A stretch of DNA of 45,519 nucleotides from contig JAAVHC010000041.1 of the NCBI GenBank assembly GCA_014799925.1, forward strand, positions 1 to 45,519. Reading direction: 5' to 3'. The notes under the pieces are model-generated. The model did no database searches. It was given only the letters and a program-made list of their open reading frames with translations, and was not told the origin of the DNA. A program made the position numbers and the translations under genes. Shown piece after piece: positions 1 through 45,519 of this stretch (position 1 is the first letter of the stretch; every line of letters begins with the position of its first letter). This DNA comes from Oscillibacter sp. (GTDB lineage: Bacteria; Bacillota; Clostridia; Oscillospirales; Oscillospiraceae).

Positions 1-170
1 GAAAACGCATGGCCGCGTTGTCGTCCTTGACGGGCGTCAGCCCGTCTGTGTCCTCCGCCTTGCCCTGCGTTCCCTGCCCTCGCTTCCTTTTTTCTCATTA
101 TTTCTGGGAACTGCTCTAAATAATCCAAAAGCTTGCTGCGTCTATAGATTGCCGAAGGAATCATTGCCAT
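1..170 (-). CDS. Possible truncated small ORF running off the left edge
   Basis: An ATG at 168-170 (minus strand) opens a frame that stays open to base 1, giving at least 56 residues. It starts MAMIPSAIYRRSKLLDYLEQ and continues into a stretch rich in Gly, Arg and Gln. I do not recognise it. The first 35 residues look protein-like, but the Arg/Gly-rich rest could be a non-coding frame, since a second frame is also open there. No good ribosome binding site precedes the ATG; instead a hairpin-forming repeat shared with 19727-19766 ends exactly at it. It may therefore be the edge of a mobile or repeated element. Low confidence. Confidence 0.3.
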   Translation of the reverse strand, partial: MAMIPSAIYRRSKLLDYLEQFPEIMRKKEARAGNAGQGGGHRRADARQGRQRGHAF

Positions 171-390
171 GTTTTGCGGCTGCCCCGCAAGGGGCGAGCA
201 AAACGGCATTAAATTTAATGTGAATACGTTGGCGATTATTTAATCGCCAACGTATTCAGTAGTTTTTCAATTTCTGATTTTCCATATTACTCCCTTTCCG
301 CCCGGCGAAACTTCCACCCAACCTCCAGAAAGCTTTGCGCCGCAAGGAGGTTGGGTGGTTGATTTCTTTATCTTTCCCCAGGAAAAAGTA
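171..390. other. Intergenic region with three hairpins
   Basis: There is no convincing gene here. It holds the palindrome at 221-258, the element with GCCGTTTTGCTCGCC and GCCGCAAAAC halves at about 171-211, and a 13-bp stem pairing 314-326 with 346-358. The last lies just after the end of the DUF4870 gene and may end that operon, although no T-run follows on the minus strand. Confidence 0.5.
221..258. repeat. Perfect 38-bp inverted repeat (18-bp arms, 2-nt loop)
   Basis: Arms 221-238 and 241-258 are perfectly complementary around a TT loop. The arms are AT-mixed and no clean T-tract follows on either strand, so this is not an ordinary intrinsic terminator. It lies about 20 bases from the hairpin element at 171-211. 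A hairpin of similar size holds the same position relative to the related element at 19727-19766. Confidence 0.8.
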
Positions 391-681
391 TTACAGCAGA
401 TGGATCTGCCCCAGCACGGGAACTTCCTTCTCCACGCCCTGGATGGCGTTGACGATGCCGATGAACCAGCACAGCGCGCAGAAGATGCTCACTACGATGC
501 GCACCAGCCATCCAAACAGGGGAATCCATCCGGCCACAATGCCGACGATGGTCGCCACCAGCCAGATGACCAGTGACTGGTTCAAGTGAAACCGGCTGGC
601 GTACCGGTCGCCCGCCAGGAATGCGATGAGCAGTCCCGGCCAGGAGAGATAAGCTACAATATCAGTCAGTTGCTTATTCAT
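391..681 (-). CDS. DUF4870/Tic20-like small membrane protein
   Basis: This 96-residue protein is almost entirely hydrophobic, with three to four predicted membrane segments at roughly residues 7-24, 34-55, 57-75 and the C-terminal part. The motif LNQSLVIWL followed by a glycine-rich helix and a conserved WFIGIVNAIQG segment is typical of DUF4870 (Tic20-like) proteins of Firmicutes. It is the last gene of the PadR/DUF4097 operon. In related operons such proteins accompany envelope-stress genes, but the biochemical role is unknown. A sequence like AGAGGG lies upstream of the ATG. Confidence 0.8.
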   Translation of the reverse strand: MNKQLTDIVAYLSWPGLLIAFLAGDRYASRFHLNQSLVIWLVATIVGIVAGWIPLFGWLVRIVVSIFCALCWFIGIVNAIQGVEKEVPVLGQIHLL

Positions 682-713
682 GTTTTTACCCTCTTACATC
701 GTTATCTTTGGTG

Positions 714-791
714 TTATTTTTCCCGCCTTTTTGTGCCCACAAAGCACAGCGGGCATATCAGGGCCGCCGCTATCGCGATCCAAACAGCCAT
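714..791 (-). CDS. Possible 25-aa membrane peptide
   Basis: Between the DUF4097 gene and the DUF4870 gene an ATG at 789-791 opens a 25-codon frame beginning MAVWIAIAAALICPLCFVG and ending in a basic KRREK tail, then TAA. It reads as one membrane helix with a positive cytoplasmic end. It starts 11 bases past the DUF4097 stop, as expected in a tightly packed operon. The ribosome site is weak (GAGGCG). It could be a genuine small membrane protein or chance. Confidence 0.4.
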   Translation of the reverse strand: MAVWIAIAAALICPLCFVGTKRREK

Positions 792-801
792 AGCCTGCGC
801 C

Positions 802-2241
802 TCACTGCTGACACAGATTGATGTCCCCGCTGATGCTGGACATGCGGAAGGTCCGCCCGCCGCCGTCCAGATAGATGGCCTCGCCGGACCGCTTGCCGAT
901 GGGCCCCACCAGCTGGAAGTCGCTCTCCAGCTCGCCGGAGACCGTGCTGAACTGGAGGGTGAAGCCCTCGCCGTCGGGCATGGCGATCTCGCAGTCACCG
1001 GACTTGGAGGACATCTCCAGTTTCTCCGGCACCTGATCCACCCGGGCGGTCACGTCGCCGCTGGCGGTATTGCAGCGCAGCTCGCGGGCGCTGCCTTCCA
1101 GCTCGATCTCGCCGCTGGCGGTGCCGGCCCGCACGGTGTCAAACCGGCCGGTGAGCTGGACGTCGCCGCTGGCGGTTTCCGCCTGGACGGCGCGGCCATT
1201 CAAATCGCCGGTATCCAGGTCGCCGCTGGCGGACTTGAAGATCAGTTCCTGGAACTCCAGACCGTTGATCTGCGCATCGCCGCTGGCGGTCCTGATGGAC
1301 AGCTGGCCCACCTCCAGGCCCTCATCCACGTCCACATCGCCGTTGATGGTGGAGATCTGGAGGAAGTCCCAGAACCGCCGGGGCAGGGTCAGCTTCAGGT
1401 CCACCGAGGCCAGGCCCCGCAGGAAGAAGAAGGAGGAGGTGGCGGTATTTCCCTGGCGGATGGACAGCACGCCGTCGTCGCTGATCCGGGTCTCCAGACT
1501 CTCCACATCGCCGTCCAGGACGATATCGCCCTCCGGGTCGCTGTCCAGCCGGATGTCCACGTCGCCGTTGATCTGGATATCCACGCCCTTGAGGCCCTGA
1601 GACGGCAGGGTCGTGCCCTCCACCTTGCGGACCCGGCTGTTCTCACAGAAGAAGCCGCCCCGGTTCTTGTTGTAGCCCAGGGAGAAGGACCATCCCTTCT
1701 CACGATCCGCTTCCGTCCCGGCTCCGGCCTGTTGTTCCCGCTCCGCCGGTTCCGCGTCATGGACCTCCTGAGCGGACCGGGCGGCCTCCGCCTCGCAGTC
1801 CTCGTCCCCATCGAAGCGGACGTAGACCTTGCCCTTGAAGCCGTCGGGATATTTTTCCCTCAGCTTCTGCTCCACGTCCCGGATGATGGACTTGGCCTGC
1901 TCCATGGCGTCTTTGGTCTGGTGCATGGTCTCCCGGACCACGTCCTCCACGCCGTGGAACAGCTCGCTGGCGAAGTCCCTGCCGGTGCTCTCCTGCCTGG
2001 GCAGCTCTCCCTCGGGACCAAGGCTGTCCAGATAGGCCAGCAGCTCGTCCACGTTGCCCAGATCCTCCAGAGCCTTGCTGTACGCCTCGCTCTCGCTCAT
2101 GCCGCCGGCCACCAGATCCTGCCAGCGGCTGTAGAGGTTCTCGCTCAGCTCCTCGATGAGATCCACCTTGGCGTCGCTGTCGGCGGCGGCGGAAAGGCGG
2201 CCCGTCACCGCGATCACAAATCTTGTCCTCATGTTATCCAT
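802..2241 (-). CDS. DUF4097 family beta-strand repeat protein with N-terminal HAAS-like domain
   Basis: This protein has 479 residues. Residues 1-70 form a helical domain (LIEELSENLYSRW, then a segment with EAYSKALEDLGNVDELLAYL) resembling the HAAS/DUF1700 domain often paired with PadR regulators. Residues about 90-140 are charged and helical. From about residue 220 the chain consists of repeated strands with ASGD, SGDV and NGDV turns, the right-handed beta-helix pattern of DUF4097 (putative adhesin). It starts 4 bases after the PadR stop, so it is the second gene of that operon and probably under PadR control. No signal peptide is visible. Its molecular function is not established. Confidence 0.85.
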   Translation of the reverse strand: MDNMRTRFVIAVTGRLSAAADSDAKVDLIEELSENLYSRWQDLVAGGMSESEAYSKALEDLGNVDELLAYLDSLGPEGELPRQESTGRDFASELFHGVEDVVRETMHQTKDAMEQAKSIIRDVEQKLREKYPDGFKGKVYVRFDGDEDCEAEAARSAQEVHDAEPAEREQQAGAGTEADREKGWSFSLGYNKNRGGFFCENSRVRKVEGTTLPSQGLKGVDIQINGDVDIRLDSDPEGDIVLDGDVESLETRISDDGVLSIRQGNTATSSFFFLRGLASVDLKLTLPRRFWDFLQISTINGDVDVDEGLEVGQLSIRTASGDAQINGLEFQELIFKSASGDLDTGDLNGRAVQAETASGDVQLTGRFDTVRAGTASGEIELEGSARELRCNTASGDVTARVDQVPEKLEMSSKSGDCEIAMPDGEGFTLQFSTVSGELESDFQLVGPIGKRSGEAIYLDGGGRTFRMSSISGDINLCQQ

Positions 2242-2245
2242 TGTG

Positions 2246-2581
2246 TCAGTCCTCCTCCAAAGAAATCAGGGCGTCCAGCAGGGCCCTGGTATTTTTCCAT
2301 TCTTTGCTGTTTTCCTCCCAGCGCTTTTTGCCTTCCTCGGTAATCGAGTAGTACCGCCGCCGCGCTCCGGGTCCGTCCTCGCCCCAGTAGGAGGAGATGA
2401 GCCCAGCGCTCTCCAGGCGCTTGAAAGCAGTATAGAGGGTGGCCTCCTTGAAGCCGTATTCGCCGCCGGTTCTCTGCTGGATGGTCTTGTTGATCTCGTA
2501 GCCGTAGTTGTCCCCCCGCATCAGCTGGGTCAGGATAATGGTATCCGTATGGCCCCGCAGGGTGTCCGCAGAAATGGACAA
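2246..2581 (-). CDS. PadR family transcriptional regulator
   Basis: A winged-helix DNA-binding protein of about 111 residues with the PadR signature: GYEINKTIQQ, then GGEYGFKEATLYTAFKRLE (recognition helix and start of the wing) and RRYYSITEEGKKRW. I prefer a TTG start at 2579-2581 because AAAGGAG lies 8 bases upstream. A GTG at 2588-2590 would overlap that site. It heads the operon with DUF4097 and DUF4870 genes, an arrangement in which PadR represses its own operon and responds to an envelope signal. A matching operator lies over its promoter. Confidence 0.9.
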   Translation of the reverse strand: MSISADTLRGHTDTIILTQLMRGDNYGYEINKTIQQRTGGEYGFKEATLYTAFKRLESAGLISSYWGEDGPGARRRYYSITEEGKKRWEENSKEWKNTRALLDALISLEED

Positions 2582-2632
2582 TCCAAACACTCCTTTCGCC
2601 GGACCGCCGGAGGCGATCCTTAAGTTGGCCTC

Positions 2633-2661
2633 ATCATACCAGGAAGTACCTCGTTTGTCAA
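2633..2661 (-). promoter_or_regulatory. Promoter of the padR operon
   Basis: On the minus strand a TTGACA (-35, 2656-2661) and TATGAT (-10, 2633-2638) are separated by exactly 17 bases. Transcription would start about 40 bases before the padR start codon. Confidence 0.85.
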
Positions 2662-2668
2662 GGTACTT
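2644..2668. promoter_or_regulatory. Likely PadR operator
   Basis: A 25-bp dyad with perfect 7-bp arms, AAGTACC (2644-2650) and GGTACTT (2662-2668), covers the -35 box of the padR promoter. Its placement predicts that a dimeric regulator, most simply PadR itself, blocks RNA polymerase. Binding is inferred. Confidence 0.65.
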
Positions 2669-2734
2669 CTTTCAAAAAAGTATTAAAGATTTTTTAAGAC
2701 GGGACGGACAGCGCCGGCAAACCTGGATGAGTGA

Positions 2735-2779
2735 AGAAAAACGGAGCTTACCCGGCGCAAAACCGGACAAGCTCCGTTT
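2735..2779 (-). terminator. Intrinsic terminator after degV
   Basis: An 11-bp perfect stem pairs 2769-2779 with 2739-2749, followed on the minus strand by a T-rich TTTTTCTTC-type tail. It lies 12 bases past the degV stop. Confidence 0.85.
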
Positions 2780-2790
2780 GATCAGTTTTT

Positions 2791-3624
2791 TCAATAAGCG
2801 GCGATGATGCCGCCGTCATCGGCGTACACCGTGGAGATACCGCCGGTGGGTACGATCAGGATTTCTCCAAAGCGGCACTTCTTCCGGACCATCTCCCGCA
2901 GGATATCCGCCCGCTCCGGGCAGTTGCAGTGAGCGATCATCAGCCGCCGGTCCGCGTGGTCCGGGTCCTCCGCCATCCGGGAGACCATCTTCGCCAGGGT
3001 CTGCCGGATGGAAAGCCCCTGGCCCAGTTTCAGGATTTCACCCTCCGGCGTGGACCCGCACAGCAGCTTCACCCGCAGCGCGCCCGTCACCAGGGACTGC
3101 ATCTTTGTCAGCCGCCCGTTCTTCCGCAGATTATCCAGATTTTCCAGTACAAAGAGAGTTTTCATCCGGCCGATATAGGCCTCCACCCGCTCCACGATCT
3201 GGGCGAAGGGCAAATTCCGGGCCGTCAGCTCCCGAACCAGCAGGACGATCTGGGCCTGCCCGACGGAGGCGGAGCGGGAGTTGAACACATGTACATTCCC
3301 TTTGCCGCCCTCCTCCCGGTAGATGGCCCGGGCCTGCATAGCCGCGTTATAGGAGCCGGAGAGCTGGCCGGACAGAGTCACCACGTAGTTGTCCCCATCC
3401 TCGATGAACTGCTCCAGGTACAGGGAGGGGGCGGGGCAGGCCGTTTTGGGCGCGTCGGGCCAGGCCCGCATTTTTTGCAGGAGCTCGCCCTGATGGAAGT
3501 CCTCTCCGTCCACCACGGTCTCCGGGCCAATCTGAATGGTCAGAGGGACGCTTTTCACGCAAGGATCCGTTTTCAATTCCAGGGGAAGGTCGGTGCAGCT
3601 GTCGCCGATCAATCTATATGTCAT
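2791..3624 (-). CDS. DegV family fatty-acid-binding protein
   Basis: The 277-residue length fits the DegV family. The start is MTYRLIGDSCTDLP, the conserved N-terminal strand and loop. TLSGQLSGSYNAA and SRSASVGQ form the lipid-head-group pocket, and NLDNLRKNGRL is the conserved motif of the C-terminal lobe. DegV/FakB proteins carry fatty acids to the kinase FakA for phospholipid synthesis. FakA is not in this window, so the specific ligand is unknown. It has its own promoter and terminator. Confidence 0.92.
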   Translation of the reverse strand: MTYRLIGDSCTDLPLELKTDPCVKSVPLTIQIGPETVVDGEDFHQGELLQKMRAWPDAPKTACPAPSLYLEQFIEDGDNYVVTLSGQLSGSYNAAMQARAIYREEGGKGNVHVFNSRSASVGQAQIVLLVRELTARNLPFAQIVERVEAYIGRMKTLFVLENLDNLRKNGRLTKMQSLVTGALRVKLLCGSTPEGEILKLGQGLSIRQTLAKMVSRMAEDPDHADRRLMIAHCNCPERADILREMVRKKCRFGEILIVPTGGISTVYADDGGIIAAY

Positions 3625-3658
3625 TTCAAAAACCGCCTAAAGTAATATGGTTAATTAG

Positions 3659-3686
3659 ATTATATCGTATTATGGAAAAATGTCAA
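3659..3686 (-). promoter_or_regulatory. Promoter of degV
   Basis: TTGACA (3681-3686) and TATAAT (3659-3664) with a 16-bp spacer, on the minus strand, about 35 bases before the degV ATG. Confidence 0.85.
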
Positions 3687-3730
3687 GCCTCTATCCATCG
3701 AAAGACAGTTTCCGCGACAGATTATGACCG

Positions 3731-5458
3731 TTACACATACTGCTGCTTTGCCACGTCGATGACGCCGCGTGTGGTGAGGCGCAGGGTGGGGATCACCGGC
3801 AGGGACATGAAGCTGAGGGTCATGAAGGGATCAATGTCCCGGCTGACGCCCAGAGCGAAGGCCGCGTCTTTTGCCGCCTCCAGATCCCGGTTCACGTTTT
3901 CCAGGGTGTCGTCGCTCATGAGCCCGGCGATGGCCAGAACCACCTCGCCGCGGAGCTCGCCGTCCTCCATCACCACGATGCCGCCTTTGTTCTCCGCCAC
4001 CCGGTTGGCGGCGGCGGCCATGTCCTCCTCGCTGGCCCCCACTACGATGATGTTGTGGGAGTCGTGGGATACGCTGGTCGCTACCGCGCCCCGCTTCAGG
4101 CCATAGCCCTGCAAATAGCCGATGCCGATATGACGGGTATTCTTGTGCCGCTCGACAACGGCGATTTTCAGAATATCCCATTCCGGGTCAATATGGTCGG
4201 AGTAGCCCTGGTCCACGGTGATGATCTCGCCGGGAATCATGCCGATGATGCCCCTGGGCCGCCGCTCGGAGAAATCCTGCGCGGTGAGCCGGGCCACATG
4301 GAAGGTGTCGTGGGCCTTCTCCGCGAGGTAGGGATCAATCTTCGGGGCGGGGAAGTCCCGGACCTCCGTTCCGTCGTACATCTCCACGCCCTTTTTGAAC
4401 ACCTGGAGGATGTTGAAGTCCTGGAAGTTGTCGATGATCACGAAGTCCGCCAGATAGCCGGGGGCGATGGCGCCCCGGTTGTTCAGCAGGAAATACCGGG
4501 CCGCGTGGTGACAGGCCACCTTCACCGCCAGAATGGGGTCCACGCCCTGGCGGACAGCCTCCCGGATGTTGTAGTCGATATGTCCCTTTTCCAGCAGGTC
4601 GCTGGGATGCTTGTCGTCGCAGCAGAACATGCACCGGTCGGCGTATTTTTCCGTCAGAAGGGGAAGCAGGGATTTCAGATTTCGGGCGGCGGTGCCCTCC
4701 CGGATCATGATGAACTGCCCCCGCTCCAGCTTGGCGATGGCGTCGGCGGGATCGGAGCACTCGTGGTCGGAGTAAACCCCGGCGGCGATGTAGGCGTTGA
4801 GATCGTTGCCCTGGAGGCCGGGGGCGTGGCCGTCGATTTTCTTGTGGTGGGCCTGGGCGGCCACGATTTTCTCAATGACCTGGCTGTCCGCGCCGATGAC
4901 GCCGGGGTAATTCATCATTTCTGCCAGCCCCTGGACGCGGGGATGCTCATAGAAGGAGTCGATGGTCCGGTAGTCCAGCACCGCTCCGCTCTCGTCCATG
5001 GGCGTGGCGGGGACGCAGGAGGGCAGCATGAACCGCACGTCCACCGGCAGGCCCTCGGTGGCCTGGAGCATGTACTCCACACCGTCGGCGCCCATGACGT
5101 TGGCGATTTCATGAGGATCGGTGATAACGGTGGTGGTGCCATGGGGCAGGACGGCCTTGACGAACTCCCTGGGGGAGACCATGGCGCTTTCCAGATGAAT
5201 ATGAGCGTCGATGAAGCCGGGGAGGACCAGCTTTCCGGACATGTCGATTTCCTTCTCCCCGCTGTAGTCGCCCATGCCCACGATCAGCCCCTCCGCCACG
5301 GCAATGTCCCCATGGCAGAGCTCGCTGGAGAAAACGTTGACGTAATCGGCGTTTTTCAGCACCAGATCGGCCTTCTCCCGTCCTGCGGCCACCTCCACGA
5401 TCCGCAGCTTTTTGCTCAGCTTGCGGTTGATCCGGCCGGTATAGCTTTCAGCTCCCAT
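3731..5458 (-). CDS. ade: Adenine deaminase
   Basis: This 575-residue metal-dependent amidohydrolase converts adenine to hypoxanthine and ammonia for purine salvage. The metal-binding signature GFIDAHIHLES (HxH, residues 86 and 88) follows the usual short beta domain. TTVITDPHEIANVMG, PSCVPATP and FCCDDKHPSDL are hallmark motifs of bacterial Ade, and the C-terminal part has VSHDSHNIIVVG. The length is that of the family (about 570-600). The start is set by AGGAGGA 6 bases upstream. It is a single gene with its own promoter and two matching operator-like sites, suggesting repression by a purine-responsive or local regulator. Confidence 0.97.
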   Translation of the reverse strand: MGAESYTGRINRKLSKKLRIVEVAAGREKADLVLKNADYVNVFSSELCHGDIAVAEGLIVGMGDYSGEKEIDMSGKLVLPGFIDAHIHLESAMVSPREFVKAVLPHGTTTVITDPHEIANVMGADGVEYMLQATEGLPVDVRFMLPSCVPATPMDESGAVLDYRTIDSFYEHPRVQGLAEMMNYPGVIGADSQVIEKIVAAQAHHKKIDGHAPGLQGNDLNAYIAAGVYSDHECSDPADAIAKLERGQFIMIREGTAARNLKSLLPLLTEKYADRCMFCCDDKHPSDLLEKGHIDYNIREAVRQGVDPILAVKVACHHAARYFLLNNRGAIAPGYLADFVIIDNFQDFNILQVFKKGVEMYDGTEVRDFPAPKIDPYLAEKAHDTFHVARLTAQDFSERRPRGIIGMIPGEIITVDQGYSDHIDPEWDILKIAVVERHKNTRHIGIGYLQGYGLKRGAVATSVSHDSHNIIVVGASEEDMAAAANRVAENKGGIVVMEDGELRGEVVLAIAGLMSDDTLENVNRDLEAAKDAAFALGVSRDIDPFMTLSFMSLPVIPTLRLTTRGVIDVAKQQYV

Positions 5459-5508
5459 AAACGATCCTCCTCTTTATGTTTTTGTGTGCGGCTGGGTAAA
5501 AAGAAAGC

Positions 5509-5558
5509 AGACCACATATGGTCCCGCCGCCTTTCGGCTATTGTACCATACATGGTCC
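5509..5558. promoter_or_regulatory. Two operator-like dyads controlling ade
   Basis: Two related near-palindromes of the form GGACCAT-N-TATGGTCC occur at 5543-5558 (between -35 and -10) and 5509-5524 (just after the start site), with centres 34 bp apart. The similarity and helical spacing point to cooperative binding by one repressor. The regulator is not identifiable from the window. Confidence 0.6.
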
Positions 5559-5568
5559 GCTTTGTCTA
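5540..5568 (-). promoter_or_regulatory. Promoter of ade
   Basis: TAGACA (5563-5568) and TACAAT (5540-5545) on the minus strand with a 17-bp spacer. One operator-like dyad fills most of the spacer. Confidence 0.75.
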
Positions 5569-5598
5569 CTGAAATTTGGTCAGGCTGACAGAAAACGA

Positions 5599-6090
5599 TC
5601 AGTCCGGGAGGATGACGGGCGCGCCGGAGGCCAGGGAGGCGGGGACGTCGATGACCCGCTGATTCCTGCTGCCCCGCCAGGGGAGGGACAGGGTCCGCTG
5701 GTCCAGAAGAAAAGGACCGTCAACCAGCGCGTCCAGTTCCGACAGCAGGGCTTTCTGCGCCCCGGTGCCCTGGTCCCGAAGGTATTCAAAGGTCCAGCCG
5801 GAGTAGGCCCAGACGTTCAGACGGTGCTCGTGTGCGATTTTTGCCAGAGCGAGGCAGTCCTCCGGCTGGGCGAAGGGATCGCCGCCGGAGAGGGTGAGGC
5901 CGTCGGTGAGGGGATTTTTCAGAAGCTCCCCGGCCACCTCGTCCACGGTCATTTCCTTTCCGCCGTCCGGGTCGTGGCTGTCCGGGTTGTGGCAGCCGGG
6001 ACAGTGGTGGGGGCAGCCCTGAACAAAGCAGGAAAAGCGGAAGCCGGGACCGTCAACGATCGAGTCCTGGACAAGGCCGTAAATTCGCAT
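5599..6090 (-). CDS. nrdG: Anaerobic ribonucleotide reductase activating protein
   Basis: A 163-residue radical SAM activase that generates the glycyl radical on class III ribonucleotide reductase NrdD. The cluster ligands are CPHHCPGC (C26, C30, C33), the CxxxCxxC form of the family, and TLSGGDPF is the glycine-rich SAM motif. The ATG at 6088-6090 is preceded by AAAGGAGG with 8 bases between; an upstream in-frame start has no such site. The NrdD gene is not adjacent in this window, which is slightly unusual. It supports an anaerobic lifestyle. Confidence 0.93.
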   Translation of the reverse strand: MRIYGLVQDSIVDGPGFRFSCFVQGCPHHCPGCHNPDSHDPDGGKEMTVDEVAGELLKNPLTDGLTLSGGDPFAQPEDCLALAKIAHEHRLNVWAYSGWTFEYLRDQGTGAQKALLSELDALVDGPFLLDQRTLSLPWRGSRNQRVIDVPASLASGAPVILPD

Positions 6091-6170
6091 GGAACGTTCC
6101 TCCTTTTTCTTGACAGCATCATATTGCAGGGGCACAGCCCATTATGGATCGCTGCCCGGCAAATTGAACT

Positions 6171-6647
6171 TTATATCTCCAACTCATACAACGCCATAGA
6201 GCGTCCATTGGGGTAATCAATAATATCCACAATTTTAAATCCTAATTTTAAATATATCTTTCTTACAATTTTTTCATCAAGCGCTGTATCCAACCGTATA
6301 TACCGGATTCCCTCCTTTTGGCAAAGCCGCTTGATTGCTTCTATAATGAAACGGGTCATGTTTTTACCGGCAAATTCACGTCTTACACAAAGCTTGTGCA
6401 AATACACAGCTTCATTTTTCGCATCAGCCCAGTACTCTGAGTCCCTCCATTGTAAAATAAACGCACAGACTGCAACCCCATCCATTTTACCAATATAAAA
6501 ATTCTCCGGCTGCGCGTCTATTGTAATCAGCTCTTCCTTTGTCAGCCATTCATCTGGCCATATGCGAAAGCCCTTATTTCGCCCCCACGCAGCAACTTCC
6601 CTCATAATCCTGATTGCTTCATCAATCTGATTTGAATAAATCTCCAT
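6171..6647 (-). CDS. GNAT family N-acetyltransferase
   Basis: The protein has about 158 residues and the GNAT core: a beta bulge with VYLHKLCVRREFAGKNMTRF (motif A, acetyl-CoA pyrophosphate binding; the usual Q/RxxGxG/A is relaxed to RREFAGKN), then YIRLDTALDEKIVRKIYLKLGF (motif B). The ATG at 6645-6647 has GGAGG 5 bases upstream. The substrate is unknown. The gene is markedly more AT-rich than its neighbours (many A/T third positions), suggesting recent acquisition. Confidence 0.88.
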   Translation of the reverse strand: MEIYSNQIDEAIRIMREVAAWGRNKGFRIWPDEWLTKEELITIDAQPENFYIGKMDGVAVCAFILQWRDSEYWADAKNEAVYLHKLCVRREFAGKNMTRFIIEAIKRLCQKEGIRYIRLDTALDEKIVRKIYLKLGFKIVDIIDYPNGRSMALYELEI

Positions 6648-6777
6648 ATGGTCCTCCGCAAGTCCCGATTTGCCGCGTTGAATGATATCACCATCCAATC
6701 TTCAGCTTGTAGTTGGTGAAAGCCCGGGTCCATCAGCATATAAGGGAAAGCGGCAATGGACGGGACCAGCGCCGGCG

Positions 6778-7503
6778 CTAACCGATCCAGTATACCGGAT
6801 AAGGGTGGGCGCGGTGATACCCCAGCTTTTCCGCCAGGGCCACGCTCCGCAGGTCGATGGCGTCCCAGCTGGGGTACAGTCCCCGGTCCAGACACTCCAG
6901 GATCAGCTTCGCGCCGCAGGCTGTGGCAAGTCCCCGACCGCGGTGATCCTTCCGCGTGTCGATTTCAATCTCAATGCCGCCTTGATAGACGCAGTAGGAC
7001 CCCGCTCCCGCCACGGGAACGCCCTCCCACAGGGCGGCCACGCCGAGCCCTCGCTTACAGCAGTCGGCGGGACTGTCAAAGGCGGCGCAGAAATCCCTGG
7101 ACCAGGCTTCCGAGAGCAGGACGGGGACCATGGCCTCGTCAATGGGCCGCAGCTCATACCCGGCGGGAAGGGCGGCGGCAAAGGCCTCCAGCTTCTCCCG
7201 GTCAAAAACCTCCGGCTCCTTCCGGATGGCGTAGCGCAGCTCCCGGACGGCGCGGGGGCCGTAAAAGGCCTCAATCAGGGGATGCCAGTCCGGACTCCGG
7301 GGGACCAGAATGGGGCCGGGAGCCCGCTTCAGCAGTTCTGCGTCCGGTCGTCCCGCCAGGAAAGTAAAGTCCTGATTGCAGATCATCCCGGCAGTACCGT
7401 CCCCGTTGCTTTCCAGCCTGCCCATGACGCCCTGAAGGCAGGACCAGACCATGGTTTCCTCCCAGCCGGCGAAAAGAGAAGCCGCCCGCTCTACATCCGT
7501 CAT
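6778..7503 (-). CDS. GNAT family acetyltransferase (GNAT_acetyltran type)
   Basis: This 241-residue protein has the two-part layout of clostridial GNAT_acetyltran proteins: a divergent N-terminal half (residues 1-125) and a catalytic C-terminal half with GGIEIEIDTRKDHRGRGLAT (motif A, RGRGLA) and DAIDLRSVALAEKLGY (motif B). The gene overlaps the end of rnmV by 4 bases (ATGA), so translation is coupled. The substrate is not predictable. Confidence 0.88.
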   Translation of the reverse strand: MTDVERAASLFAGWEETMVWSCLQGVMGRLESNGDGTAGMICNQDFTFLAGRPDAELLKRAPGPILVPRSPDWHPLIEAFYGPRAVRELRYAIRKEPEVFDREKLEAFAAALPAGYELRPIDEAMVPVLLSEAWSRDFCAAFDSPADCCKRGLGVAALWEGVPVAGAGSYCVYQGGIEIEIDTRKDHRGRGLATACGAKLILECLDRGLYPSWDAIDLRSVALAEKLGYHRAHPYPVYWIG

Positions 7504-8081
7504 AGGTCCTCCCCCAAAAATTCTTCTCTGGTATACAGAATGTTGACCGCTTCCAGCAGGGCGTTGGCGGTCATGCGTTCCGGCAGGTCCAGCTTTTTCA
7601 GCAGCGCACTCCGCCTCGCGGCGCTGTCCGGTCCGCCGGTGAGGCCGAGGGCGTAGAAATCCGCCTTGGTAATGGGACGGCGCTCCGCAGACAATGTATC
7701 GTCCTCAAAGGTGGCTCCCGCCCGTTCCAGGGCCGCCAGCAGAATCTGAGGAGGCATGCCCTCCACGCCCAGCTTGCCCTCCCGGCCGGGAGCGGTTTTC
7801 CGGCGCTCCTTGCCGTGGATATCGGGAATATAAGCCTGCTTCAGCCGGCTTTTCGGAATGGCGCCCTTGAGAAAATTCCGGATGACAAACCCCGCCCCGT
7901 CGCTGTCGGTGAGCAGGATCAGCCCCCGCTCCGCCGCCAGACGGCGCAGCAGGGCCAGCCGCTCCCTGTCATTGAATACGCCAAAGCCACGGGTTTCCAC
8001 CACGGTGGCGTCCACAACCTGCTTGAGGGCGTTCTTGTCGTAGCGGCCCTCCACGACGATGACTTCCCGGATTTTCCTCAT
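7500..8081 (-). CDS. rnmV: Ribonuclease M5
   Basis: A 193-residue Toprim-domain nuclease that matures the ends of 5S rRNA in Firmicutes. The N-terminus EVIVVEGRYDKNALK carries the Toprim catalytic Glu, and LLTDSDGAGFVIRN supplies the DxD metal site. IPDIHGKERRK and the C-terminal helical domain with ITKADFYALGLTGG fit RNase M5. It is often next to tatD and ksgA; here it follows holA instead. Confidence 0.93.
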   Translation of the reverse strand: MRKIREVIVVEGRYDKNALKQVVDATVVETRGFGVFNDRERLALLRRLAAERGLILLTDSDGAGFVIRNFLKGAIPKSRLKQAYIPDIHGKERRKTAPGREGKLGVEGMPPQILLAALERAGATFEDDTLSAERRPITKADFYALGLTGGPDSAARRSALLKKLDLPERMTANALLEAVNILYTREEFLGEDL

Positions 8082-8114
8082 GCCTTCTATCCTCCCAGTA
8101 CCCGGCCGCCGCCA

Positions 8115-8185
8115 CCGGGCGGCAGGCCAGGTTCGGCCGCCGCAGCCCAGTCTCGCATTGGCCGTCCGCCCAGGACCGCCTAGGA
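8115..8185 (-). repeat. Dispersed repeat, copy 1 (overlaps the holA stop)
   Basis: Read on the minus strand this begins TCCTAGGCGG, has an inserted GTCCTGGGCGG, then GGACGGCC and ends CCTGCCGCCCGG. It matches the other copies at 18883-18942, 19544-19605, 24314-24375, 33129-33188 and 39870-39932. Its first six bases form the last codon and stop of holA. Confidence 0.7.
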
Positions 8186-9229
8186 CCGGGCCCCCTGGGC
8201 CAGCTCCATGAGCAGCAGCTTCAATTCATTCGCTCCGTCCACGCCGCTCACGCTCTTGATCCGCAGGTCCGCCTCATAGCATCGCCTGACCCCGTTGGCA
8301 CACCACTGGCGGCTGACCTGCCGGGCGTTATCCAGCAGCAGCCGGGCGGGGTAGTCCGAGCGCATGTTCCACCGCTCCATCAGCCAGAACCTGTCCCGTC
8401 CGGTATCCAGGGCGATGCGGGCGGTGTGGAGCTTGCGCAGCTCCTTGCCGATGAGGGCCAGGAGCATAAAGGGCTCCTCCTGGAGCTTCAGCAGGGTCCC
8501 CAGCACCCCGGCGGCCCGGTCGAAATCTCCCTTGGAGACGGCGCCCGTCATCTCGAACACCTGGGCCTCCAGCACAGGGGCGGCCACCGCGTCGATATCG
8601 GCCCTGGTCACGCGCTCCCCCTTGGCATAGGCGGCGATCTTGCCGATCTCCGGGATCAGGCCGTTCATCAGGCTGCCGCAGGTGAACAGCAGGTGCTCCG
8701 CCGTGGGGGCGTCAATGGTGTGGCCCGCGGCCTTGAACCGGCGGGAGACCCACTTGAGGATCTCGTTCTGACTCTGCTCCTCAAACTTCACCGCCTGGGC
8801 GTGCCCTTCCAGGGCGGCGTACAGCTTCTTATAGGTTTTATTGGGCTTGTACTCTGTCTGATCGTAGACGATCACCAGGCAGCAGTAGGGCGGAAAGTCC
8901 TCCAGCAGGGCGATGAGGCCGTTTCTCTGCTCCTCGCTGAGCTTATAGAGGTCCCAGTCCACCACCTGCACCATGGTCCGCGGGGACATCATAGGCATGG
9001 CCTCCACGGTTTCCGTCAGGGTCTGGACCGTCAGCGCTTTCCCCTCCAGCTTATGGTAGTTGAAGCTCTCAAACCCGGTCACCAGCTGCTTTTTCATCTC
9101 CGAGAGATAGAACTCCCGCAGATAGCTCTCTACGCCGTGGAAGATGTATACGGTCCCCAGCTCTCCCGCGGAGAGGGCTTCCTTCAGCCTGGCCAGACCG
9201 CCGTCAGGGGCTTTTTTCTTCACTGCCAT
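8180..9229 (-). CDS. holA: DNA polymerase III subunit delta
   Basis: The 349-residue clamp-loader subunit that opens the beta clamp. YIFHGVESYLREFYLSEMKK is the conserved start of the RarA-like fold. RTMVQVVDWDLYKLSEEQ, the LVIVYDQTEYKPNK segment and the C-terminal collar domain with LALIGKELRKLHTARIALDTG are typical of Firmicute HolA (about 330-350 aa). The last codon and TAG stop lie inside a dispersed repeat, so the natural C-terminus may have been slightly altered. It heads a minus-strand group with rnmV and a GNAT gene. Confidence 0.95.
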   Translation of the reverse strand: MAVKKKAPDGGLARLKEALSAGELGTVYIFHGVESYLREFYLSEMKKQLVTGFESFNYHKLEGKALTVQTLTETVEAMPMMSPRTMVQVVDWDLYKLSEEQRNGLIALLEDFPPYCCLVIVYDQTEYKPNKTYKKLYAALEGHAQAVKFEEQSQNEILKWVSRRFKAAGHTIDAPTAEHLLFTCGSLMNGLIPEIGKIAAYAKGERVTRADIDAVAAPVLEAQVFEMTGAVSKGDFDRAAGVLGTLLKLQEEPFMLLALIGKELRKLHTARIALDTGRDRFWLMERWNMRSDYPARLLLDNARQVSRQWCANGVRRCYEADLRIKSVSGVDGANELKLLLMELAQGARS

Positions 9230-9270
9230 AGCTTTGATTCATCCTCCGGTCAATATAATCCGTAAATCTG

Positions 9271-9299
9271 ATTATACCAGATAGCGGGGCGGGGCGCAA
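9271..9299 (-). promoter_or_regulatory. Promoter of holA
   Basis: TATAAT (9271-9276) with a weak -35 TTGCGC (9294-9299) 17 bases away, minus strand, about 42 bases upstream of the holA ATG. Confidence 0.65.
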
Positions 9300-9458
9300 G
9301 TCTTTACAACTCTTGTCCAGGGCAACAGCATTTAAAATTCAGCAAAGAGGATGGCAAGGAAATCGTTGCAGAAATTGCAGAGAAAAACTGATGGAACCGG
9401 CCTTTCCTGCAATCAAAAGAAAAAGCACCGCCTTATGAGGGCGATGCGGTAAAAATAG
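9300..9458. other. Gene-poor stretch with a possible coding remnant and a terminator
   Basis: A plus-strand frame ending at 9391 reads about 18 protein-like residues (SKEDGKEIVAEIAEKN, then TGA) but has no start, so it may be the tail of a decayed gene. A GC-rich hairpin at about 9425-9448, followed on the minus strand by TTTTTCTTTT, looks like a terminator below the tRNA fragment region. Confidence 0.4.
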
Positions 9459-9537
9459 AGCGGGCGACGGGGTTCAAACTCTGCCCGCCTCGGATTGAAA
9501 ACGCCGTCGGCGCTGGGTGGAGGCAGCGGGTTCGAGC
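9459..9537. pseudogene. Rearranged tRNA-Gly fragments
   Basis: 9459-9480 repeats, on the same strand as the intact tRNA-Gly, its 3' end and T-arm with a few changes. 9516-9537 carries a near-identical copy of the anticodon-stem-to-T-arm part (GGTGGAGG.AGCGGGTTCGAGC, one mismatch) in the opposite orientation. Neither can fold as a full tRNA. They appear to be remnants of duplication and inversion beside the functional gene. Confidence 0.6.
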
Positions 9538-9553
9538 GCTCTCCGCGCAAAAA

Positions 9554-9583
9554 GAGAGGGGAGCAACTTGCTTCTCCCCTCTC
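9554..9583 (-). terminator. Terminator of tRNA-Gly
   Basis: A perfect 10-bp stem (9574-9583 with 9554-9563) followed on the minus strand by TTTTT, beginning 5 bases past the encoded CCA. Confidence 0.88.
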
Positions 9584-9587
9584 CATC

Positions 9588-9663
9588 TGGAGCGGGCGAC
9601 GGGGCTCGAACCCGCTACCTCCACCTTGGCAAGGTGGCGCTCTACCAGATGAGCTACGCCCGC
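9588..9663 (-). tRNA. tRNA-Gly (anticodon GCC)
   Basis: A 76-base cloverleaf on the minus strand. The acceptor stem GCGGGCG pairs with CGCCCGC, the D-arm contains AGCTCATCTGGTAGAGC, the anticodon loop is TTGCCAA with GCC, the T-loop is GGTTCGAGCC, the discriminator base is T, and CCA is encoded. It has its own strong promoter and terminator. Confidence 0.97.
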
Positions 9664-9675
9664 AGAACATGATGT

Positions 9676-9704
9676 AGTATAGCAGACATCTCCTTGTCTG
9701 TCAA
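9676..9704 (-). promoter_or_regulatory. Promoter of tRNA-Gly
   Basis: TTGACA (9699-9704), 17-bp spacer, TATACT (9676-9681) on the minus strand. The start site is predicted just ahead of the tRNA 5' end. Confidence 0.88.
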
Positions 9705-9732
9705 GAGAAAATTTTGCATTTTTCCTCTTTTT

Positions 9733-9762
9733 TCCGGCGGCCCCAAAGGGGCCGCCGGCTTT
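9733..9762 (-). terminator. GC-rich hairpin below the cold-shock gene
   Basis: CCGGCGGCCCC and its complement form a very stable 11-bp stem with a 3-nt loop, about 20 bases past the csp stop. The T-run is on the plus-strand side rather than the minus-strand side, so it is at best a non-canonical terminator or an RNA 3'-end stabiliser. Confidence 0.5.
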
Positions 9763-9778
9763 TCGCCATTTCGACGCG

Positions 9779-9991
9779 TCAGATGGCCGTGACGTTCACC
9801 GCGCGCAGCTTGCTGCTGTTCTTGGGGTCCGGTTCCACGTCATACGTGACCTTCTGCCCCTCGGTGAGGGTACGATAGCCGGTTCCCTGGATGGCAGAAA
9901 AATGGACGAATACGTCGCCGCTTCCGTCATCGTTGGAGATAAAGCCATAGCCCTTCTCCGCGTTGAACCATTTTACAGTACCGTTATTCAT
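9779..9991 (-). CDS. Cold shock protein (CspA family)
   Basis: A 70-residue single OB-fold nucleic-acid chaperone. RNP1 KGYGFI and RNP2 VFVHF are both present, after the invariant [17 protein letters not shown] start. It binds single-stranded RNA and DNA and helps melt RNA structure. AGGAGG lies 9 bases upstream. A leader of about 110 bases separates it from its promoter, in line with leader-based temperature control of csp genes. Confidence 0.96.
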
Positions 9992-10107
9992 GCTGATTGC
10001 CTCCTAAAGAATTGAAATAAATGCAAAGAAGCCTACTGCGGCAAAGCCGGAAGACGGACTGGTTTCGCCTGACGGTGACTAATTTGTACATTTTTGAACA
10101 CACCGTA

Positions 10108-10136
10108 AGCATACCATCCGGTGAAGAAAATGTCAA
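10108..10136 (-). promoter_or_regulatory. Promoter of the cold-shock gene
   Basis: TTGACA (10131-10136), 17-bp spacer, TATGCT (10108-10113), minus strand. The leader from about 10101 to 9992 can fold a hairpin around CCGGCTTTGCCGC and may be the thermosensitive part. Confidence 0.8.
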
Positions 10137-10196
10137 GTAAAGATTGAGGCAAATTTTCCTGTTCTTCCGGCCCCCACGAAATATGCAAGAAACCAA

Positions 10197-10225
10197 TTGA
10201 CAGATCCTCCGTCTGCCTATATGAT
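10197..10225 (+). promoter_or_regulatory. Promoter of mrnC-rqcH
   Basis: TTGACA (10197-10202), 17-bp spacer, TATGAT (10220-10225). It lies inside an upstream extension of the reading frame, which supports translation starting at 10263 and not at the TTG of the -35 box. Confidence 0.8.
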
Positions 10226-10262
10226 GATGGAAGACAGCAAGGCTTTACAGACAGGAGACATT

Positions 10263-10679
10263 ATGAACGATTATTTCAACATCACGCTCAGTGAGGACGA
10301 GATCCGGGGCATCAGCAGCATTGGCCTGGCCCATCTGGGGGACGCGGTGTACGAGCTGCTGGTGCGCGCATGGCTGTGCGCCCACGGCAAGGCCACCGGC
10401 AAAGGGCTCCACCGGGCCGCGGTGGAGCTGGTCCGGGCCCGGGCGCAGGCGGAACGGGGGGAGCGCGTCCTGCCTCTGCTGACGGAGGAGGAGCTGGCGG
10501 TCTACAAACGGGGGCGCAACGCCCACGTCCATACCATCCCCCATAACGCCAGCCGTTCGGAGTATTTGAAGGCCACCGCTCTGGAGTGCCTGTTCGGGTG
10601 GCTGTATCTGCGCGGCGAGCGGGAACGGATCAGCCGGCTGTTTGCCGCGATGATGGAGGAGGATGACCATGCCGCTTGA
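10263..10679 (+). CDS. mrnC: Mini-ribonuclease III
   Basis: 138 residues, a lone RNase III catalytic domain without a dsRNA-binding domain, which matures 23S rRNA in Firmicutes. GLAHLGDAVYELLVRAWL is the family signature with catalytic Asp. KRGRNAHVHTIPHNAS and EYLKATALECLFGWLYL complete the active site. The ATG at 10263 has AGGAG 5 bases upstream. Its 3' end overlaps the next gene. MrnC usually neighbours cysS; here its partner is rqcH. Confidence 0.94.
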   Translation: MNDYFNITLSEDEIRGISSIGLAHLGDAVYELLVRAWLCAHGKATGKGLHRAAVELVRARAQAERGERVLPLLTEEELAVYKRGRNAHVHTIPHNASRSEYLKATALECLFGWLYLRGERERISRLFAAMMEEDDHAA

Positions 10680-12402
10680 CGCCGTATGCCTGATAGGCGT
10701 AGTAAAGGAATTGCGGGAGGCCCTGCTGGGCCTGCGGATCGAGAAGGTGCAGCAGCCCGCGCGGGATCAGGTGATCCTCACCTTCCGGGGGAATCAGAAG
10801 CTGCTGCTGTGCGCCGGAGCCAGTCAGGCCCGGATCCATCTCACCGGGATTTCCAGGGAAAACCCTGCCGCGCCGCCCATGTTCTGCATGCTCCTGCGCA
10901 AGCATCTGGGGGGCGGACGGCTCACCGCCGTTGACCAGCCCGCTCTGGAGCGGGCGGTGATCCTGACGGTGGAGATCGTTGACGAGCTGGGCGAGCCGGG
11001 GGTCCGGAAGCTGGCGGCGGAGTGCATGGGACGGTATTCCAACCTGATTCTGCTGGACGGGGAGGACCGCATTATCGACTGCCTCCGCCGGGTGGATATG
11101 GAGATGAGCGAGCGGCGGCAGGTGCTGCCGGGGCTGTTCTACCGTCTGCCTCCCGCCCAGGAGAAGGCGGACCCGCTGGCGATCGACGCGGACGGCTTCG
11201 CCCGTCTTCTGGCGGACGCCAACCCGGAGCGGGAAACCGGCGCGTTCCTGCTGGACAGCTTTTTCGGTCTGTCGCCCCTGGTGTGTCGGGAGATTGCCCG
11301 GCGCGCGGGCGGAGACCGGATGGCGGGGGACGCTCCCAACGCTTTGCGGGAGGCGTTTTTCGCCTGGCAGGAGCGGGTAAAGAATGAGGAGTTCCGGCCC
11401 TATATGCTCATAAAGGACGGTAAGCCGTCGGATTTCTCCTATCTGCCCATCGCCCAGTACGGGGACAGCATGGAGGGCCGGACGTGGGACGCTTTTTCCC
11501 CCATGCTGGATGCTTTCTATGAGACCCGGGAGCAGATCGAGCGGGTGCGCCAGCGGGGTCAGGACCTCCAGAGAGCCGCCGCCAACGCCCGTGACCGGGC
11601 CCGCCGGAAGCTGGCCCTTCAGGAGAAGGAGTATGCCGAGACCCAGGGCCGGGACCGCCTGCGGCTCTGCGGCGAGTTGATTACCGCCAACCTGTACCGG
11701 ATGGAGCGTGGCTCCGGCGTTCTGCGGGCGGAGAACTATTATGAGGAGGGCTGTCCGGAGGTGGAGATTCCTCTGGACCCCCTGCTGACGCCCCAGCAGA
11801 ACGCGGCGAAATATTTCAAGCGGTACAACAAGGCCAAGACGGCGGAGGCGTATCTCACGGTGCAGATGGACCTGGCCCGGAAGGAGCGGGACTGGCTGGA
11901 GAGCGTGCTGGACGAGCTGAGCCGGGCGGAGACGGAGCAGGACTTCAACGACATCCGCCGGGAGCTGCGGGAGGCGGGGCATCTGAAGGGTCCGGCCCCA
12001 GGGAAAAGGGAGCCCAAACGGGGACCCGGCCGTCCCCGGACCTTCCGGTCCAGCGGGGGCTTCCGCATCCTCGTGGGGCGGAGCAATACGCAGAACGACC
12101 AGCTGGTCAGGGAGGCGTTCAAGTCGGACTACTGGTTCCATACCCAGCGGATCCACGGGTCTCATGTGATTCTATGCGCGGAGGGCCGGGAGCCGGACGG
12201 GCGGTCCCTGACGGAGGCCGCCACGCTGGCGGCATGGTTCTCCCAGGGCCGGGAGGGGGGCCAGGTGGCGGTGGACTACACTCAGGTGAAAAACGTCCGC
12301 AAGCCCAATGGGGCCCGGCCCGGCATGGTGGTCTACGACCCCTATCAAACGGCGTACGTGACGCCGTCTGAAGAGCTGGCGAAAGAACTGGAGGAGAAAT
12401 AG
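10669..12402 (+). CDS. rqcH: Ribosome quality control protein RqcH (NFACT family)
   Basis: The protein has 577 residues. The NFACT-N domain (about 1-200, LDAVCLIGVVKELREALLG and FCMLLRKHLGGGRL) is followed by a helical coiled-coil middle (about 280-440) and an NFACT-R domain at the C-terminus (FRILVGRSNTQNDQLV, DYWFHTQRIHGSHVIL). RqcH binds stalled 50S-nascent-chain complexes and directs Ala tailing. Older annotation calls it fibronectin-binding protein A. The start at 10669 is preferred because GGAGGAGG sits 6 bases upstream; an ATG at 10663 is also in frame. It overlaps mrnC by 11 bases. Confidence 0.95.
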   Translation: MPLDAVCLIGVVKELREALLGLRIEKVQQPARDQVILTFRGNQKLLLCAGASQARIHLTGISRENPAAPPMFCMLLRKHLGGGRLTAVDQPALERAVILTVEIVDELGEPGVRKLAAECMGRYSNLILLDGEDRIIDCLRRVDMEMSERRQVLPGLFYRLPPAQEKADPLAIDADGFARLLADANPERETGAFLLDSFFGLSPLVCREIARRAGGDRMAGDAPNALREAFFAWQERVKNEEFRPYMLIKDGKPSDFSYLPIAQYGDSMEGRTWDAFSPMLDAFYETREQIERVRQRGQDLQRAAANARDRARRKLALQEKEYAETQGRDRLRLCGELITANLYRMERGSGVLRAENYYEEGCPEVEIPLDPLLTPQQNAAKYFKRYNKAKTAEAYLTVQMDLARKERDWLESVLDELSRAETEQDFNDIRRELREAGHLKGPAPGKREPKRGPGRPRTFRSSGGFRILVGRSNTQNDQLVREAFKSDYWFHTQRIHGSHVILCAEGREPDGRSLTEAATLAAWFSQGREGGQVAVDYTQVKNVRKPNGARPGMVVYDPYQTAYVTPSEELAKELEEK

Positions 12403-12433
12403 GAGAGGGCCGCCCCGCTGGGCGGCCCTCTCC
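12402..12433 (+). terminator. Terminator after rqcH
   Basis: A 14-bp GC-rich stem (12402-12415 with 12420-12433) starts at the rqcH stop codon. The following tract is CT-rich (TCTGCTTCC), so termination may be only partial. Confidence 0.7.
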
Positions 12434-12502
12434 TCTGCTTCCTGCGGAGGCGGAGCGGCGGTTTTCACTTGACAGACCGGGCTCCCGCGCCCGGATGGCA
12501 GC

Positions 12503-15133
12503 CTATTGCGAATTCTGCGCGGCCTTAATGATCGTGACGCTCCCACTGACATGGGCCAGCGCGCCGCCCTCCGTGTGAAGGAATAAACGGTACTCCCCCG
12601 GATCAACGGGGGATTTCCACATCATGGTCTCGGTCCTGACCTCCAGCTTTCCATCGGTTCTCCGGCAGGAAACCATATAGTAACGGACCTCCGGACTGGT
12701 CTGTCCCGGCTTGGCAAAGCCCACGTCCAACTGTTCCCCGCTTTCCGCGGAAACATTGTAGCAGACCCGGTCGCCCTCGTTCAGAGTATAGGTTCCCAGC
12801 CAGACGTATTCGCCGTCCTTCACCTTTTCAATACCCACGGGGACGGAGACGATCTCGCTGTTATCCCAGGCTTCATCCGGGCTGTCCCAGCCTTTATCCC
12901 GGGCTTCGCCCTCCGGAGCCTCCATATCGCCCAGCAGACTGGCTGCTTCCGCATCCGTCATACAGGCAGCGCCTGTAATCTTGTCGTCCGCGCTGCGGGT
13001 GATCCTGACGTTGACGGTTCCCTTGGGGTTCATGTCCAGTACATAGAAGGAGCCTCCCTTTCGGACGTCCAGGAAAATATTGACCAGCTGTCCCTGGTAG
13101 TAATAATTCTTGCCGTCCATCGTAACGCCTGCGGCCTGGTACTCCGCCCTCTGCGCCGCTTCCCATTCCTTTTCCCGCTGTTCTTCCAGTTCATCAAATT
13201 CATCATTCCGGTCCAGCTTATTGAACAGCATGGACTGGAAACTCCATTTTCCATCCTCCAGGGCCCTGTCCAGCCAGCGCTCCAGATCCGCTTTGTCCAT
13301 GCAGTCCGTCAGGGTGGAGAAAAACGCGATTTCTCCGTCCCCGTAGGCCCGTTCCGCGAAGGCGGCGATGAGCGGGTCGTCCCCGTCCAGTATTCTCACA
13401 GCGACGGAGAAGAAGGCAAAATCGTCTCCGGCGTAGAGCTTTTCCAGCCACTCCCCCTGCGCGGTCCCGTCCAGCCGGGAGAACGCGATTTGAAACAGCG
13501 GCAGACTGTCCGCCTCATAGTACCGTGCCGCCTCTGACAGGGGCGCTCCCGTGGTCTGGTCCTGCGTTATATCTTCACCCGTTTCTTTTGGATAGACGAA
13601 ATTATCATAGGAACGGCTCCCCTGGCCGATCGCAAGGACTGCTCCAACGGATTTCCCCTGAATATTTCCGCCCGCGCCTGCGATATCGTAATCCCGCATC
13701 GTGACATTATAAATATGCGCATTTTTGGCAACGCCGAACAGTCCAACGATCTCCGCGTCCGGGTCAGTCATGGTAAGCCCGATGATTTCAAAGCCGTTGC
13801 CGTTAAACGTGCCCGTAAACGGAGCGTCCCATGTCCCAATGGGCGCCCATTCATCCGTGGATAACCGAATATCCGCCTGCTGCATATAATTCCGATCCAT
13901 ACCATACTCGCCTGTGCCGATCGCTCTGAGCTGGGCTTCGTTATGAACTAAAAAGAATGTTTTCCCGTTGACATCCAGCGTTTCCATTGCTGGCGATTCC
14001 TCTGCCGCCGGAGAATGACCGGACTGTACCGGCAGCGGCTTTTCCGCGTTCGCCGGGTCGGACGCATCCGCCGCCGAGGCGGGATAAACGCCCACAAAAA
14101 CCGCGCAGAAGACCACGCACAGCGTCAGCGCGCCCGTTAAACACCGTGTCGCGGTTGACTTCTTTCTGAAATTCATAATTGCGCTTAACCTCTCTTTCAA
14201 TAGCCGCTTATTTTCGCTTAACGTGACAGCGCCGGGATTTTCCCTGTACTTTCCCACCGCCGCCATCGCGTCCAGCAGAGTTTGTCCATAGTCCTGCGCA
14301 TGGTCGTGCCCCATTTTTGCGAGGACTGCCTCGTCACAGGAAAATTCACAGGCGCTGGTGATTTCCCGGTTCATAAGATGCACCAGGGGATTGAACCAGT
14401 GCAGACAGACCGTAATCTGCGCCAGCCATTTGTAAAACATATCCCGCCGCCGGTAGTGCGTCAGCTCATGCAGCGCGATATACTGGAAATCCGTTTCGGG
14501 AATATCCGCGCCCGGCAGCACGATACACGGATGGAAAAAGCCAATCAGCAGCGGCGAAGAGACCAGCGGATTGACGCAAAGCTCCACCGGCGCCCGAACC
14601 CCTGCCCGCTCCGCGGCGGCGGAAAGGCGGTCCAGCATATCCACGTCGGAAACGGGGACCATCCCGGCGTGGATATATCGCACAAACCCCTGATAAATCG
14701 TTATTTTTCGTATCAGAAGACCCAGAGCGGCGGCCGGCCAAATCAGCCAGATGTGATCCGTCAGCCATGCCCCAATATCCTGACGCGGGGGAGCGGCTGT
14801 CAAGTTCTGTGCCGGGAGATTCGCCGATTCCTCCCCCTGCTCCGGACCGACGGACGAGACATGCGCGCCTTCCGGACCGGCAAGCGGGTTCTCCTGCCGC
14901 GTCGGAGGAGCGGCCCGGGTGATCGCCTGATCGACCGCCTGATAGGCTTTCCCCATCAGGCTTATTTCCGGGCTGAAGGGGAGCAGCAGCCGCAGAATGA
15001 CAAGGAGCCAGATGTAATACTGCCATTGCCGGCTGATCTTGTCCTTTAAAAACCGCTTTCCCAAAAGCAGCGTCAGGATAAGCAAGCCGCCGGAAAAGGA
15101 CATGGACAGGAATGTCTTCAAAATGGTGCTCAT
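12503..15133 (-). CDS. BlaR1-like M56 membrane metallopeptidase with large extracellular region
   Basis: This 876-residue protein has an N-terminal membrane module with helices near residues 8-25, 38-56 and 124-142 and the zinc motif HELTH (222-226) of M56 gluzincins, as in BlaR1/MecR1. After another helix near 335-357 the outer part begins. Residues about 395-510 look like a GLUG-type beta-helix (EWAPIGTWDAPFTGTFNGNG, then IVGLFGVAKNA). Later parts carry DGKNYYYQGQLVNIFLDVRK and a C-terminal beta domain ending PGEYRLFLHTEGGAL. It overlaps blaI by 4 bases. Presumably it senses an outside signal and cleaves the BlaI-like repressor. It has no penicillin-binding domain, so the signal is probably not a beta-lactam. 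Confidence 0.9.
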   Translation of the reverse strand: MSTILKTFLSMSFSGGLLILTLLLGKRFLKDKISRQWQYYIWLLVILRLLLPFSPEISLMGKAYQAVDQAITRAAPPTRQENPLAGPEGAHVSSVGPEQGEESANLPAQNLTAAPPRQDIGAWLTDHIWLIWPAAALGLLIRKITIYQGFVRYIHAGMVPVSDVDMLDRLSAAAERAGVRAPVELCVNPLVSSPLLIGFFHPCIVLPGADIPETDFQYIALHELTHYRRRDMFYKWLAQITVCLHWFNPLVHLMNREITSACEFSCDEAVLAKMGHDHAQDYGQTLLDAMAAVGKYRENPGAVTLSENKRLLKERLSAIMNFRKKSTATRCLTGALTLCVVFCAVFVGVYPASAADASDPANAEKPLPVQSGHSPAAEESPAMETLDVNGKTFFLVHNEAQLRAIGTGEYGMDRNYMQQADIRLSTDEWAPIGTWDAPFTGTFNGNGFEIIGLTMTDPDAEIVGLFGVAKNAHIYNVTMRDYDIAGAGGNIQGKSVGAVLAIGQGSRSYDNFVYPKETGEDITQDQTTGAPLSEAARYYEADSLPLFQIAFSRLDGTAQGEWLEKLYAGDDFAFFSVAVRILDGDDPLIAAFAERAYGDGEIAFFSTLTDCMDKADLERWLDRALEDGKWSFQSMLFNKLDRNDEFDELEEQREKEWEAAQRAEYQAAGVTMDGKNYYYQGQLVNIFLDVRKGGSFYVLDMNPKGTVNVRITRSADDKITGAACMTDAEAASLLGDMEAPEGEARDKGWDSPDEAWDNSEIVSVPVGIEKVKDGEYVWLGTYTLNEGDRVCYNVSAESGEQLDVGFAKPGQTSPEVRYYMVSCRRTDGKLEVRTETMMWKSPVDPGEYRLFLHTEGGALAHVSGSVTIIKAAQNSQ

Positions 15134-15513
15134 GACTCCTCCGACCCTTTCTTCAGCAGGCTTTTCAGCTCCTCGTACTCCTCGTCTGACAGCAAATCGT
15201 CCAGAATCAGATTGGAAACCAGACCTTTCGCACTTCCCTCATAGATTTTTGCCAGGAAGTGCTTCGTCTGCGCCGTCTGGTATTCCGATTCTGAAACGAG
15301 GGCGGTATATTCATTGCGCCGGCCGATTTTCCTGGCGCTCAGAAAGCCCTTGTGAACCAGCCGGGACAAAAGCACAATCAGGGTATTCTTCTGACACGGT
15401 TTGCCCCTGGCCGCCAGAGCGTCCATGATGTAGGGAAACAGCGTTACCTCCGACTGGCTGCCCCATACGATTTTCATAATTTCCAGTTCGGCGTCAGAGA
15501 TTTGCTGCGGCAT
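15130..15513 (-). CDS. BlaI/MecI/CopY family repressor
   Basis: A 127-residue winged-helix repressor. QQISDAELEIMKIVW is the standard N-terminus, KNTLIVLLSRLVHKGFL the recognition helix and wing, and the C-terminal helices dimerise. The ATG at 15511-15513 has AAGGAGG 7 bases upstream, while the longer in-frame extension starts inside the operator. It is the first gene of a pair with the M56 protease that likely inactivates it. Confidence 0.94.
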   Translation of the reverse strand: MPQQISDAELEIMKIVWGSQSEVTLFPYIMDALAARGKPCQKNTLIVLLSRLVHKGFLSARKIGRRNEYTALVSESEYQTAQTKHFLAKIYEGSAKGLVSNLILDDLLSDEEYEELKSLLKKGSEES

Positions 15514-15529
15514 GGCGGTTCCTCCTTGA

Positions 15530-15549
15530 TGTATAACATGATGTTGACA
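15530..15549. promoter_or_regulatory. Likely BlaI operator
   Basis: A 20-bp dyad, TGT-N2-AACAT-N-ATGTT-N2-ACA in form, lies between the promoter and the blaI start. The ACA/TGT ends match the known preference of BlaI/MecI proteins. The regulator is inferred. Confidence 0.65.
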
Positions 15550-15554
15550 TTCAA

Positions 15555-15583
15555 AATATAACACAGCGTTGTACTTTTGTCAA
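15555..15583 (-). promoter_or_regulatory. Promoter of the blaI-blaR1-like operon
   Basis: TTGACA (15578-15583), 17-bp spacer, TATATT (15555-15560), minus strand. Confidence 0.85.
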
Positions 15584-15623
15584 GCCCTGTTTTGGGCTGC
15601 TCCAGGCGCTTTGCCCATAAATT

Positions 15624-15659
15624 CAGGGCCGAGAATCTGCTGTCAGATTCCCGGCCCTG
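15624..15659 (-). terminator. Hairpin after the DUF951 operon
   Basis: A 16-bp stem with one mismatch (15624-15639 with 15644-15659) starts about 40 bases past the end of the small membrane gene. The minus-strand tail is only AATTTAT, so its strength is uncertain. Confidence 0.55.
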
Positions 15660-15699
15660 ATCTCACCATTATGTTTTTGCGGCATAGCAGGGGCCGCCC

Positions 15700-15795
15700 T
15701 CAACCCAGCATGGGAAGGATAAAACTCGCCAGCATGGTAAGTACCAGAATCCCGATGATCACGCGGGAAAGGATTTTCACCCATTTCTGACTCAT
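15700..15795 (-). CDS. 31-aa single-pass membrane peptide
   Basis: The start ATG overlaps the DUF951 stop (ATGA), so translation is coupled. The peptide is MSQKWVKILSRVIIGILVLT followed by an 11-residue hydrophobic end: a short basic N-terminus and one membrane helix. In size and pattern it resembles the 31-aa Prli42/DUF4044-type peptides of Firmicutes, one of which anchors the Listeria stressosome. That similarity is my judgement by eye, not a database result. Confidence 0.6.
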   Translation of the reverse strand: MSQKWVKILSRVIIGILVLTMLASFILPMLG

Positions 15796-15986
15796 GTCTG
15801 CGCCTCCTGACTCAAGATTTTTTTGATGGCCTTTTCCGCCTTGCTCCGGGGGAGCATCAGCTCGTGCCCGCAGGTCTCGCACCTGAGCTTGATGTCCATC
15901 CCCAGCCGTCCGATCACCCACGTTTTGCCGCCGCAGGGATGCGGCTTCTTCAGCTCCACCCGGTCATTCAATTTCAAATCCAACAA
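15792..15986 (-). CDS. DUF951 domain-containing protein
   Basis: A 64-residue protein with the DUF951 pattern: DLKLNDRVELKKPHPCGGK, then IKLRCETCGHELMLPRSK. Cys18, Cys36 and Cys39 probably bind a metal, and the fold is a small beta barrel. The family is widespread in Firmicutes and of unknown function. It is coupled to the downstream 31-aa membrane peptide. Confidence 0.9.
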   Translation of the reverse strand: MLDLKLNDRVELKKPHPCGGKTWVIGRLGMDIKLRCETCGHELMLPRSKAEKAIKKILSQEAQT

Positions 15987-16066
15987 GAAATCACCTTATC
16001 CTTTCACCGGTCAAGCACTGCGCCGCATACACTGTCCTATCTGAAAAAACAAGGACGGTGCGGCAT

Positions 16067-16948
16067 ATGCGTAGGAATGAATATTTACCAGAGGGCGTGG
16101 GCCCCCTGTTTCCGGAAGATCAGCCCCTGAGCGTCCTCCGCGACGCTATGGAGAACCAGACGGTGCTGGAGGGCATGGCCATCCGCTGCGATGGACGGAG
16201 GGACCTGACGGTCCGCTTCGGCGGCTATGAGGGAACCATTCCCCGTCAGGACGTCATCCATCCCGCCATCAGCGGCGCGGAGCGGGACATCGCGGTCCTC
16301 TCCCGCGTGGGCAAGCCGACCTGCTTTACCGTTACCGGCATGGAGGTGGACGGCGGCGGGAGGCCCCATTTTACCCTTTCCCGCCGCTCGGCCCAGGAGC
16401 AGGCCATCGCGTATCTGCTGGAGCACAGCGCTCCCGGCGGCATCCTTCCCGCCAGGGTCACTCATCTGGAGAGCTTCGGGGCCTTTGTAGACCTGGGGTG
16501 CGGGGTCACGTCGCTGATCCCGCTGGAGAATATCTCCGTCTCCCGTATCCCCCATCCCTCCGCGCGGCTCCGGGTGGGGCAGGATGTCCTGGTCATGGTC
16601 ACCGGCATTGACTCCACCGCCTGCCGGTTCTATCTGTCCCACAAGGAGCTGCTGGGGACGTGGCTGGAGAACGCCGCGGCTTTCTCTCCAGGAGACGCTG
16701 TCCCCGGCATTGTCCGGGGCGTCAAGGAGTACGGGATTTTCATCGAGCTGACGCCCAACCTGTCCGGGCTGGCGGAATGGCGGGGGGACGCGGCCCCCGG
16801 CGACGCGGTTTCGGTATACATAAAGTCCATCCGGCCTGATACACGGAAGATCAAGCTCCAGATCATCCAGAATCTGGGACCCGCCGGAAAGCCGCCGGAG
16901 ATCCAATACTTTATAACAGACGGACAGATTTGCGATTGGGCGTATTAA
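16067..16948 (+). CDS. S1 RNA-binding domain protein
   Basis: 293 residues made of OB-fold S1-like units at about residues 30-115, 130-195 and 205-275. The clearest is GILPARVTHLESFGAFVDLG followed by SLIPLENIS; a second has GDAVPGIVRGVKEYGIFIEL. Such proteins resemble a shortened ribosomal S1/RpsA-type protein without the full repeat set. ATG at 16067 is favoured over the in-frame GTG at 16058, which sits almost on the AAGGA ribosome site. It ends tail to tail with rarA, overlapping by 4 bases. Confidence 0.88.
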   Translation: MRRNEYLPEGVGPLFPEDQPLSVLRDAMENQTVLEGMAIRCDGRRDLTVRFGGYEGTIPRQDVIHPAISGAERDIAVLSRVGKPTCFTVTGMEVDGGGRPHFTLSRRSAQEQAIAYLLEHSAPGGILPARVTHLESFGAFVDLGCGVTSLIPLENISVSRIPHPSARLRVGQDVLVMVTGIDSTACRFYLSHKELLGTWLENAAAFSPGDAVPGIVRGVKEYGIFIELTPNLSGLAEWRGDAAPGDAVSVYIKSIRPDTRKIKLQIIQNLGPAGKPPEIQYFITDGQICDWAY

Positions 16949-18213
16949 GGAGATTCCCCCTTGATCTTGTCCCAGTAAGCCTTTGCCGCCTGCTCGGTCT
17001 TGTTGTCGCCGTACTGGTAGTAGGTTACGCCTGTCAGCTCGTCGGGCAGATACTGTTGCTTCACCCAGTGGCCGGGGAACTCGTGGGGATACAGATACCC
17101 CTGCTCCCGTTCCTGGCCGGTGGTGTCGGCATGGACGTTCTGCAATTCCCTTGGGACGGACCCGGTCCGTCCCTTTTTTACGTCCGCCCAGGCTGCGCCG
17201 ATGGCGCTCACCACACTGTTGGACTTGGGCGCGGTGGCCAGCAGGACGGCCGCCTGGGCCAGAGGAAGCTGTGCCTCCGGAAGCCCCAGCTGCATGGCGT
17301 TGTCCACGCAGGCCTTCACGATGGCGACGGCCTGGGGGTAGGCCATCCCCACGTCCTCGCTGGCGGAGCAGAGAAGGCGGCGGCAGGGAGTAATGAGGTC
17401 CCCCGCCTCCAGGAACCGGGCCAGATAGTGCAGGGCCGCGTCCGGGTCGCTGCCCCGGAGGGACTTCATCAGAGCCGACGCCAGATCGTACATGGCGTCG
17501 CCGCCCCGGTCGTAGCGCATGGCGCTGCGCTGGCTCACCTGCTCCGCGTCCGCCACGGTCAGCAGCAGCTTTCCGCCCTCCGCCGGAGCCGCCTCGTACA
17601 GCAGCTCCACCGCGTTCATGGCCTTGCGCACGTCCCCGCCGCAGGCGTAGGCGATGTAGTCCGGTACGCCCTCCTCCCAGGAAAGGGGGAGAGGGCTCTC
17701 CTTTTGTACCAGCGCCAGGGCCCGCTCCACGGCGGGGCGGACGTCGCCGGCGGTGACGGGCTTGAACTCAAACACCGTGCTCCGGCTGAGAAGGGCGGCG
17801 TAAACATAGAAATAGGGGTTCTCCGTGGTGGAGGCGATGAGGGTGATGGACCCGTTCTCCATGAACTCCAGGAGGGACTGCTGCTGCTTCTTGTTGAAGT
17901 ACTGGATCTCGTCCAGGTACAGCAGCGCCCCGCCGGGAGCCATCAGCGTTCCCACGTCCCCGATGATGGCCTTCACGTCCTGGAGGGACGCGGTGGTGGC
18001 GTTGAGGCGGTACAGGGTCCGGTGGGTGCGCCTGGCGATGATGTTGGCGATGGTGGTCTTGCCGGTGCCGGAGGGACCGTAAAAGACCATGTTGGCGTCG
18101 GTGCCCTTTTCAATGAACCGGCGCAGCAGGGCGCTGGGGCCCAGCAGGTGCGTTTGGCCGACGACCTCATCCAGCGATTGGGGCCGGATGCGGTCCGCTA
18201 ACGGTTGGTCCAT
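16945..18213 (-). CDS. rarA: Replication-associated recombination protein A (AAA ATPase)
   Basis: A 422-residue AAA+ ATPase of the RarA/MgsA/WRNIP1 family acting at stalled replication forks. Signature RIRPQSLDEVVGQTHLLG, Walker A GPSGTGKTT, Walker B ALLYLDEIQYFNK, sensor 1 IASTTENPYF, and the C-terminal tetramer domain with HEFPGHWVKQQYLP. AAAGGAG lies 11 bases upstream of the ATG. Confidence 0.96.
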   Translation of the reverse strand: MDQPLADRIRPQSLDEVVGQTHLLGPSALLRRFIEKGTDANMVFYGPSGTGKTTIANIIARRTHRTLYRLNATTASLQDVKAIIGDVGTLMAPGGALLYLDEIQYFNKKQQQSLLEFMENGSITLIASTTENPYFYVYAALLSRSTVFEFKPVTAGDVRPAVERALALVQKESPLPLSWEEGVPDYIAYACGGDVRKAMNAVELLYEAAPAEGGKLLLTVADAEQVSQRSAMRYDRGGDAMYDLASALMKSLRGSDPDAALHYLARFLEAGDLITPCRRLLCSASEDVGMAYPQAVAIVKACVDNAMQLGLPEAQLPLAQAAVLLATAPKSNSVVSAIGAAWADVKKGRTGSVPRELQNVHADTTGQEREQGYLYPHEFPGHWVKQQYLPDELTGVTYYQYGDNKTEQAAKAYWDKIKGESP

Positions 18214-18249
18214 GGGCGGTCACGCTCCTTTCCTTTTTTGCGGGGGATG

Positions 18250-18316
18250 TTCTTTTCTTTGTGAGCAGAGAAAAGAACCAAAAGAAAAACTTTTTTCGGC
18301 AAAACTACGTTTTGCC
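18250..18316 (-). terminator. Two hairpins between the GNAT gene and rarA
   Basis: GGCAAAAC-N3-GTTTTGCC (18298-18316) is followed on the minus strand by a T-rich tract and then by a second stem based on GTTCTTTTCT (18249-18277). They lie just past the GNAT stop and could end its transcript. Confidence 0.5.
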
Positions 18317-18338
18317 TTTGCTTTGCCTCTTACAGTTT

Positions 18339-18848
18339 TTACAGGTCCAGCTCGTACCTGTAGTCGACAAACTCCCTGCCGCCGCCCCGCTTTTTCTGGA
18401 TAAGCGTCTCCGCAATGCGGAAGCCAAACTTTTGGGCGATGGCGTTGGAGCCGGGGTTCTCGCTGCTGATGACGGCGGTGATCTTCTTCGCGCCCCGGCT
18501 CCTGGCATAGCCGATCATTCCGCCCGCCATCTCTGTGGCGTAGCCCTGCCGCCAGAACCTTTTATGGACGCAGTAAGCGATGTCGTACACGCCGTCCGCA
18601 GGGATGAAGCTGCATGTCCCAATGCGCTCGCCGGTGAACTTGTCCTCGGCGATGAGGTAGCAGCACTCCGGGTCCTCCCCCAGGGCCTGGATCTGGCGGA
18701 AATATTCATCGCTGACGGCCTCCATTGTCTCGTCCAGGAGGTATTCGCCCATCTCCGGGTCGTTCCAGATGCTTATGGCGAAGGAGGCGTCCGCCGGGGC
18801 GAAGCCCCGCAGATAGAGGCGGGGGGTCTCGATATGTTCGATCTTCAT
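18339..18848 (-). CDS. GNAT family N-acetyltransferase (RimJ/RimL-like)
   Basis: 169 residues, opening IETPRLYLRGFAPADASFAI, the RimJ/RimL-type start. Core: DIAYCVHKRFWRQGYATEM (acetyl-CoA loop RQGYAT) and SSENPGSNAIAQKFGF. The ATG at 18846-18848 has AGGAGA 7 bases upstream; the longer frame runs through repeat sequence and is rejected. The substrate is unknown. Confidence 0.92.
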   Translation of the reverse strand: MKIEHIETPRLYLRGFAPADASFAISIWNDPEMGEYLLDETMEAVSDEYFRQIQALGEDPECCYLIAEDKFTGERIGTCSFIPADGVYDIAYCVHKRFWRQGYATEMAGGMIGYARSRGAKKITAVISSENPGSNAIAQKFGFRIAETLIQKKRGGGREFVDYRYELDL

Positions 18849-18882
18849 TTCAATTTCTCCTGCACTCAACACTCTCCCGTCA

Positions 18883-18942
18883 CCGTGCGGCTGAGTGGAT
18901 CGATCCGCGCAGCAAAGAGCGAGTTTGGCCGTCCGCCTAGGA
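18883..18942 (-). repeat. Dispersed repeat, copy 2 (supplies the stop of the LURP-one-like gene)
   Basis: On the minus strand it reads TCCTAGGCGGACGGCCAAAC, then CGCTCTTTGCTGCGC, and ends GCCGCACGG. Its TCC TAG forms the final Ser and stop of the gene at 18937-19407. Confidence 0.8.
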
Positions 18943-19407
18943 CCGCCTGCACTTCTCCGCGTCGATGGCAAGGACCACCATCAGGGCGCACAGGGCGTTG
19001 CCGGGGTCCTCCACGTCAATCACATAGGTGTCGGTCCACTGGAACAGCTCCTTGCCGATGGCGGCCACCAGTCCCTGGCCGGGGCTGGTGATAGAGTAAT
19101 CCCACTCGGTCCAGCTGCCCTCTACCTGCCAGTCGCTGCAATCAAAGACGAACCGGGGGGTGAAAAGGGTAAATTCCTTTTTCAGGCACCCCAGATACTC
19201 GCCGTAGGCGTACAGCTCGAACTGGGGCAGGAAGGTCATCACCCGCTCCTGGACGGTGCCGATATGCTGGCCGTTGGCGTCCAGAATGTGGAGGCAGTGG
19301 CCCCAGCTGAGCTTGCCCTCCACGGTGAAGAGGGTGTTTCCGGCTTCATCGTAGATGTCATAGCTGTCGAACCAGGAGAACATGCGCTGTTTAAATAGCA
19401 TTTTCAT
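18937..19407 (-). CDS. LURP-one-related (scramblase-like fold) protein
   Basis: A 156-residue protein with the LOR/Tubby-like beta barrel pattern: MLFKQRMFSWFDSYDIYDEA, TLFTVEGKLSWGHCLHILDA, GTVQERVMTFLPQFELY and a final hydrophobic helix VIDVEDPGNALCALMVVLAI. The bacterial members have no firm function; some are proposed to contact membranes. The last Ser and TAG come from a dispersed repeat, so the ancestral C-terminus may differ. Confidence 0.85.
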   Translation of the reverse strand: MKMLFKQRMFSWFDSYDIYDEAGNTLFTVEGKLSWGHCLHILDANGQHIGTVQERVMTFLPQFELYAYGEYLGCLKKEFTLFTPRFVFDCSDWQVEGSWTEWDYSITSPGQGLVAAIGKELFQWTDTYVIDVEDPGNALCALMVVLAIDAEKCRRS

Positions 19408-19506
19408 GGTGCTTCCTCATACTGTTTTCGTTTACAATGTTGTAATTCGTTACCGGGCGGAAATCTAGGAATAGCAATGGGTTTAGGCTCGGAATAAAAG
19501 CTTTTT

Positions 19507-19627
19507 TGATACTTTTTCTTTCAATTATAGGTATCAAGGGTTACCGTGCGGCGGATTGAGCCAAACTGCGCAGAAAAGAGCGGATTTGGCCGTCCGCCCA
19601 GGACCTTTTTCTTTCAAGAAAAAGTAT
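19507..19627 (+). repeat. 121-bp repeat, copy A (inverted relative to 24292-24412)
   Basis: All 121 bases match the reverse complement of 24292-24412. Similarity continues with about one quarter of bases changed to roughly 19441. The core at 19544-19605 is copy 3 of the dispersed repeat family. The ends carry short complementary A/T runs (ACTTTTTCTTTC and CTTTCAAGAAAAAGT). Confidence 0.95.
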
Positions 19628-19726
19628 CGCTTTTCCGGCCCTGCCGCTGGACAGGAGGGCCGGACCAAGCACAGATGATATATTATTTCTGAACATAAAG
19701 TTCGGAAATAATATCATTTGATCAGA

Positions 19727-19766
19727 GCCGTTTTGCTCGCCGCCATAAACGGCGGCAACCGCAAAA
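19727..19766 (+). repeat. Palindromic element shared with the left edge
   Basis: GCCGTTTTGCTCGCC, a small GCC/GGC hairpin, then CCGCAAAACATGGCA. The same halves with a different loop occur on the minus strand at about 167-211. Both copies have another strong hairpin 15-20 bases upstream, indicating one mobile or structured element. Confidence 0.6.
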
Positions 19767-19888
19767 CATGGCACATATTACTTCCGGCCTTTCCGTTCGG
19801 AAGTAATAAATATTAGTGTATCATATTTTTGTCCGGACTGCAACCTGGTTGCCGCGCAAAAAAACTGTGGAATTTTTCATTTTTCCTA

Positions 19889-19917
19889 TTGACAATTTCC
19901 ATCTCCTGTTGTATGGT
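19889..19917 (+). promoter_or_regulatory. Promoter of the GntR/ABC operon
   Basis: TTGACA (19889-19894), 17-bp spacer, TATGGT (19912-19917). Confidence 0.85.
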
Positions 19918-19920
19918 TAG

Positions 19921-19932
19921 TTACATAAGTAA
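19921..19932. promoter_or_regulatory. Likely GntR (YtrA-type) operator
   Basis: TTAC-ATAA-GTAA dyad immediately downstream of the -10 box, at the expected start site. It fits the short AT-rich palindromes bound by YtrA-subfamily GntR repressors and predicts autorepression. Confidence 0.6.
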
Positions 19933-19976
19933 TGAACCACTTGACCGATGGACCAAAGTAGAAAGGAGAGAAGCTT

Positions 19977-20342
19977 TTGAATGAGCGACTGACGGAGCAG
20001 AAATCCATCTACCTCCAGATCAGCGAGATGATCGAGACCGATATCTTACGAGAAATCCTGCTGGAGGAGGAGCAGGTGCCCAGCACCAACGAGCTGGCGA
20101 AGCTCTACACCATCAACCCCGCCACCGCCGCCAAGGGCGTGGGTCTGCTGGTGGACGAGGGCATCCTTTACAAACGGAGAGGAATCGGCATGTTCGTCTC
20201 CAGGGGAGCGAGAGAAAAGATCCTTGCCAAGCGCAGGGCCGCGTTCGCGGAAAACCACGTGGTCCCCCTGCTGGCGGAGGCCAGGAGCCTGGGGATCTCC
20301 AAGGAAGAATTACTGACTATGATAGGGGAGAGAAACATATGA
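19977..20342 (+). CDS. GntR family regulator, YtrA subfamily
   Basis: A 121-residue protein consisting of the GntR winged helix (SIYLQISEMIETDILREILL, then VPSTNELAKLYTINPATAAK) and only a short C-terminal dimerisation tail, as in YtrA. The start is TTG at 19977, with AGGAG 8 bases upstream; the overlapping ATG is out of frame. It is the first gene of an ABC-transporter operon and presumably represses it. Confidence 0.93.
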   Translation: MNERLTEQKSIYLQISEMIETDILREILLEEEQVPSTNELAKLYTINPATAAKGVGLLVDEGILYKRRGIGMFVSRGAREKILAKRRAAFAENHVVPLLAEARSLGISKEELLTMIGERNI

Positions 20343-21214
20343 GCCTGCATTGCGAGAACATCATAAAGACTTACAGCGGCAAGGACGTGCTGCAAGACGT
20401 GACCCTGGACCTTCAGCCCGGGAAGATCTACGGCCTCATCGGCCGCAACGGCGCGGGAAAAACCACCCTGCTCTCCATTCTTTCCGCCCAGAACCCCGCC
20501 AGCAGGGGAACCGTCACACTGGACGGAGAGCCTGTGTGGGAGCACCGGAAGAGCCTGGCGAAAATCTGCTTTTCCCGGGAACTGAACGCCAACGCCGAGA
20601 GCGGCCTGGCCTCCATGAAAGCCAAGGAGTACCTGCGTATCGCGTCTACTTACTACGAGGACTGGGACAAGGCTCTGGAGGAGCGGCTGGTGAAGCTGTT
20701 CGACCTGAACGTGAAGAAGAAGTTCGGCAAGATGAACAAGGGACTGCTGTCCATGATCACCATCATCGTGGCCCTGTGCTCCAAGGCGCCCTACACTTTT
20801 CTGGACGAGCCGGTGGCGGGGCTGGACGTGGTGGCCCGTGAGCGGTTCTACAAGCTGCTGCTGGAGGAGTATACCGGCTCCGGACGGACCTTTGTGGTCT
20901 CCACCCACATCATCGAGGAGGCCGCCGACGTGCTGGAGGAGGTCATCATCCTCCACGAGGGCAGGATCCTCATTGAGGCCGATACCCAGGCGTTTGTGGA
21001 CAGCGCCGTCCACGTCAGCGGAAAGGCCGAAGAGGTGGACGCCGCTACCGCCGGCCTGGAGGCCCACCATCCGGAGACCGTGGGCCGCAGCAAGGGCGTG
21101 ACCGTGTTTCTCAAGCCCGGACAGAGCGTGGACGAGAGTTACGACGTGTCCGTCCAGCCGGTGAGCCTCCAGCGGGCCTTTGTGGCCCTGTGCGGGGAGG
21201 AGGAGGCCAAGTGA
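20339..21214 (+). CDS. ABC transporter ATP-binding protein
   Basis: The 291-residue nucleotide-binding subunit has Walker A GRNGAGKTT (35-43), Walker B YTFLDEP, D-loop GLD and H-loop STHII. The signature is MNKGLLSM instead of an LS(K/G)G form, with Asn in place of the usual Ser. It overlaps gntR by 4 bases and is followed by two permease genes, so it drives export or lantibiotic/antimicrobial-type resistance as in Ytr systems. The substrate is unknown. Confidence 0.93.
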   Translation: MSLHCENIIKTYSGKDVLQDVTLDLQPGKIYGLIGRNGAGKTTLLSILSAQNPASRGTVTLDGEPVWEHRKSLAKICFSRELNANAESGLASMKAKEYLRIASTYYEDWDKALEERLVKLFDLNVKKKFGKMNKGLLSMITIIVALCSKAPYTFLDEPVAGLDVVARERFYKLLLEEYTGSGRTFVVSTHIIEEAADVLEEVIILHEGRILIEADTQAFVDSAVHVSGKAEEVDAATAGLEAHHPETVGRSKGVTVFLKPGQSVDESYDVSVQPVSLQRAFVALCGEEEAK

Positions 21215-21873
21215 AGCGCAACCTGAGATTTTGGACCCGGTATACCTGGGAGAGCGCGGGAGCGACCCTGAGCTGTGCGGCGGTCCTGGCGGTCATCGCT
21301 CTGTTCGGCGCGGAGGGGCTGGATTTCGGCACGTTTGCCACCGTGATGCCTTACTTCCTGCTCGTTTCCGCCATCCTCATGATGCTGATGATCAACACCG
21401 GATGCCAGACGCTGTATGTACCCCTGCTGCTGTCCATGGGAGAGACCAGGCGGAACGTACTGCTGGGCTTCCACTACTACCGGGCGCTCATCATCGCCGT
21501 GACGCTGGCGGCGTGCGCCCTGATCTGGCTGCTGGCGCCGGGCGAGGTGTCCGCCATCGGCCTGCGGAGCATCCCGACGCTCCTGTGCGTACTGATTATC
21601 GCCTCCGCGGCGGGGAGCGTTATGGGGACATTGTTTGTAAAATGGAAATGGCTGGGTATGGTCGTCATTATCCTGCTCTGCGGTGTCGCAGGAGGCACGG
21701 TGGGCTTTGCCGGAGCGGCGGCCGGCGATGGGCTGTCCATCGCAAAGACCGCTGACATTGTGGCACATCTCATCAAGCTGCCCTGGTGGCTGCTGGCGGC
21801 GGCGCCGGTATCGCTGGGACTGGACATCGGGTTCCAGTGGCTGCTGCTGCGGCGGCAGGAAGTGAAGCTGTAA
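21211..21873 (+). CDS. ABC transporter membrane protein (first permease)
   Basis: 220 residues with about six membrane segments (near residues 18-38, 47-66, 93-112, 122-142, 149-170 and 193-212). The GTG start at 21211 overlaps the ATPase stop by 4 bases and has GGAGGAGG just upstream. It shows no recognisable family motif beyond its position. It likely pairs with the next gene as a heterodimeric permease. Confidence 0.8.
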   Translation: MKRNLRFWTRYTWESAGATLSCAAVLAVIALFGAEGLDFGTFATVMPYFLLVSAILMMLMINTGCQTLYVPLLLSMGETRRNVLLGFHYYRALIIAVTLAACALIWLLAPGEVSAIGLRSIPTLLCVLIIASAAGSVMGTLFVKWKWLGMVVIILLCGVAGGTVGFAGAAAGDGLSIAKTADIVAHLIKLPWWLLAAAPVSLGLDIGFQWLLLRRQEVKL

Positions 21874-21886
21874 GGAGGGAGAGCGC

Positions 21887-22603
21887 GTGAACTTCTTTAT
21901 CAAACATCTGAAGGTGAACCGGAGCGGCGTGCTGATTATGCTGATTTTCCAGGCGGCTCTGTTCCTGACGGGCTTTCTGATCGTGGTGTGCATCAACGCC
22001 TTTGTCAACCAGGACCGGGACTATGCGGCCATCGGCTCCATGATGGCGCTGATGGCCACCGTTTTCGGCGGCCTGGTCCGGGGCAACGGCGGGGCGCACC
22101 GCTACCATATGGCGGTCTCCATGGGCCGGACCCGGCGGTCCTATATGCTGGCGGACCCCATCCTTACGGTAATGAACTGTGTGATAGGCGTTGCTTTCGC
22201 GTGGGTGCTGAACAAGTTTGAGCTGTGGGTCTATACCCTGCTGTATCCCGGCTGGGAGCTGGATTTTGACCTGCACAGCGAGATGAAGTGGTGGTTCTAT
22301 GTGATCTTCATCGCGGGCATCTGCGTCGCGGATTTCTGCTTCGGGGCTTTGCAGCTGAGATTCGGCGCCAAGGGCTTCGCCGCCATCTGGTTTCCCTGCT
22401 GCTTCGCGCCCATGATCATCAGCAACGCGGTACACGCGGCCCAGGAGGAAGGGACCAGTCTGCTGGCCCAGATCGGGCGGGGCATCCTGTTCCTGGCGGG
22501 GCTGCTCAGTCCGGCCATTTGGGCGGCGGCGGGCATCGTGCTCCTGCTGGGATTGATCGTCCTGAGCGTCATATGCTACCGGACGGCGGAGGCGAAGATG
22601 TAG
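21887..22603 (+). CDS. ABC transporter membrane protein (second permease)
   Basis: 238 residues with about six membrane helices. HYRYHMAVSMGRTRRSY-like region (actual residues HRYHMAVSMGRTRRSYM) is the cytoplasmic coupling segment common to small ABC-2-type permeases encoded beside YtrA-type regulators. GTG start with AAGGAGG upstream. Same operon as the preceding genes. Confidence 0.82.
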   Translation: MNFFIKHLKVNRSGVLIMLIFQAALFLTGFLIVVCINAFVNQDRDYAAIGSMMALMATVFGGLVRGNGGAHRYHMAVSMGRTRRSYMLADPILTVMNCVIGVAFAWVLNKFELWVYTLLYPGWELDFDLHSEMKWWFYVIFIAGICVADFCFGALQLRFGAKGFAAIWFPCCFAPMIISNAVHAAQEEGTSLLAQIGRGILFLAGLLSPAIWAAAGIVLLLGLIVLSVICYRTAEAKM

Positions 22604-22629
22604 CGGGGCTTTTGAACGGAGGGAGACTT

Positions 22630-22986
22630 TTGAGACCGGTATATTGGATGCTTGCGGCGTTCTGGTTCCTGTTTCTCTTTGTGCTTCTTCCACAGAGAGG
22701 GAAGAGGAACGCGGCGGTCATACGTCACATCAGACGAAAAGGAAAAAAGGAGAGGGAAGCAATGGAGACTCTGGCAAAGCAGTTTATCGGCAAGGAGTGC
22801 ATTATTTATACCATTACGTCCAACGACGGCAGCGTGCAGGGCACCATCAGGGAGGTCGGCGGCGGGGGGATGGTCCTTGAGGACGCCCAGGGGCAGATAC
22901 AGGCGGTCAATCTGGAATATGTGACCAGGATACGGGAATACCCAAGGAACAAAAAGGGGAAGAAGAAATCGGTCGTGCTGGACTGA
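22630..22986 (+). CDS. DUF6897-like small protein with N-terminal membrane helix
   Basis: From a TTG at 22630 the protein is 118 residues: one membrane helix (about 5-21, WMLAAFWFLFLFVLLP), a basic linker, then a compact beta domain KQFIGKECIIYTITSNDGSV to VTRIREYPRNKKGKKKSVVL, which I recognise as the small Sm-like DUF6897 family. An ATG at 22762 with AAGGAG 9 bases upstream would give only the 74-residue domain, and both products may exist. The function is unknown; the basic KKGKKKS tail suggests nucleic-acid or membrane contact. Confidence 0.75.
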   Translation: MRPVYWMLAAFWFLFLFVLLPQRGKRNAAVIRHIRRKGKKEREAMETLAKQFIGKECIIYTITSNDGSVQGTIREVGGGGMVLEDAQGQIQAVNLEYVTRIREYPRNKKGKKKSVVLD

Positions 22987-23004
22987 ACTGGAGAGAAATT
23001 CTGC

Positions 23005-23033
23005 TTGACAAATATGTCTCCGCACGGTATTGT
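23005..23033 (+). promoter_or_regulatory. Promoter of the BIG2 lipoprotein gene
   Basis: TTGACA (23005-23010), 17-bp spacer, TATTGT (23028-23033), so the lipoprotein is transcribed separately from the ABC operon. Confidence 0.8.
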
Positions 23034-23071
23034 GATAAAGAGAAAACTTCAATACTGTGGAGGATAACGCA

Positions 23072-24292
23072 ATGAAAAAGTTGACCGCGCTGCTGCTGGC
23101 TCTTGCCATGCTGATGAGCCTGACGGCCTGTTCCCTGCCGTTCCTCGATAAGGCAGAGCCGGACGCCAAGGAGGACCCGGACGCCGGACTCCCGCAGGAG
23201 TCTCCCGCTGCGCCGGATATCCCTTCTGTCGAGCCGGAGATCCCCTCCGATACGCCGGACACCCTCCTTCCTGCCCCGGATAAGGACGACGGCGATATTT
23301 CCGGCCCGCCCGTCAGCAGTGATGAGTACGTCATTCGCGCCAGCCATACCGATGTGACACTGTTCTACGCCGGGGAAACCTTCCGCTTTACCGTTTGGGA
23401 CAGCAACGGAAACGACCCCGACGCCTGTACATACACCTCCGCCGACCCGGCTGTGGCGGCTGTGGATGAAGCCGGCGGCGAGATCACCGCCGTAGCGCCC
23501 GGTACCACCAAAATCACGGCCCATACGGAATTCGGCGGCAAGGAGCAGGATTTTGACTGCATCGTCCGGTGCAGATGGGAGGAGGGGGCCGGCGCCGGCG
23601 AGGAGAGCATCACGGCCAGCCATACGGATATCACCCTGCTCCATGCCGGAGAAACCTTTACTCTGTCCGCCCAGGGCGTGAGCGGCATTTACGCCAGTAC
23701 CTTCACCTCCGCCGATCCCGGAGTTGCCGTGGCAGACTGGGTGACCGGCGTTGTCACCGCCGTGGCTCCCGGCACGACGACCGTGACCATGCACGTGGAG
23801 TGCGAGGCGGGGCAGTATGATTTTCCGTGCACCGTCCGGTGCCAGTGGACGGCGGAGAGCGGGACCGCGCCCGGCGCGGCGGCGGCGCCGTCGCTCAGCG
23901 AGTTCTTCGCCACCCTGCAGAGCAGATATGAGGGTCTGGGCATGATGATGGTCATGGAGGGCGATCTGCTGGAAAACTACTATTCCGGCCTCAGCGGTAT
24001 CGCCTCCGTAGAGGAGATCCTGATTCAGGAGCCTATGATCAGCGTTTCCAACGTGGCCGTGGGCCTGGTGAAGCTGTCTGACAGCGCCTCTTCGGACGAT
24101 ATTGCCGCCGTGAAGAGCATTCTTCAGGACCGCATCACCACCCAGGCCGAGGGCGGCGCGTGGTATCCGGAGTCCTGCGAAACCTGGGAGAAGGGCGTGA
24201 TCACCTCTGCCTCCAACGTGGTGGCCATGTTCGTCCATCCCAGCGACGCCCAGGCTATGGCGAACCTGTTTACGAGCTCCTTTGGCAATTAA
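23072..24292 (+). CDS. Lipoprotein with two bacterial Ig-like (BIG2) domains and DUF4358-like C-terminus
   Basis: 406 residues. The signal peptide KKLTALLLALAMLMSLTAC has a lipobox cysteine at about residue 19. A Pro/Asp/Glu-rich linker follows (20-85), then two similar BIG2-like domains (about 90-175 and 180-270), each with SHTD-TL-AGETF and VAPGTT. The C-terminal domain (280-406, LLENYYSGL to VKSILQDRI) resembles DUF4358. It is an anchored surface protein. The start at 23072 has GGAGG 8 bases upstream. The stop codon touches the inverted repeat copy B. Confidence 0.85.
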   Translation: MKKLTALLLALAMLMSLTACSLPFLDKAEPDAKEDPDAGLPQESPAAPDIPSVEPEIPSDTPDTLLPAPDKDDGDISGPPVSSDEYVIRASHTDVTLFYAGETFRFTVWDSNGNDPDACTYTSADPAVAAVDEAGGEITAVAPGTTKITAHTEFGGKEQDFDCIVRCRWEEGAGAGEESITASHTDITLLHAGETFTLSAQGVSGIYASTFTSADPGVAVADWVTGVVTAVAPGTTTVTMHVECEAGQYDFPCTVRCQWTAESGTAPGAAAAPSLSEFFATLQSRYEGLGMMMVMEGDLLENYYSGLSGIASVEEILIQEPMISVSNVAVGLVKLSDSASSDDIAAVKSILQDRITTQAEGGAWYPESCETWEKGVITSASNVVAMFVHPSDAQAMANLFTSSFGN

Positions 24293-24412
24293 TACTTTTT
24301 CTTGAAAGAAAAAGGTCCTGGGCGGACGGCCAAATCCGCTCTTTTCTGCGCAGTTTGGCTCAATCCGCCGCACGGTAACCCTTGATACCTATAATTGAAA
24401 GAAAAAGTATCA
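24292..24412 (-). repeat. 121-bp repeat, copy B
   Basis: Perfect reverse complement of 19507-19627, with weaker similarity to about 24478. It contains copy 4 of the dispersed core (24314-24375). It begins at the last base of the lipoprotein stop codon. The rest of 24413-24510 holds no gene. Confidence 0.95.
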
Positions 24413-24511
24413 GAAAGAACTTTTCATGCGAGCCTATACCCATTGCAAATCCCAGATTTTTGCCCGGTGACGATATTGCGCTTTTAATCAGGGAATAGTA
24501 TAAGAATAAAG

Positions 24512-24537
24512 GGGAGGGCACAGATTCGTGCCCTCCC
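24512..24537 (-). terminator. Terminator of the HAD gene
   Basis: GGAGGGCAC and GTGCCCTCC pair (24513-24521 with 24528-24536) around a 6-nt loop, followed on the minus strand by CCTTTATTCTTA. It lies 23 bases past the HAD stop. Confidence 0.75.
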
Positions 24538-24559
24538 TTCTCCATACGCAGACCTTACT

Positions 24560-25183
24560 TTACAGCAGTTCTCCGAAATCCGAGATATACTGGTCGCACA
24601 GCTCCCGCATGTCCGCCTCGGCCCCGGTGAAATAACCGTCCCGGATGCCCACCACGGTCATGCCCGCGGCCTTGGCCCCCTTGCAGGCGGTGAGGGAATC
24701 GTCGAAGAACACGCACTCCCTGGGCTTCACCCCCAGCAGCGCCGCCGCCTGCCGGAAGATGGCCGGGGACTTCTTGTCCTCCCCCAGCTCCTGGGCGTAG
24801 ATGATCCTCTCGAAATAGGCGTCCAGTCCGTGGTTCCTTACCGCCGCCTGACAGTGCTCCGGGACGCAGGCGGTAAAAATGGCCATCCGGTGACCCGCCT
24901 CCTTACAGCGGTCCAGGTATTCCCGGACGTGGGGCTTGAGAGGGACCGTATCGTAGGAATTCCGGGCCAGCTCCATCCACTCCGCGATGATCTCCTCACA
25001 GGATTCCTCCATCTGAAAATGATTTTTTGTAAAAATGGCGCAGTTTCGCAGAATGGAGTGGGCCACGCCGTCGTGGTATTCCTGGCTGTATTCATAGCCG
25101 TGGCGGGCGAGGAAGACCTTGTCCACCTCCAGCCACACGCCGTTGGAGTCGATCAGGGTGCCGTCCAGGTCGAATAATAACAT
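24560..25183 (-). CDS. HAD family hydrolase
   Basis: 207 residues. The motif I nucleophile is FDLDGTLIDS (residues 4-13), motif II is FTACVPE, and motifs III/IV are KKSPAIFRQAAALLG and CVFFDDSLTACKGAKAAG. The helical cap lies between residues 15 and 85, as in the beta-phosphoglucomutase/phosphoglycolate phosphatase group. The ATG at 25181-25183 has CAGGAG 7 bases upstream. It is a small phosphatase of unknown substrate. Confidence 0.92.
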   Translation of the reverse strand: MLLFDLDGTLIDSNGVWLEVDKVFLARHGYEYSQEYHDGVAHSILRNCAIFTKNHFQMEESCEEIIAEWMELARNSYDTVPLKPHVREYLDRCKEAGHRMAIFTACVPEHCQAAVRNHGLDAYFERIIYAQELGEDKKSPAIFRQAAALLGVKPRECVFFDDSLTACKGAKAAGMTVVGIRDGYFTGAEADMRELCDQYISDFGELL

Positions 25184-25274
25184 AAAGCGTCTCCTGTTTC
25201 GATTTGTCAGAAAGAGTTGGTTATTGTGGGGAAACCGGATAAAAGGTGTTGTATGGGGCGCGCTGGCCGCGCGC

Positions 25275-25883
25275 TTAGCACCAGAACCGCCAGGGGAAGT
25301 CGATGGCTTCCTCGGCATAGTCGATGCCGATCCGCTTCCCGGTGTGAAAGGGCAGGTCGTCCGGCCGGCGCTCCAGGCCCAGCTCCGGAAGATCGTGGGC
25401 CAGATACAGCGCGCCGCTGCCCAGCGGCAGGGCGTTCAGCTCCCTGGTAACAGACAACCCCCTGCACAGCTTCCCCGGCCCGTTCATGAAGTTTTTCCGC
25501 TGATAGGCGCTCATCTCCGCCGCCGCCACGCCGAACCGCCGCCGGGCCACGGCGTCCGCGTTATATACCGGCGTACCACTCCGGATCAGGACGGCGGAGG
25601 CTGCCCCCTCCTGTCCGGTGACGAAGTTGAGACAGCTGTACATGCCGTAAATCAGGTAAACATAGGCGGTGCCGGGGGCGGCGTAGAGGGTCTCGGTGCG
25701 CTTGGTCCGCCTGCCGCCGTAGGCGTGGCAGGCCTTGTCGATGGCGCCGATATAAGCCTCTGTCTCCGTGATCCGGCAGACCATGGTTTCGCCGCCGTCC
25801 ACCCGGACCAGATAGCGGCCCAGCAGCTCCTGGGCGGCGGTCACGGTGTCCTGAAGGAAAAATTTCTCGTCAAGTCTTGCCAT
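25275..25883 (-). CDS. DNA-3-methyladenine glycosylase (AAG/MPG family)
   Basis: 202 residues that remove alkylated purines from DNA. CRITETEAYIGAIDKACHAY contains the catalytic Glu. TETLYAAPGTAYVYLIYGMYSCLNFVT is the flipping pocket, and SAVLIRSGTP and NFMNGPGKLCRGLSV are invariant. The ATG at 25881-25883 is preferred over an upstream in-frame start. It has its own promoter, divergent from the exporter gene. Confidence 0.95.
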   Translation of the reverse strand: MARLDEKFFLQDTVTAAQELLGRYLVRVDGGETMVCRITETEAYIGAIDKACHAYGGRRTKRTETLYAAPGTAYVYLIYGMYSCLNFVTGQEGAASAVLIRSGTPVYNADAVARRRFGVAAAEMSAYQRKNFMNGPGKLCRGLSVTRELNALPLGSGALYLAHDLPELGLERRPDDLPFHTGKRIGIDYAEEAIDFPWRFWC

Positions 25884-25919
25884 TTTCGTACCTCTCTGGT
25901 AGGATAACATTTCAGCACT

Positions 25920-25949
25920 ATTGTATCATATGCCGGCACACTATTGCAA
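25920..25949 (-). promoter_or_regulatory. Promoter of the 3-methyladenine glycosylase gene
   Basis: TTGCAA (25944-25949), 18-bp spacer, TACAAT (25920-25925), minus strand. Confidence 0.7.
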
Positions 25950-25966
25950 GAGCGAGGTAAGACGCC

Positions 25967-26860
25967 ATGAGCGAACATATGATGAGAAAATTGGCCAAGC
26001 CCATGCTGTTTCTGGCGGCGTTCATCTGGGGCAGCTCTTTCTTTATTATGAAGGACGCTCTGGACCAGCTGCCGGTGCAGTATCTGCTGGCCATCCGGTT
26101 TACTTCCGGCGCGGTGCTGCTGGGGCTGTTCTGCTGGAAGAAATGGCGGATTTTCACAACCGACTATCTCTGGCGGGGAGCCGTGATCGGGACCATGCTG
26201 TATCTGGGCTACTCCATCCAGACCTACGGTCTGGCCCTGACCACGCCGTCCAAAAACGCCTTTCTGACCTCTGTGTACTGCGTGTTGGTGCCGTTTTTGT
26301 ACTGGATTTTCGCGAAAAGCAAGCCGGACCGGTACAACGTGCTGGCGGCGGTGCTGTGCGTGGCGGGGGTAGGGCTGGTGAGCCTCACCGGAGACCTGAC
26401 GGTGAACACCGGGGATGGCCTGACCCTGATCTGCGCGGTGTTCTACGCCATGCACATCGTGACGGTATCCAAGCTTTCCGCAGGGAAGGACGTTTCCCTC
26501 CTGACTGTGTTCCAGTTCATTTTCGCGGCCCTGTACGCCTGGGCCGGCGGCGTGCTGGCGGAGACCTTTCCCGCCCGGGCGCTGGCAAATCCGGAGGTCC
26601 TGCTGCCCCTGGCTTATCTGGCGGTGATAGCCACCACGGTGGCCCTGCTGTTCCAGAACGTGGGCCAGGTGTGGTCCGACCCGGCGTCGGCGTCGGTGAT
26701 TTTATCGCTGGAGTCAGTGTTCGGGGTGCTGTGCTCGGTGGCGTTTGCCGGGGATCAGGTGAGCAGGCGGATGCTGGCGGGATTCGCGCTGATTTTCGCT
26801 GCGGTGGTTTGCAGCGAGACAAAGTTTTCGTTTCTGAGGAAAAATAAGGGGGAAGAATAG
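25967..26860 (+). CDS. DMT superfamily transporter (EamA)
   Basis: 297 residues with ten predicted membrane helices in two EamA repeats. FLAAFIWGSSFFIMKDAL opens repeat 1, and YGLALTTPSKNAFLTSVYCV and QVWSDPASASVILSLESVFG are conserved gating segments. Exports or imports a small metabolite of unknown identity. A GAGGTAA ribosome site precedes the ATG. Confidence 0.93.
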   Translation: MSEHMMRKLAKPMLFLAAFIWGSSFFIMKDALDQLPVQYLLAIRFTSGAVLLGLFCWKKWRIFTTDYLWRGAVIGTMLYLGYSIQTYGLALTTPSKNAFLTSVYCVLVPFLYWIFAKSKPDRYNVLAAVLCVAGVGLVSLTGDLTVNTGDGLTLICAVFYAMHIVTVSKLSAGKDVSLLTVFQFIFAALYAWAGGVLAETFPARALANPEVLLPLAYLAVIATTVALLFQNVGQVWSDPASASVILSLESVFGVLCSVAFAGDQVSRRMLAGFALIFAAVVCSETKFSFLRKNKGEE

Positions 26861-26883
26861 AAGCGGACGCTTGGCCGCCCGGG

Positions 26884-26912
26884 TGGACAAGCAGATAAAA
26901 TTGTGCTATACT
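26884..26912 (+). promoter_or_regulatory. Promoter of the tagA-tmk genes
   Basis: TGGACA (26884-26889), 17-bp spacer, TATACT (26907-26912). Confidence 0.75.
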
Positions 26913-26949
26913 GGGAAAAACAACCTTTGAATCAGAAGGAGAAAAAGCG

Positions 26950-27672
26950 GTGCAGGTAAATGTATTAGGCGTGGGCTTTGACAATATCACCATGGAGGAG
27001 GCGGTGACGGAAGGCGTGCGCCTGCTGAGCGCGGAGGGCGCCCACTACGCGGTCACCCCCAACCCGGAGATTGTGGAGGTCTGCCGGGAGGACCGGTCGG
27101 CCCTGGAGGCCGTCAACGGCGCGGACCTGGTGCTGGCCGACGGCATCGGGGTGATTTACGGCGCGAAGATGCTGGGCACGCCCCTGAAGGGCCGGGTCAC
27201 CGGCATCGGCTTCGCCCAGGGGCTCATGGAGCGGATGGCGGAGAATGGGAAATCCCTCTATCTGCTGGGAGCCAGGCCCGGCGTGGCGGAAAAGGCGGCG
27301 GAAAACCTGAAGACCCAGTATCCTGGGCTGCGGATTGCCGGAACCCGCGACGGCTATTTCCAGGAGGACGGCCCGGTGATCGAGGCTATCCGGGCCAGCG
27401 GCGCGGACGCGGTGTTCGTCTGTTTGGGCGCGCCTAAACAGGAAAAATGGATGCGGAAAAACGGCGAGGCCACCGGCGCTCATCTGCTGGTGGGGCTGGG
27501 CGGCTGCCTGGACGTGTTCTCCGGCGAGGTCCAGCGGGCTCCGGAGGTGTTCCAGAAGCTGGGACTGGAGTGGCTTCACCGGCTGGCGAAGAATCCCAGC
27601 CGCATTGGCCGGATGATGAAGCTGCCCATGTTTCTGGTCCATGTAGCGGGGGAGAAGGGAAAGAAGAAATGA
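26950..27672 (+). CDS. WecG/TagA/CpsF family glycosyltransferase
   Basis: 240 residues. The family signature begins LGVGFDNITMEEAV, then HYAVTPNPEIV, LADGIGVIYGAKMLGTPL, YLLGARPGVAEKAAENL and FVCLGAPKQEKWM. TagA transfers N-acetylmannosamine onto undecaprenyl-PP-GlcNAc in wall teichoic acid or related polymer synthesis. TagO and the GlcNAc 2-epimerase that supply its substrates are encoded at 36538-38785. GTG start with AAGGAG 8 bases upstream. Confidence 0.93.
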   Translation: MQVNVLGVGFDNITMEEAVTEGVRLLSAEGAHYAVTPNPEIVEVCREDRSALEAVNGADLVLADGIGVIYGAKMLGTPLKGRVTGIGFAQGLMERMAENGKSLYLLGARPGVAEKAAENLKTQYPGLRIAGTRDGYFQEDGPVIEAIRASGADAVFVCLGAPKQEKWMRKNGEATGAHLLVGLGGCLDVFSGEVQRAPEVFQKLGLEWLHRLAKNPSRIGRMMKLPMFLVHVAGEKGKKK

Positions 27673-28340
27673 GCGGAAAACTGATTGTTCTGGAGGGCAC
27701 CGACGGCGCGGGCAAGACCACCCAGACCCGTCTCATGGCCCGGCGGCTGGAGCGGGAGGGCGTCGGCTTCCGGGAGATCGACTTCCCCCGGTACGGAAGT
27801 CCCTTCGCAAAGCCCGTGGAGATGTATTTGCAGGGCGCGCTGGGCGCAAAGCCCGGCGACGTCAGCGCCTGCGCCGCCTCCACTCTGTACGCCGTGGACC
27901 GCTATGGCGCGTATAAAGAGGATTGGGGCGCGGACTACGAGAGCGGCAGGCTGATCCTGGCCAACCGCTACACCACCTCCAACGCCGTCCATCAGGCCCC
28001 CAAGCTGCCCCCGGAGGAGCGCTGGGCTTATCTGGACTGGCTCTTTGACCTGGAATATAACCGCCTGGCTCTGCCAAAGCCGGATCTGGTAATTTATCTG
28101 GACCTCCCGGTGGAGGTTTCCGCCCAGCTTCTCCGCCGCCGGCAGGAGGCCACCCACACCAGGGCCGATATCCATGAGCAGGATGAGGCCTACCTCCGCT
28201 CCTGCCGGGAGAGTTCCCGGGAGATCGTGAAGCGCCTGGGCTGGCGGCGGGTGGACTGCGCCAGGGATGGGGCCGTCCGTACACCGGATGACATCCATCA
28301 GGAGCTGTGGGAGATCGTCCGGCCGCTGGCCGGGAAGTAA
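27669..28340 (+). CDS. tmk: Thymidylate kinase family protein
   Basis: 223 residues. P-loop EGTDGAGKTTQ, DFPRYGSPFAKP, the nucleotide site ANRYTTSNAVHQ and the LID segment LLRRRQEATHTRADIHEQD are recognisable. It would phosphorylate dTMP to dTDP. The LID and DFPRYGS version is the form seen in a clostridial subgroup, slightly longer than classical Tmk (about 205-213 aa). It overlaps tagA by 4 bases (ATGA). Some relatives are annotated only as deoxynucleoside kinases. Confidence 0.88.
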   Translation: MSGKLIVLEGTDGAGKTTQTRLMARRLEREGVGFREIDFPRYGSPFAKPVEMYLQGALGAKPGDVSACAASTLYAVDRYGAYKEDWGADYESGRLILANRYTTSNAVHQAPKLPPEERWAYLDWLFDLEYNRLALPKPDLVIYLDLPVEVSAQLLRRRQEATHTRADIHEQDEAYLRSCRESSREIVKRLGWRRVDCARDGAVRTPDDIHQELWEIVRPLAGK

Positions 28341-28397
28341 ACGGCCCGGATCCTCCGGGGTGCGCGAGCTTTGTCAAAAGGGAGTCTGAGAGCCATC

Positions 28398-29042
28398 ATG
28401 GACAGCCGGATCATTGACGATGCAATAGAATATGTAAGGGGAATCTTTGCGCACGACTATGGCGGCCATGACTTTTTTCATACCATCAGAGTATTCAAAA
28501 TGGCGGCGGCGATCGCGAAGCGGGAAGGGGCGGAGCTGCTGACCGTCCAATTAGCCGCGCTGCTGCACGATGTGGATGATGTCAAGCTGTCGCCGAAGAC
28601 GCACAGGAACAGGGAGAGGGCGGTCAGCTTTTTGAGCAGATATGATATTCCGCAGGAAACCATAGCGGAGATCTGCGATATAATCGACACGGTTTCCTTT
28701 GCCGGAACAGATACCGTCACTCCAAAATCGCTGGAAGGCAAGTGCGTGCAGGATGCGGACAGGCTGGACGCTATGGGCGCGATTGGGATCGCAAGAGCAT
28801 TTGCTTACGGCGGCAGCCACAACAGAGCGATCCATGACCCTGGTATTCCTTTTCAGGAAGAAATGAACAGGGAGGAATACCGGAACAGTCTTTCCACCAC
28901 CATCAACCATTTTTATGAAAAGCTGCTGCGGCTCCATGCGCTTATGAATACGGACACGGCGAAGGCGATATCGAAAGAGAGAGACGCGTATATGAGATCA
29001 TATCTTTCAGAATTCCTCGCGGAATGGGAGGGCGTTCGATAG
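28398..29042 (+). CDS. HD domain phosphohydrolase
   Basis: 214 residues with the HD metal site: H24/H28 in GGHDFFHTIRV, HD at 57-58 in LLHDVDD, and a later Asp in VQDADRLDAMGAIGIARAF. This is the YedJ/YpgQ type of small HD hydrolase, probably acting on nucleotides. An in-frame TTG at 28371 is possible, but the ATG at 28398 fits the family start (DSRIIDDAIEYV). Confidence 0.9.
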   Translation: MDSRIIDDAIEYVRGIFAHDYGGHDFFHTIRVFKMAAAIAKREGAELLTVQLAALLHDVDDVKLSPKTHRNRERAVSFLSRYDIPQETIAEICDIIDTVSFAGTDTVTPKSLEGKCVQDADRLDAMGAIGIARAFAYGGSHNRAIHDPGIPFQEEMNREEYRNSLSTTINHFYEKLLRLHALMNTDTAKAISKERDAYMRSYLSEFLAEWEGVR

Positions 29043-29089
29043 CTTCCGATATGCTGCTGCGGCTCTGTTGTGTGTGGACAGACGCCTGC

Positions 29090-29116
29090 AAAAAAGACGA
29101 GGGCGCTTTCGCGCCC
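29090..29116 (-). terminator. Terminator of the Cys-rich gene
   Basis: GGGCGC-GAAA-GCGCCC stem (29101-29116) followed on the minus strand by TCGTCTTTTTT. Confidence 0.85.
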
Positions 29117-29143
29117 CCGTCCCTGCCCGGGTATGTAGCCTCA

Positions 29144-29320
29144 TCAGCAGCAACTGCAGTTGCTGCCGCAGGTGCAGCCGCAATTGCAGCTGTTGCAGCC
29201 GCAGTTACAGCCGCAGCTGCAGTTGTTGCTGCCGCATCCGCTGCCATTGCCGCAGCCGAACAGCAGGATGATGATCAAAATGATCCACAGGTAACCGAAA
29301 TCGTTGCCGTTGTTCCACAT
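29144..29320 (-). CDS. 58-aa membrane protein with a cysteine-rich tail
   Basis: MWNNGNDFGYLWIILIIILL forms one membrane helix, then a tail of about 38 residues contains 14 Cys arranged as CxC pairs with Gly, Ser and Asn spacers. GAGGTG lies 9 bases upstream and a good terminator follows. I know no named family with this tail. It resembles small spore-coat or YjcZ-like sporulation peptides in its N-terminal half, and the tail could bind metal or crosslink. The opposite strand shows only alanine repeats and is a shadow. Confidence 0.75.
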   Translation of the reverse strand: MWNNGNDFGYLWIILIIILLFGCGNGSGCGSNNCSCGCNCGCNSCNCGCTCGSNCSCC

Positions 29321-29416
29321 GTTTTGTTTCACCTCACTTATCAATCTGGACCATACTATGCCGGAAAAGGCCGGAAGGCAGCTTGACCGGGAAAAATTCT
29401 TTGAGGAAACAGAAAA

Positions 29417-30508
29417 ATGTTCCATTCTATCACCCTTGCCCTGGATATGAAGGGCTGTCCCAACCGCTGCAAGCACTGCTGGATGGGCTGGAGCCCCAAC
29501 GGGGACATGCCGGAAGGGGATCTGGCCGCGGCGGCGGCGGACTTCGCCCCCTTCGCCGAAACTCTGGAAATTGACGATTGGGACCGGGAGCCGGACTACT
29601 CGGACCGCTACCGGGAACGCTGGGAGCTGTGCTGTCAACTGTCCGGCCCCAGGCCCCGCCAGCCCCACTTCGAGCTGGCCAGTGTCTGGCGGCTGGTCCG
29701 GGACGAGGACTACGCCCCATGGCTGGCCGGACTGGGGGTGCGGGCCGTGCAGCTGACGCTCTTCGGCGGCGAGGAGACCACCGACTGGTACACCGGACGG
29801 AGGGGCGCCTACCGGGAAATTCTGCAATCTATGGATATTCTGCTGAAAAACGGCATTGCTCCCCGCGTTCAGGTGTTTGTCAGCAAGCGGAACCTGGCCG
29901 AGCTGCCTCTGGTGGAGGCGCTGATCAAAAAACTGGACCTGGACCGCCGCTGCCGGGAAATCGGGCGGGAGTTCTCCTGTTTTGTCCACCAGGGCAGCTG
30001 CGACGGCGGGAACCGGCAGTTTTACGACGAGTGGGTCACGCCGGAGGACCTGGACAGGATTCCGGAGCGCCTGGCGACGGGAACCCTGAACCACTTCCGG
30101 GCCGGGACGCTTTTGGAGGTTTTTGGCCGGACGGAGGGCGAGCTCTGCCGGGAGCTGCTGGCGGACGAATCCACTTTCCGCTATGTATCCGACGACCCGG
30201 TATTCTTTATCGACAGCAGCTATGACGTCTACCCCAATATCACCACCCCCTCGCCCATCTGGCGGCTGGGGAACTGGAAGCGGGACGGGGCCAAGGCCGT
30301 GCTGGACGCCTATGTTGACAGCCGCTCCATCGCTCAGCGGACCCGGCTGACCGTGCCGGTCCGCCGGCTGGCGGAGGCCCACGGCAACCCGGACAGCCGG
30401 CGGCTTTTTGGCCGGGACGAGTATATCGAGCTTTTGCTGCACCGGTATTGTACCGCCGCCGGGCAGCCACAGACTGCCGGGACAGTCGTTCGGCCAAAGG
30501 CCGAATGA
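29417..30508 (+). CDS. Radical SAM protein
   Basis: 363 residues with the [4Fe-4S] motif CPNRCKHC (C14, C18, C21) almost at the N-terminus. QLTLFGGEET is the GGE-like SAM motif, and the protein has later cysteines in C-terminal parts. There is no SPASM-like Cys cluster that I can recognise. The substrate is unknown. It is a stand-alone gene in front of mltG; a GGCC hairpin at the 3' end (about 30489-30507) lies within the coding sequence. Confidence 0.85.
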   Translation: MFHSITLALDMKGCPNRCKHCWMGWSPNGDMPEGDLAAAAADFAPFAETLEIDDWDREPDYSDRYRERWELCCQLSGPRPRQPHFELASVWRLVRDEDYAPWLAGLGVRAVQLTLFGGEETTDWYTGRRGAYREILQSMDILLKNGIAPRVQVFVSKRNLAELPLVEALIKKLDLDRRCREIGREFSCFVHQGSCDGGNRQFYDEWVTPEDLDRIPERLATGTLNHFRAGTLLEVFGRTEGELCRELLADESTFRYVSDDPVFFIDSSYDVYPNITTPSPIWRLGNWKRDGAKAVLDAYVDSRSIAQRTRLTVPVRRLAEAHGNPDSRRLFGRDEYIELLLHRYCTAAGQPQTAGTVVRPKAE

Positions 30509-30603
30509 CCGCCCCTGAGCAGCGGGCGGAACGGCTCAAATCAGATGGTATGATTCCAGCCGTTTAACGCGGGAACCATATCCGCAAGGAAGGATGTAAC
30601 GCC

Positions 30604-31902
30604 ATGAATCAGGACGACCGCTATAAAACCACCAGTTGGGACAGCAGCGAGGTGGCCCGCCAGGCCGAACGCGGCGAGCCCTCCCGTTCCGCTGAGGCAG
30701 ACCGCCGGCCCCGCTCCGCCGGAGGGGGACAGGAGCGCTCCCAGCCCGCCGGGACCGCAAAGAAGAAGAAAAAGCGGAAAAAGAAGCGCACCAATCCGCT
30801 GCTGGCAATTCTCCTCTGGGTGGTGATCGTGGCCTCCTCCTCCGCCATCTGCGCGGGGGTGGGCTGGATGCTGGCCAATGACTTCGCCGCGCTGAACAAG
30901 CCCTCCAGGGAGGACACGATTCAGATTACTGAGGATTATATCGCCGAAGTGTCACGGGAGAGGCAGGAGGACGGTTCTATCAAAGAGGTTACCCACTATA
31001 ACATGGAGCGGGTGGCCGGAGAGCTGAAGGAGAAGGGCATTATCGAGTACGACTGGTTCTTCCGGCTCTTCTGCAAGTTCTACCACGCGGATACCAAGCT
31101 GACCCAGGGAACCTTCACCCTGAATACGGATATGGACTATATGGCCCTGATCCGGGGGATGCGCACCACCGGCGGCAAGGCGGAAACGGTGACCCTCACG
31201 ATTCCGGAGGGCTATACGGTCAGCCAGATCATTGACCTGCTGGCGGAGAACAAGGTGGCCACCGTGGAGAAATTGACGGATACCGCCGCCAATTACGTCT
31301 TTGAAAAGTATTCCTTCGTGGACAACGAGAATCTGGGCGATATCAGCCGTCTGGAGGGCTATCTGTTCCCGGACACCTACAATTTCTATGTAGGCGCGCG
31401 CCCGGAGCTGGCCTTCGGCTCCATGCTCTCCAACTTCCAGAACAAGGTCTATACCAACGAGGATCTGGCGGACCTCTTCGCCGAGTCCGACTACAGCATC
31501 CGGGAGATCATCACCATGGCATCCCTCATCGAGCGGGAAACCGACGGCTCCGACCGCCGGAGCATCTCCTCCGTGATCCATAACCGTCTGGAGAAGGGCG
31601 GAGAGGCCGGCCATCTGCTGCAAATCGACGCGGCCTTGGTGTACGCCGCCGGGCGTCCCATTACCCAGGAGGACTATACGGGCCTGGACAGCCCCTATAA
31701 CCTGTACCAGCACGCCGGTCTGCCCCCCACGCCCATTGCCAATCCGGGCCTTGCCTCTATCCAGGCGGCCCTGAACCCGGCGGATACCAATTACTATTAC
31801 TACGTCCTGGTGGGCGAAAAGCATGTGTTCAGCGAGACCCTGGCCGAGCACAACCGGAACGTAGCCGCTGCGGCGGCCGCGGCAGCACAAGCCGGAGAAT
31901 GA
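30604..31902 (+). CDS. mltG: Endolytic murein transglycosylase
   Basis: 432 residues. A long charged cytoplasmic head with a Lys-rich run (residues 53-63) precedes one membrane helix (64-88). The outer YceG domain includes LTIPEGYTVSQI (LysM-like), LEGYLFPDTYNF, the catalytic Glu310 in MASLIERE, and the C-terminal GLPPTPIANPGLASI and DTNYYYYVL. It cuts nascent glycan strands and sets their length. The poly-Ala C-terminus is low complexity. Coupled to the U32 gene by a 4-base overlap. Confidence 0.96.
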   Translation: MNQDDRYKTTSWDSSEVARQAERGEPSRSAEADRRPRSAGGGQERSQPAGTAKKKKKRKKKRTNPLLAILLWVVIVASSSAICAGVGWMLANDFAALNKPSREDTIQITEDYIAEVSRERQEDGSIKEVTHYNMERVAGELKEKGIIEYDWFFRLFCKFYHADTKLTQGTFTLNTDMDYMALIRGMRTTGGKAETVTLTIPEGYTVSQIIDLLAENKVATVEKLTDTAANYVFEKYSFVDNENLGDISRLEGYLFPDTYNFYVGARPELAFGSMLSNFQNKVYTNEDLADLFAESDYSIREIITMASLIERETDGSDRRSISSVIHNRLEKGGEAGHLLQIDAALVYAAGRPITQEDYTGLDSPYNLYQHAGLPPTPIANPGLASIQAALNPADTNYYYYVLVGEKHVFSETLAEHNRNVAAAAAAAAQAGE

Positions 31903-33134
31903 GTATGAGCGGAAGAAGGAAGCCGGAGCTCCTGGCCCCCGCGGGGGACATGGAGCGGCTGCGAATGGCGGTGCTGTACGGCGCGGACGCGGTGTATCTG
32001 GCGGGAGAGAGCTTCGGGATGCGCTCCTTCGCGGGAAATTTTTCCCGTGAGGAGCTGCCCAGGGCGACGGCCTTTGCCCATGCCCACGGCGTCCGGGTCC
32101 ATGTGACCGTCAACACGATGCCCCGGAACGGGGAGGTTGAGGCCCTGCCGGAATGGCTGGAGCTGCTGGACGACGCCGGTGTGGACGCGCTGATCGCGGC
32201 GGACCTGGGGACCTTTACCCTGGCGGGGAAATACGCTCCCCGCTGCGAGCGGCACGTGTCCACCCAGGTAAGCGTGGCCAACTACGCCTCCGCGGCCGCC
32301 TGGTATGAGGCGGGGGCGAAGCGGGTGATTCTGGCCCGCGAGCTGAGTCTGGAGGAGATCCGGGAGATCCGGGCAAAAACGCCGCCGGAGCTGGAACTGG
32401 AGGCGTTCGTCCATGGGGCCATGTGCGTCAGCTACAGCGGTCGGTGCCTGCTCTCCAATTATATGACCGGCCGGGACAGCAACCGGGGCGCCTGCGCCCA
32501 GCCCTGTCGGTATCAGTACTACCTCATGGAGGAAAAACGGCCTGGGGAGTACTTTCCCGTCTTCGAGGATGAGGCGGGGACCTACATCATGAATTCCCGT
32601 GACATGTGCATGATTGACCACGTGGACGACCTGATCGACGCCGGTCTCTCCAGTCTGAAGATCGAGGGCCGGGCCAAAAGCGCCTACTACGCCGCCATCG
32701 TAACAGGAGCCTACCGCCATGTCATTGACGACGTGTTCGCCGGCCGGCCCGTGGATCCGGTTTGGCGGAACGAGGTGGAAAAGGTCAGCCACCGGCATTA
32801 CGCCACGGGATTCTACTATGGCCCGCCAGGGCAGTATACCGACAATGCCCGGTACATCCGGGAGTGGCAGGTGGTGGCCCTGGTGACGGAGTGCGGTGAG
32901 GACGGCAGCGCCATTCTGACGCTCCGCAACAAGATCACCGCCGGGGAGCCCCTGGAGCTGGTTGGCCCGGACTGCAAGCCGGAGACCCTTACGGCGGAGG
33001 GCATGGAGGATATGGACGGCGTCCCGCTGACGGAACTGAAGAATCCGCAGATGCTGTTTAAAATGAAGCTGCCCCGGGCCGTTCCGGCCTGGAGCATCCT
33101 GCGAGCCGCCAGGGACCTGTCGGCCAAATCCTAG
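31899..33134 (+). CDS. U32 family peptidase / RNA hydroxylation-type protein
   Basis: 411 residues. KPELLAPAGDMERLRMAVLYGADAVYL is the family start and ELEAFVHGAMCVSYSGRCLLS the U32 signature, with NRGACAQPCR providing cluster cysteines. Related proteins (TrhP, RlhA) act in prephenate-dependent tRNA or rRNA hydroxylation; proteolysis is doubtful. The final Ser and TAG stop are supplied by the dispersed repeat. Confidence 0.93.
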   Translation: MSMSGRRKPELLAPAGDMERLRMAVLYGADAVYLAGESFGMRSFAGNFSREELPRATAFAHAHGVRVHVTVNTMPRNGEVEALPEWLELLDDAGVDALIAADLGTFTLAGKYAPRCERHVSTQVSVANYASAAAWYEAGAKRVILARELSLEEIREIRAKTPPELELEAFVHGAMCVSYSGRCLLSNYMTGRDSNRGACAQPCRYQYYLMEEKRPGEYFPVFEDEAGTYIMNSRDMCMIDHVDDLIDAGLSSLKIEGRAKSAYYAAIVTGAYRHVIDDVFAGRPVDPVWRNEVEKVSHRHYATGFYYGPPGQYTDNARYIREWQVVALVTECGEDGSAILTLRNKITAGEPLELVGPDCKPETLTAEGMEDMDGVPLTELKNPQMLFKMKLPRAVPAWSILRAARDLSAKS

Positions 33135-33188
33135 GCGGACGGCCGCCTTCCCCCTTTGCTGCCTGCCATATCCAAACCTGCCGCACGG
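33129..33188 (+). repeat. Dispersed repeat, copy 5 (supplies the U32 stop)
   Basis: Begins TCCTAGGCGGACGGCC, then CCCTTTGCTGCCTGCCAT, and ends CCTGCCGCACGG. The TCC TAG is the end of the U32 gene. It is closest to copy 6 in the trpS leader. Confidence 0.8.
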
Positions 33189-33236
33189 CAGCGAATGAAA
33201 GCATTTCATCGAAAATAAGATGGGAGGAAGCTGAAT

Positions 33237-33689
33237 ATGAGAAGGAGAGACCGCGAAAGAGACGCCGTATTTGCCTGGGAGGTCTTTGACCGGGCATCCT
33301 TTGGCGTATTGAGCCTGCGGGACGGAGAGGGCGGCTACGGCGTACCCGTCAGCCCCGCCCGGATCGGGGAAACCGTGTACTTCCACTGTGCGCAAAAGGG
33401 GAAGAAGCTGGACTGCATCGCCCAGTGGCCTCAGGCCAGTCTGACTGTGTGCGAGGCCATGGGAACCGATTACTTTTCGTGTAAATACCGATCCGCTATA
33501 CTCTCCGGAGAGATTTCCCTGGTGGAGGATGAGGCGGAGAAGACCGAGGCCCTGCGGGCCATCTCCCGGCGGTACTGCCCGGGAGACATGCCGGACTTTG
33601 ACCAGTATCTCGTGCCCCGGCTGAAAGTTACCGCTGTCTGTCGTATAGATGTAACGGAAATCACCGGAAAGGAGCGGATGCCGGAATGA
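33237..33689 (+). CDS. Pyridoxamine 5'-phosphate oxidase family protein (NimA-like)
   Basis: 150 residues forming one split-barrel flavin domain: RDAVFAWEVFDRASFGVLSL start, GVPVSPARIGETVYFHCAQKGKKLDCI, and SGEISLVEDEAEK. Clostridial members bind FMN and are annotated as nitroimidazole resistance-like; the true substrate is unknown. GGGAGGA upstream. It overlaps the next gene by 4 bases. Confidence 0.92.
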   Translation: MRRRDRERDAVFAWEVFDRASFGVLSLRDGEGGYGVPVSPARIGETVYFHCAQKGKKLDCIAQWPQASLTVCEAMGTDYFSCKYRSAILSGEISLVEDEAEKTEALRAISRRYCPGDMPDFDQYLVPRLKVTAVCRIDVTEITGKERMPE

Positions 33690-34798
33690 AAAAGAAGCGT
33701 TTGCCTCTGAAAATCTGTCTGGGCGCACTGGCGCTGCTGCTGGTGGTTGTTGCGGGGTATGTGATCTATGTCTTTGCCGCCTACTACCGGGTGGAGGACA
33801 ACCAGATTTTGGATGTGGTGCCCATGAACGGTACGGGCCGCGGTGAGCTGACCGTCAACGCGGTCTGCCGCGTCGCCTCCTACAACATCGGTTTCGGGGC
33901 TTACAGCAGCGATTACAGCTTCTTTATGGACGGCGGAAAGGAGAGCCGCGCCCGGTCTCCCCAGGCCGTGAATGATAATATCAGCGGGGCCATGGAGGCG
34001 GTGAACGCCATTGGTCCGCAGCTGCTCCTGCTCCAGGAGGTGGATGTCCGCGGCACCCGCAGCTACCATATCAACGAGCTGGAGGATCTGATTGACAATA
34101 AGGCCTATGGTCTATTTCGGAATCGGACCTTTGCCCAGAACTATGACAGCCCCTATCTGTTCTGGCCCCTGAACGCGCCTCATGGAGCAAACAAGGCGGG
34201 CATGGTCACCTGCTCCGCGTTCCCCATCACCTCCGCCGTCCGGCGGCAGCTGCCCATTGAGGACGGGATTATGAAGCTGGTGGACTGCGACCGGTGCTAC
34301 TCTGTCCAGCGTATTCCCATGACCTATGAGGGCGGACCGGAGCCGGATGGAAAGGAGCTGGTACTCTATAACCTCCATCTCTCCGCCTACACCTCCGACG
34401 GCAAGATTGCAGAGGAGCAGTTGGAAATGCTGTTTTCCGATATGCTCTCGGAGTACCGGAAGGGCAACTATACCATTGCGGGCGGCGACTTCAACAAAGA
34501 TATCCTTGGCAATTCAGAGGAGGTCTTCGGCATCTCCGGCCCGGAGTACACCTGGGCCCAGCCCATTCCGGCGGAACTGGTTCCGGAGGGCATGCGCATT
34601 GTGGCGCCCTTTGACGAGGAAAACCCGGTGCCCTCCTGCCGCAACGCCGACCGGGCCTACGGCCCGGACAACTACGTGGTCACGGTGGACGGCTTCATCG
34701 TTTCCGGCAACGTGGAGGTGGTGGAGGCCAAGGTCTGGGACACCGGTTTCCGCTGGAGCGACCACAATCCGGTGTACATGGACTTTGTGCTGAGGTGA
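33686..34798 (+). CDS. Membrane-anchored endonuclease/exonuclease/phosphatase protein
   Basis: 370 residues. The N-terminal helix (7-30) anchors an extracytoplasmic EEP domain: VASYNIGFGAY, LLLLQEVDVRG (metal Glu), LVLYNLHLSAYTSDG, AGGDFNKD and the final WSDHNPVYMDF (catalytic Asp-His). EEP proteins hydrolyse phosphodiesters of nucleic acids, lipids or nucleotides; the anchoring suggests a surface substrate. Translationally coupled to the PPOX gene. Confidence 0.93.
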   Translation: MKKKRLPLKICLGALALLLVVVAGYVIYVFAAYYRVEDNQILDVVPMNGTGRGELTVNAVCRVASYNIGFGAYSSDYSFFMDGGKESRARSPQAVNDNISGAMEAVNAIGPQLLLLQEVDVRGTRSYHINELEDLIDNKAYGLFRNRTFAQNYDSPYLFWPLNAPHGANKAGMVTCSAFPITSAVRRQLPIEDGIMKLVDCDRCYSVQRIPMTYEGGPEPDGKELVLYNLHLSAYTSDGKIAEEQLEMLFSDMLSEYRKGNYTIAGGDFNKDILGNSEEVFGISGPEYTWAQPIPAELVPEGMRIVAPFDEENPVPSCRNADRAYGPDNYVVTVDGFIVSGNVEVVEAKVWDTGFRWSDHNPVYMDFVLR

Positions 34799-34840
34799 AC
34801 GCGAACGACTGCTTCGGCTATAAGTTTGTTGACTGCATCT

Positions 34841-34894
34841 GCATCAAAACAGGAGCGGCACGGCCAATTGGCCGTGCCGCTCCTGTTTTGATGC
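34841..34894. terminator. 54-bp perfect palindrome, bidirectional terminator
   Basis: The 27-bp arms are exactly complementary, with the outer parts AT-rich (CAAAAC/GTTTTG) and the inner parts GC-rich. It lies just between the convergent EEP and mntP genes and gives T-runs in both directions. Confidence 0.9.
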
Positions 34895-34895
34895 G

Positions 34896-35462
34896 TTATC
34901 CCAGAACGCCCAGATGCTCCAGCAGGATTTTCAATCCGATGAGGCACAGAATGATCCCGCCGGCCAGAGTAGCCCTGCTTTGGAACCTGTCGCCAAACTG
35001 CCGCCCCACGCATACGCCGATCAGGGAGAGGATGCAGGTGGTGCAGCCGATCAGGATGGCGGCCGAAACGATTTCCACCCGCAGGAAGGCAAAGGTGATC
35101 CCCACCGCCATCGCGTCAATGCTGGTGGCGATGGCCAGCACCAGCAGCTCCTTCAGGCTGAATTTCTCCTGCAAGTCCTCCGCGCTCTCCTCATGAAAGG
35201 TGTCCCAGATCATCTTTCCGCCGATCGATACCAGCAGGGCAAAGGCGATCCAGTGATCCACGCTGGTGATGTACATCTCAAACTGCCGGCCCAGAGCCCA
35301 GCCCAGTATAGGCATCAGCGCCTGGAATCCCCCGAAAAACAGGGCGATGACCGCGGCCTGCCGCCAGCGCATTTTCGGCATGGCCAGCCCCTTGCACACG
35401 GCTACTGCGAAGGCGTCCATGCTCAGACCCACGCCGATCAGAAAAAGCTCTGCAACTCCCAT
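34896..35462 (-). CDS. mntP: Manganese efflux pump MntP
   Basis: 188 residues with six membrane helices. The paired motifs GVGLSMDAFAVAVCKG and ATSIDAMAVGITF hold the conserved Asp residues of MntP. Exports excess Mn2+. The ATG at 35460-35462 has AAGGAGA 8 bases upstream. The upstream RNA carries a yybP-ykoY-type Mn riboswitch and a terminator, which explains the regulation. Confidence 0.96.
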   Translation of the reverse strand: MGVAELFLIGVGLSMDAFAVAVCKGLAMPKMRWRQAAVIALFFGGFQALMPILGWALGRQFEMYITSVDHWIAFALLVSIGGKMIWDTFHEESAEDLQEKFSLKELLVLAIATSIDAMAVGITFAFLRVEIVSAAILIGCTTCILSLIGVCVGRQFGDRFQSRATLAGGIILCLIGLKILLEHLGVLG

Positions 35463-35521
35463 TCTGTCCGTCTCCTTTTTGTTTGTTGTGATTTTTCGAC
35501 ATGTTTTCCCTGCTGCCGGGC

Positions 35522-35554
35522 AAAAAGAAGAGCCAGGCCGCGCTGCGCCTGGCT
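35522..35554 (-). terminator. Riboswitch-controlled terminator in the mntP leader
   Basis: AGCCAGGC pairs with GCCTGGCT (35547-35554 with 35531-35538) and is followed on the minus strand by CTTCTTTTT. Placed between the riboswitch and the mntP start, it is the likely expression platform: transcription stops unless Mn2+ is bound. Confidence 0.85.
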
Positions 35555-35581
35555 GAACCCTCCATGCACGGCAAGCGCCAT

Positions 35582-35673
35582 ACATGAGTCTCGTTTATTA
35601 AGGCAGACCAGGCCGGTTACAGGCCAGTATGTTGATCTGCCGCAGGAATATCCTGCCACTACTCCCTCATGAG
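35582..35673 (-). promoter_or_regulatory. yybP-ykoY-type manganese riboswitch
   Basis: On the minus strand an outer helix CATGAG/CTCATG encloses GGGAGTAG, the core L1 sequence of the class, then a hairpin, TCAACATACTGGCC, and a GGCAGA/TCTGCC helix, ending ACGAGAC before the closing strand. It sits before mntP, a known target of this class. Confidence 0.85.
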
Positions 35674-35680
35674 TACTTAT

Positions 35681-35709
35681 TTTATACCATACCTGGAAGA
35701 GCTTGTCAA
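35681..35709 (-). promoter_or_regulatory. Promoter of mntP
   Basis: TTGACA (35704-35709), 17-bp spacer, TATAAA (35681-35686), minus strand. The -35 box overlaps the stop codon of the upstream gene. Confidence 0.85.
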
Positions 35710-36482
35710 GCCGCATCCGGAGGAAGAGCCGGCTCGCCGAGCGCGTCGCCGTCGGGCAGCCGGAACAGGCTCTCCTCCTGAGGGGCAATCTCCGGCTCGC
35801 CGGCAGAAAAGCGGTAGATCACCTCGTCCTTCCACAGCCGCTCCGCCTCCATCAGCAGTCCGTTGTGCGCGTTGACCCAATACCGATCCTGATATCCGTC
35901 CTCATCCGGCCGGGTCTCCACATAGATGCAGCTGGCGCCAAAAGCCTCCCGGTAATCCGCCTGGGCAATAGCGTCCACCGGCAGATCCCGCACCGTTTCA
36001 TAGCTCAGCATTCTCCCGGCCTGGTCGGCGGTCAGCTCGTCGGACTCCAGCTCGACCCAATCCGTCTCGTCGTCGTACCACACGCCCGCCAGCGTCCGCT
36101 CTCGCGCCGCCTCTATCAGGGTGTGCCGTACACTGCCATCCGGCAGGGCGGCGTCCAGCCGGGTACGGCTGCCGCTGACGTAAACCTGGGTGACAGACTG
36201 GCCGCTGCCGCCGCTCCAAAAGGTCTCCACCGTCTGGGCGCGGCGGTAAGCTGCCGGCCGGGGCAAAGCGCCGATTGCCGACCGCACCGTTTCCGGAGTA
36301 ATCTCAATCCGGTCCAGCTGGCTGTCCTGACCGTTTCCCTCCATGCCGGCGCTGTCGCTCAGGCTCTCCGGCAGGACGATCCCGCCGGACTGGCGCCGTC
36401 CCCCCCAGGCCAGCAGGACCATGACCACCACCAGCAGCACGCCGAAGCCCATCGTCACATATGTCATTCTTTTTTTATGCAA
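35706..36482 (-). CDS. Membrane-anchored protein of unknown function
   Basis: 258 residues. A TTG start at 36480-36482 is chosen because AAGGAGG lies 7 bases upstream, whereas the ATG at 36467 has none. One membrane helix (about 8-27) is followed by an extracytoplasmic domain with LPRPAAYRRAQTVETFW, VYVSGSRTRLDAALPDGSVR and DRYWVNAHNGLLMEAERL. The alternating strands and the phrase about a ligand-independent residue pattern suggest a LolA-like half barrel, but this is a guess. It follows the 2-epimerase gene, so it may belong to cell-wall polymer assembly. Confidence 0.75.
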   Translation of the reverse strand: MHKKRMTYVTMGFGVLLVVVMVLLAWGGRRQSGGIVLPESLSDSAGMEGNGQDSQLDRIEITPETVRSAIGALPRPAAYRRAQTVETFWSGGSGQSVTQVYVSGSRTRLDAALPDGSVRHTLIEAARERTLAGVWYDDETDWVELESDELTADQAGRMLSYETVRDLPVDAIAQADYREAFGASCIYVETRPDEDGYQDRYWVNAHNGLLMEAERLWKDEVIYRFSAGEPEIAPQEESLFRLPDGDALGEPALPPDAA

Positions 36483-36537
36483 GAAAGCGCCTCCTTCCCC
36501 GGCGGCGCCGGTTCCTGTTCGGAGTCTGTTTCGTCTC

Positions 36538-37683
36538 TCAGGGATGGAAGTCCTCCGGCCGCCCGCCACGGCCAAAATGCCACAAAATGGCGTCGGCGAT
36601 CCGGCGGCAGGCACAGCCGTCACCGTAGGGGTTCACCGCGTGGGCCATGGCGGCGTAGGCGGCGGGATCGGCAATCAGCTCGTGGGCCATGCCCACGATG
36701 TCATCATACTTTACTCCCGCCAGCTTCACCGTGCCGGCGGTCACGGCCTCAGGCCGCTCCGTCTCCCGGCGCATGACCAGCACCGGCTTGCCCAGGGCCG
36801 GGGCCTCCTCCTGGAGTCCGCCGGAATCGGTCAGCACCAAATAGCACCGGGCCATGAGGTTGTGCATCTCGTCCGCCGCCAGGGGCGGGATCAGGTGGAC
36901 GTTGGGGATGTCCGCCAGATGCTTTTTCGCGCACTCCTGCACCACGGGGCTGAGATGGACCGGGTAGACCAGCTCCACGTCCTCATGGGTCCGGGCAATC
37001 TCCGCTAAAGCGGACATGATATCCTCCATAGGCTGGCCATAGTTCTCCCGCCGGTGGCAGGTAACCAGGAGGATCTTTTTCGTATCGTAGGGCAGCCGGT
37101 TCAGCTCCTCCGCGGCAAAGACGTAGTCCTTTCGCACGGTGGTCTTCAGCGCGTCAATGACGGTGTTGCCCGTAACGAACACGCCCTCGGTGACAGCCTC
37201 CCTGCGCAGGTTCTCCCGGTTGTTCTCCGTGGGGCAGAAGTACAGGTCCGCAATGGCGGTGACCAGCTTCCGGTTCATCTCCTCCGGATAGGGGGAGTAC
37301 TTGTCCCAGGTCCGCAGCCCCGCTTCCACGTGGCCCACCGGTACCTGGTGGTAAAAAGCGGACAGCGCCCCGGCAAATGTGGTGGAGGTGTCCCCGTGAA
37401 CCAGGATCATGTCCGGTTTCAGCGTGTCGATGGCCTCGTCCATGCCTGTGAGGCACTTGCTGGTAATGGTGCTGAGGGTCTGCCGGGGGGTCATGATGTC
37501 CAGATCCCAGTCCGGCTTCAGGTCAAAAACCTCCAGCACGCTGTCCAGCATCTCCCGGTGCTGGGCGGTGACGCAGCAGATGGACTCGATCTCCTCCCGG
37601 CCCGCCAGCTCCTTCACCAGAGGAGCCATTTTGATGGCTTCCGGCCGGGTGCCGAATACGCTCATAATCCGCAGCTTTTCCAC
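36538..37683 (-). CDS. wecB: UDP-N-acetylglucosamine 2-epimerase (non-hydrolysing)
   Basis: 381 residues that interconvert UDP-GlcNAc and UDP-ManNAc. SVFGTRPEAIKMAPLV, VHGDTSTTFAGALSAF, GHVEAGLRTWDKYSPYPEE and TDSGGLQEEAPALGKPVLV are the diagnostic motifs. The start is GTG at 37681-37683 with AAGGAGG 6 bases away. It lies one base past the tagO/wecA stop, so the two are co-transcribed. It supplies ManNAc to the TagA encoded at 26950. Also called mnaA. Confidence 0.96.
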   Translation of the reverse strand: MEKLRIMSVFGTRPEAIKMAPLVKELAGREEIESICCVTAQHREMLDSVLEVFDLKPDWDLDIMTPRQTLSTITSKCLTGMDEAIDTLKPDMILVHGDTSTTFAGALSAFYHQVPVGHVEAGLRTWDKYSPYPEEMNRKLVTAIADLYFCPTENNRENLRREAVTEGVFVTGNTVIDALKTTVRKDYVFAAEELNRLPYDTKKILLVTCHRRENYGQPMEDIMSALAEIARTHEDVELVYPVHLSPVVQECAKKHLADIPNVHLIPPLAADEMHNLMARCYLVLTDSGGLQEEAPALGKPVLVMRRETERPEAVTAGTVKLAGVKYDDIVGMAHELIADPAAYAAMAHAVNPYGDGCACRRIADAILWHFGRGGRPEDFHP

Positions 37684-37684
37684 G

Positions 37685-38785
37685 TCAGTCCTCCTTTTTC
37701 TCTTCCGGGCTTTCCTCCGCCGGGACGTCCTGCTTATGATGGTCATGTGGATAGCGGACGATGCGGGCCACGGTATAGGCCGTGCCCACCAGCGCCGCGA
37801 TGGACAAGATCACCTTCACGTACCCGCTGACGACGATCATCACCGCGCACAGTCCCAGCAATGTGGCCACCATATACAGGGTCGCCACCGCCTGCTTCTG
37901 GTTCATACCCATGTCGATGAGCTTGTGGTGGGTGTGGCTGCGGTCCGCCTTCATGGGATTCTGTCCCTTGAGAATCCGGCGGGTAAAGGCGGATACGGTG
38001 TCAAAAATGGGAAAGCCCATAATGATGAAGGGTACCACGAAGGAGATCACCGCGTACAGCTTGAACAGTCCCGTCACCGAAACCGTGGCCAGCACGAATC
38101 CCAGGAAGGTGGCTCCGGTGTCTCCCATAAAGATTTTGGCGGGGTTGCGGTTGTAGGGGATGAAACCGATGCACCCGCCCGCCAGGGCCGCGCACAGCAC
38201 CGCCATCTCCATATCTCTCATGAGCAGGGCGATGATCAGCATGGTGAGCGCCGCGATGGTGCTCACCCCGTCCGCCAGGCCGTCCAGGCCGTCGATGAGG
38301 TTGACGGAGTTGGTCACCGCAACGATCCAGGTCACGGTAATCGGCACGGCCATGATGCCGAAGTCCCAGTACGTCTCGCCGAAGGGCAGGGGATTGGCGA
38401 TCATCTCGATCAGCACCCCGTGCCATACGGCGATCAGGGCCGCCACAATCTGAAGGATGAACTTGATGCCCGCCCCCAGCGGATGGGAGTCGTCCACGAT
38501 GCCCACGGCCACGATGATGCAGGACCCCAGCAGGATGCCCCGCAGGGGGCGGTCCACATCGGCAAACAGCAGCACGGCAATCACAAAGCTGATAAAGATG
38601 GCCAGCCCGCCCAGCCGGGGAATGGGATGGTCGTGCATCCGCCGCTTGTCCTTGGGCACGTCCACCGCCCCAATCTTTACCGCCAGCCATTTCACGGCGG
38701 GAGTAAGGGCGAAGCTGACGATCAGGGCTACGGCCAGGGCCAGAATCACGGGCAGTACGCTTGCCCGGTCAAACATTTCATTCAT
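37685..38785 (-). CDS. tagO: UDP-GlcNAc:undecaprenyl-phosphate GlcNAc-1-phosphate transferase (MraY family)
   Basis: 366 residues, about eleven membrane helices. VPKDKRRMHDHPIPRLGGLAI is the family start motif. VNLIDGLDGLADGVS has the catalytic Asp residues, NPAKIFMGDTGATFLGF the Mg site, and HTHHKLIDMG the carbohydrate-recognition loop of WecA/TagO types. It starts wall-polymer synthesis on the lipid carrier. The C-terminus is charged and cytoplasmic. Confidence 0.94.
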   Translation of the reverse strand: MNEMFDRASVLPVILALAVALIVSFALTPAVKWLAVKIGAVDVPKDKRRMHDHPIPRLGGLAIFISFVIAVLLFADVDRPLRGILLGSCIIVAVGIVDDSHPLGAGIKFILQIVAALIAVWHGVLIEMIANPLPFGETYWDFGIMAVPITVTWIVAVTNSVNLIDGLDGLADGVSTIAALTMLIIALLMRDMEMAVLCAALAGGCIGFIPYNRNPAKIFMGDTGATFLGFVLATVSVTGLFKLYAVISFVVPFIIMGFPIFDTVSAFTRRILKGQNPMKADRSHTHHKLIDMGMNQKQAVATLYMVATLLGLCAVMIVVSGYVKVILSIAALVGTAYTVARIVRYPHDHHKQDVPAEESPEEKKED

Positions 38786-38803
38786 TGATCCGTCCGCCTC
38801 CGA

Positions 38804-39808
38804 CTATCTGGCCAGAAAGCCGACTTTTTTGTAGACCTTGCGCAGGGTCTTTTCCGCTGTCCGGGACGCCTTCTCCGCGCCGGAGCGGTACACGCCCTCC
38901 AGATAGGCATTGTCGGCCATGATACGCCGGGCCTCCTCCTGGATGGGCCGCAGCATCTCCACCACGGCCTCGCCCACGGCGGGCTTGAATTTGCCGTAGC
39001 CCTGGCCGTCAAACTCCCGCTCGATCTCCTCAAAGCTCTTGCCGGTGACGGAAGAGTAGATGGTCATCAGATTGGCCACGCCGGGCTTGTTTTCCGGATC
39101 ATAGCGGACGCACCGCTCGGTGTCACTGTCGGTGACAGCCCGCTTGAACTGCTTCATGATGACGCCGGGATCGTCCATAAGGGTGACGCGGCCGGTGTCC
39201 CCGTTCTCGCTTTTAGACATCTTGGCGGTGGGGTTGGTCAGGCTCATGATCCGGGCTCCCACCTTGGGGATGTAGGGCTCGGGCATTTTGAACACGTCGC
39301 CGTATACGCCGTTGAACCGCTGGACAATATTCCGGGTCAGCTCCACATGCTGCCTCTGGTCGTCGCCTACGGGGACAAAATCCGGCTGATAGAGCAGTAT
39401 GTCCGCGGCCATCAGGCTGGGATAGGTGAAGAGACCGCCGTTGATGTTGTCGGCGTTTTTGGCCGACTTGTCCTTAAACTGGGTCATACGGCTCAGCTCG
39501 CCGAACATAGCGTAGCAGTTGAGCACCCAGCCCAGCTCGGCATGCTGGTGGACATGGGACTGAATAAAGAGGGTACACTTCTCCGGATTCAGGCCGCAGG
39601 CAATATACTGGGCCAGCTGCTCCAGGGTGCGCCGGCGCAGGTCAGCGGGGTTCTGGCGCACGGTAATGGCGTGCAGGTCCGCCATGAAGTAATAGCAGTC
39701 ATATTCCTCGATCATCTTCGGCCAGTGGTGCAGAGGCCCCAAATAGGATCCCAGGGTCAGATCGCCGCTGGGCTTAATGCCGGAAAGCATGGTTTTCTTC
39801 TCATCCAT
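38804..39808 (-). CDS. trpS: Tryptophan--tRNA ligase
   Basis: 334 residues, class I synthetase charging tRNA-Trp. SGIKPSGDLTLGSYLGPL holds the HIGH-equivalent region, YFMADLHAITV and YQPDFVPVGDDQRQHVELTR the Trp pocket, and AKMSKSENG the KMSKS loop. The ATG at 39806-39808 has AAAGGAG 10 bases upstream; the longer frame passes through repeat copy 6. The leader is short (about 130 bases) and I see no T-box. Confidence 0.97.
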   Translation of the reverse strand: MDEKKTMLSGIKPSGDLTLGSYLGPLHHWPKMIEEYDCYYFMADLHAITVRQNPADLRRRTLEQLAQYIACGLNPEKCTLFIQSHVHQHAELGWVLNCYAMFGELSRMTQFKDKSAKNADNINGGLFTYPSLMAADILLYQPDFVPVGDDQRQHVELTRNIVQRFNGVYGDVFKMPEPYIPKVGARIMSLTNPTAKMSKSENGDTGRVTLMDDPGVIMKQFKRAVTDSDTERCVRYDPENKPGVANLMTIYSSVTGKSFEEIEREFDGQGYGKFKPAVGEAVVEMLRPIQEEARRIMADNAYLEGVYRSGAEKASRTAEKTLRKVYKKVGFLAR

Positions 39809-39869
39809 GGTTGATTTGCTCCTTTTGTTTCTTTCTGTTATCTGATCGCCGTTTTCAGCATTGTTTCTA

Positions 39870-39932
39870 CTGTGCGGCAGGTCGGGGCATGGCGGGCAGC
39901 GAAGGGTGCATCGGCCGTTTGCCCCAAGACCC
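39870..39932 (-). repeat. Dispersed repeat, copy 6, in the trpS leader
   Basis: A degenerate copy on the minus strand: GGGGCAAACGGCCG, CCCTTCGCTGCCCGCCAT, then ACCTGCCGCACAG. It lies between the trpS promoter and its ribosome binding site, so it is transcribed in the mRNA leader. Confidence 0.65.
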
Positions 39933-39945
39933 ACGTTAATGTAGT

Positions 39946-39974
39946 ATTATATCATACCCGTTGAGAAAGTACAA
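39946..39974 (-). promoter_or_regulatory. Promoter of trpS
   Basis: TTGTAC (39969-39974), 17-bp spacer, TATAAT (39946-39951), minus strand. It probably also serves tagO, wecB and the anchored protein. Confidence 0.8.
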
Positions 39975-40019
39975 CTGAAATGGGAAAAATTGCGAAAATT
40001 CAGAAATGATGCAAAAATG

Positions 40020-40051
40020 AAAAAAGAGGGCGGACCGCCGGTCCATCCCTC
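40020..40051 (-). terminator. Terminator of the TSCPD gene
   Basis: An 11-bp stem with one mismatch (40026-40036 with 40041-40051) followed on the minus strand by TTTTTT. Confidence 0.85.
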
Positions 40052-40063
40052 TCTTATCCGGTT

Positions 40064-40321
40064 TTACTGCCCCGCAGCCTCCAGGGCCGCCGTCAGGGCC
40101 TTGGACAGCTGGTCCGGGCAGCTGGTGGGCTTCCAGCCGCACTGGATGCCTTGAAGCCTTTCAATGGCTTCCCTGGCCGGCATTCCTTTGACCAGACTGG
40201 AGATGCCCTGCAAATTGCCGTTGCAGCCGCCGGTGAAAGCCACGGACCGGATGACGCCGTCCTCCAGCTCCAGATCAATACGGGAAGAGCATACGCCGGT
40301 GGGAGAATAGGTATATGTCAT
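40064..40321 (-). CDS. TSCPD domain protein (TIGR03905 type)
   Basis: 85 residues. YTYSPTGVCSSRIDLELEDG, AFTGGCNGNLQGISSLV and GIQCGWKPTSCPDQLSKAL match the small stand-alone TSCPD proteins related to the C-terminal zinc region of class II ribonucleotide reductases. Conserved Cys residues probably bind a metal. The function is unproven. The ATG at 40319-40321 has AAGGAG 9 bases upstream. Confidence 0.93.
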   Translation of the reverse strand: MTYTYSPTGVCSSRIDLELEDGVIRSVAFTGGCNGNLQGISSLVKGMPAREAIERLQGIQCGWKPTSCPDQLSKALTAALEAAGQ

Positions 40322-40381
40322 GTTGCCGCACTCCTTTTCATAGTTTTTTCTGTAGGTACCGCTCGCAAGGCGCCTGGTGCG

Positions 40382-40410
40382 AGTATAACAGATTTTCCGT
40401 CCGCTGGCAA
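40382..40410 (-). promoter_or_regulatory. Promoter of the TSCPD gene
   Basis: TTGCCA (40405-40410), 17-bp spacer, TATACT (40382-40387), minus strand. Confidence 0.75.
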
Positions 40411-40429
40411 GCCCCGTCCGCATCCGCGG

Positions 40430-40469
40430 AAAAAAGCAGCTCCCCCGCCGCCACGTGCGGCGAGAGAGC
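40430..40469 (-). terminator. Terminator of spo0A
   Basis: A 13-bp GC-rich stem with G-T pairs (40457-40469 with 40439-40451) followed on the minus strand by TGCTTTTTT. Confidence 0.85.
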
Positions 40470-40554
40470 GCGGATCATTGACATAATATAAGGGTTTGGC
40501 GCTTCTCTCTTTTCTGACATATGGGTCTGCGGTATGTCCCGGCGGGGCAAGGGG

Positions 40555-41304
40555 TCAAGCCATCGCGATTTTCAGCTTGAGCCGGATGCGGTCGCTGATC
40601 ATGGCAATAAATTCCGAATTAGTGGGCTTCCCCTTGGCGTTGCTGACAGTATAGCCGAAGAATTTTTGCAGCGTTTCCAGGTCTCCCCGGTCCCAGGCCA
40701 CCTCGATGGCATGGCGGATTGCCCGCTCCACCCGGCTGGGGGTGGTATGGTAACGCTTTGCCACCTCAGGATAGAGCACCTTTGTGACGGAGTTGATGAC
40801 ATCCATGTCCTCCACTGTGATCATGATTGCCTCACGGACATACTGATAGCCCTTGATGTGGGCCGGAACGCCTACCTCGTGGATGATGGAGGTCACCAGC
40901 TCCTCCAGGCCGGGAACATGCACCTTGGGGTCCGCCTTCTCCGCCAGCCGGAGCAGGCTGTCCACCATGGCCTCCTCTCCATAGGGCTTGCTGATGAACA
41001 GGGACGCTCCCAGGTCTCCGGCCTGAGCCGCCATCTCCCGTGTGACAAAGGAGGACGTGGCCAGCACCAGGGGCAGGTCGTCACCTTCCATCCTCTGCAG
41101 GATGGACAGTCCGTCCAGACCTGGAAGAATCAGGTCCAGAACCAGAATGTCCGGTTTTGTCTCTTCCATTCGCTGCAGCACCTCGCCGCCGTTGCCGGTG
41201 GAGGCCACGACGGCAAAACGTCCCGTATCCTCCAGGGCGTCTTGCAGCATCTCGCGAGCCTCCGCATCGGCATCCGCCAGCATGATTTTTATTCTGTTGT
41301 CCAT
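40555..41304 (-). CDS. spo0A: Sporulation master regulator Spo0A
   Basis: 249 residues. The receiver domain (1-120) has the acidic pair near residues 11-13 and phosphoacceptor Asp57 in [14 protein letters not shown]. The effector domain includes [43 protein letters not shown] and [20 protein letters not shown], nearly invariant in endospore formers. The ATG at 41302-41304 gives 9 bases to AAAGGA, better than the ATG 6 bases earlier. The upstream region has 0A-box-like TGTCGAA sites. SpoIVB, its usual neighbour, is not seen here. Confidence 0.97.
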
Positions 41305-41310
41305 ACGCAT

Positions 41311-41632
41311 AGATCCTTTCCAAAATTTGCATGTCGACATGAATAGAGGGCCATCCGTCCATTTAGACGAAAAGTCGAAGCTTCGTTGCGCCTTGCTTAC
41401 AAATTACCATAAACAGACAGAAAACACAAGTCGAAACTTGGGATTTCTGTCTCTGAAACCCTTTTTTTCGTTCGACAAAACAGGAAGATTTTTCCAATTT
41501 TGTCGAATTTTCGGATTTGCCGTCCCACGACCCTTCCTGTTTCTGACGCAGCGAAGGCGCGGGGAAGGAGGCAAAACCGCGTCGCATCTTTCTGCCGCAT
41601 ATCACTTTTTTAAAAAAATTTGAAATTAGGTG
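41311..41632. promoter_or_regulatory. spo0A upstream region with 0A-box-like sites
   Basis: There is no gene here. It holds TTCGACA (41471-41477), TGTCGAA (41501-41507), AGTCGAA at 41373 and 41429, and ATGTCGACAT at 41331-41340, all close to the Spo0A box TGNCGAA. A possible promoter TTGTGT-N17-TAATTT lies on the minus strand at about 41400-41428. This suggests Spo0A control of its own gene. Confidence 0.6.
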
Positions 41633-41661
41633 TTGACAAATGGAAAAGAATCTGCTAAGAT
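41633..41661 (+). promoter_or_regulatory. Promoter of tRNA-Ala
   Basis: TTGACA (41633-41638), 17-bp spacer, TAAGAT (41656-41661). Confidence 0.85.
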
Positions 41662-41714
41662 ACGTCTTGTCCGTCAGGCAGGGTAGTCAACCCGGTGAAC
41701 GAAAAGGAAGGTAT

Positions 41715-41790
<76 letters not shown>

Positions 41791-41837
41791 AAAAGAAGGA
41801 CTCATGTAGCCAATAAAGGCACATGAGTCCTTCTTTT
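41791..41837 (+). terminator. Terminator of tRNA-Ala
   Basis: A 17-bp perfect stem (41791-41807 with 41821-41837) begins right after CCA and ends in CTTTTATT. Confidence 0.9.
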
Positions 41838-42654
41838 ATTCCTCAAAGAATCTGAGCGGATATTTGATCCTGAGCAGGGATTTTCGATGGCAGTAACGGC
41901 CTACTAATCCTTGATTAAAAGTTCCAATTTGTATTCCACACCTGTACGACAGGGATACAAGGAAACGCAGTAAAAACTTTGGATGTTTTAATTGTGGAAT
42001 AGTATAACAAATCCTTTCATCTATGTGGCACTGATGAAATGCGCTACTATTTAATCATCTCCAAATCCGATTGTCCGAATATTAACATAATACGTCATTC
42101 CGTTTTTCAACAAATTGTGATAACATAATTTATTACTTATAGAAAGGACTGTCCTCGTATGTAAGTATGACCTTGTGCTATCTAAAATATTTAGTTATCT
42201 TATATATAAATGCGAAACAAGATTGAAAGGTATCCGCCGTGGGGGAAGAGGTTCCCAGAATTGCAGCTGTTTTTATAACAGGGCAGCGCACAGCCCGTTT
42301 AGGTGCTTTGGCGATTGGTTGCCAGCTCGTACTGCATATATGAAGAAATGTAGACAGACAGCAACTGCTGGTCAAGGAAGCTCCATCGGAATTTTCGGTT
42401 GGAATATTTCATAAGGTAGAGTAAGGTGGTGTAAAGAGCAGATTCAGCCTAAGCTTAACTGGACTGGCGTGAAATTAATATAGACCTCTTGCTTATTGTT
42501 TGACTGATCCAGGCTTTTGCGGCAAGCTTTTTTTACTTAATGCAAGCATAAGATGATGAGAATAGGCCAATGGCTAAATATTCTTATATTAAAGGGTATG
42601 GTATAATCAATTTAAAATTTCAGTGACAATTAATCTGGATGGGGGATCAGGAGA
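41838..42654. other. AT-rich gene-poor spacer, about 0.8 kb
   Basis: I find no supported gene. Short protein-like runs occur, for example about 35 codons from a GTG near 42239 reading EEVPRIAAVFITGQRTARLG to a stop near 42345, but without a ribosome site or recognisable family. They may be decayed coding sequence. The composition is clearly more AT-rich than the left 41 kb. Confidence 0.5.
42599..42607 (+). promoter_or_regulatory. Extended -10 promoter of the HD-ATPase gene
   Basis: TGGTATAAT with TATAAT at 42602-42607 and the TG extension. No good -35 is visible. The predicted leader is about 40 bases. Confidence 0.6.
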
Positions 42655-45519
42655 ATGTCAGAACAGGATTTGTACATAAAAAACAGCTGGGCACCTGGGG
42701 CCTATACAATTGAACTGCAATTGAAGCTGTATGCCAAATCAGAAGAGGCAACAGAACGTCACCAGGTTCTCTGGCATGCCTGGAATCAAAATAAGCGGTG
42801 GTTGTCACAAATGCTGGAGTGGACTCTCCCGTCCTTTCAAAACTATAGCTATCATAACTCCACCCATGCGGATTCCGTTCTGCACAATATTGAGCGGCTT
42901 TTGGGCGAGGAGAGGATCCGTCAGCTGTCCGCGTCAGACTGCTTCATGCTTTTACATGCCGCCTATATGCATGATGTAGGTATGAGCATTTCAGCGGCTG
43001 AACGCCAGGAAATGATGCGGGACGATAAATTTATTGACTTGATTGAGCATTTGGAGTTAGAGGGCGACCAGGACATGCGAAAGGCCGCAAAAAGCGTACT
43101 GCAAACAAGTTATACAACCTATGCGGAATCATCTACCAGAATGCGGTCCCAGAAGCTGAAAGGACTGCTGGATGAGAAATTAAACAGCTATTACGGATTA
43201 GGTCAATTAATGGCAGAATACCAGCGGGGGATGCACGCGGAAAAAGTTAAGGAAAGAATGCAGCGGTGGACCTTGGATCCAGATAAGTTAGGGAACAGTT
43301 TTTCCGTATCGGGAATTCCTCTCCGCATTTTTATGCGAATTGCGGATTGCGCCGCTATTCATACCACCAGCGGAATTAAGCCCGTCCTGGCGCTGCCGAA
43401 AGAAGACAGCGGATATGTCCTGGATATGATTCATCCCCGGTTCGTGGCGGTGATGTTGCAGCTGGGGGACGCATTGGATATGGACAATGACAGGTTCAAT
43501 CCATTTTGTTTTGAGTTTGCGAGCAGCTTTCCGCAAACTTCCAGGATGCACTTTAAAAAGCATCAGGCGATACGCCAGTTAAATATTACATCGAATATCA
43601 TTCAAATTCATGCAGATTGCAATTCCCAGGAAGTTCTCCGCCTGGTAAGGATGGAATGTGAGGGACTGGAGGAAATCCTGAAAAATGCAAGCTACCACTG
43701 GGTGGATATTGCACCCGCCGGAATGTCGGGATGCCTGCCAACCTTGGACCAAAATAAGATCCTGCTTGGGGGACAGCAGGTGCCGGTTGAGCTGGTTAAG
43801 GCGCAGTTCAATATCTCCCAGGTACGGGCTTTTCGGCTATTGGAAGGCGCAAACGTATATGGCGGTAATTATGTATTCCTGCGGGAAATTATTCAAAATG
43901 CCATTGACGCCAGCAAAATGCAGTGCTGGGAGGATTATATATATCGTTGCAAGCTGAAAGAGCGGGAAATTCTCCAAGACAGTTTTGAAACGGTGGAATA
44001 TGGTTTAAATGCCAGCGAAAAGGAAATATTATCCGAAATAAATGTGTGGGACTATCCTATTGAGATTTATTTTGAACCAGGTGTCAAGGTTCAAAACAAG
44101 GAGGAAGAGAGCAAGTTTATTCCGATCGAAGAAATCGAAGATATACGGAAAGTAAACGGAGTATATGGCGTTAAAGTGATTATAAGAGACCACGGGACAG
44201 GCATATCAAAGGACGATTTGATTAAGATCTCCAATGTGGGCAGCAGCTATGAGGAAAAGAAACATTTTATTGATAAAATGCCGGATTGGCTGAAACCAAC
44301 AGGGCAATTTGGGATAGGGCTGCAATCCGTATTTCTGGTTGTGGATACCGTAACTGCAAAAACCTATACCAGAAGCGGAGAGAAATATGAAATCACTTTT
44401 AATAAAGTATCCAACGGAAGCGGTGGCTATATCAATGTCAAGCCGCTGCCACAGGACGAATATATTATATTTGGCACCACATTTGAAATATTTGTGAACA
44501 ATAAATATAAAATGCCTCATGCGGATTTCTGGAATGCCTGGAATACCGAGAGCGATGATGCAGACAGATTTATAGACGAGTACGATGAGAAAAGGCCTGT
44601 CCGTCACTCGCTGGAAATGCTGAATCAAATGGTCCTGTACATAGACGGTATGCTGGGAGAAAACCTGTTCCCAATTTATGTCAGGATTAAGGGGAAATCG
44701 TTTGATAGAAGCCGTTGTGATTTTTTAGCTCGCCGGATAACGAAAATTGCTCTGGAAACAGATACGGTGCCTCTGGAAAAGGCGGACCAGGAGAAAAACG
44801 TGAGCTGGTTGTTTAAAGCTATCCAGCCGAAAGAAAACAATGCTGTGCCGGCCGACAATCAAAACCTGATAATTGTCGATATAAAGAGCGGAATTGGCGC
44901 TCTGGACTGTGAACATGCCAAACTGTATATTTGGAATAGTGAATTGGGGGTATTTGCAAGATTTGGTGGTGGCAGAATGCTGTCTACCGATTCCTCTGTA
45001 TTGCGCGTCAGAGAAGCGGGCGCACAGGATAAACGCAAAACGCAAATCTATCTGAAAGGCATTCTGGTAGCAAGCCACTGTATGTATCAGGATAGTGAGC
45101 TGCTGGAGCTGATCGATATTAAGGGCGGGAAAATTGGAAAGGCTCATATTGCAATCAATCGAAATGAATTTACCAAGGAGGGCATTGATTATATAGAGCG
45201 GCAAATATATCCTGCACTGATTGCTTCCGCAAAGGAAGTGCTCGTGGAATTGAATGAACGAGAGAATCAATCGAAAGATCATAAACTCATTGACGGACAG
45301 GAATCTGTTCCTTTCTATCAGAAGATTATGAAATCCATTTATAGAAAGACTGCTCTATGCGAATGTGCAGAAGCAAACATAGGTGAGTGTAAGGCGGATT
45401 TGGAAGAAACGGTGCTGTCAGCTATTGGACTGTCCTATTTTATACGGATTTTAGGCAAAGAGAAAAAAATGTTTTGCGAAAAGGTAGGACAGGAAGATAT
45501 ATGCCAGTGGGATATTTTG
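42655..45519 (+). CDS. HD domain - GHKL (HSP90/MORC-like) ATPase fusion, 3' end beyond the window
   Basis: From ATG 42655 the frame stays open for 955 codons to the window edge. Residues about 60-280 form an HD hydrolase-like domain: H67/H71 in YHNSTHADSV, H106-D107 in LLHAAYMHDVGM, and D272 in MLQLGDALDMDNDRF. Residues about 385-700 form a GHKL ATPase: N-box FLREIIQNAIDAS (E411, N415), G1 box RDHGTGIS (512-517) and G2 box GQFGIGLQS (550-558). The rest is mixed alpha/beta, with a HSP90-like middle domain possible. AGGAGA sits almost on the ATG, an unusually short spacing. The gene is AT-rich and follows tRNA-Ala. Role inferred: nucleotide- or ATP-driven conflict protein; partners are not visible. 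Confidence 0.9.
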   Translation, partial: MSEQDLYIKNSWAPGAYTIELQLKLYAKSEEATERHQVLWHAWNQNKRWLSQMLEWTLPSFQNYSYHNSTHADSVLHNIERLLGEERIRQLSASDCFMLLHAAYMHDVGMSISAAERQEMMRDDKFIDLIEHLELEGDQDMRKAAKSVLQTSYTTYAESSTRMRSQKLKGLLDEKLNSYYGLGQLMAEYQRGMHAEKVKERMQRWTLDPDKLGNSFSVSGIPLRIFMRIADCAAIHTTSGIKPVLALPKEDSGYVLDMIHPRFVAVMLQLGDALDMDNDRFNPFCFEFASSFPQTSRMHFKKHQAIRQLNITSNIIQIHADCNSQEVLRLVRMECEGLEEILKNASYHWVDIAPAGMSGCLPTLDQNKILLGGQQVPVELVKAQFNISQVRAFRLLEGANVYGGNYVFLREIIQNAIDASKMQCWEDYIYRCKLKEREILQDSFETVEYGLNASEKEILSEINVWDYPIEIYFEPGVKVQNKEEESKFIPIEEIEDIRKVNGVYGVKVIIRDHGTGISKDDLIKISNVGSSYEEKKHFIDKMPDWLKPTGQFGIGLQSVFLVVDTVTAKTYTRSGEKYEITFNKVSNGSGGYINVKPLPQDEYIIFGTTFEIFVNNKYKMPHADFWNAWNTESDDADRFIDEYDEKRPVRHSLEMLNQMVLYIDGMLGENLFPIYVRIKGKSFDRSRCDFLARRITKIALETDTVPLEKADQEKNVSWLFKAIQPKENNAVPADNQNLIIVDIKSGIGALDCEHAKLYIWNSELGVFARFGGGRMLSTDSSVLRVREAGAQDKRKTQIYLKGILVASHCMYQDSELLELIDIKGGKIGKAHIAINRNEFTKEGIDYIERQIYPALIASAKEVLVELNERENQSKDHKLIDGQESVPFYQKIMKSIYRKTALCECAEANIGECKADLEETVLSAIGLSYFIRILGKEKKMFCEKVGQEDICQWDIL

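Follow-up and report, generated by a model that had tools for sequence, protein, structure and literature searches.

What does a gene do that joins, in a single chain, the metal site of an HD hydrolase to the boxes of a GHKL ATPase, and that stands next to a tRNA gene in a stretch of altered base composition? The gene in question closes the window—the whole stretch of 45,519 nucleotides analysed here, namely contig C13, positions 1–45519, of an Oscillibacter sp. assembly—and a preliminary description had presented it as a candidate new defence system in which ATP would switch on a hydrolase.

Materials and Methods

The relatives of the window protein were located by means of peptide patterns around HPR[FY]VA and MP.W..P[TS], on which patterns the conservation counts below are conditioned; the HD and GHKL residues counted fall outside both. 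The resulting alignment (A5) comprises 38 rows—the window plus 37 relatives down to 22% identity—and omits L043, L057, L073, and L077 from the 41 pattern-found loci, along with the loci recovered in other searches. Gene contexts were counted in 37 of 43 rows, those omitted being the window, L005, which the tree does not separate from L067 (distance zero), and four rows whose flanks were short. For the PADLOC tally of nearest neighbours, we retained 126 of 141 genes from 37 loci, the 15 removed being 12 genes from three Acinetobacter loci, whose context is that of L054, and three proteins longer than 840 aa; the partner genes, the genes below 180 aa, and loci L005, L043, L050, L057, L073, and L077 had been excluded earlier.

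A first family search among 250 genomes gave matches in 47 of them, in most places to the ATPase only, in frames of approximately 610–680 aa, which frames we took for HtpG. Among the places listed in that search, only G000 and G226 combined an HD part with ATPase boxes in a single frame. Sub-cutoff Pfam matches, such as those to T9SS plug, YjcQ, Sacsin, and Phi-29 GP16.7, were set aside as weak.

Results

The Fusion Gene and Its Truncated End

The ORF list gives one stop-free frame from the ATG at 42655 up to the last base of the window, so that the single frame of at least 955 codons previously noticed was borne out. Because this frame is still open at the end of C13, we take the truncation as an end of the assembly. 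The full-length sister protein, encoded in L038, has 1514 aa, on which basis the complete gene is probably some 1.7 kb longer than its visible part; when the C-terminus of the nearest relative was sought in the rest of the assembly, 0 matches were obtained, in a search that included no positive control. In the comparison of the window gene with that nearest relative, dN was 0.135 and the synonymous change was too high to be estimated, which combination points to strong purifying selection on the frame. The features of the locus are collected in Table 1.

Table 1. Features at the right end of the window
Feature	Position	Strand	Remarks
tRNA-Ala(GGC)	41715..41790	+	Adjoins the AT-rich leader of the fusion gene
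AT-rich leader	41791..42654	.	GC 0.38; between tRNA and gene
HD-CE–Hsp90 fusion gene	42655..45519	+	ATG-initiated, 955 codons, 3' end lost at contig end
HD-CE hydrolase domain	42835..43632	+	aa 61–326, PF24391; identical limits in the phylum-wide HD-CE search
HD metal-site codons	H67 42853; H71 42865; H106-D107 42970–42975; D272 43468	+	Residues kept in 38 of 38 rows
Hsp90-like N-terminal ATPase	43807..44514, limits approximate	+	aa ~385–620, three GHKL boxes
Hsp90 middle-domain-like region	44515..45264, limits approximate	+	aa ~621–870; conserved Arg R836, codon 45160–45162

An HD-CE Domain Joined to an Hsp90-Like ATPase

In HMM searches the HD part matched the HD-CE family and the GHKL part an Hsp90/HtpG-type ATPase, thus confirming that both reside in one chain. 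The PF24391 match, at aa 61–326, reached an E of 2.1e-39 and 136 bits versus a curated cutoff of 27. The metal triad, claimed beforehand to be complete, was indeed so: H67, H71, H106, D107, and D272 were kept in 38 of 38 rows (the window and its 37 relatives, at 22–79% identity). Since HD-CE stands in Pfam, the HD part belongs to a described family. Neither a dGTPase nor a general HD model matched this part in the window protein, where HD-CE was accompanied only by a weak, sub-cutoff Pfam similarity to PDEase_I (aa 66–109, E 0.0036). The PADLOC model RT_UG24 matches the HD part as well (6.6e-9), and the HD part of L053 had no sequence match in the PDB. The HD-CE part may be described as a putative enzyme of the nucleotide-cutting type.

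All three GHKL boxes that had been recognized earlier were found, namely the N-box with E411 and N415, D512-x-G-x-G516, and G553-x-G555; their core is invariant, in that E411, N415, D418, D512, G516, G553, and G555 were kept in 38 of 38 rows, with G514 being kept in 36. The Hsp90/HtpG-type match covers aa ~505–617, and profile A5 aligns to yeast Hsp82/Hsc82 across the N-terminal and the middle domain up to profile position 857, where the alignment stops. In that alignment R836, from a near-invariant column, lies opposite the Arg of LNLSREML; Arg380 of yeast Hsp82 is the catalytic Arg of the middle domain. Judged by its sequence, then, the GHKL part is Hsp90-like, with an N and a middle domain and the catalytic Arg included, and is not MutL-like. 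The former analogy with the MutL-like component of Mza was not supported, there being in addition no Mza-named model among the four PADLOC families reported for the window protein (RT_UG24 and three TmtA models); nor does PADLOC have a model that matched the whole fusion protein. The protein stays below the Pfam cutoffs for HATPase_c_3 (23.9 vs 25 bits), which cutoff three of the eight relatives scanned do pass (25.8–29 bits), and for HATPase_c (12.7 vs 26.4 bits); it likewise misses the cutoff of the HtpG NCBIfam equivalog (36.2 vs 371 bits). A separate 646-aa frame with a weak ATPase match, on C44 of the same genome, was taken for HtpG.

The C-terminal extension, which spans ~560 aa and is cut off here by the end of the contig, is, in sequence comparisons, more diverged than the rest: L038 and L039–L042 share 19–22% identity in their C-terminal parts, and the window part and L039–L042 share 39–42%. 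With regard to the C-terminal dimerisation domain of Hsp90, no Pfam family exceeded its cutoff in the extension of L038.

Foreign Origin and Genomic Setting

The tRNA-linked AT-rich segment of the preliminary description was recovered, with the tRNA-Ala(GGC) gene at its edge and a drop in GC from 0.60 to 0.44. The leader contains no ORF of at least 80 aa and has no match to L038–L042. The 3' 60 bp of the tRNA gene (41731–41790) are repeated exactly at G000:C46:8161–8220; a short frame beside this repeat, which on visual inspection looked like part of a recombinase, had no Pfam match and is not claimed as such. The tRNA-Ala beside the fusion gene also marks islands adjoining restriction systems.

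The fusion gene is foreign and was horizontally acquired, since its GC3 is 0.49 against values of 0.82 and 0.73, and since the window protein shares 79% identity with one from Lachnospiraceae, whereas within the same pair of genomes TrpS and Spo0A are only 58% and 46% identical. Among the nine other same-genus genomes shown, none had a full match and one had a weak partial match. The clade profile, with a maximum of two candidates scored per genome, found 1 of 394 genomes of the order and 3 of 391 of the class, own genome included; HD-CE was present in 11 of 398 genomes of the phylum (own included) and in 0 of 14 control genomes.

The relatives, too, stand in mobile surroundings. The P2-like order gpA–gene–gpQ was found in L069, whose stretch is also that of viral contig L077, and in L078, the gpA–gpQ place of P2 phages being a described defence hotspot (PMC9122126); these P2-prophage versions are compact, at 912–918 aa. 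At the DNA level, the E. coli genomes searched matched neither the L078 gene (near mode) nor the L069 gene (distant mode). Four plasmid records, two from L. eligens, carry relatives; integrase settings also occur among the loci; and the phage records contributed one record, identical in both searches. In four Acinetobacter loci the gene occupies one fixed chromosomal place, like a resident gene. A type I restriction-modification (RM) operon is present in L052, type I RM genes lie two genes away in L041, and a type III/II-like methylase adjoins L051. Each of the 25 PADLOC models listed, nevertheless, matched only two of the 126 nearest neighbour genes (37 loci), and for that reason classic defence-island enrichment is weak.

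The survey of the homologues' neighbours that had been called for showed RM genes beside some relatives and known defence genes near only a few. Of the claim to a candidate new defence system, the accessory, mobile, and defence-like setting stood (a tRNA island site, plasmids, the P2 hotspot, some RM), and the newness did not, HD-CE having been described already. The literature searched contained no experimental test of defence by an HD-CE–Hsp90 protein.

Partner Genes in the Sister Loci

The window and L038–L042 form a clade with an SH-aLRT of 100. In four of the five sisters (L038–L041), an M78/IrrE-like (ImmA/IrrE-like) gene lies directly downstream and forms an operon with the fusion gene, the two overlapping by 11 bp at one extreme and standing 22 bp apart at the other, and in three of those four the partner is devoid of the HExxH metal site, as would befit a pseudo-peptidase. 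A gene of the SLATT-type family DUF4231 scored above cutoff in three of the five (L038, L039, and L041), which loci consequently contain both partners; the encoded proteins have two or more hydrophobic segments. L042 has neither partner, and the protein upstream of L040 gave sub-cutoff matches to SLATT_5 (0.00074) and a Scabin-like family (0.0045), set aside as weak. Homology within the M78 set and within the SLATT set passes leave-one-out. In the PDB the M78-partner profile matched nothing but the CapP toxin (0.022), a hit also set aside as weak, and no M78 partner was found on the plasmids and viral contigs.

Elsewhere in the tree, one clade has an operon with a histidine kinase and a receiver-like gene, and another an adjoining gene with a PRTase-like motif (Pribosyltran 0.025, below cutoff). 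The accessory type tracks the tree, with 3 changes versus 10–14 in 500 shuffles; the three partner types counted are all absent from 23 of 37 rows. Partner genes presumably follow the fusion gene in the source organism of the window, as in its sisters.

Discussion

We consider it rather probable, from the domains and their surroundings, that the fusion gene encodes the central component of a conflict system in which an Hsp90-like module gates HD-CE, its likeliest function being antiphage and abortive. In the best reading, this would be an abortive-infection system of a class already reported, with a nucleotide hydrolase under Hsp90 gating, here in a three-gene variant. The HD-CE domain would be the effector, a metal-dependent phosphohydrolase cleaving nucleotides; and the Hsp90-like N and middle domains would form an ATP-driven clamp that first holds the effector off and then releases it, thus filling the role that STAND/NACHT modules have elsewhere. 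The ATP-gated switch on a hydrolase, as originally suggested, is what we infer as the most economical mechanism. The C-terminal extension together with the ImmA/IrrE-like partner would sense or relay the infection cue, and the two-TM SLATT-type protein near the sister genes would be a second, membrane-permeabilising effector. A complete three-gene, two-effector abortive infection, in which the extension senses the phage, the dead ImmA/IrrE protein relays the signal, and the clamp fires HD-CE and SLATT together, is put forward tentatively, as a somewhat doubtful elaboration.

The signalling setting of the operons with a histidine kinase and a receiver-like gene, the fixed Acinetobacter location, the Hsp90-like N and middle domains, and the weak PDEase_I similarity would all suit a specialised chaperone or stress-signalling device, whose Hsp90-like module remodels a client and whose HD part degrades a second messenger (a cyclic nucleotide or an alarmone), with no antiviral purpose. 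The patchy occurrence in the order, class, and phylum, the mobile elements with the P2 hotspot, and the transfer between distant lineages nevertheless render such a device unlikely. Mobility itself, in the form of plasmid and integrase settings, would be compatible with a toxin–antitoxin-like or plasmid- or island-maintenance module, where an HD-CE–Hsp90 (or SLATT) toxin is restrained by its partners; the partner gene does overlap or lie within 22 bp, and mobile elements often carry ImmA/IrrE genes as regulators. The accessory gene type, however, varies by clade, and most of the rows counted are devoid of all three partner types, so that we give this module little credence.

HD sites may also act on nucleic acids, as those of Cas3 and Cas10 do, and RM genes are neighbours in three loci; the HD part might on these grounds be a nuclease of the Cas3 kind that an Hsp90-type clamp loads, with a substrate other than nucleotides. 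Such a nuclease seems highly improbable, considering that 0 of 9 scanned proteins had a helicase or nucleic-acid-binding domain above cutoff and that Pfam assigns the HD part to HD-CE.

If the Hsp90-gated HD-CE system is real, a chaperone-type ATPase would be the switch of a bacterial immune receptor, in parallel to the NLR switches, and the same core would have been joined to at least three kinds of neighbours: pseudo-peptidase plus SLATT type, histidine kinase plus receiver-like, and PRTase-like. No experimental test of a chaperone module replacing a STAND ATPase as sensor was found in the literature searched; the compact P2-prophage versions make the idea directly open to plating assays.

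Comparison With Known Systems

Nicastro, Burroughs, Iyer, and Aravind are said to have described, in NAR in 2023, conflict systems with HD-CE effectors and HSP90 modules. Those reported systems resemble the present one in the HD-CE domain (assigned here by Pfam), in its coupling to an HSP90-like module, and in the PRTase-like gene beside one clade; they would differ in that the protein here is one long chain whose C-terminal extension has diverged, and in that its sisters have ImmA/IrrE-like and SLATT-type neighbours. The DUF4231/SLATT proteins of the sister loci are similar to the SLATT two-TM effectors (Pfam SLATT_1, DUF4231), whose usual partner, by name, is a SMODS cyclase, whereas the sister SLATT-type genes stand beside an HD-CE–Hsp90 gene. 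The ATPase boxes and the middle-domain Arg are shared with the HtpG/Hsp90 chaperones, from which the window protein is nonetheless set apart by its N-terminal HD-CE and its 36 versus 371 bits on the HtpG equivalog.

Clover CloA is an HD dNTPase defence protein and hence provides a parallel for an HD enzyme as antiviral nucleotide-pool effector, as proposed for the window protein; CloA, in contrast, is paired with a nucleotidyltransferase and has an N-terminal HD followed by a helical bundle, with an Hsp90 module not being mentioned in the available portion of that source (PMC12265719). The Shedu protein VcSduA is a GHKL ATPase–nuclease chain with measured phage protection (PMC12137116), where the ATPase is N-terminal and the effector is a nuclease (DUF4263) instead of an HD domain; in both proteins the GHKL ATPase is proposed to control an effector within one chain.

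Domain architecture and conservation

The gene fills the final 2865 bases of the window as a single frame, 955 codons long and open up to the last base, which truncation we take to be a contig end of the assembly (2.97 Mb in 84 contigs). The encoded protein carries an HD-CE domain (PF24391, 2.1e-39; 136 bits versus a cutoff of 27) and an ATPase that the preliminary description had assigned to the GHKL class, an assignment that stands and that can now be narrowed to the Hsp90 type. The best scores were those of the NCBIfam Hsp90/HtpG models (1.1e-9 and 2.5e-9), far under their equivalog cutoffs, and the Pfam HATPase_c_3 cutoff was narrowly missed (23.9 versus 25); the profile of a 38-row alignment—the window protein plus 37 relatives with 22–79% identity to it—aligned yeast Hsc82 and Hsp82, both with solved structures, across the N and middle domains (7.9e-15 and 3.5e-14). 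In that alignment the family's N-box, REliQNAiDA, pairs with RELISNASDA of yeast Hsp90, and the near-invariant R836 with the arginine of LNLSREML, which residue is the gamma-phosphate-sensing Arg380.

The loci had been recruited via two short peptide patterns and similar ones, and the residues of those patterns (e.g., H260 and the MP.W motif) were excluded as evidence. Unvarying in all 38 rows were H67, H71, H106, D107, H194, H236, D272, D275, H299, K302, and H303, together with the ATPase residues E411, Q414, N415, D418, D512, G516, G553, and G555; G514 is replaced by Ala in two rows. Against the nearest relative, dN was 0.135 (946 codons, 78.5% amino-acid identity), with dS giving no estimate, as occurs with saturated synonymous change. 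The PADLOC model of the UG24 reverse transcriptase (DRT) also matches the HD part (6.6e-9), so that some defence reverse transcriptases may carry the same HD-type domain.

Coordinates of the features discussed
Feature	Reference	Positions
Window within the assembly	contig C13	1–45519
HD-CE–Hsp90 gene (+ strand, 3' end cut)	window	42655–45519
HD-CE domain	window protein (aa)	61–326
HD part matched by the UG24 model	window	42835–43632
Repeats flanking the cassette	L038, nearest sister	5666–6730; 14155–15216
Second copy of tRNA-Ala end (L135)	own genome, C46	8161–8220
Junction and insert in the sister genome (L115)	G1192, C27	1184–11999
Viral-contig relative	L121	8001–9524
Locus with a second gene of HD-CE-like start	L048	10013–16576

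The full-length sister and its partner genes

In L038, the nearest sister, the full-length protein has 1514 aa, whose C-terminal extension matched no Pfam family above cutoff. From about aa 796 onward its identity to the same part of the other sisters, L039–L042, is merely 19–22%; the window part is 39–42% identical to those four. An ImmA/IrrE-like gene lies directly downstream in L038–L041, overlapping by as much as 11 bp or set apart by no more than 22 bp; the next gene in L042 is not of that kind. When each of these four partners is left out in turn, a model built from the remaining three recovers it at 1e-30 or better, and among 713 genes these models matched nothing at any other locus. 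In Pfam, the L041 partner passes Peptidase_M78 (4.2e-9), those of L039 and L040 score weakly, and that of L038 gives no score; the HExxH motif is kept solely in L041 (HELCH). L038 and L039 continue with a gene for a DUF4231/SLATT protein that has hydrophobic segments, and in L041 such a gene lies divergently on the other side; all three pass the DUF4231 cutoff, and that of SLATT_1 is reached by L038 by 0.1 bit, with L039 and L041 under it. The three-gene cassette of L038 adjoins a Y2 transposase (Pfam) and is flanked by two 95%-identical copies (1065 bp) read as tyrosine-integrase coding, as though the cassette had landed inside an integrase unit or been copied along with one.

A tree was built from 43 rows of the HD-CE–Hsp90 core, and in it the window belongs to a clade of six rows (SH-aLRT 100). 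The accessory genes track that tree—M78, histidine kinase plus receiver-like, and PRTase-like genes occupying one clade each—with three state changes versus 10–14 in 500 label shuffles (37 rows). The second clade (L058, L063, L064, L067, L068) has directly upstream a histidine kinase (HATPase_c and weak PocR) and a receiver-like gene called by eye, without a Pfam match in the one scanned, which pair might provide a two-component-like input to the HD-CE–Hsp90 switch. HATPase and REC are among the domains of systems predicted by DefensePredictor, according to PMC13092281. In the third clade (L056, L059, L070, L072, L074) the upstream gene is read as PRTase-like from its motif VLIDDS, its Pribosyltran score (0.025) being below cutoff, and an uncharacterised gene of about 150–220 aa mostly intervenes. 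At L048, a SLATT-type gene has the HD-CE–Hsp90 gene on one side and, on the other, a second gene with, by eye, an HD-CE-like start. The cores of L050 and L052, on contigs labelled as archaeal and Campylobacteraceae MAGs, are near-identical (short branches), which we read as mis-binning or very recent transfer.

Genomic setting and origin

A P2-type setting, with gpA on one side of the gene and the gpQ portal on the other, occurs in L078 and in L069, the latter also being viral contig L077; PMC9122126 describes a cos-proximal hotspot between gpA and gpQ. L121 is another viral-contig relative (HD-CE 8.5e-45), retrieved by clade alignment. In L052 the gene closes a type I restriction-modification (RM) operon whose HsdS frame overlaps its start; type I RM genes lie downstream in L041, and a type III/II-like methylase upstream in L051. 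For the 126 nearest neighbour genes of 37 loci, each of the 25 PADLOC models listed, of 109 matched, was hit only twice, and every one of them stands for type I/II RM or for its relatives mad2/mad5, versus only two mad3 matches in a smaller control set of 56 core-region genes: the defence-gene enrichment is real in places, and small. Four Acinetobacter loci (L054, L055, L061, L075) share one chromosomal neighbourhood, beside genes read by eye as fadBA-like, and there the gene looks resident.

In the window the gene starts 865 bp past tRNA-Ala(GGC), the final 60 bp of which recur exactly on C46, adjoining a type I RM system (HsdM, HsdS, and HsdR by Pfam); on the other flank of that copy is a frame read as a trkA-like end. 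The spo0A–tRNA-Ala junction recurs in the sister genome G1192, where it starts an AT-rich insert with another copy of tRNA-Ala (72 bp identical) at its far end. Beyond this copy comes a type III RM pair, as judged from the families of its DNA methylase and its ResIII-type protein; the insert itself contains a weak match to a NACHT N-terminal domain (NNH7). G122 also has the junction, with DNA of 47% GC from there to the contig end, and in G184, G1056, G1187, and G1191 the stretch examined had no tRNA (4/4). Judging from the C46 copy, the G1192 insert, and G122, the tRNA-Ala seems to serve this genus as an island site, one that also receives restriction systems.

Composition, identity, and sparse occurrence together mark the gene as foreign to its genome. 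The GC content of the window, 0.599 as far as the tRNA end, drops to 0.381 across the leader and stands at 0.444 for the gene, whose GC3 is 0.491 versus 0.818 for trpS and 0.733 for spo0A; the shared part is 79% identical to that of L038 (Lachnospiraceae bacterium C64_1), versus 58% for TrpS and 46% for Spo0A between the same two genomes. The clade profile, with at most two candidates scored per genome, so that members may have been missed, matched 8 of 400 same-family genomes at 1e-10, and at 1e-15 one of 394 in the order and three of 391 in the class, own genome included in each. Within the family only G226, besides the own genome, matched in both domains; the rest were a short HD stretch in five genomes and positions 262–423 in the same-genus G1056, with no match in eight other same-genus genomes among those listed.

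Proposed function and comparison with known systems

HD-CE is already a named Pfam family; Nicastro et al. (NAR 2023) reportedly introduced HD-CE, PRTase-CE, and calcineurin-CE, and are said to have likened HSP90/HSP70 modules to STAND. No experiments with HD-CE–Hsp90 proteins turned up in the literature searched, and we regard the gene as a variant within an already described class.

By analogy with VcSduA and CloA, we infer that HD-CE would be the effector and the Hsp90 module its ATP switch. The divergent C-terminus would be consistent with sensing, the decay of HExxH in the partner with binding and not cleavage, and the SLATT protein with a second effector at the membrane. For VcSduA (PMC12137116), phage protection was measured and the authors hypothesised that the GHKL domain controls the nuclease of the same chain; the likeness lies in an ATPase domain as the proposed control of an effector in one chain. 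With CloA, an HD dNTPase serving defence (PMC12265719), the likeness lies in the HD enzyme.
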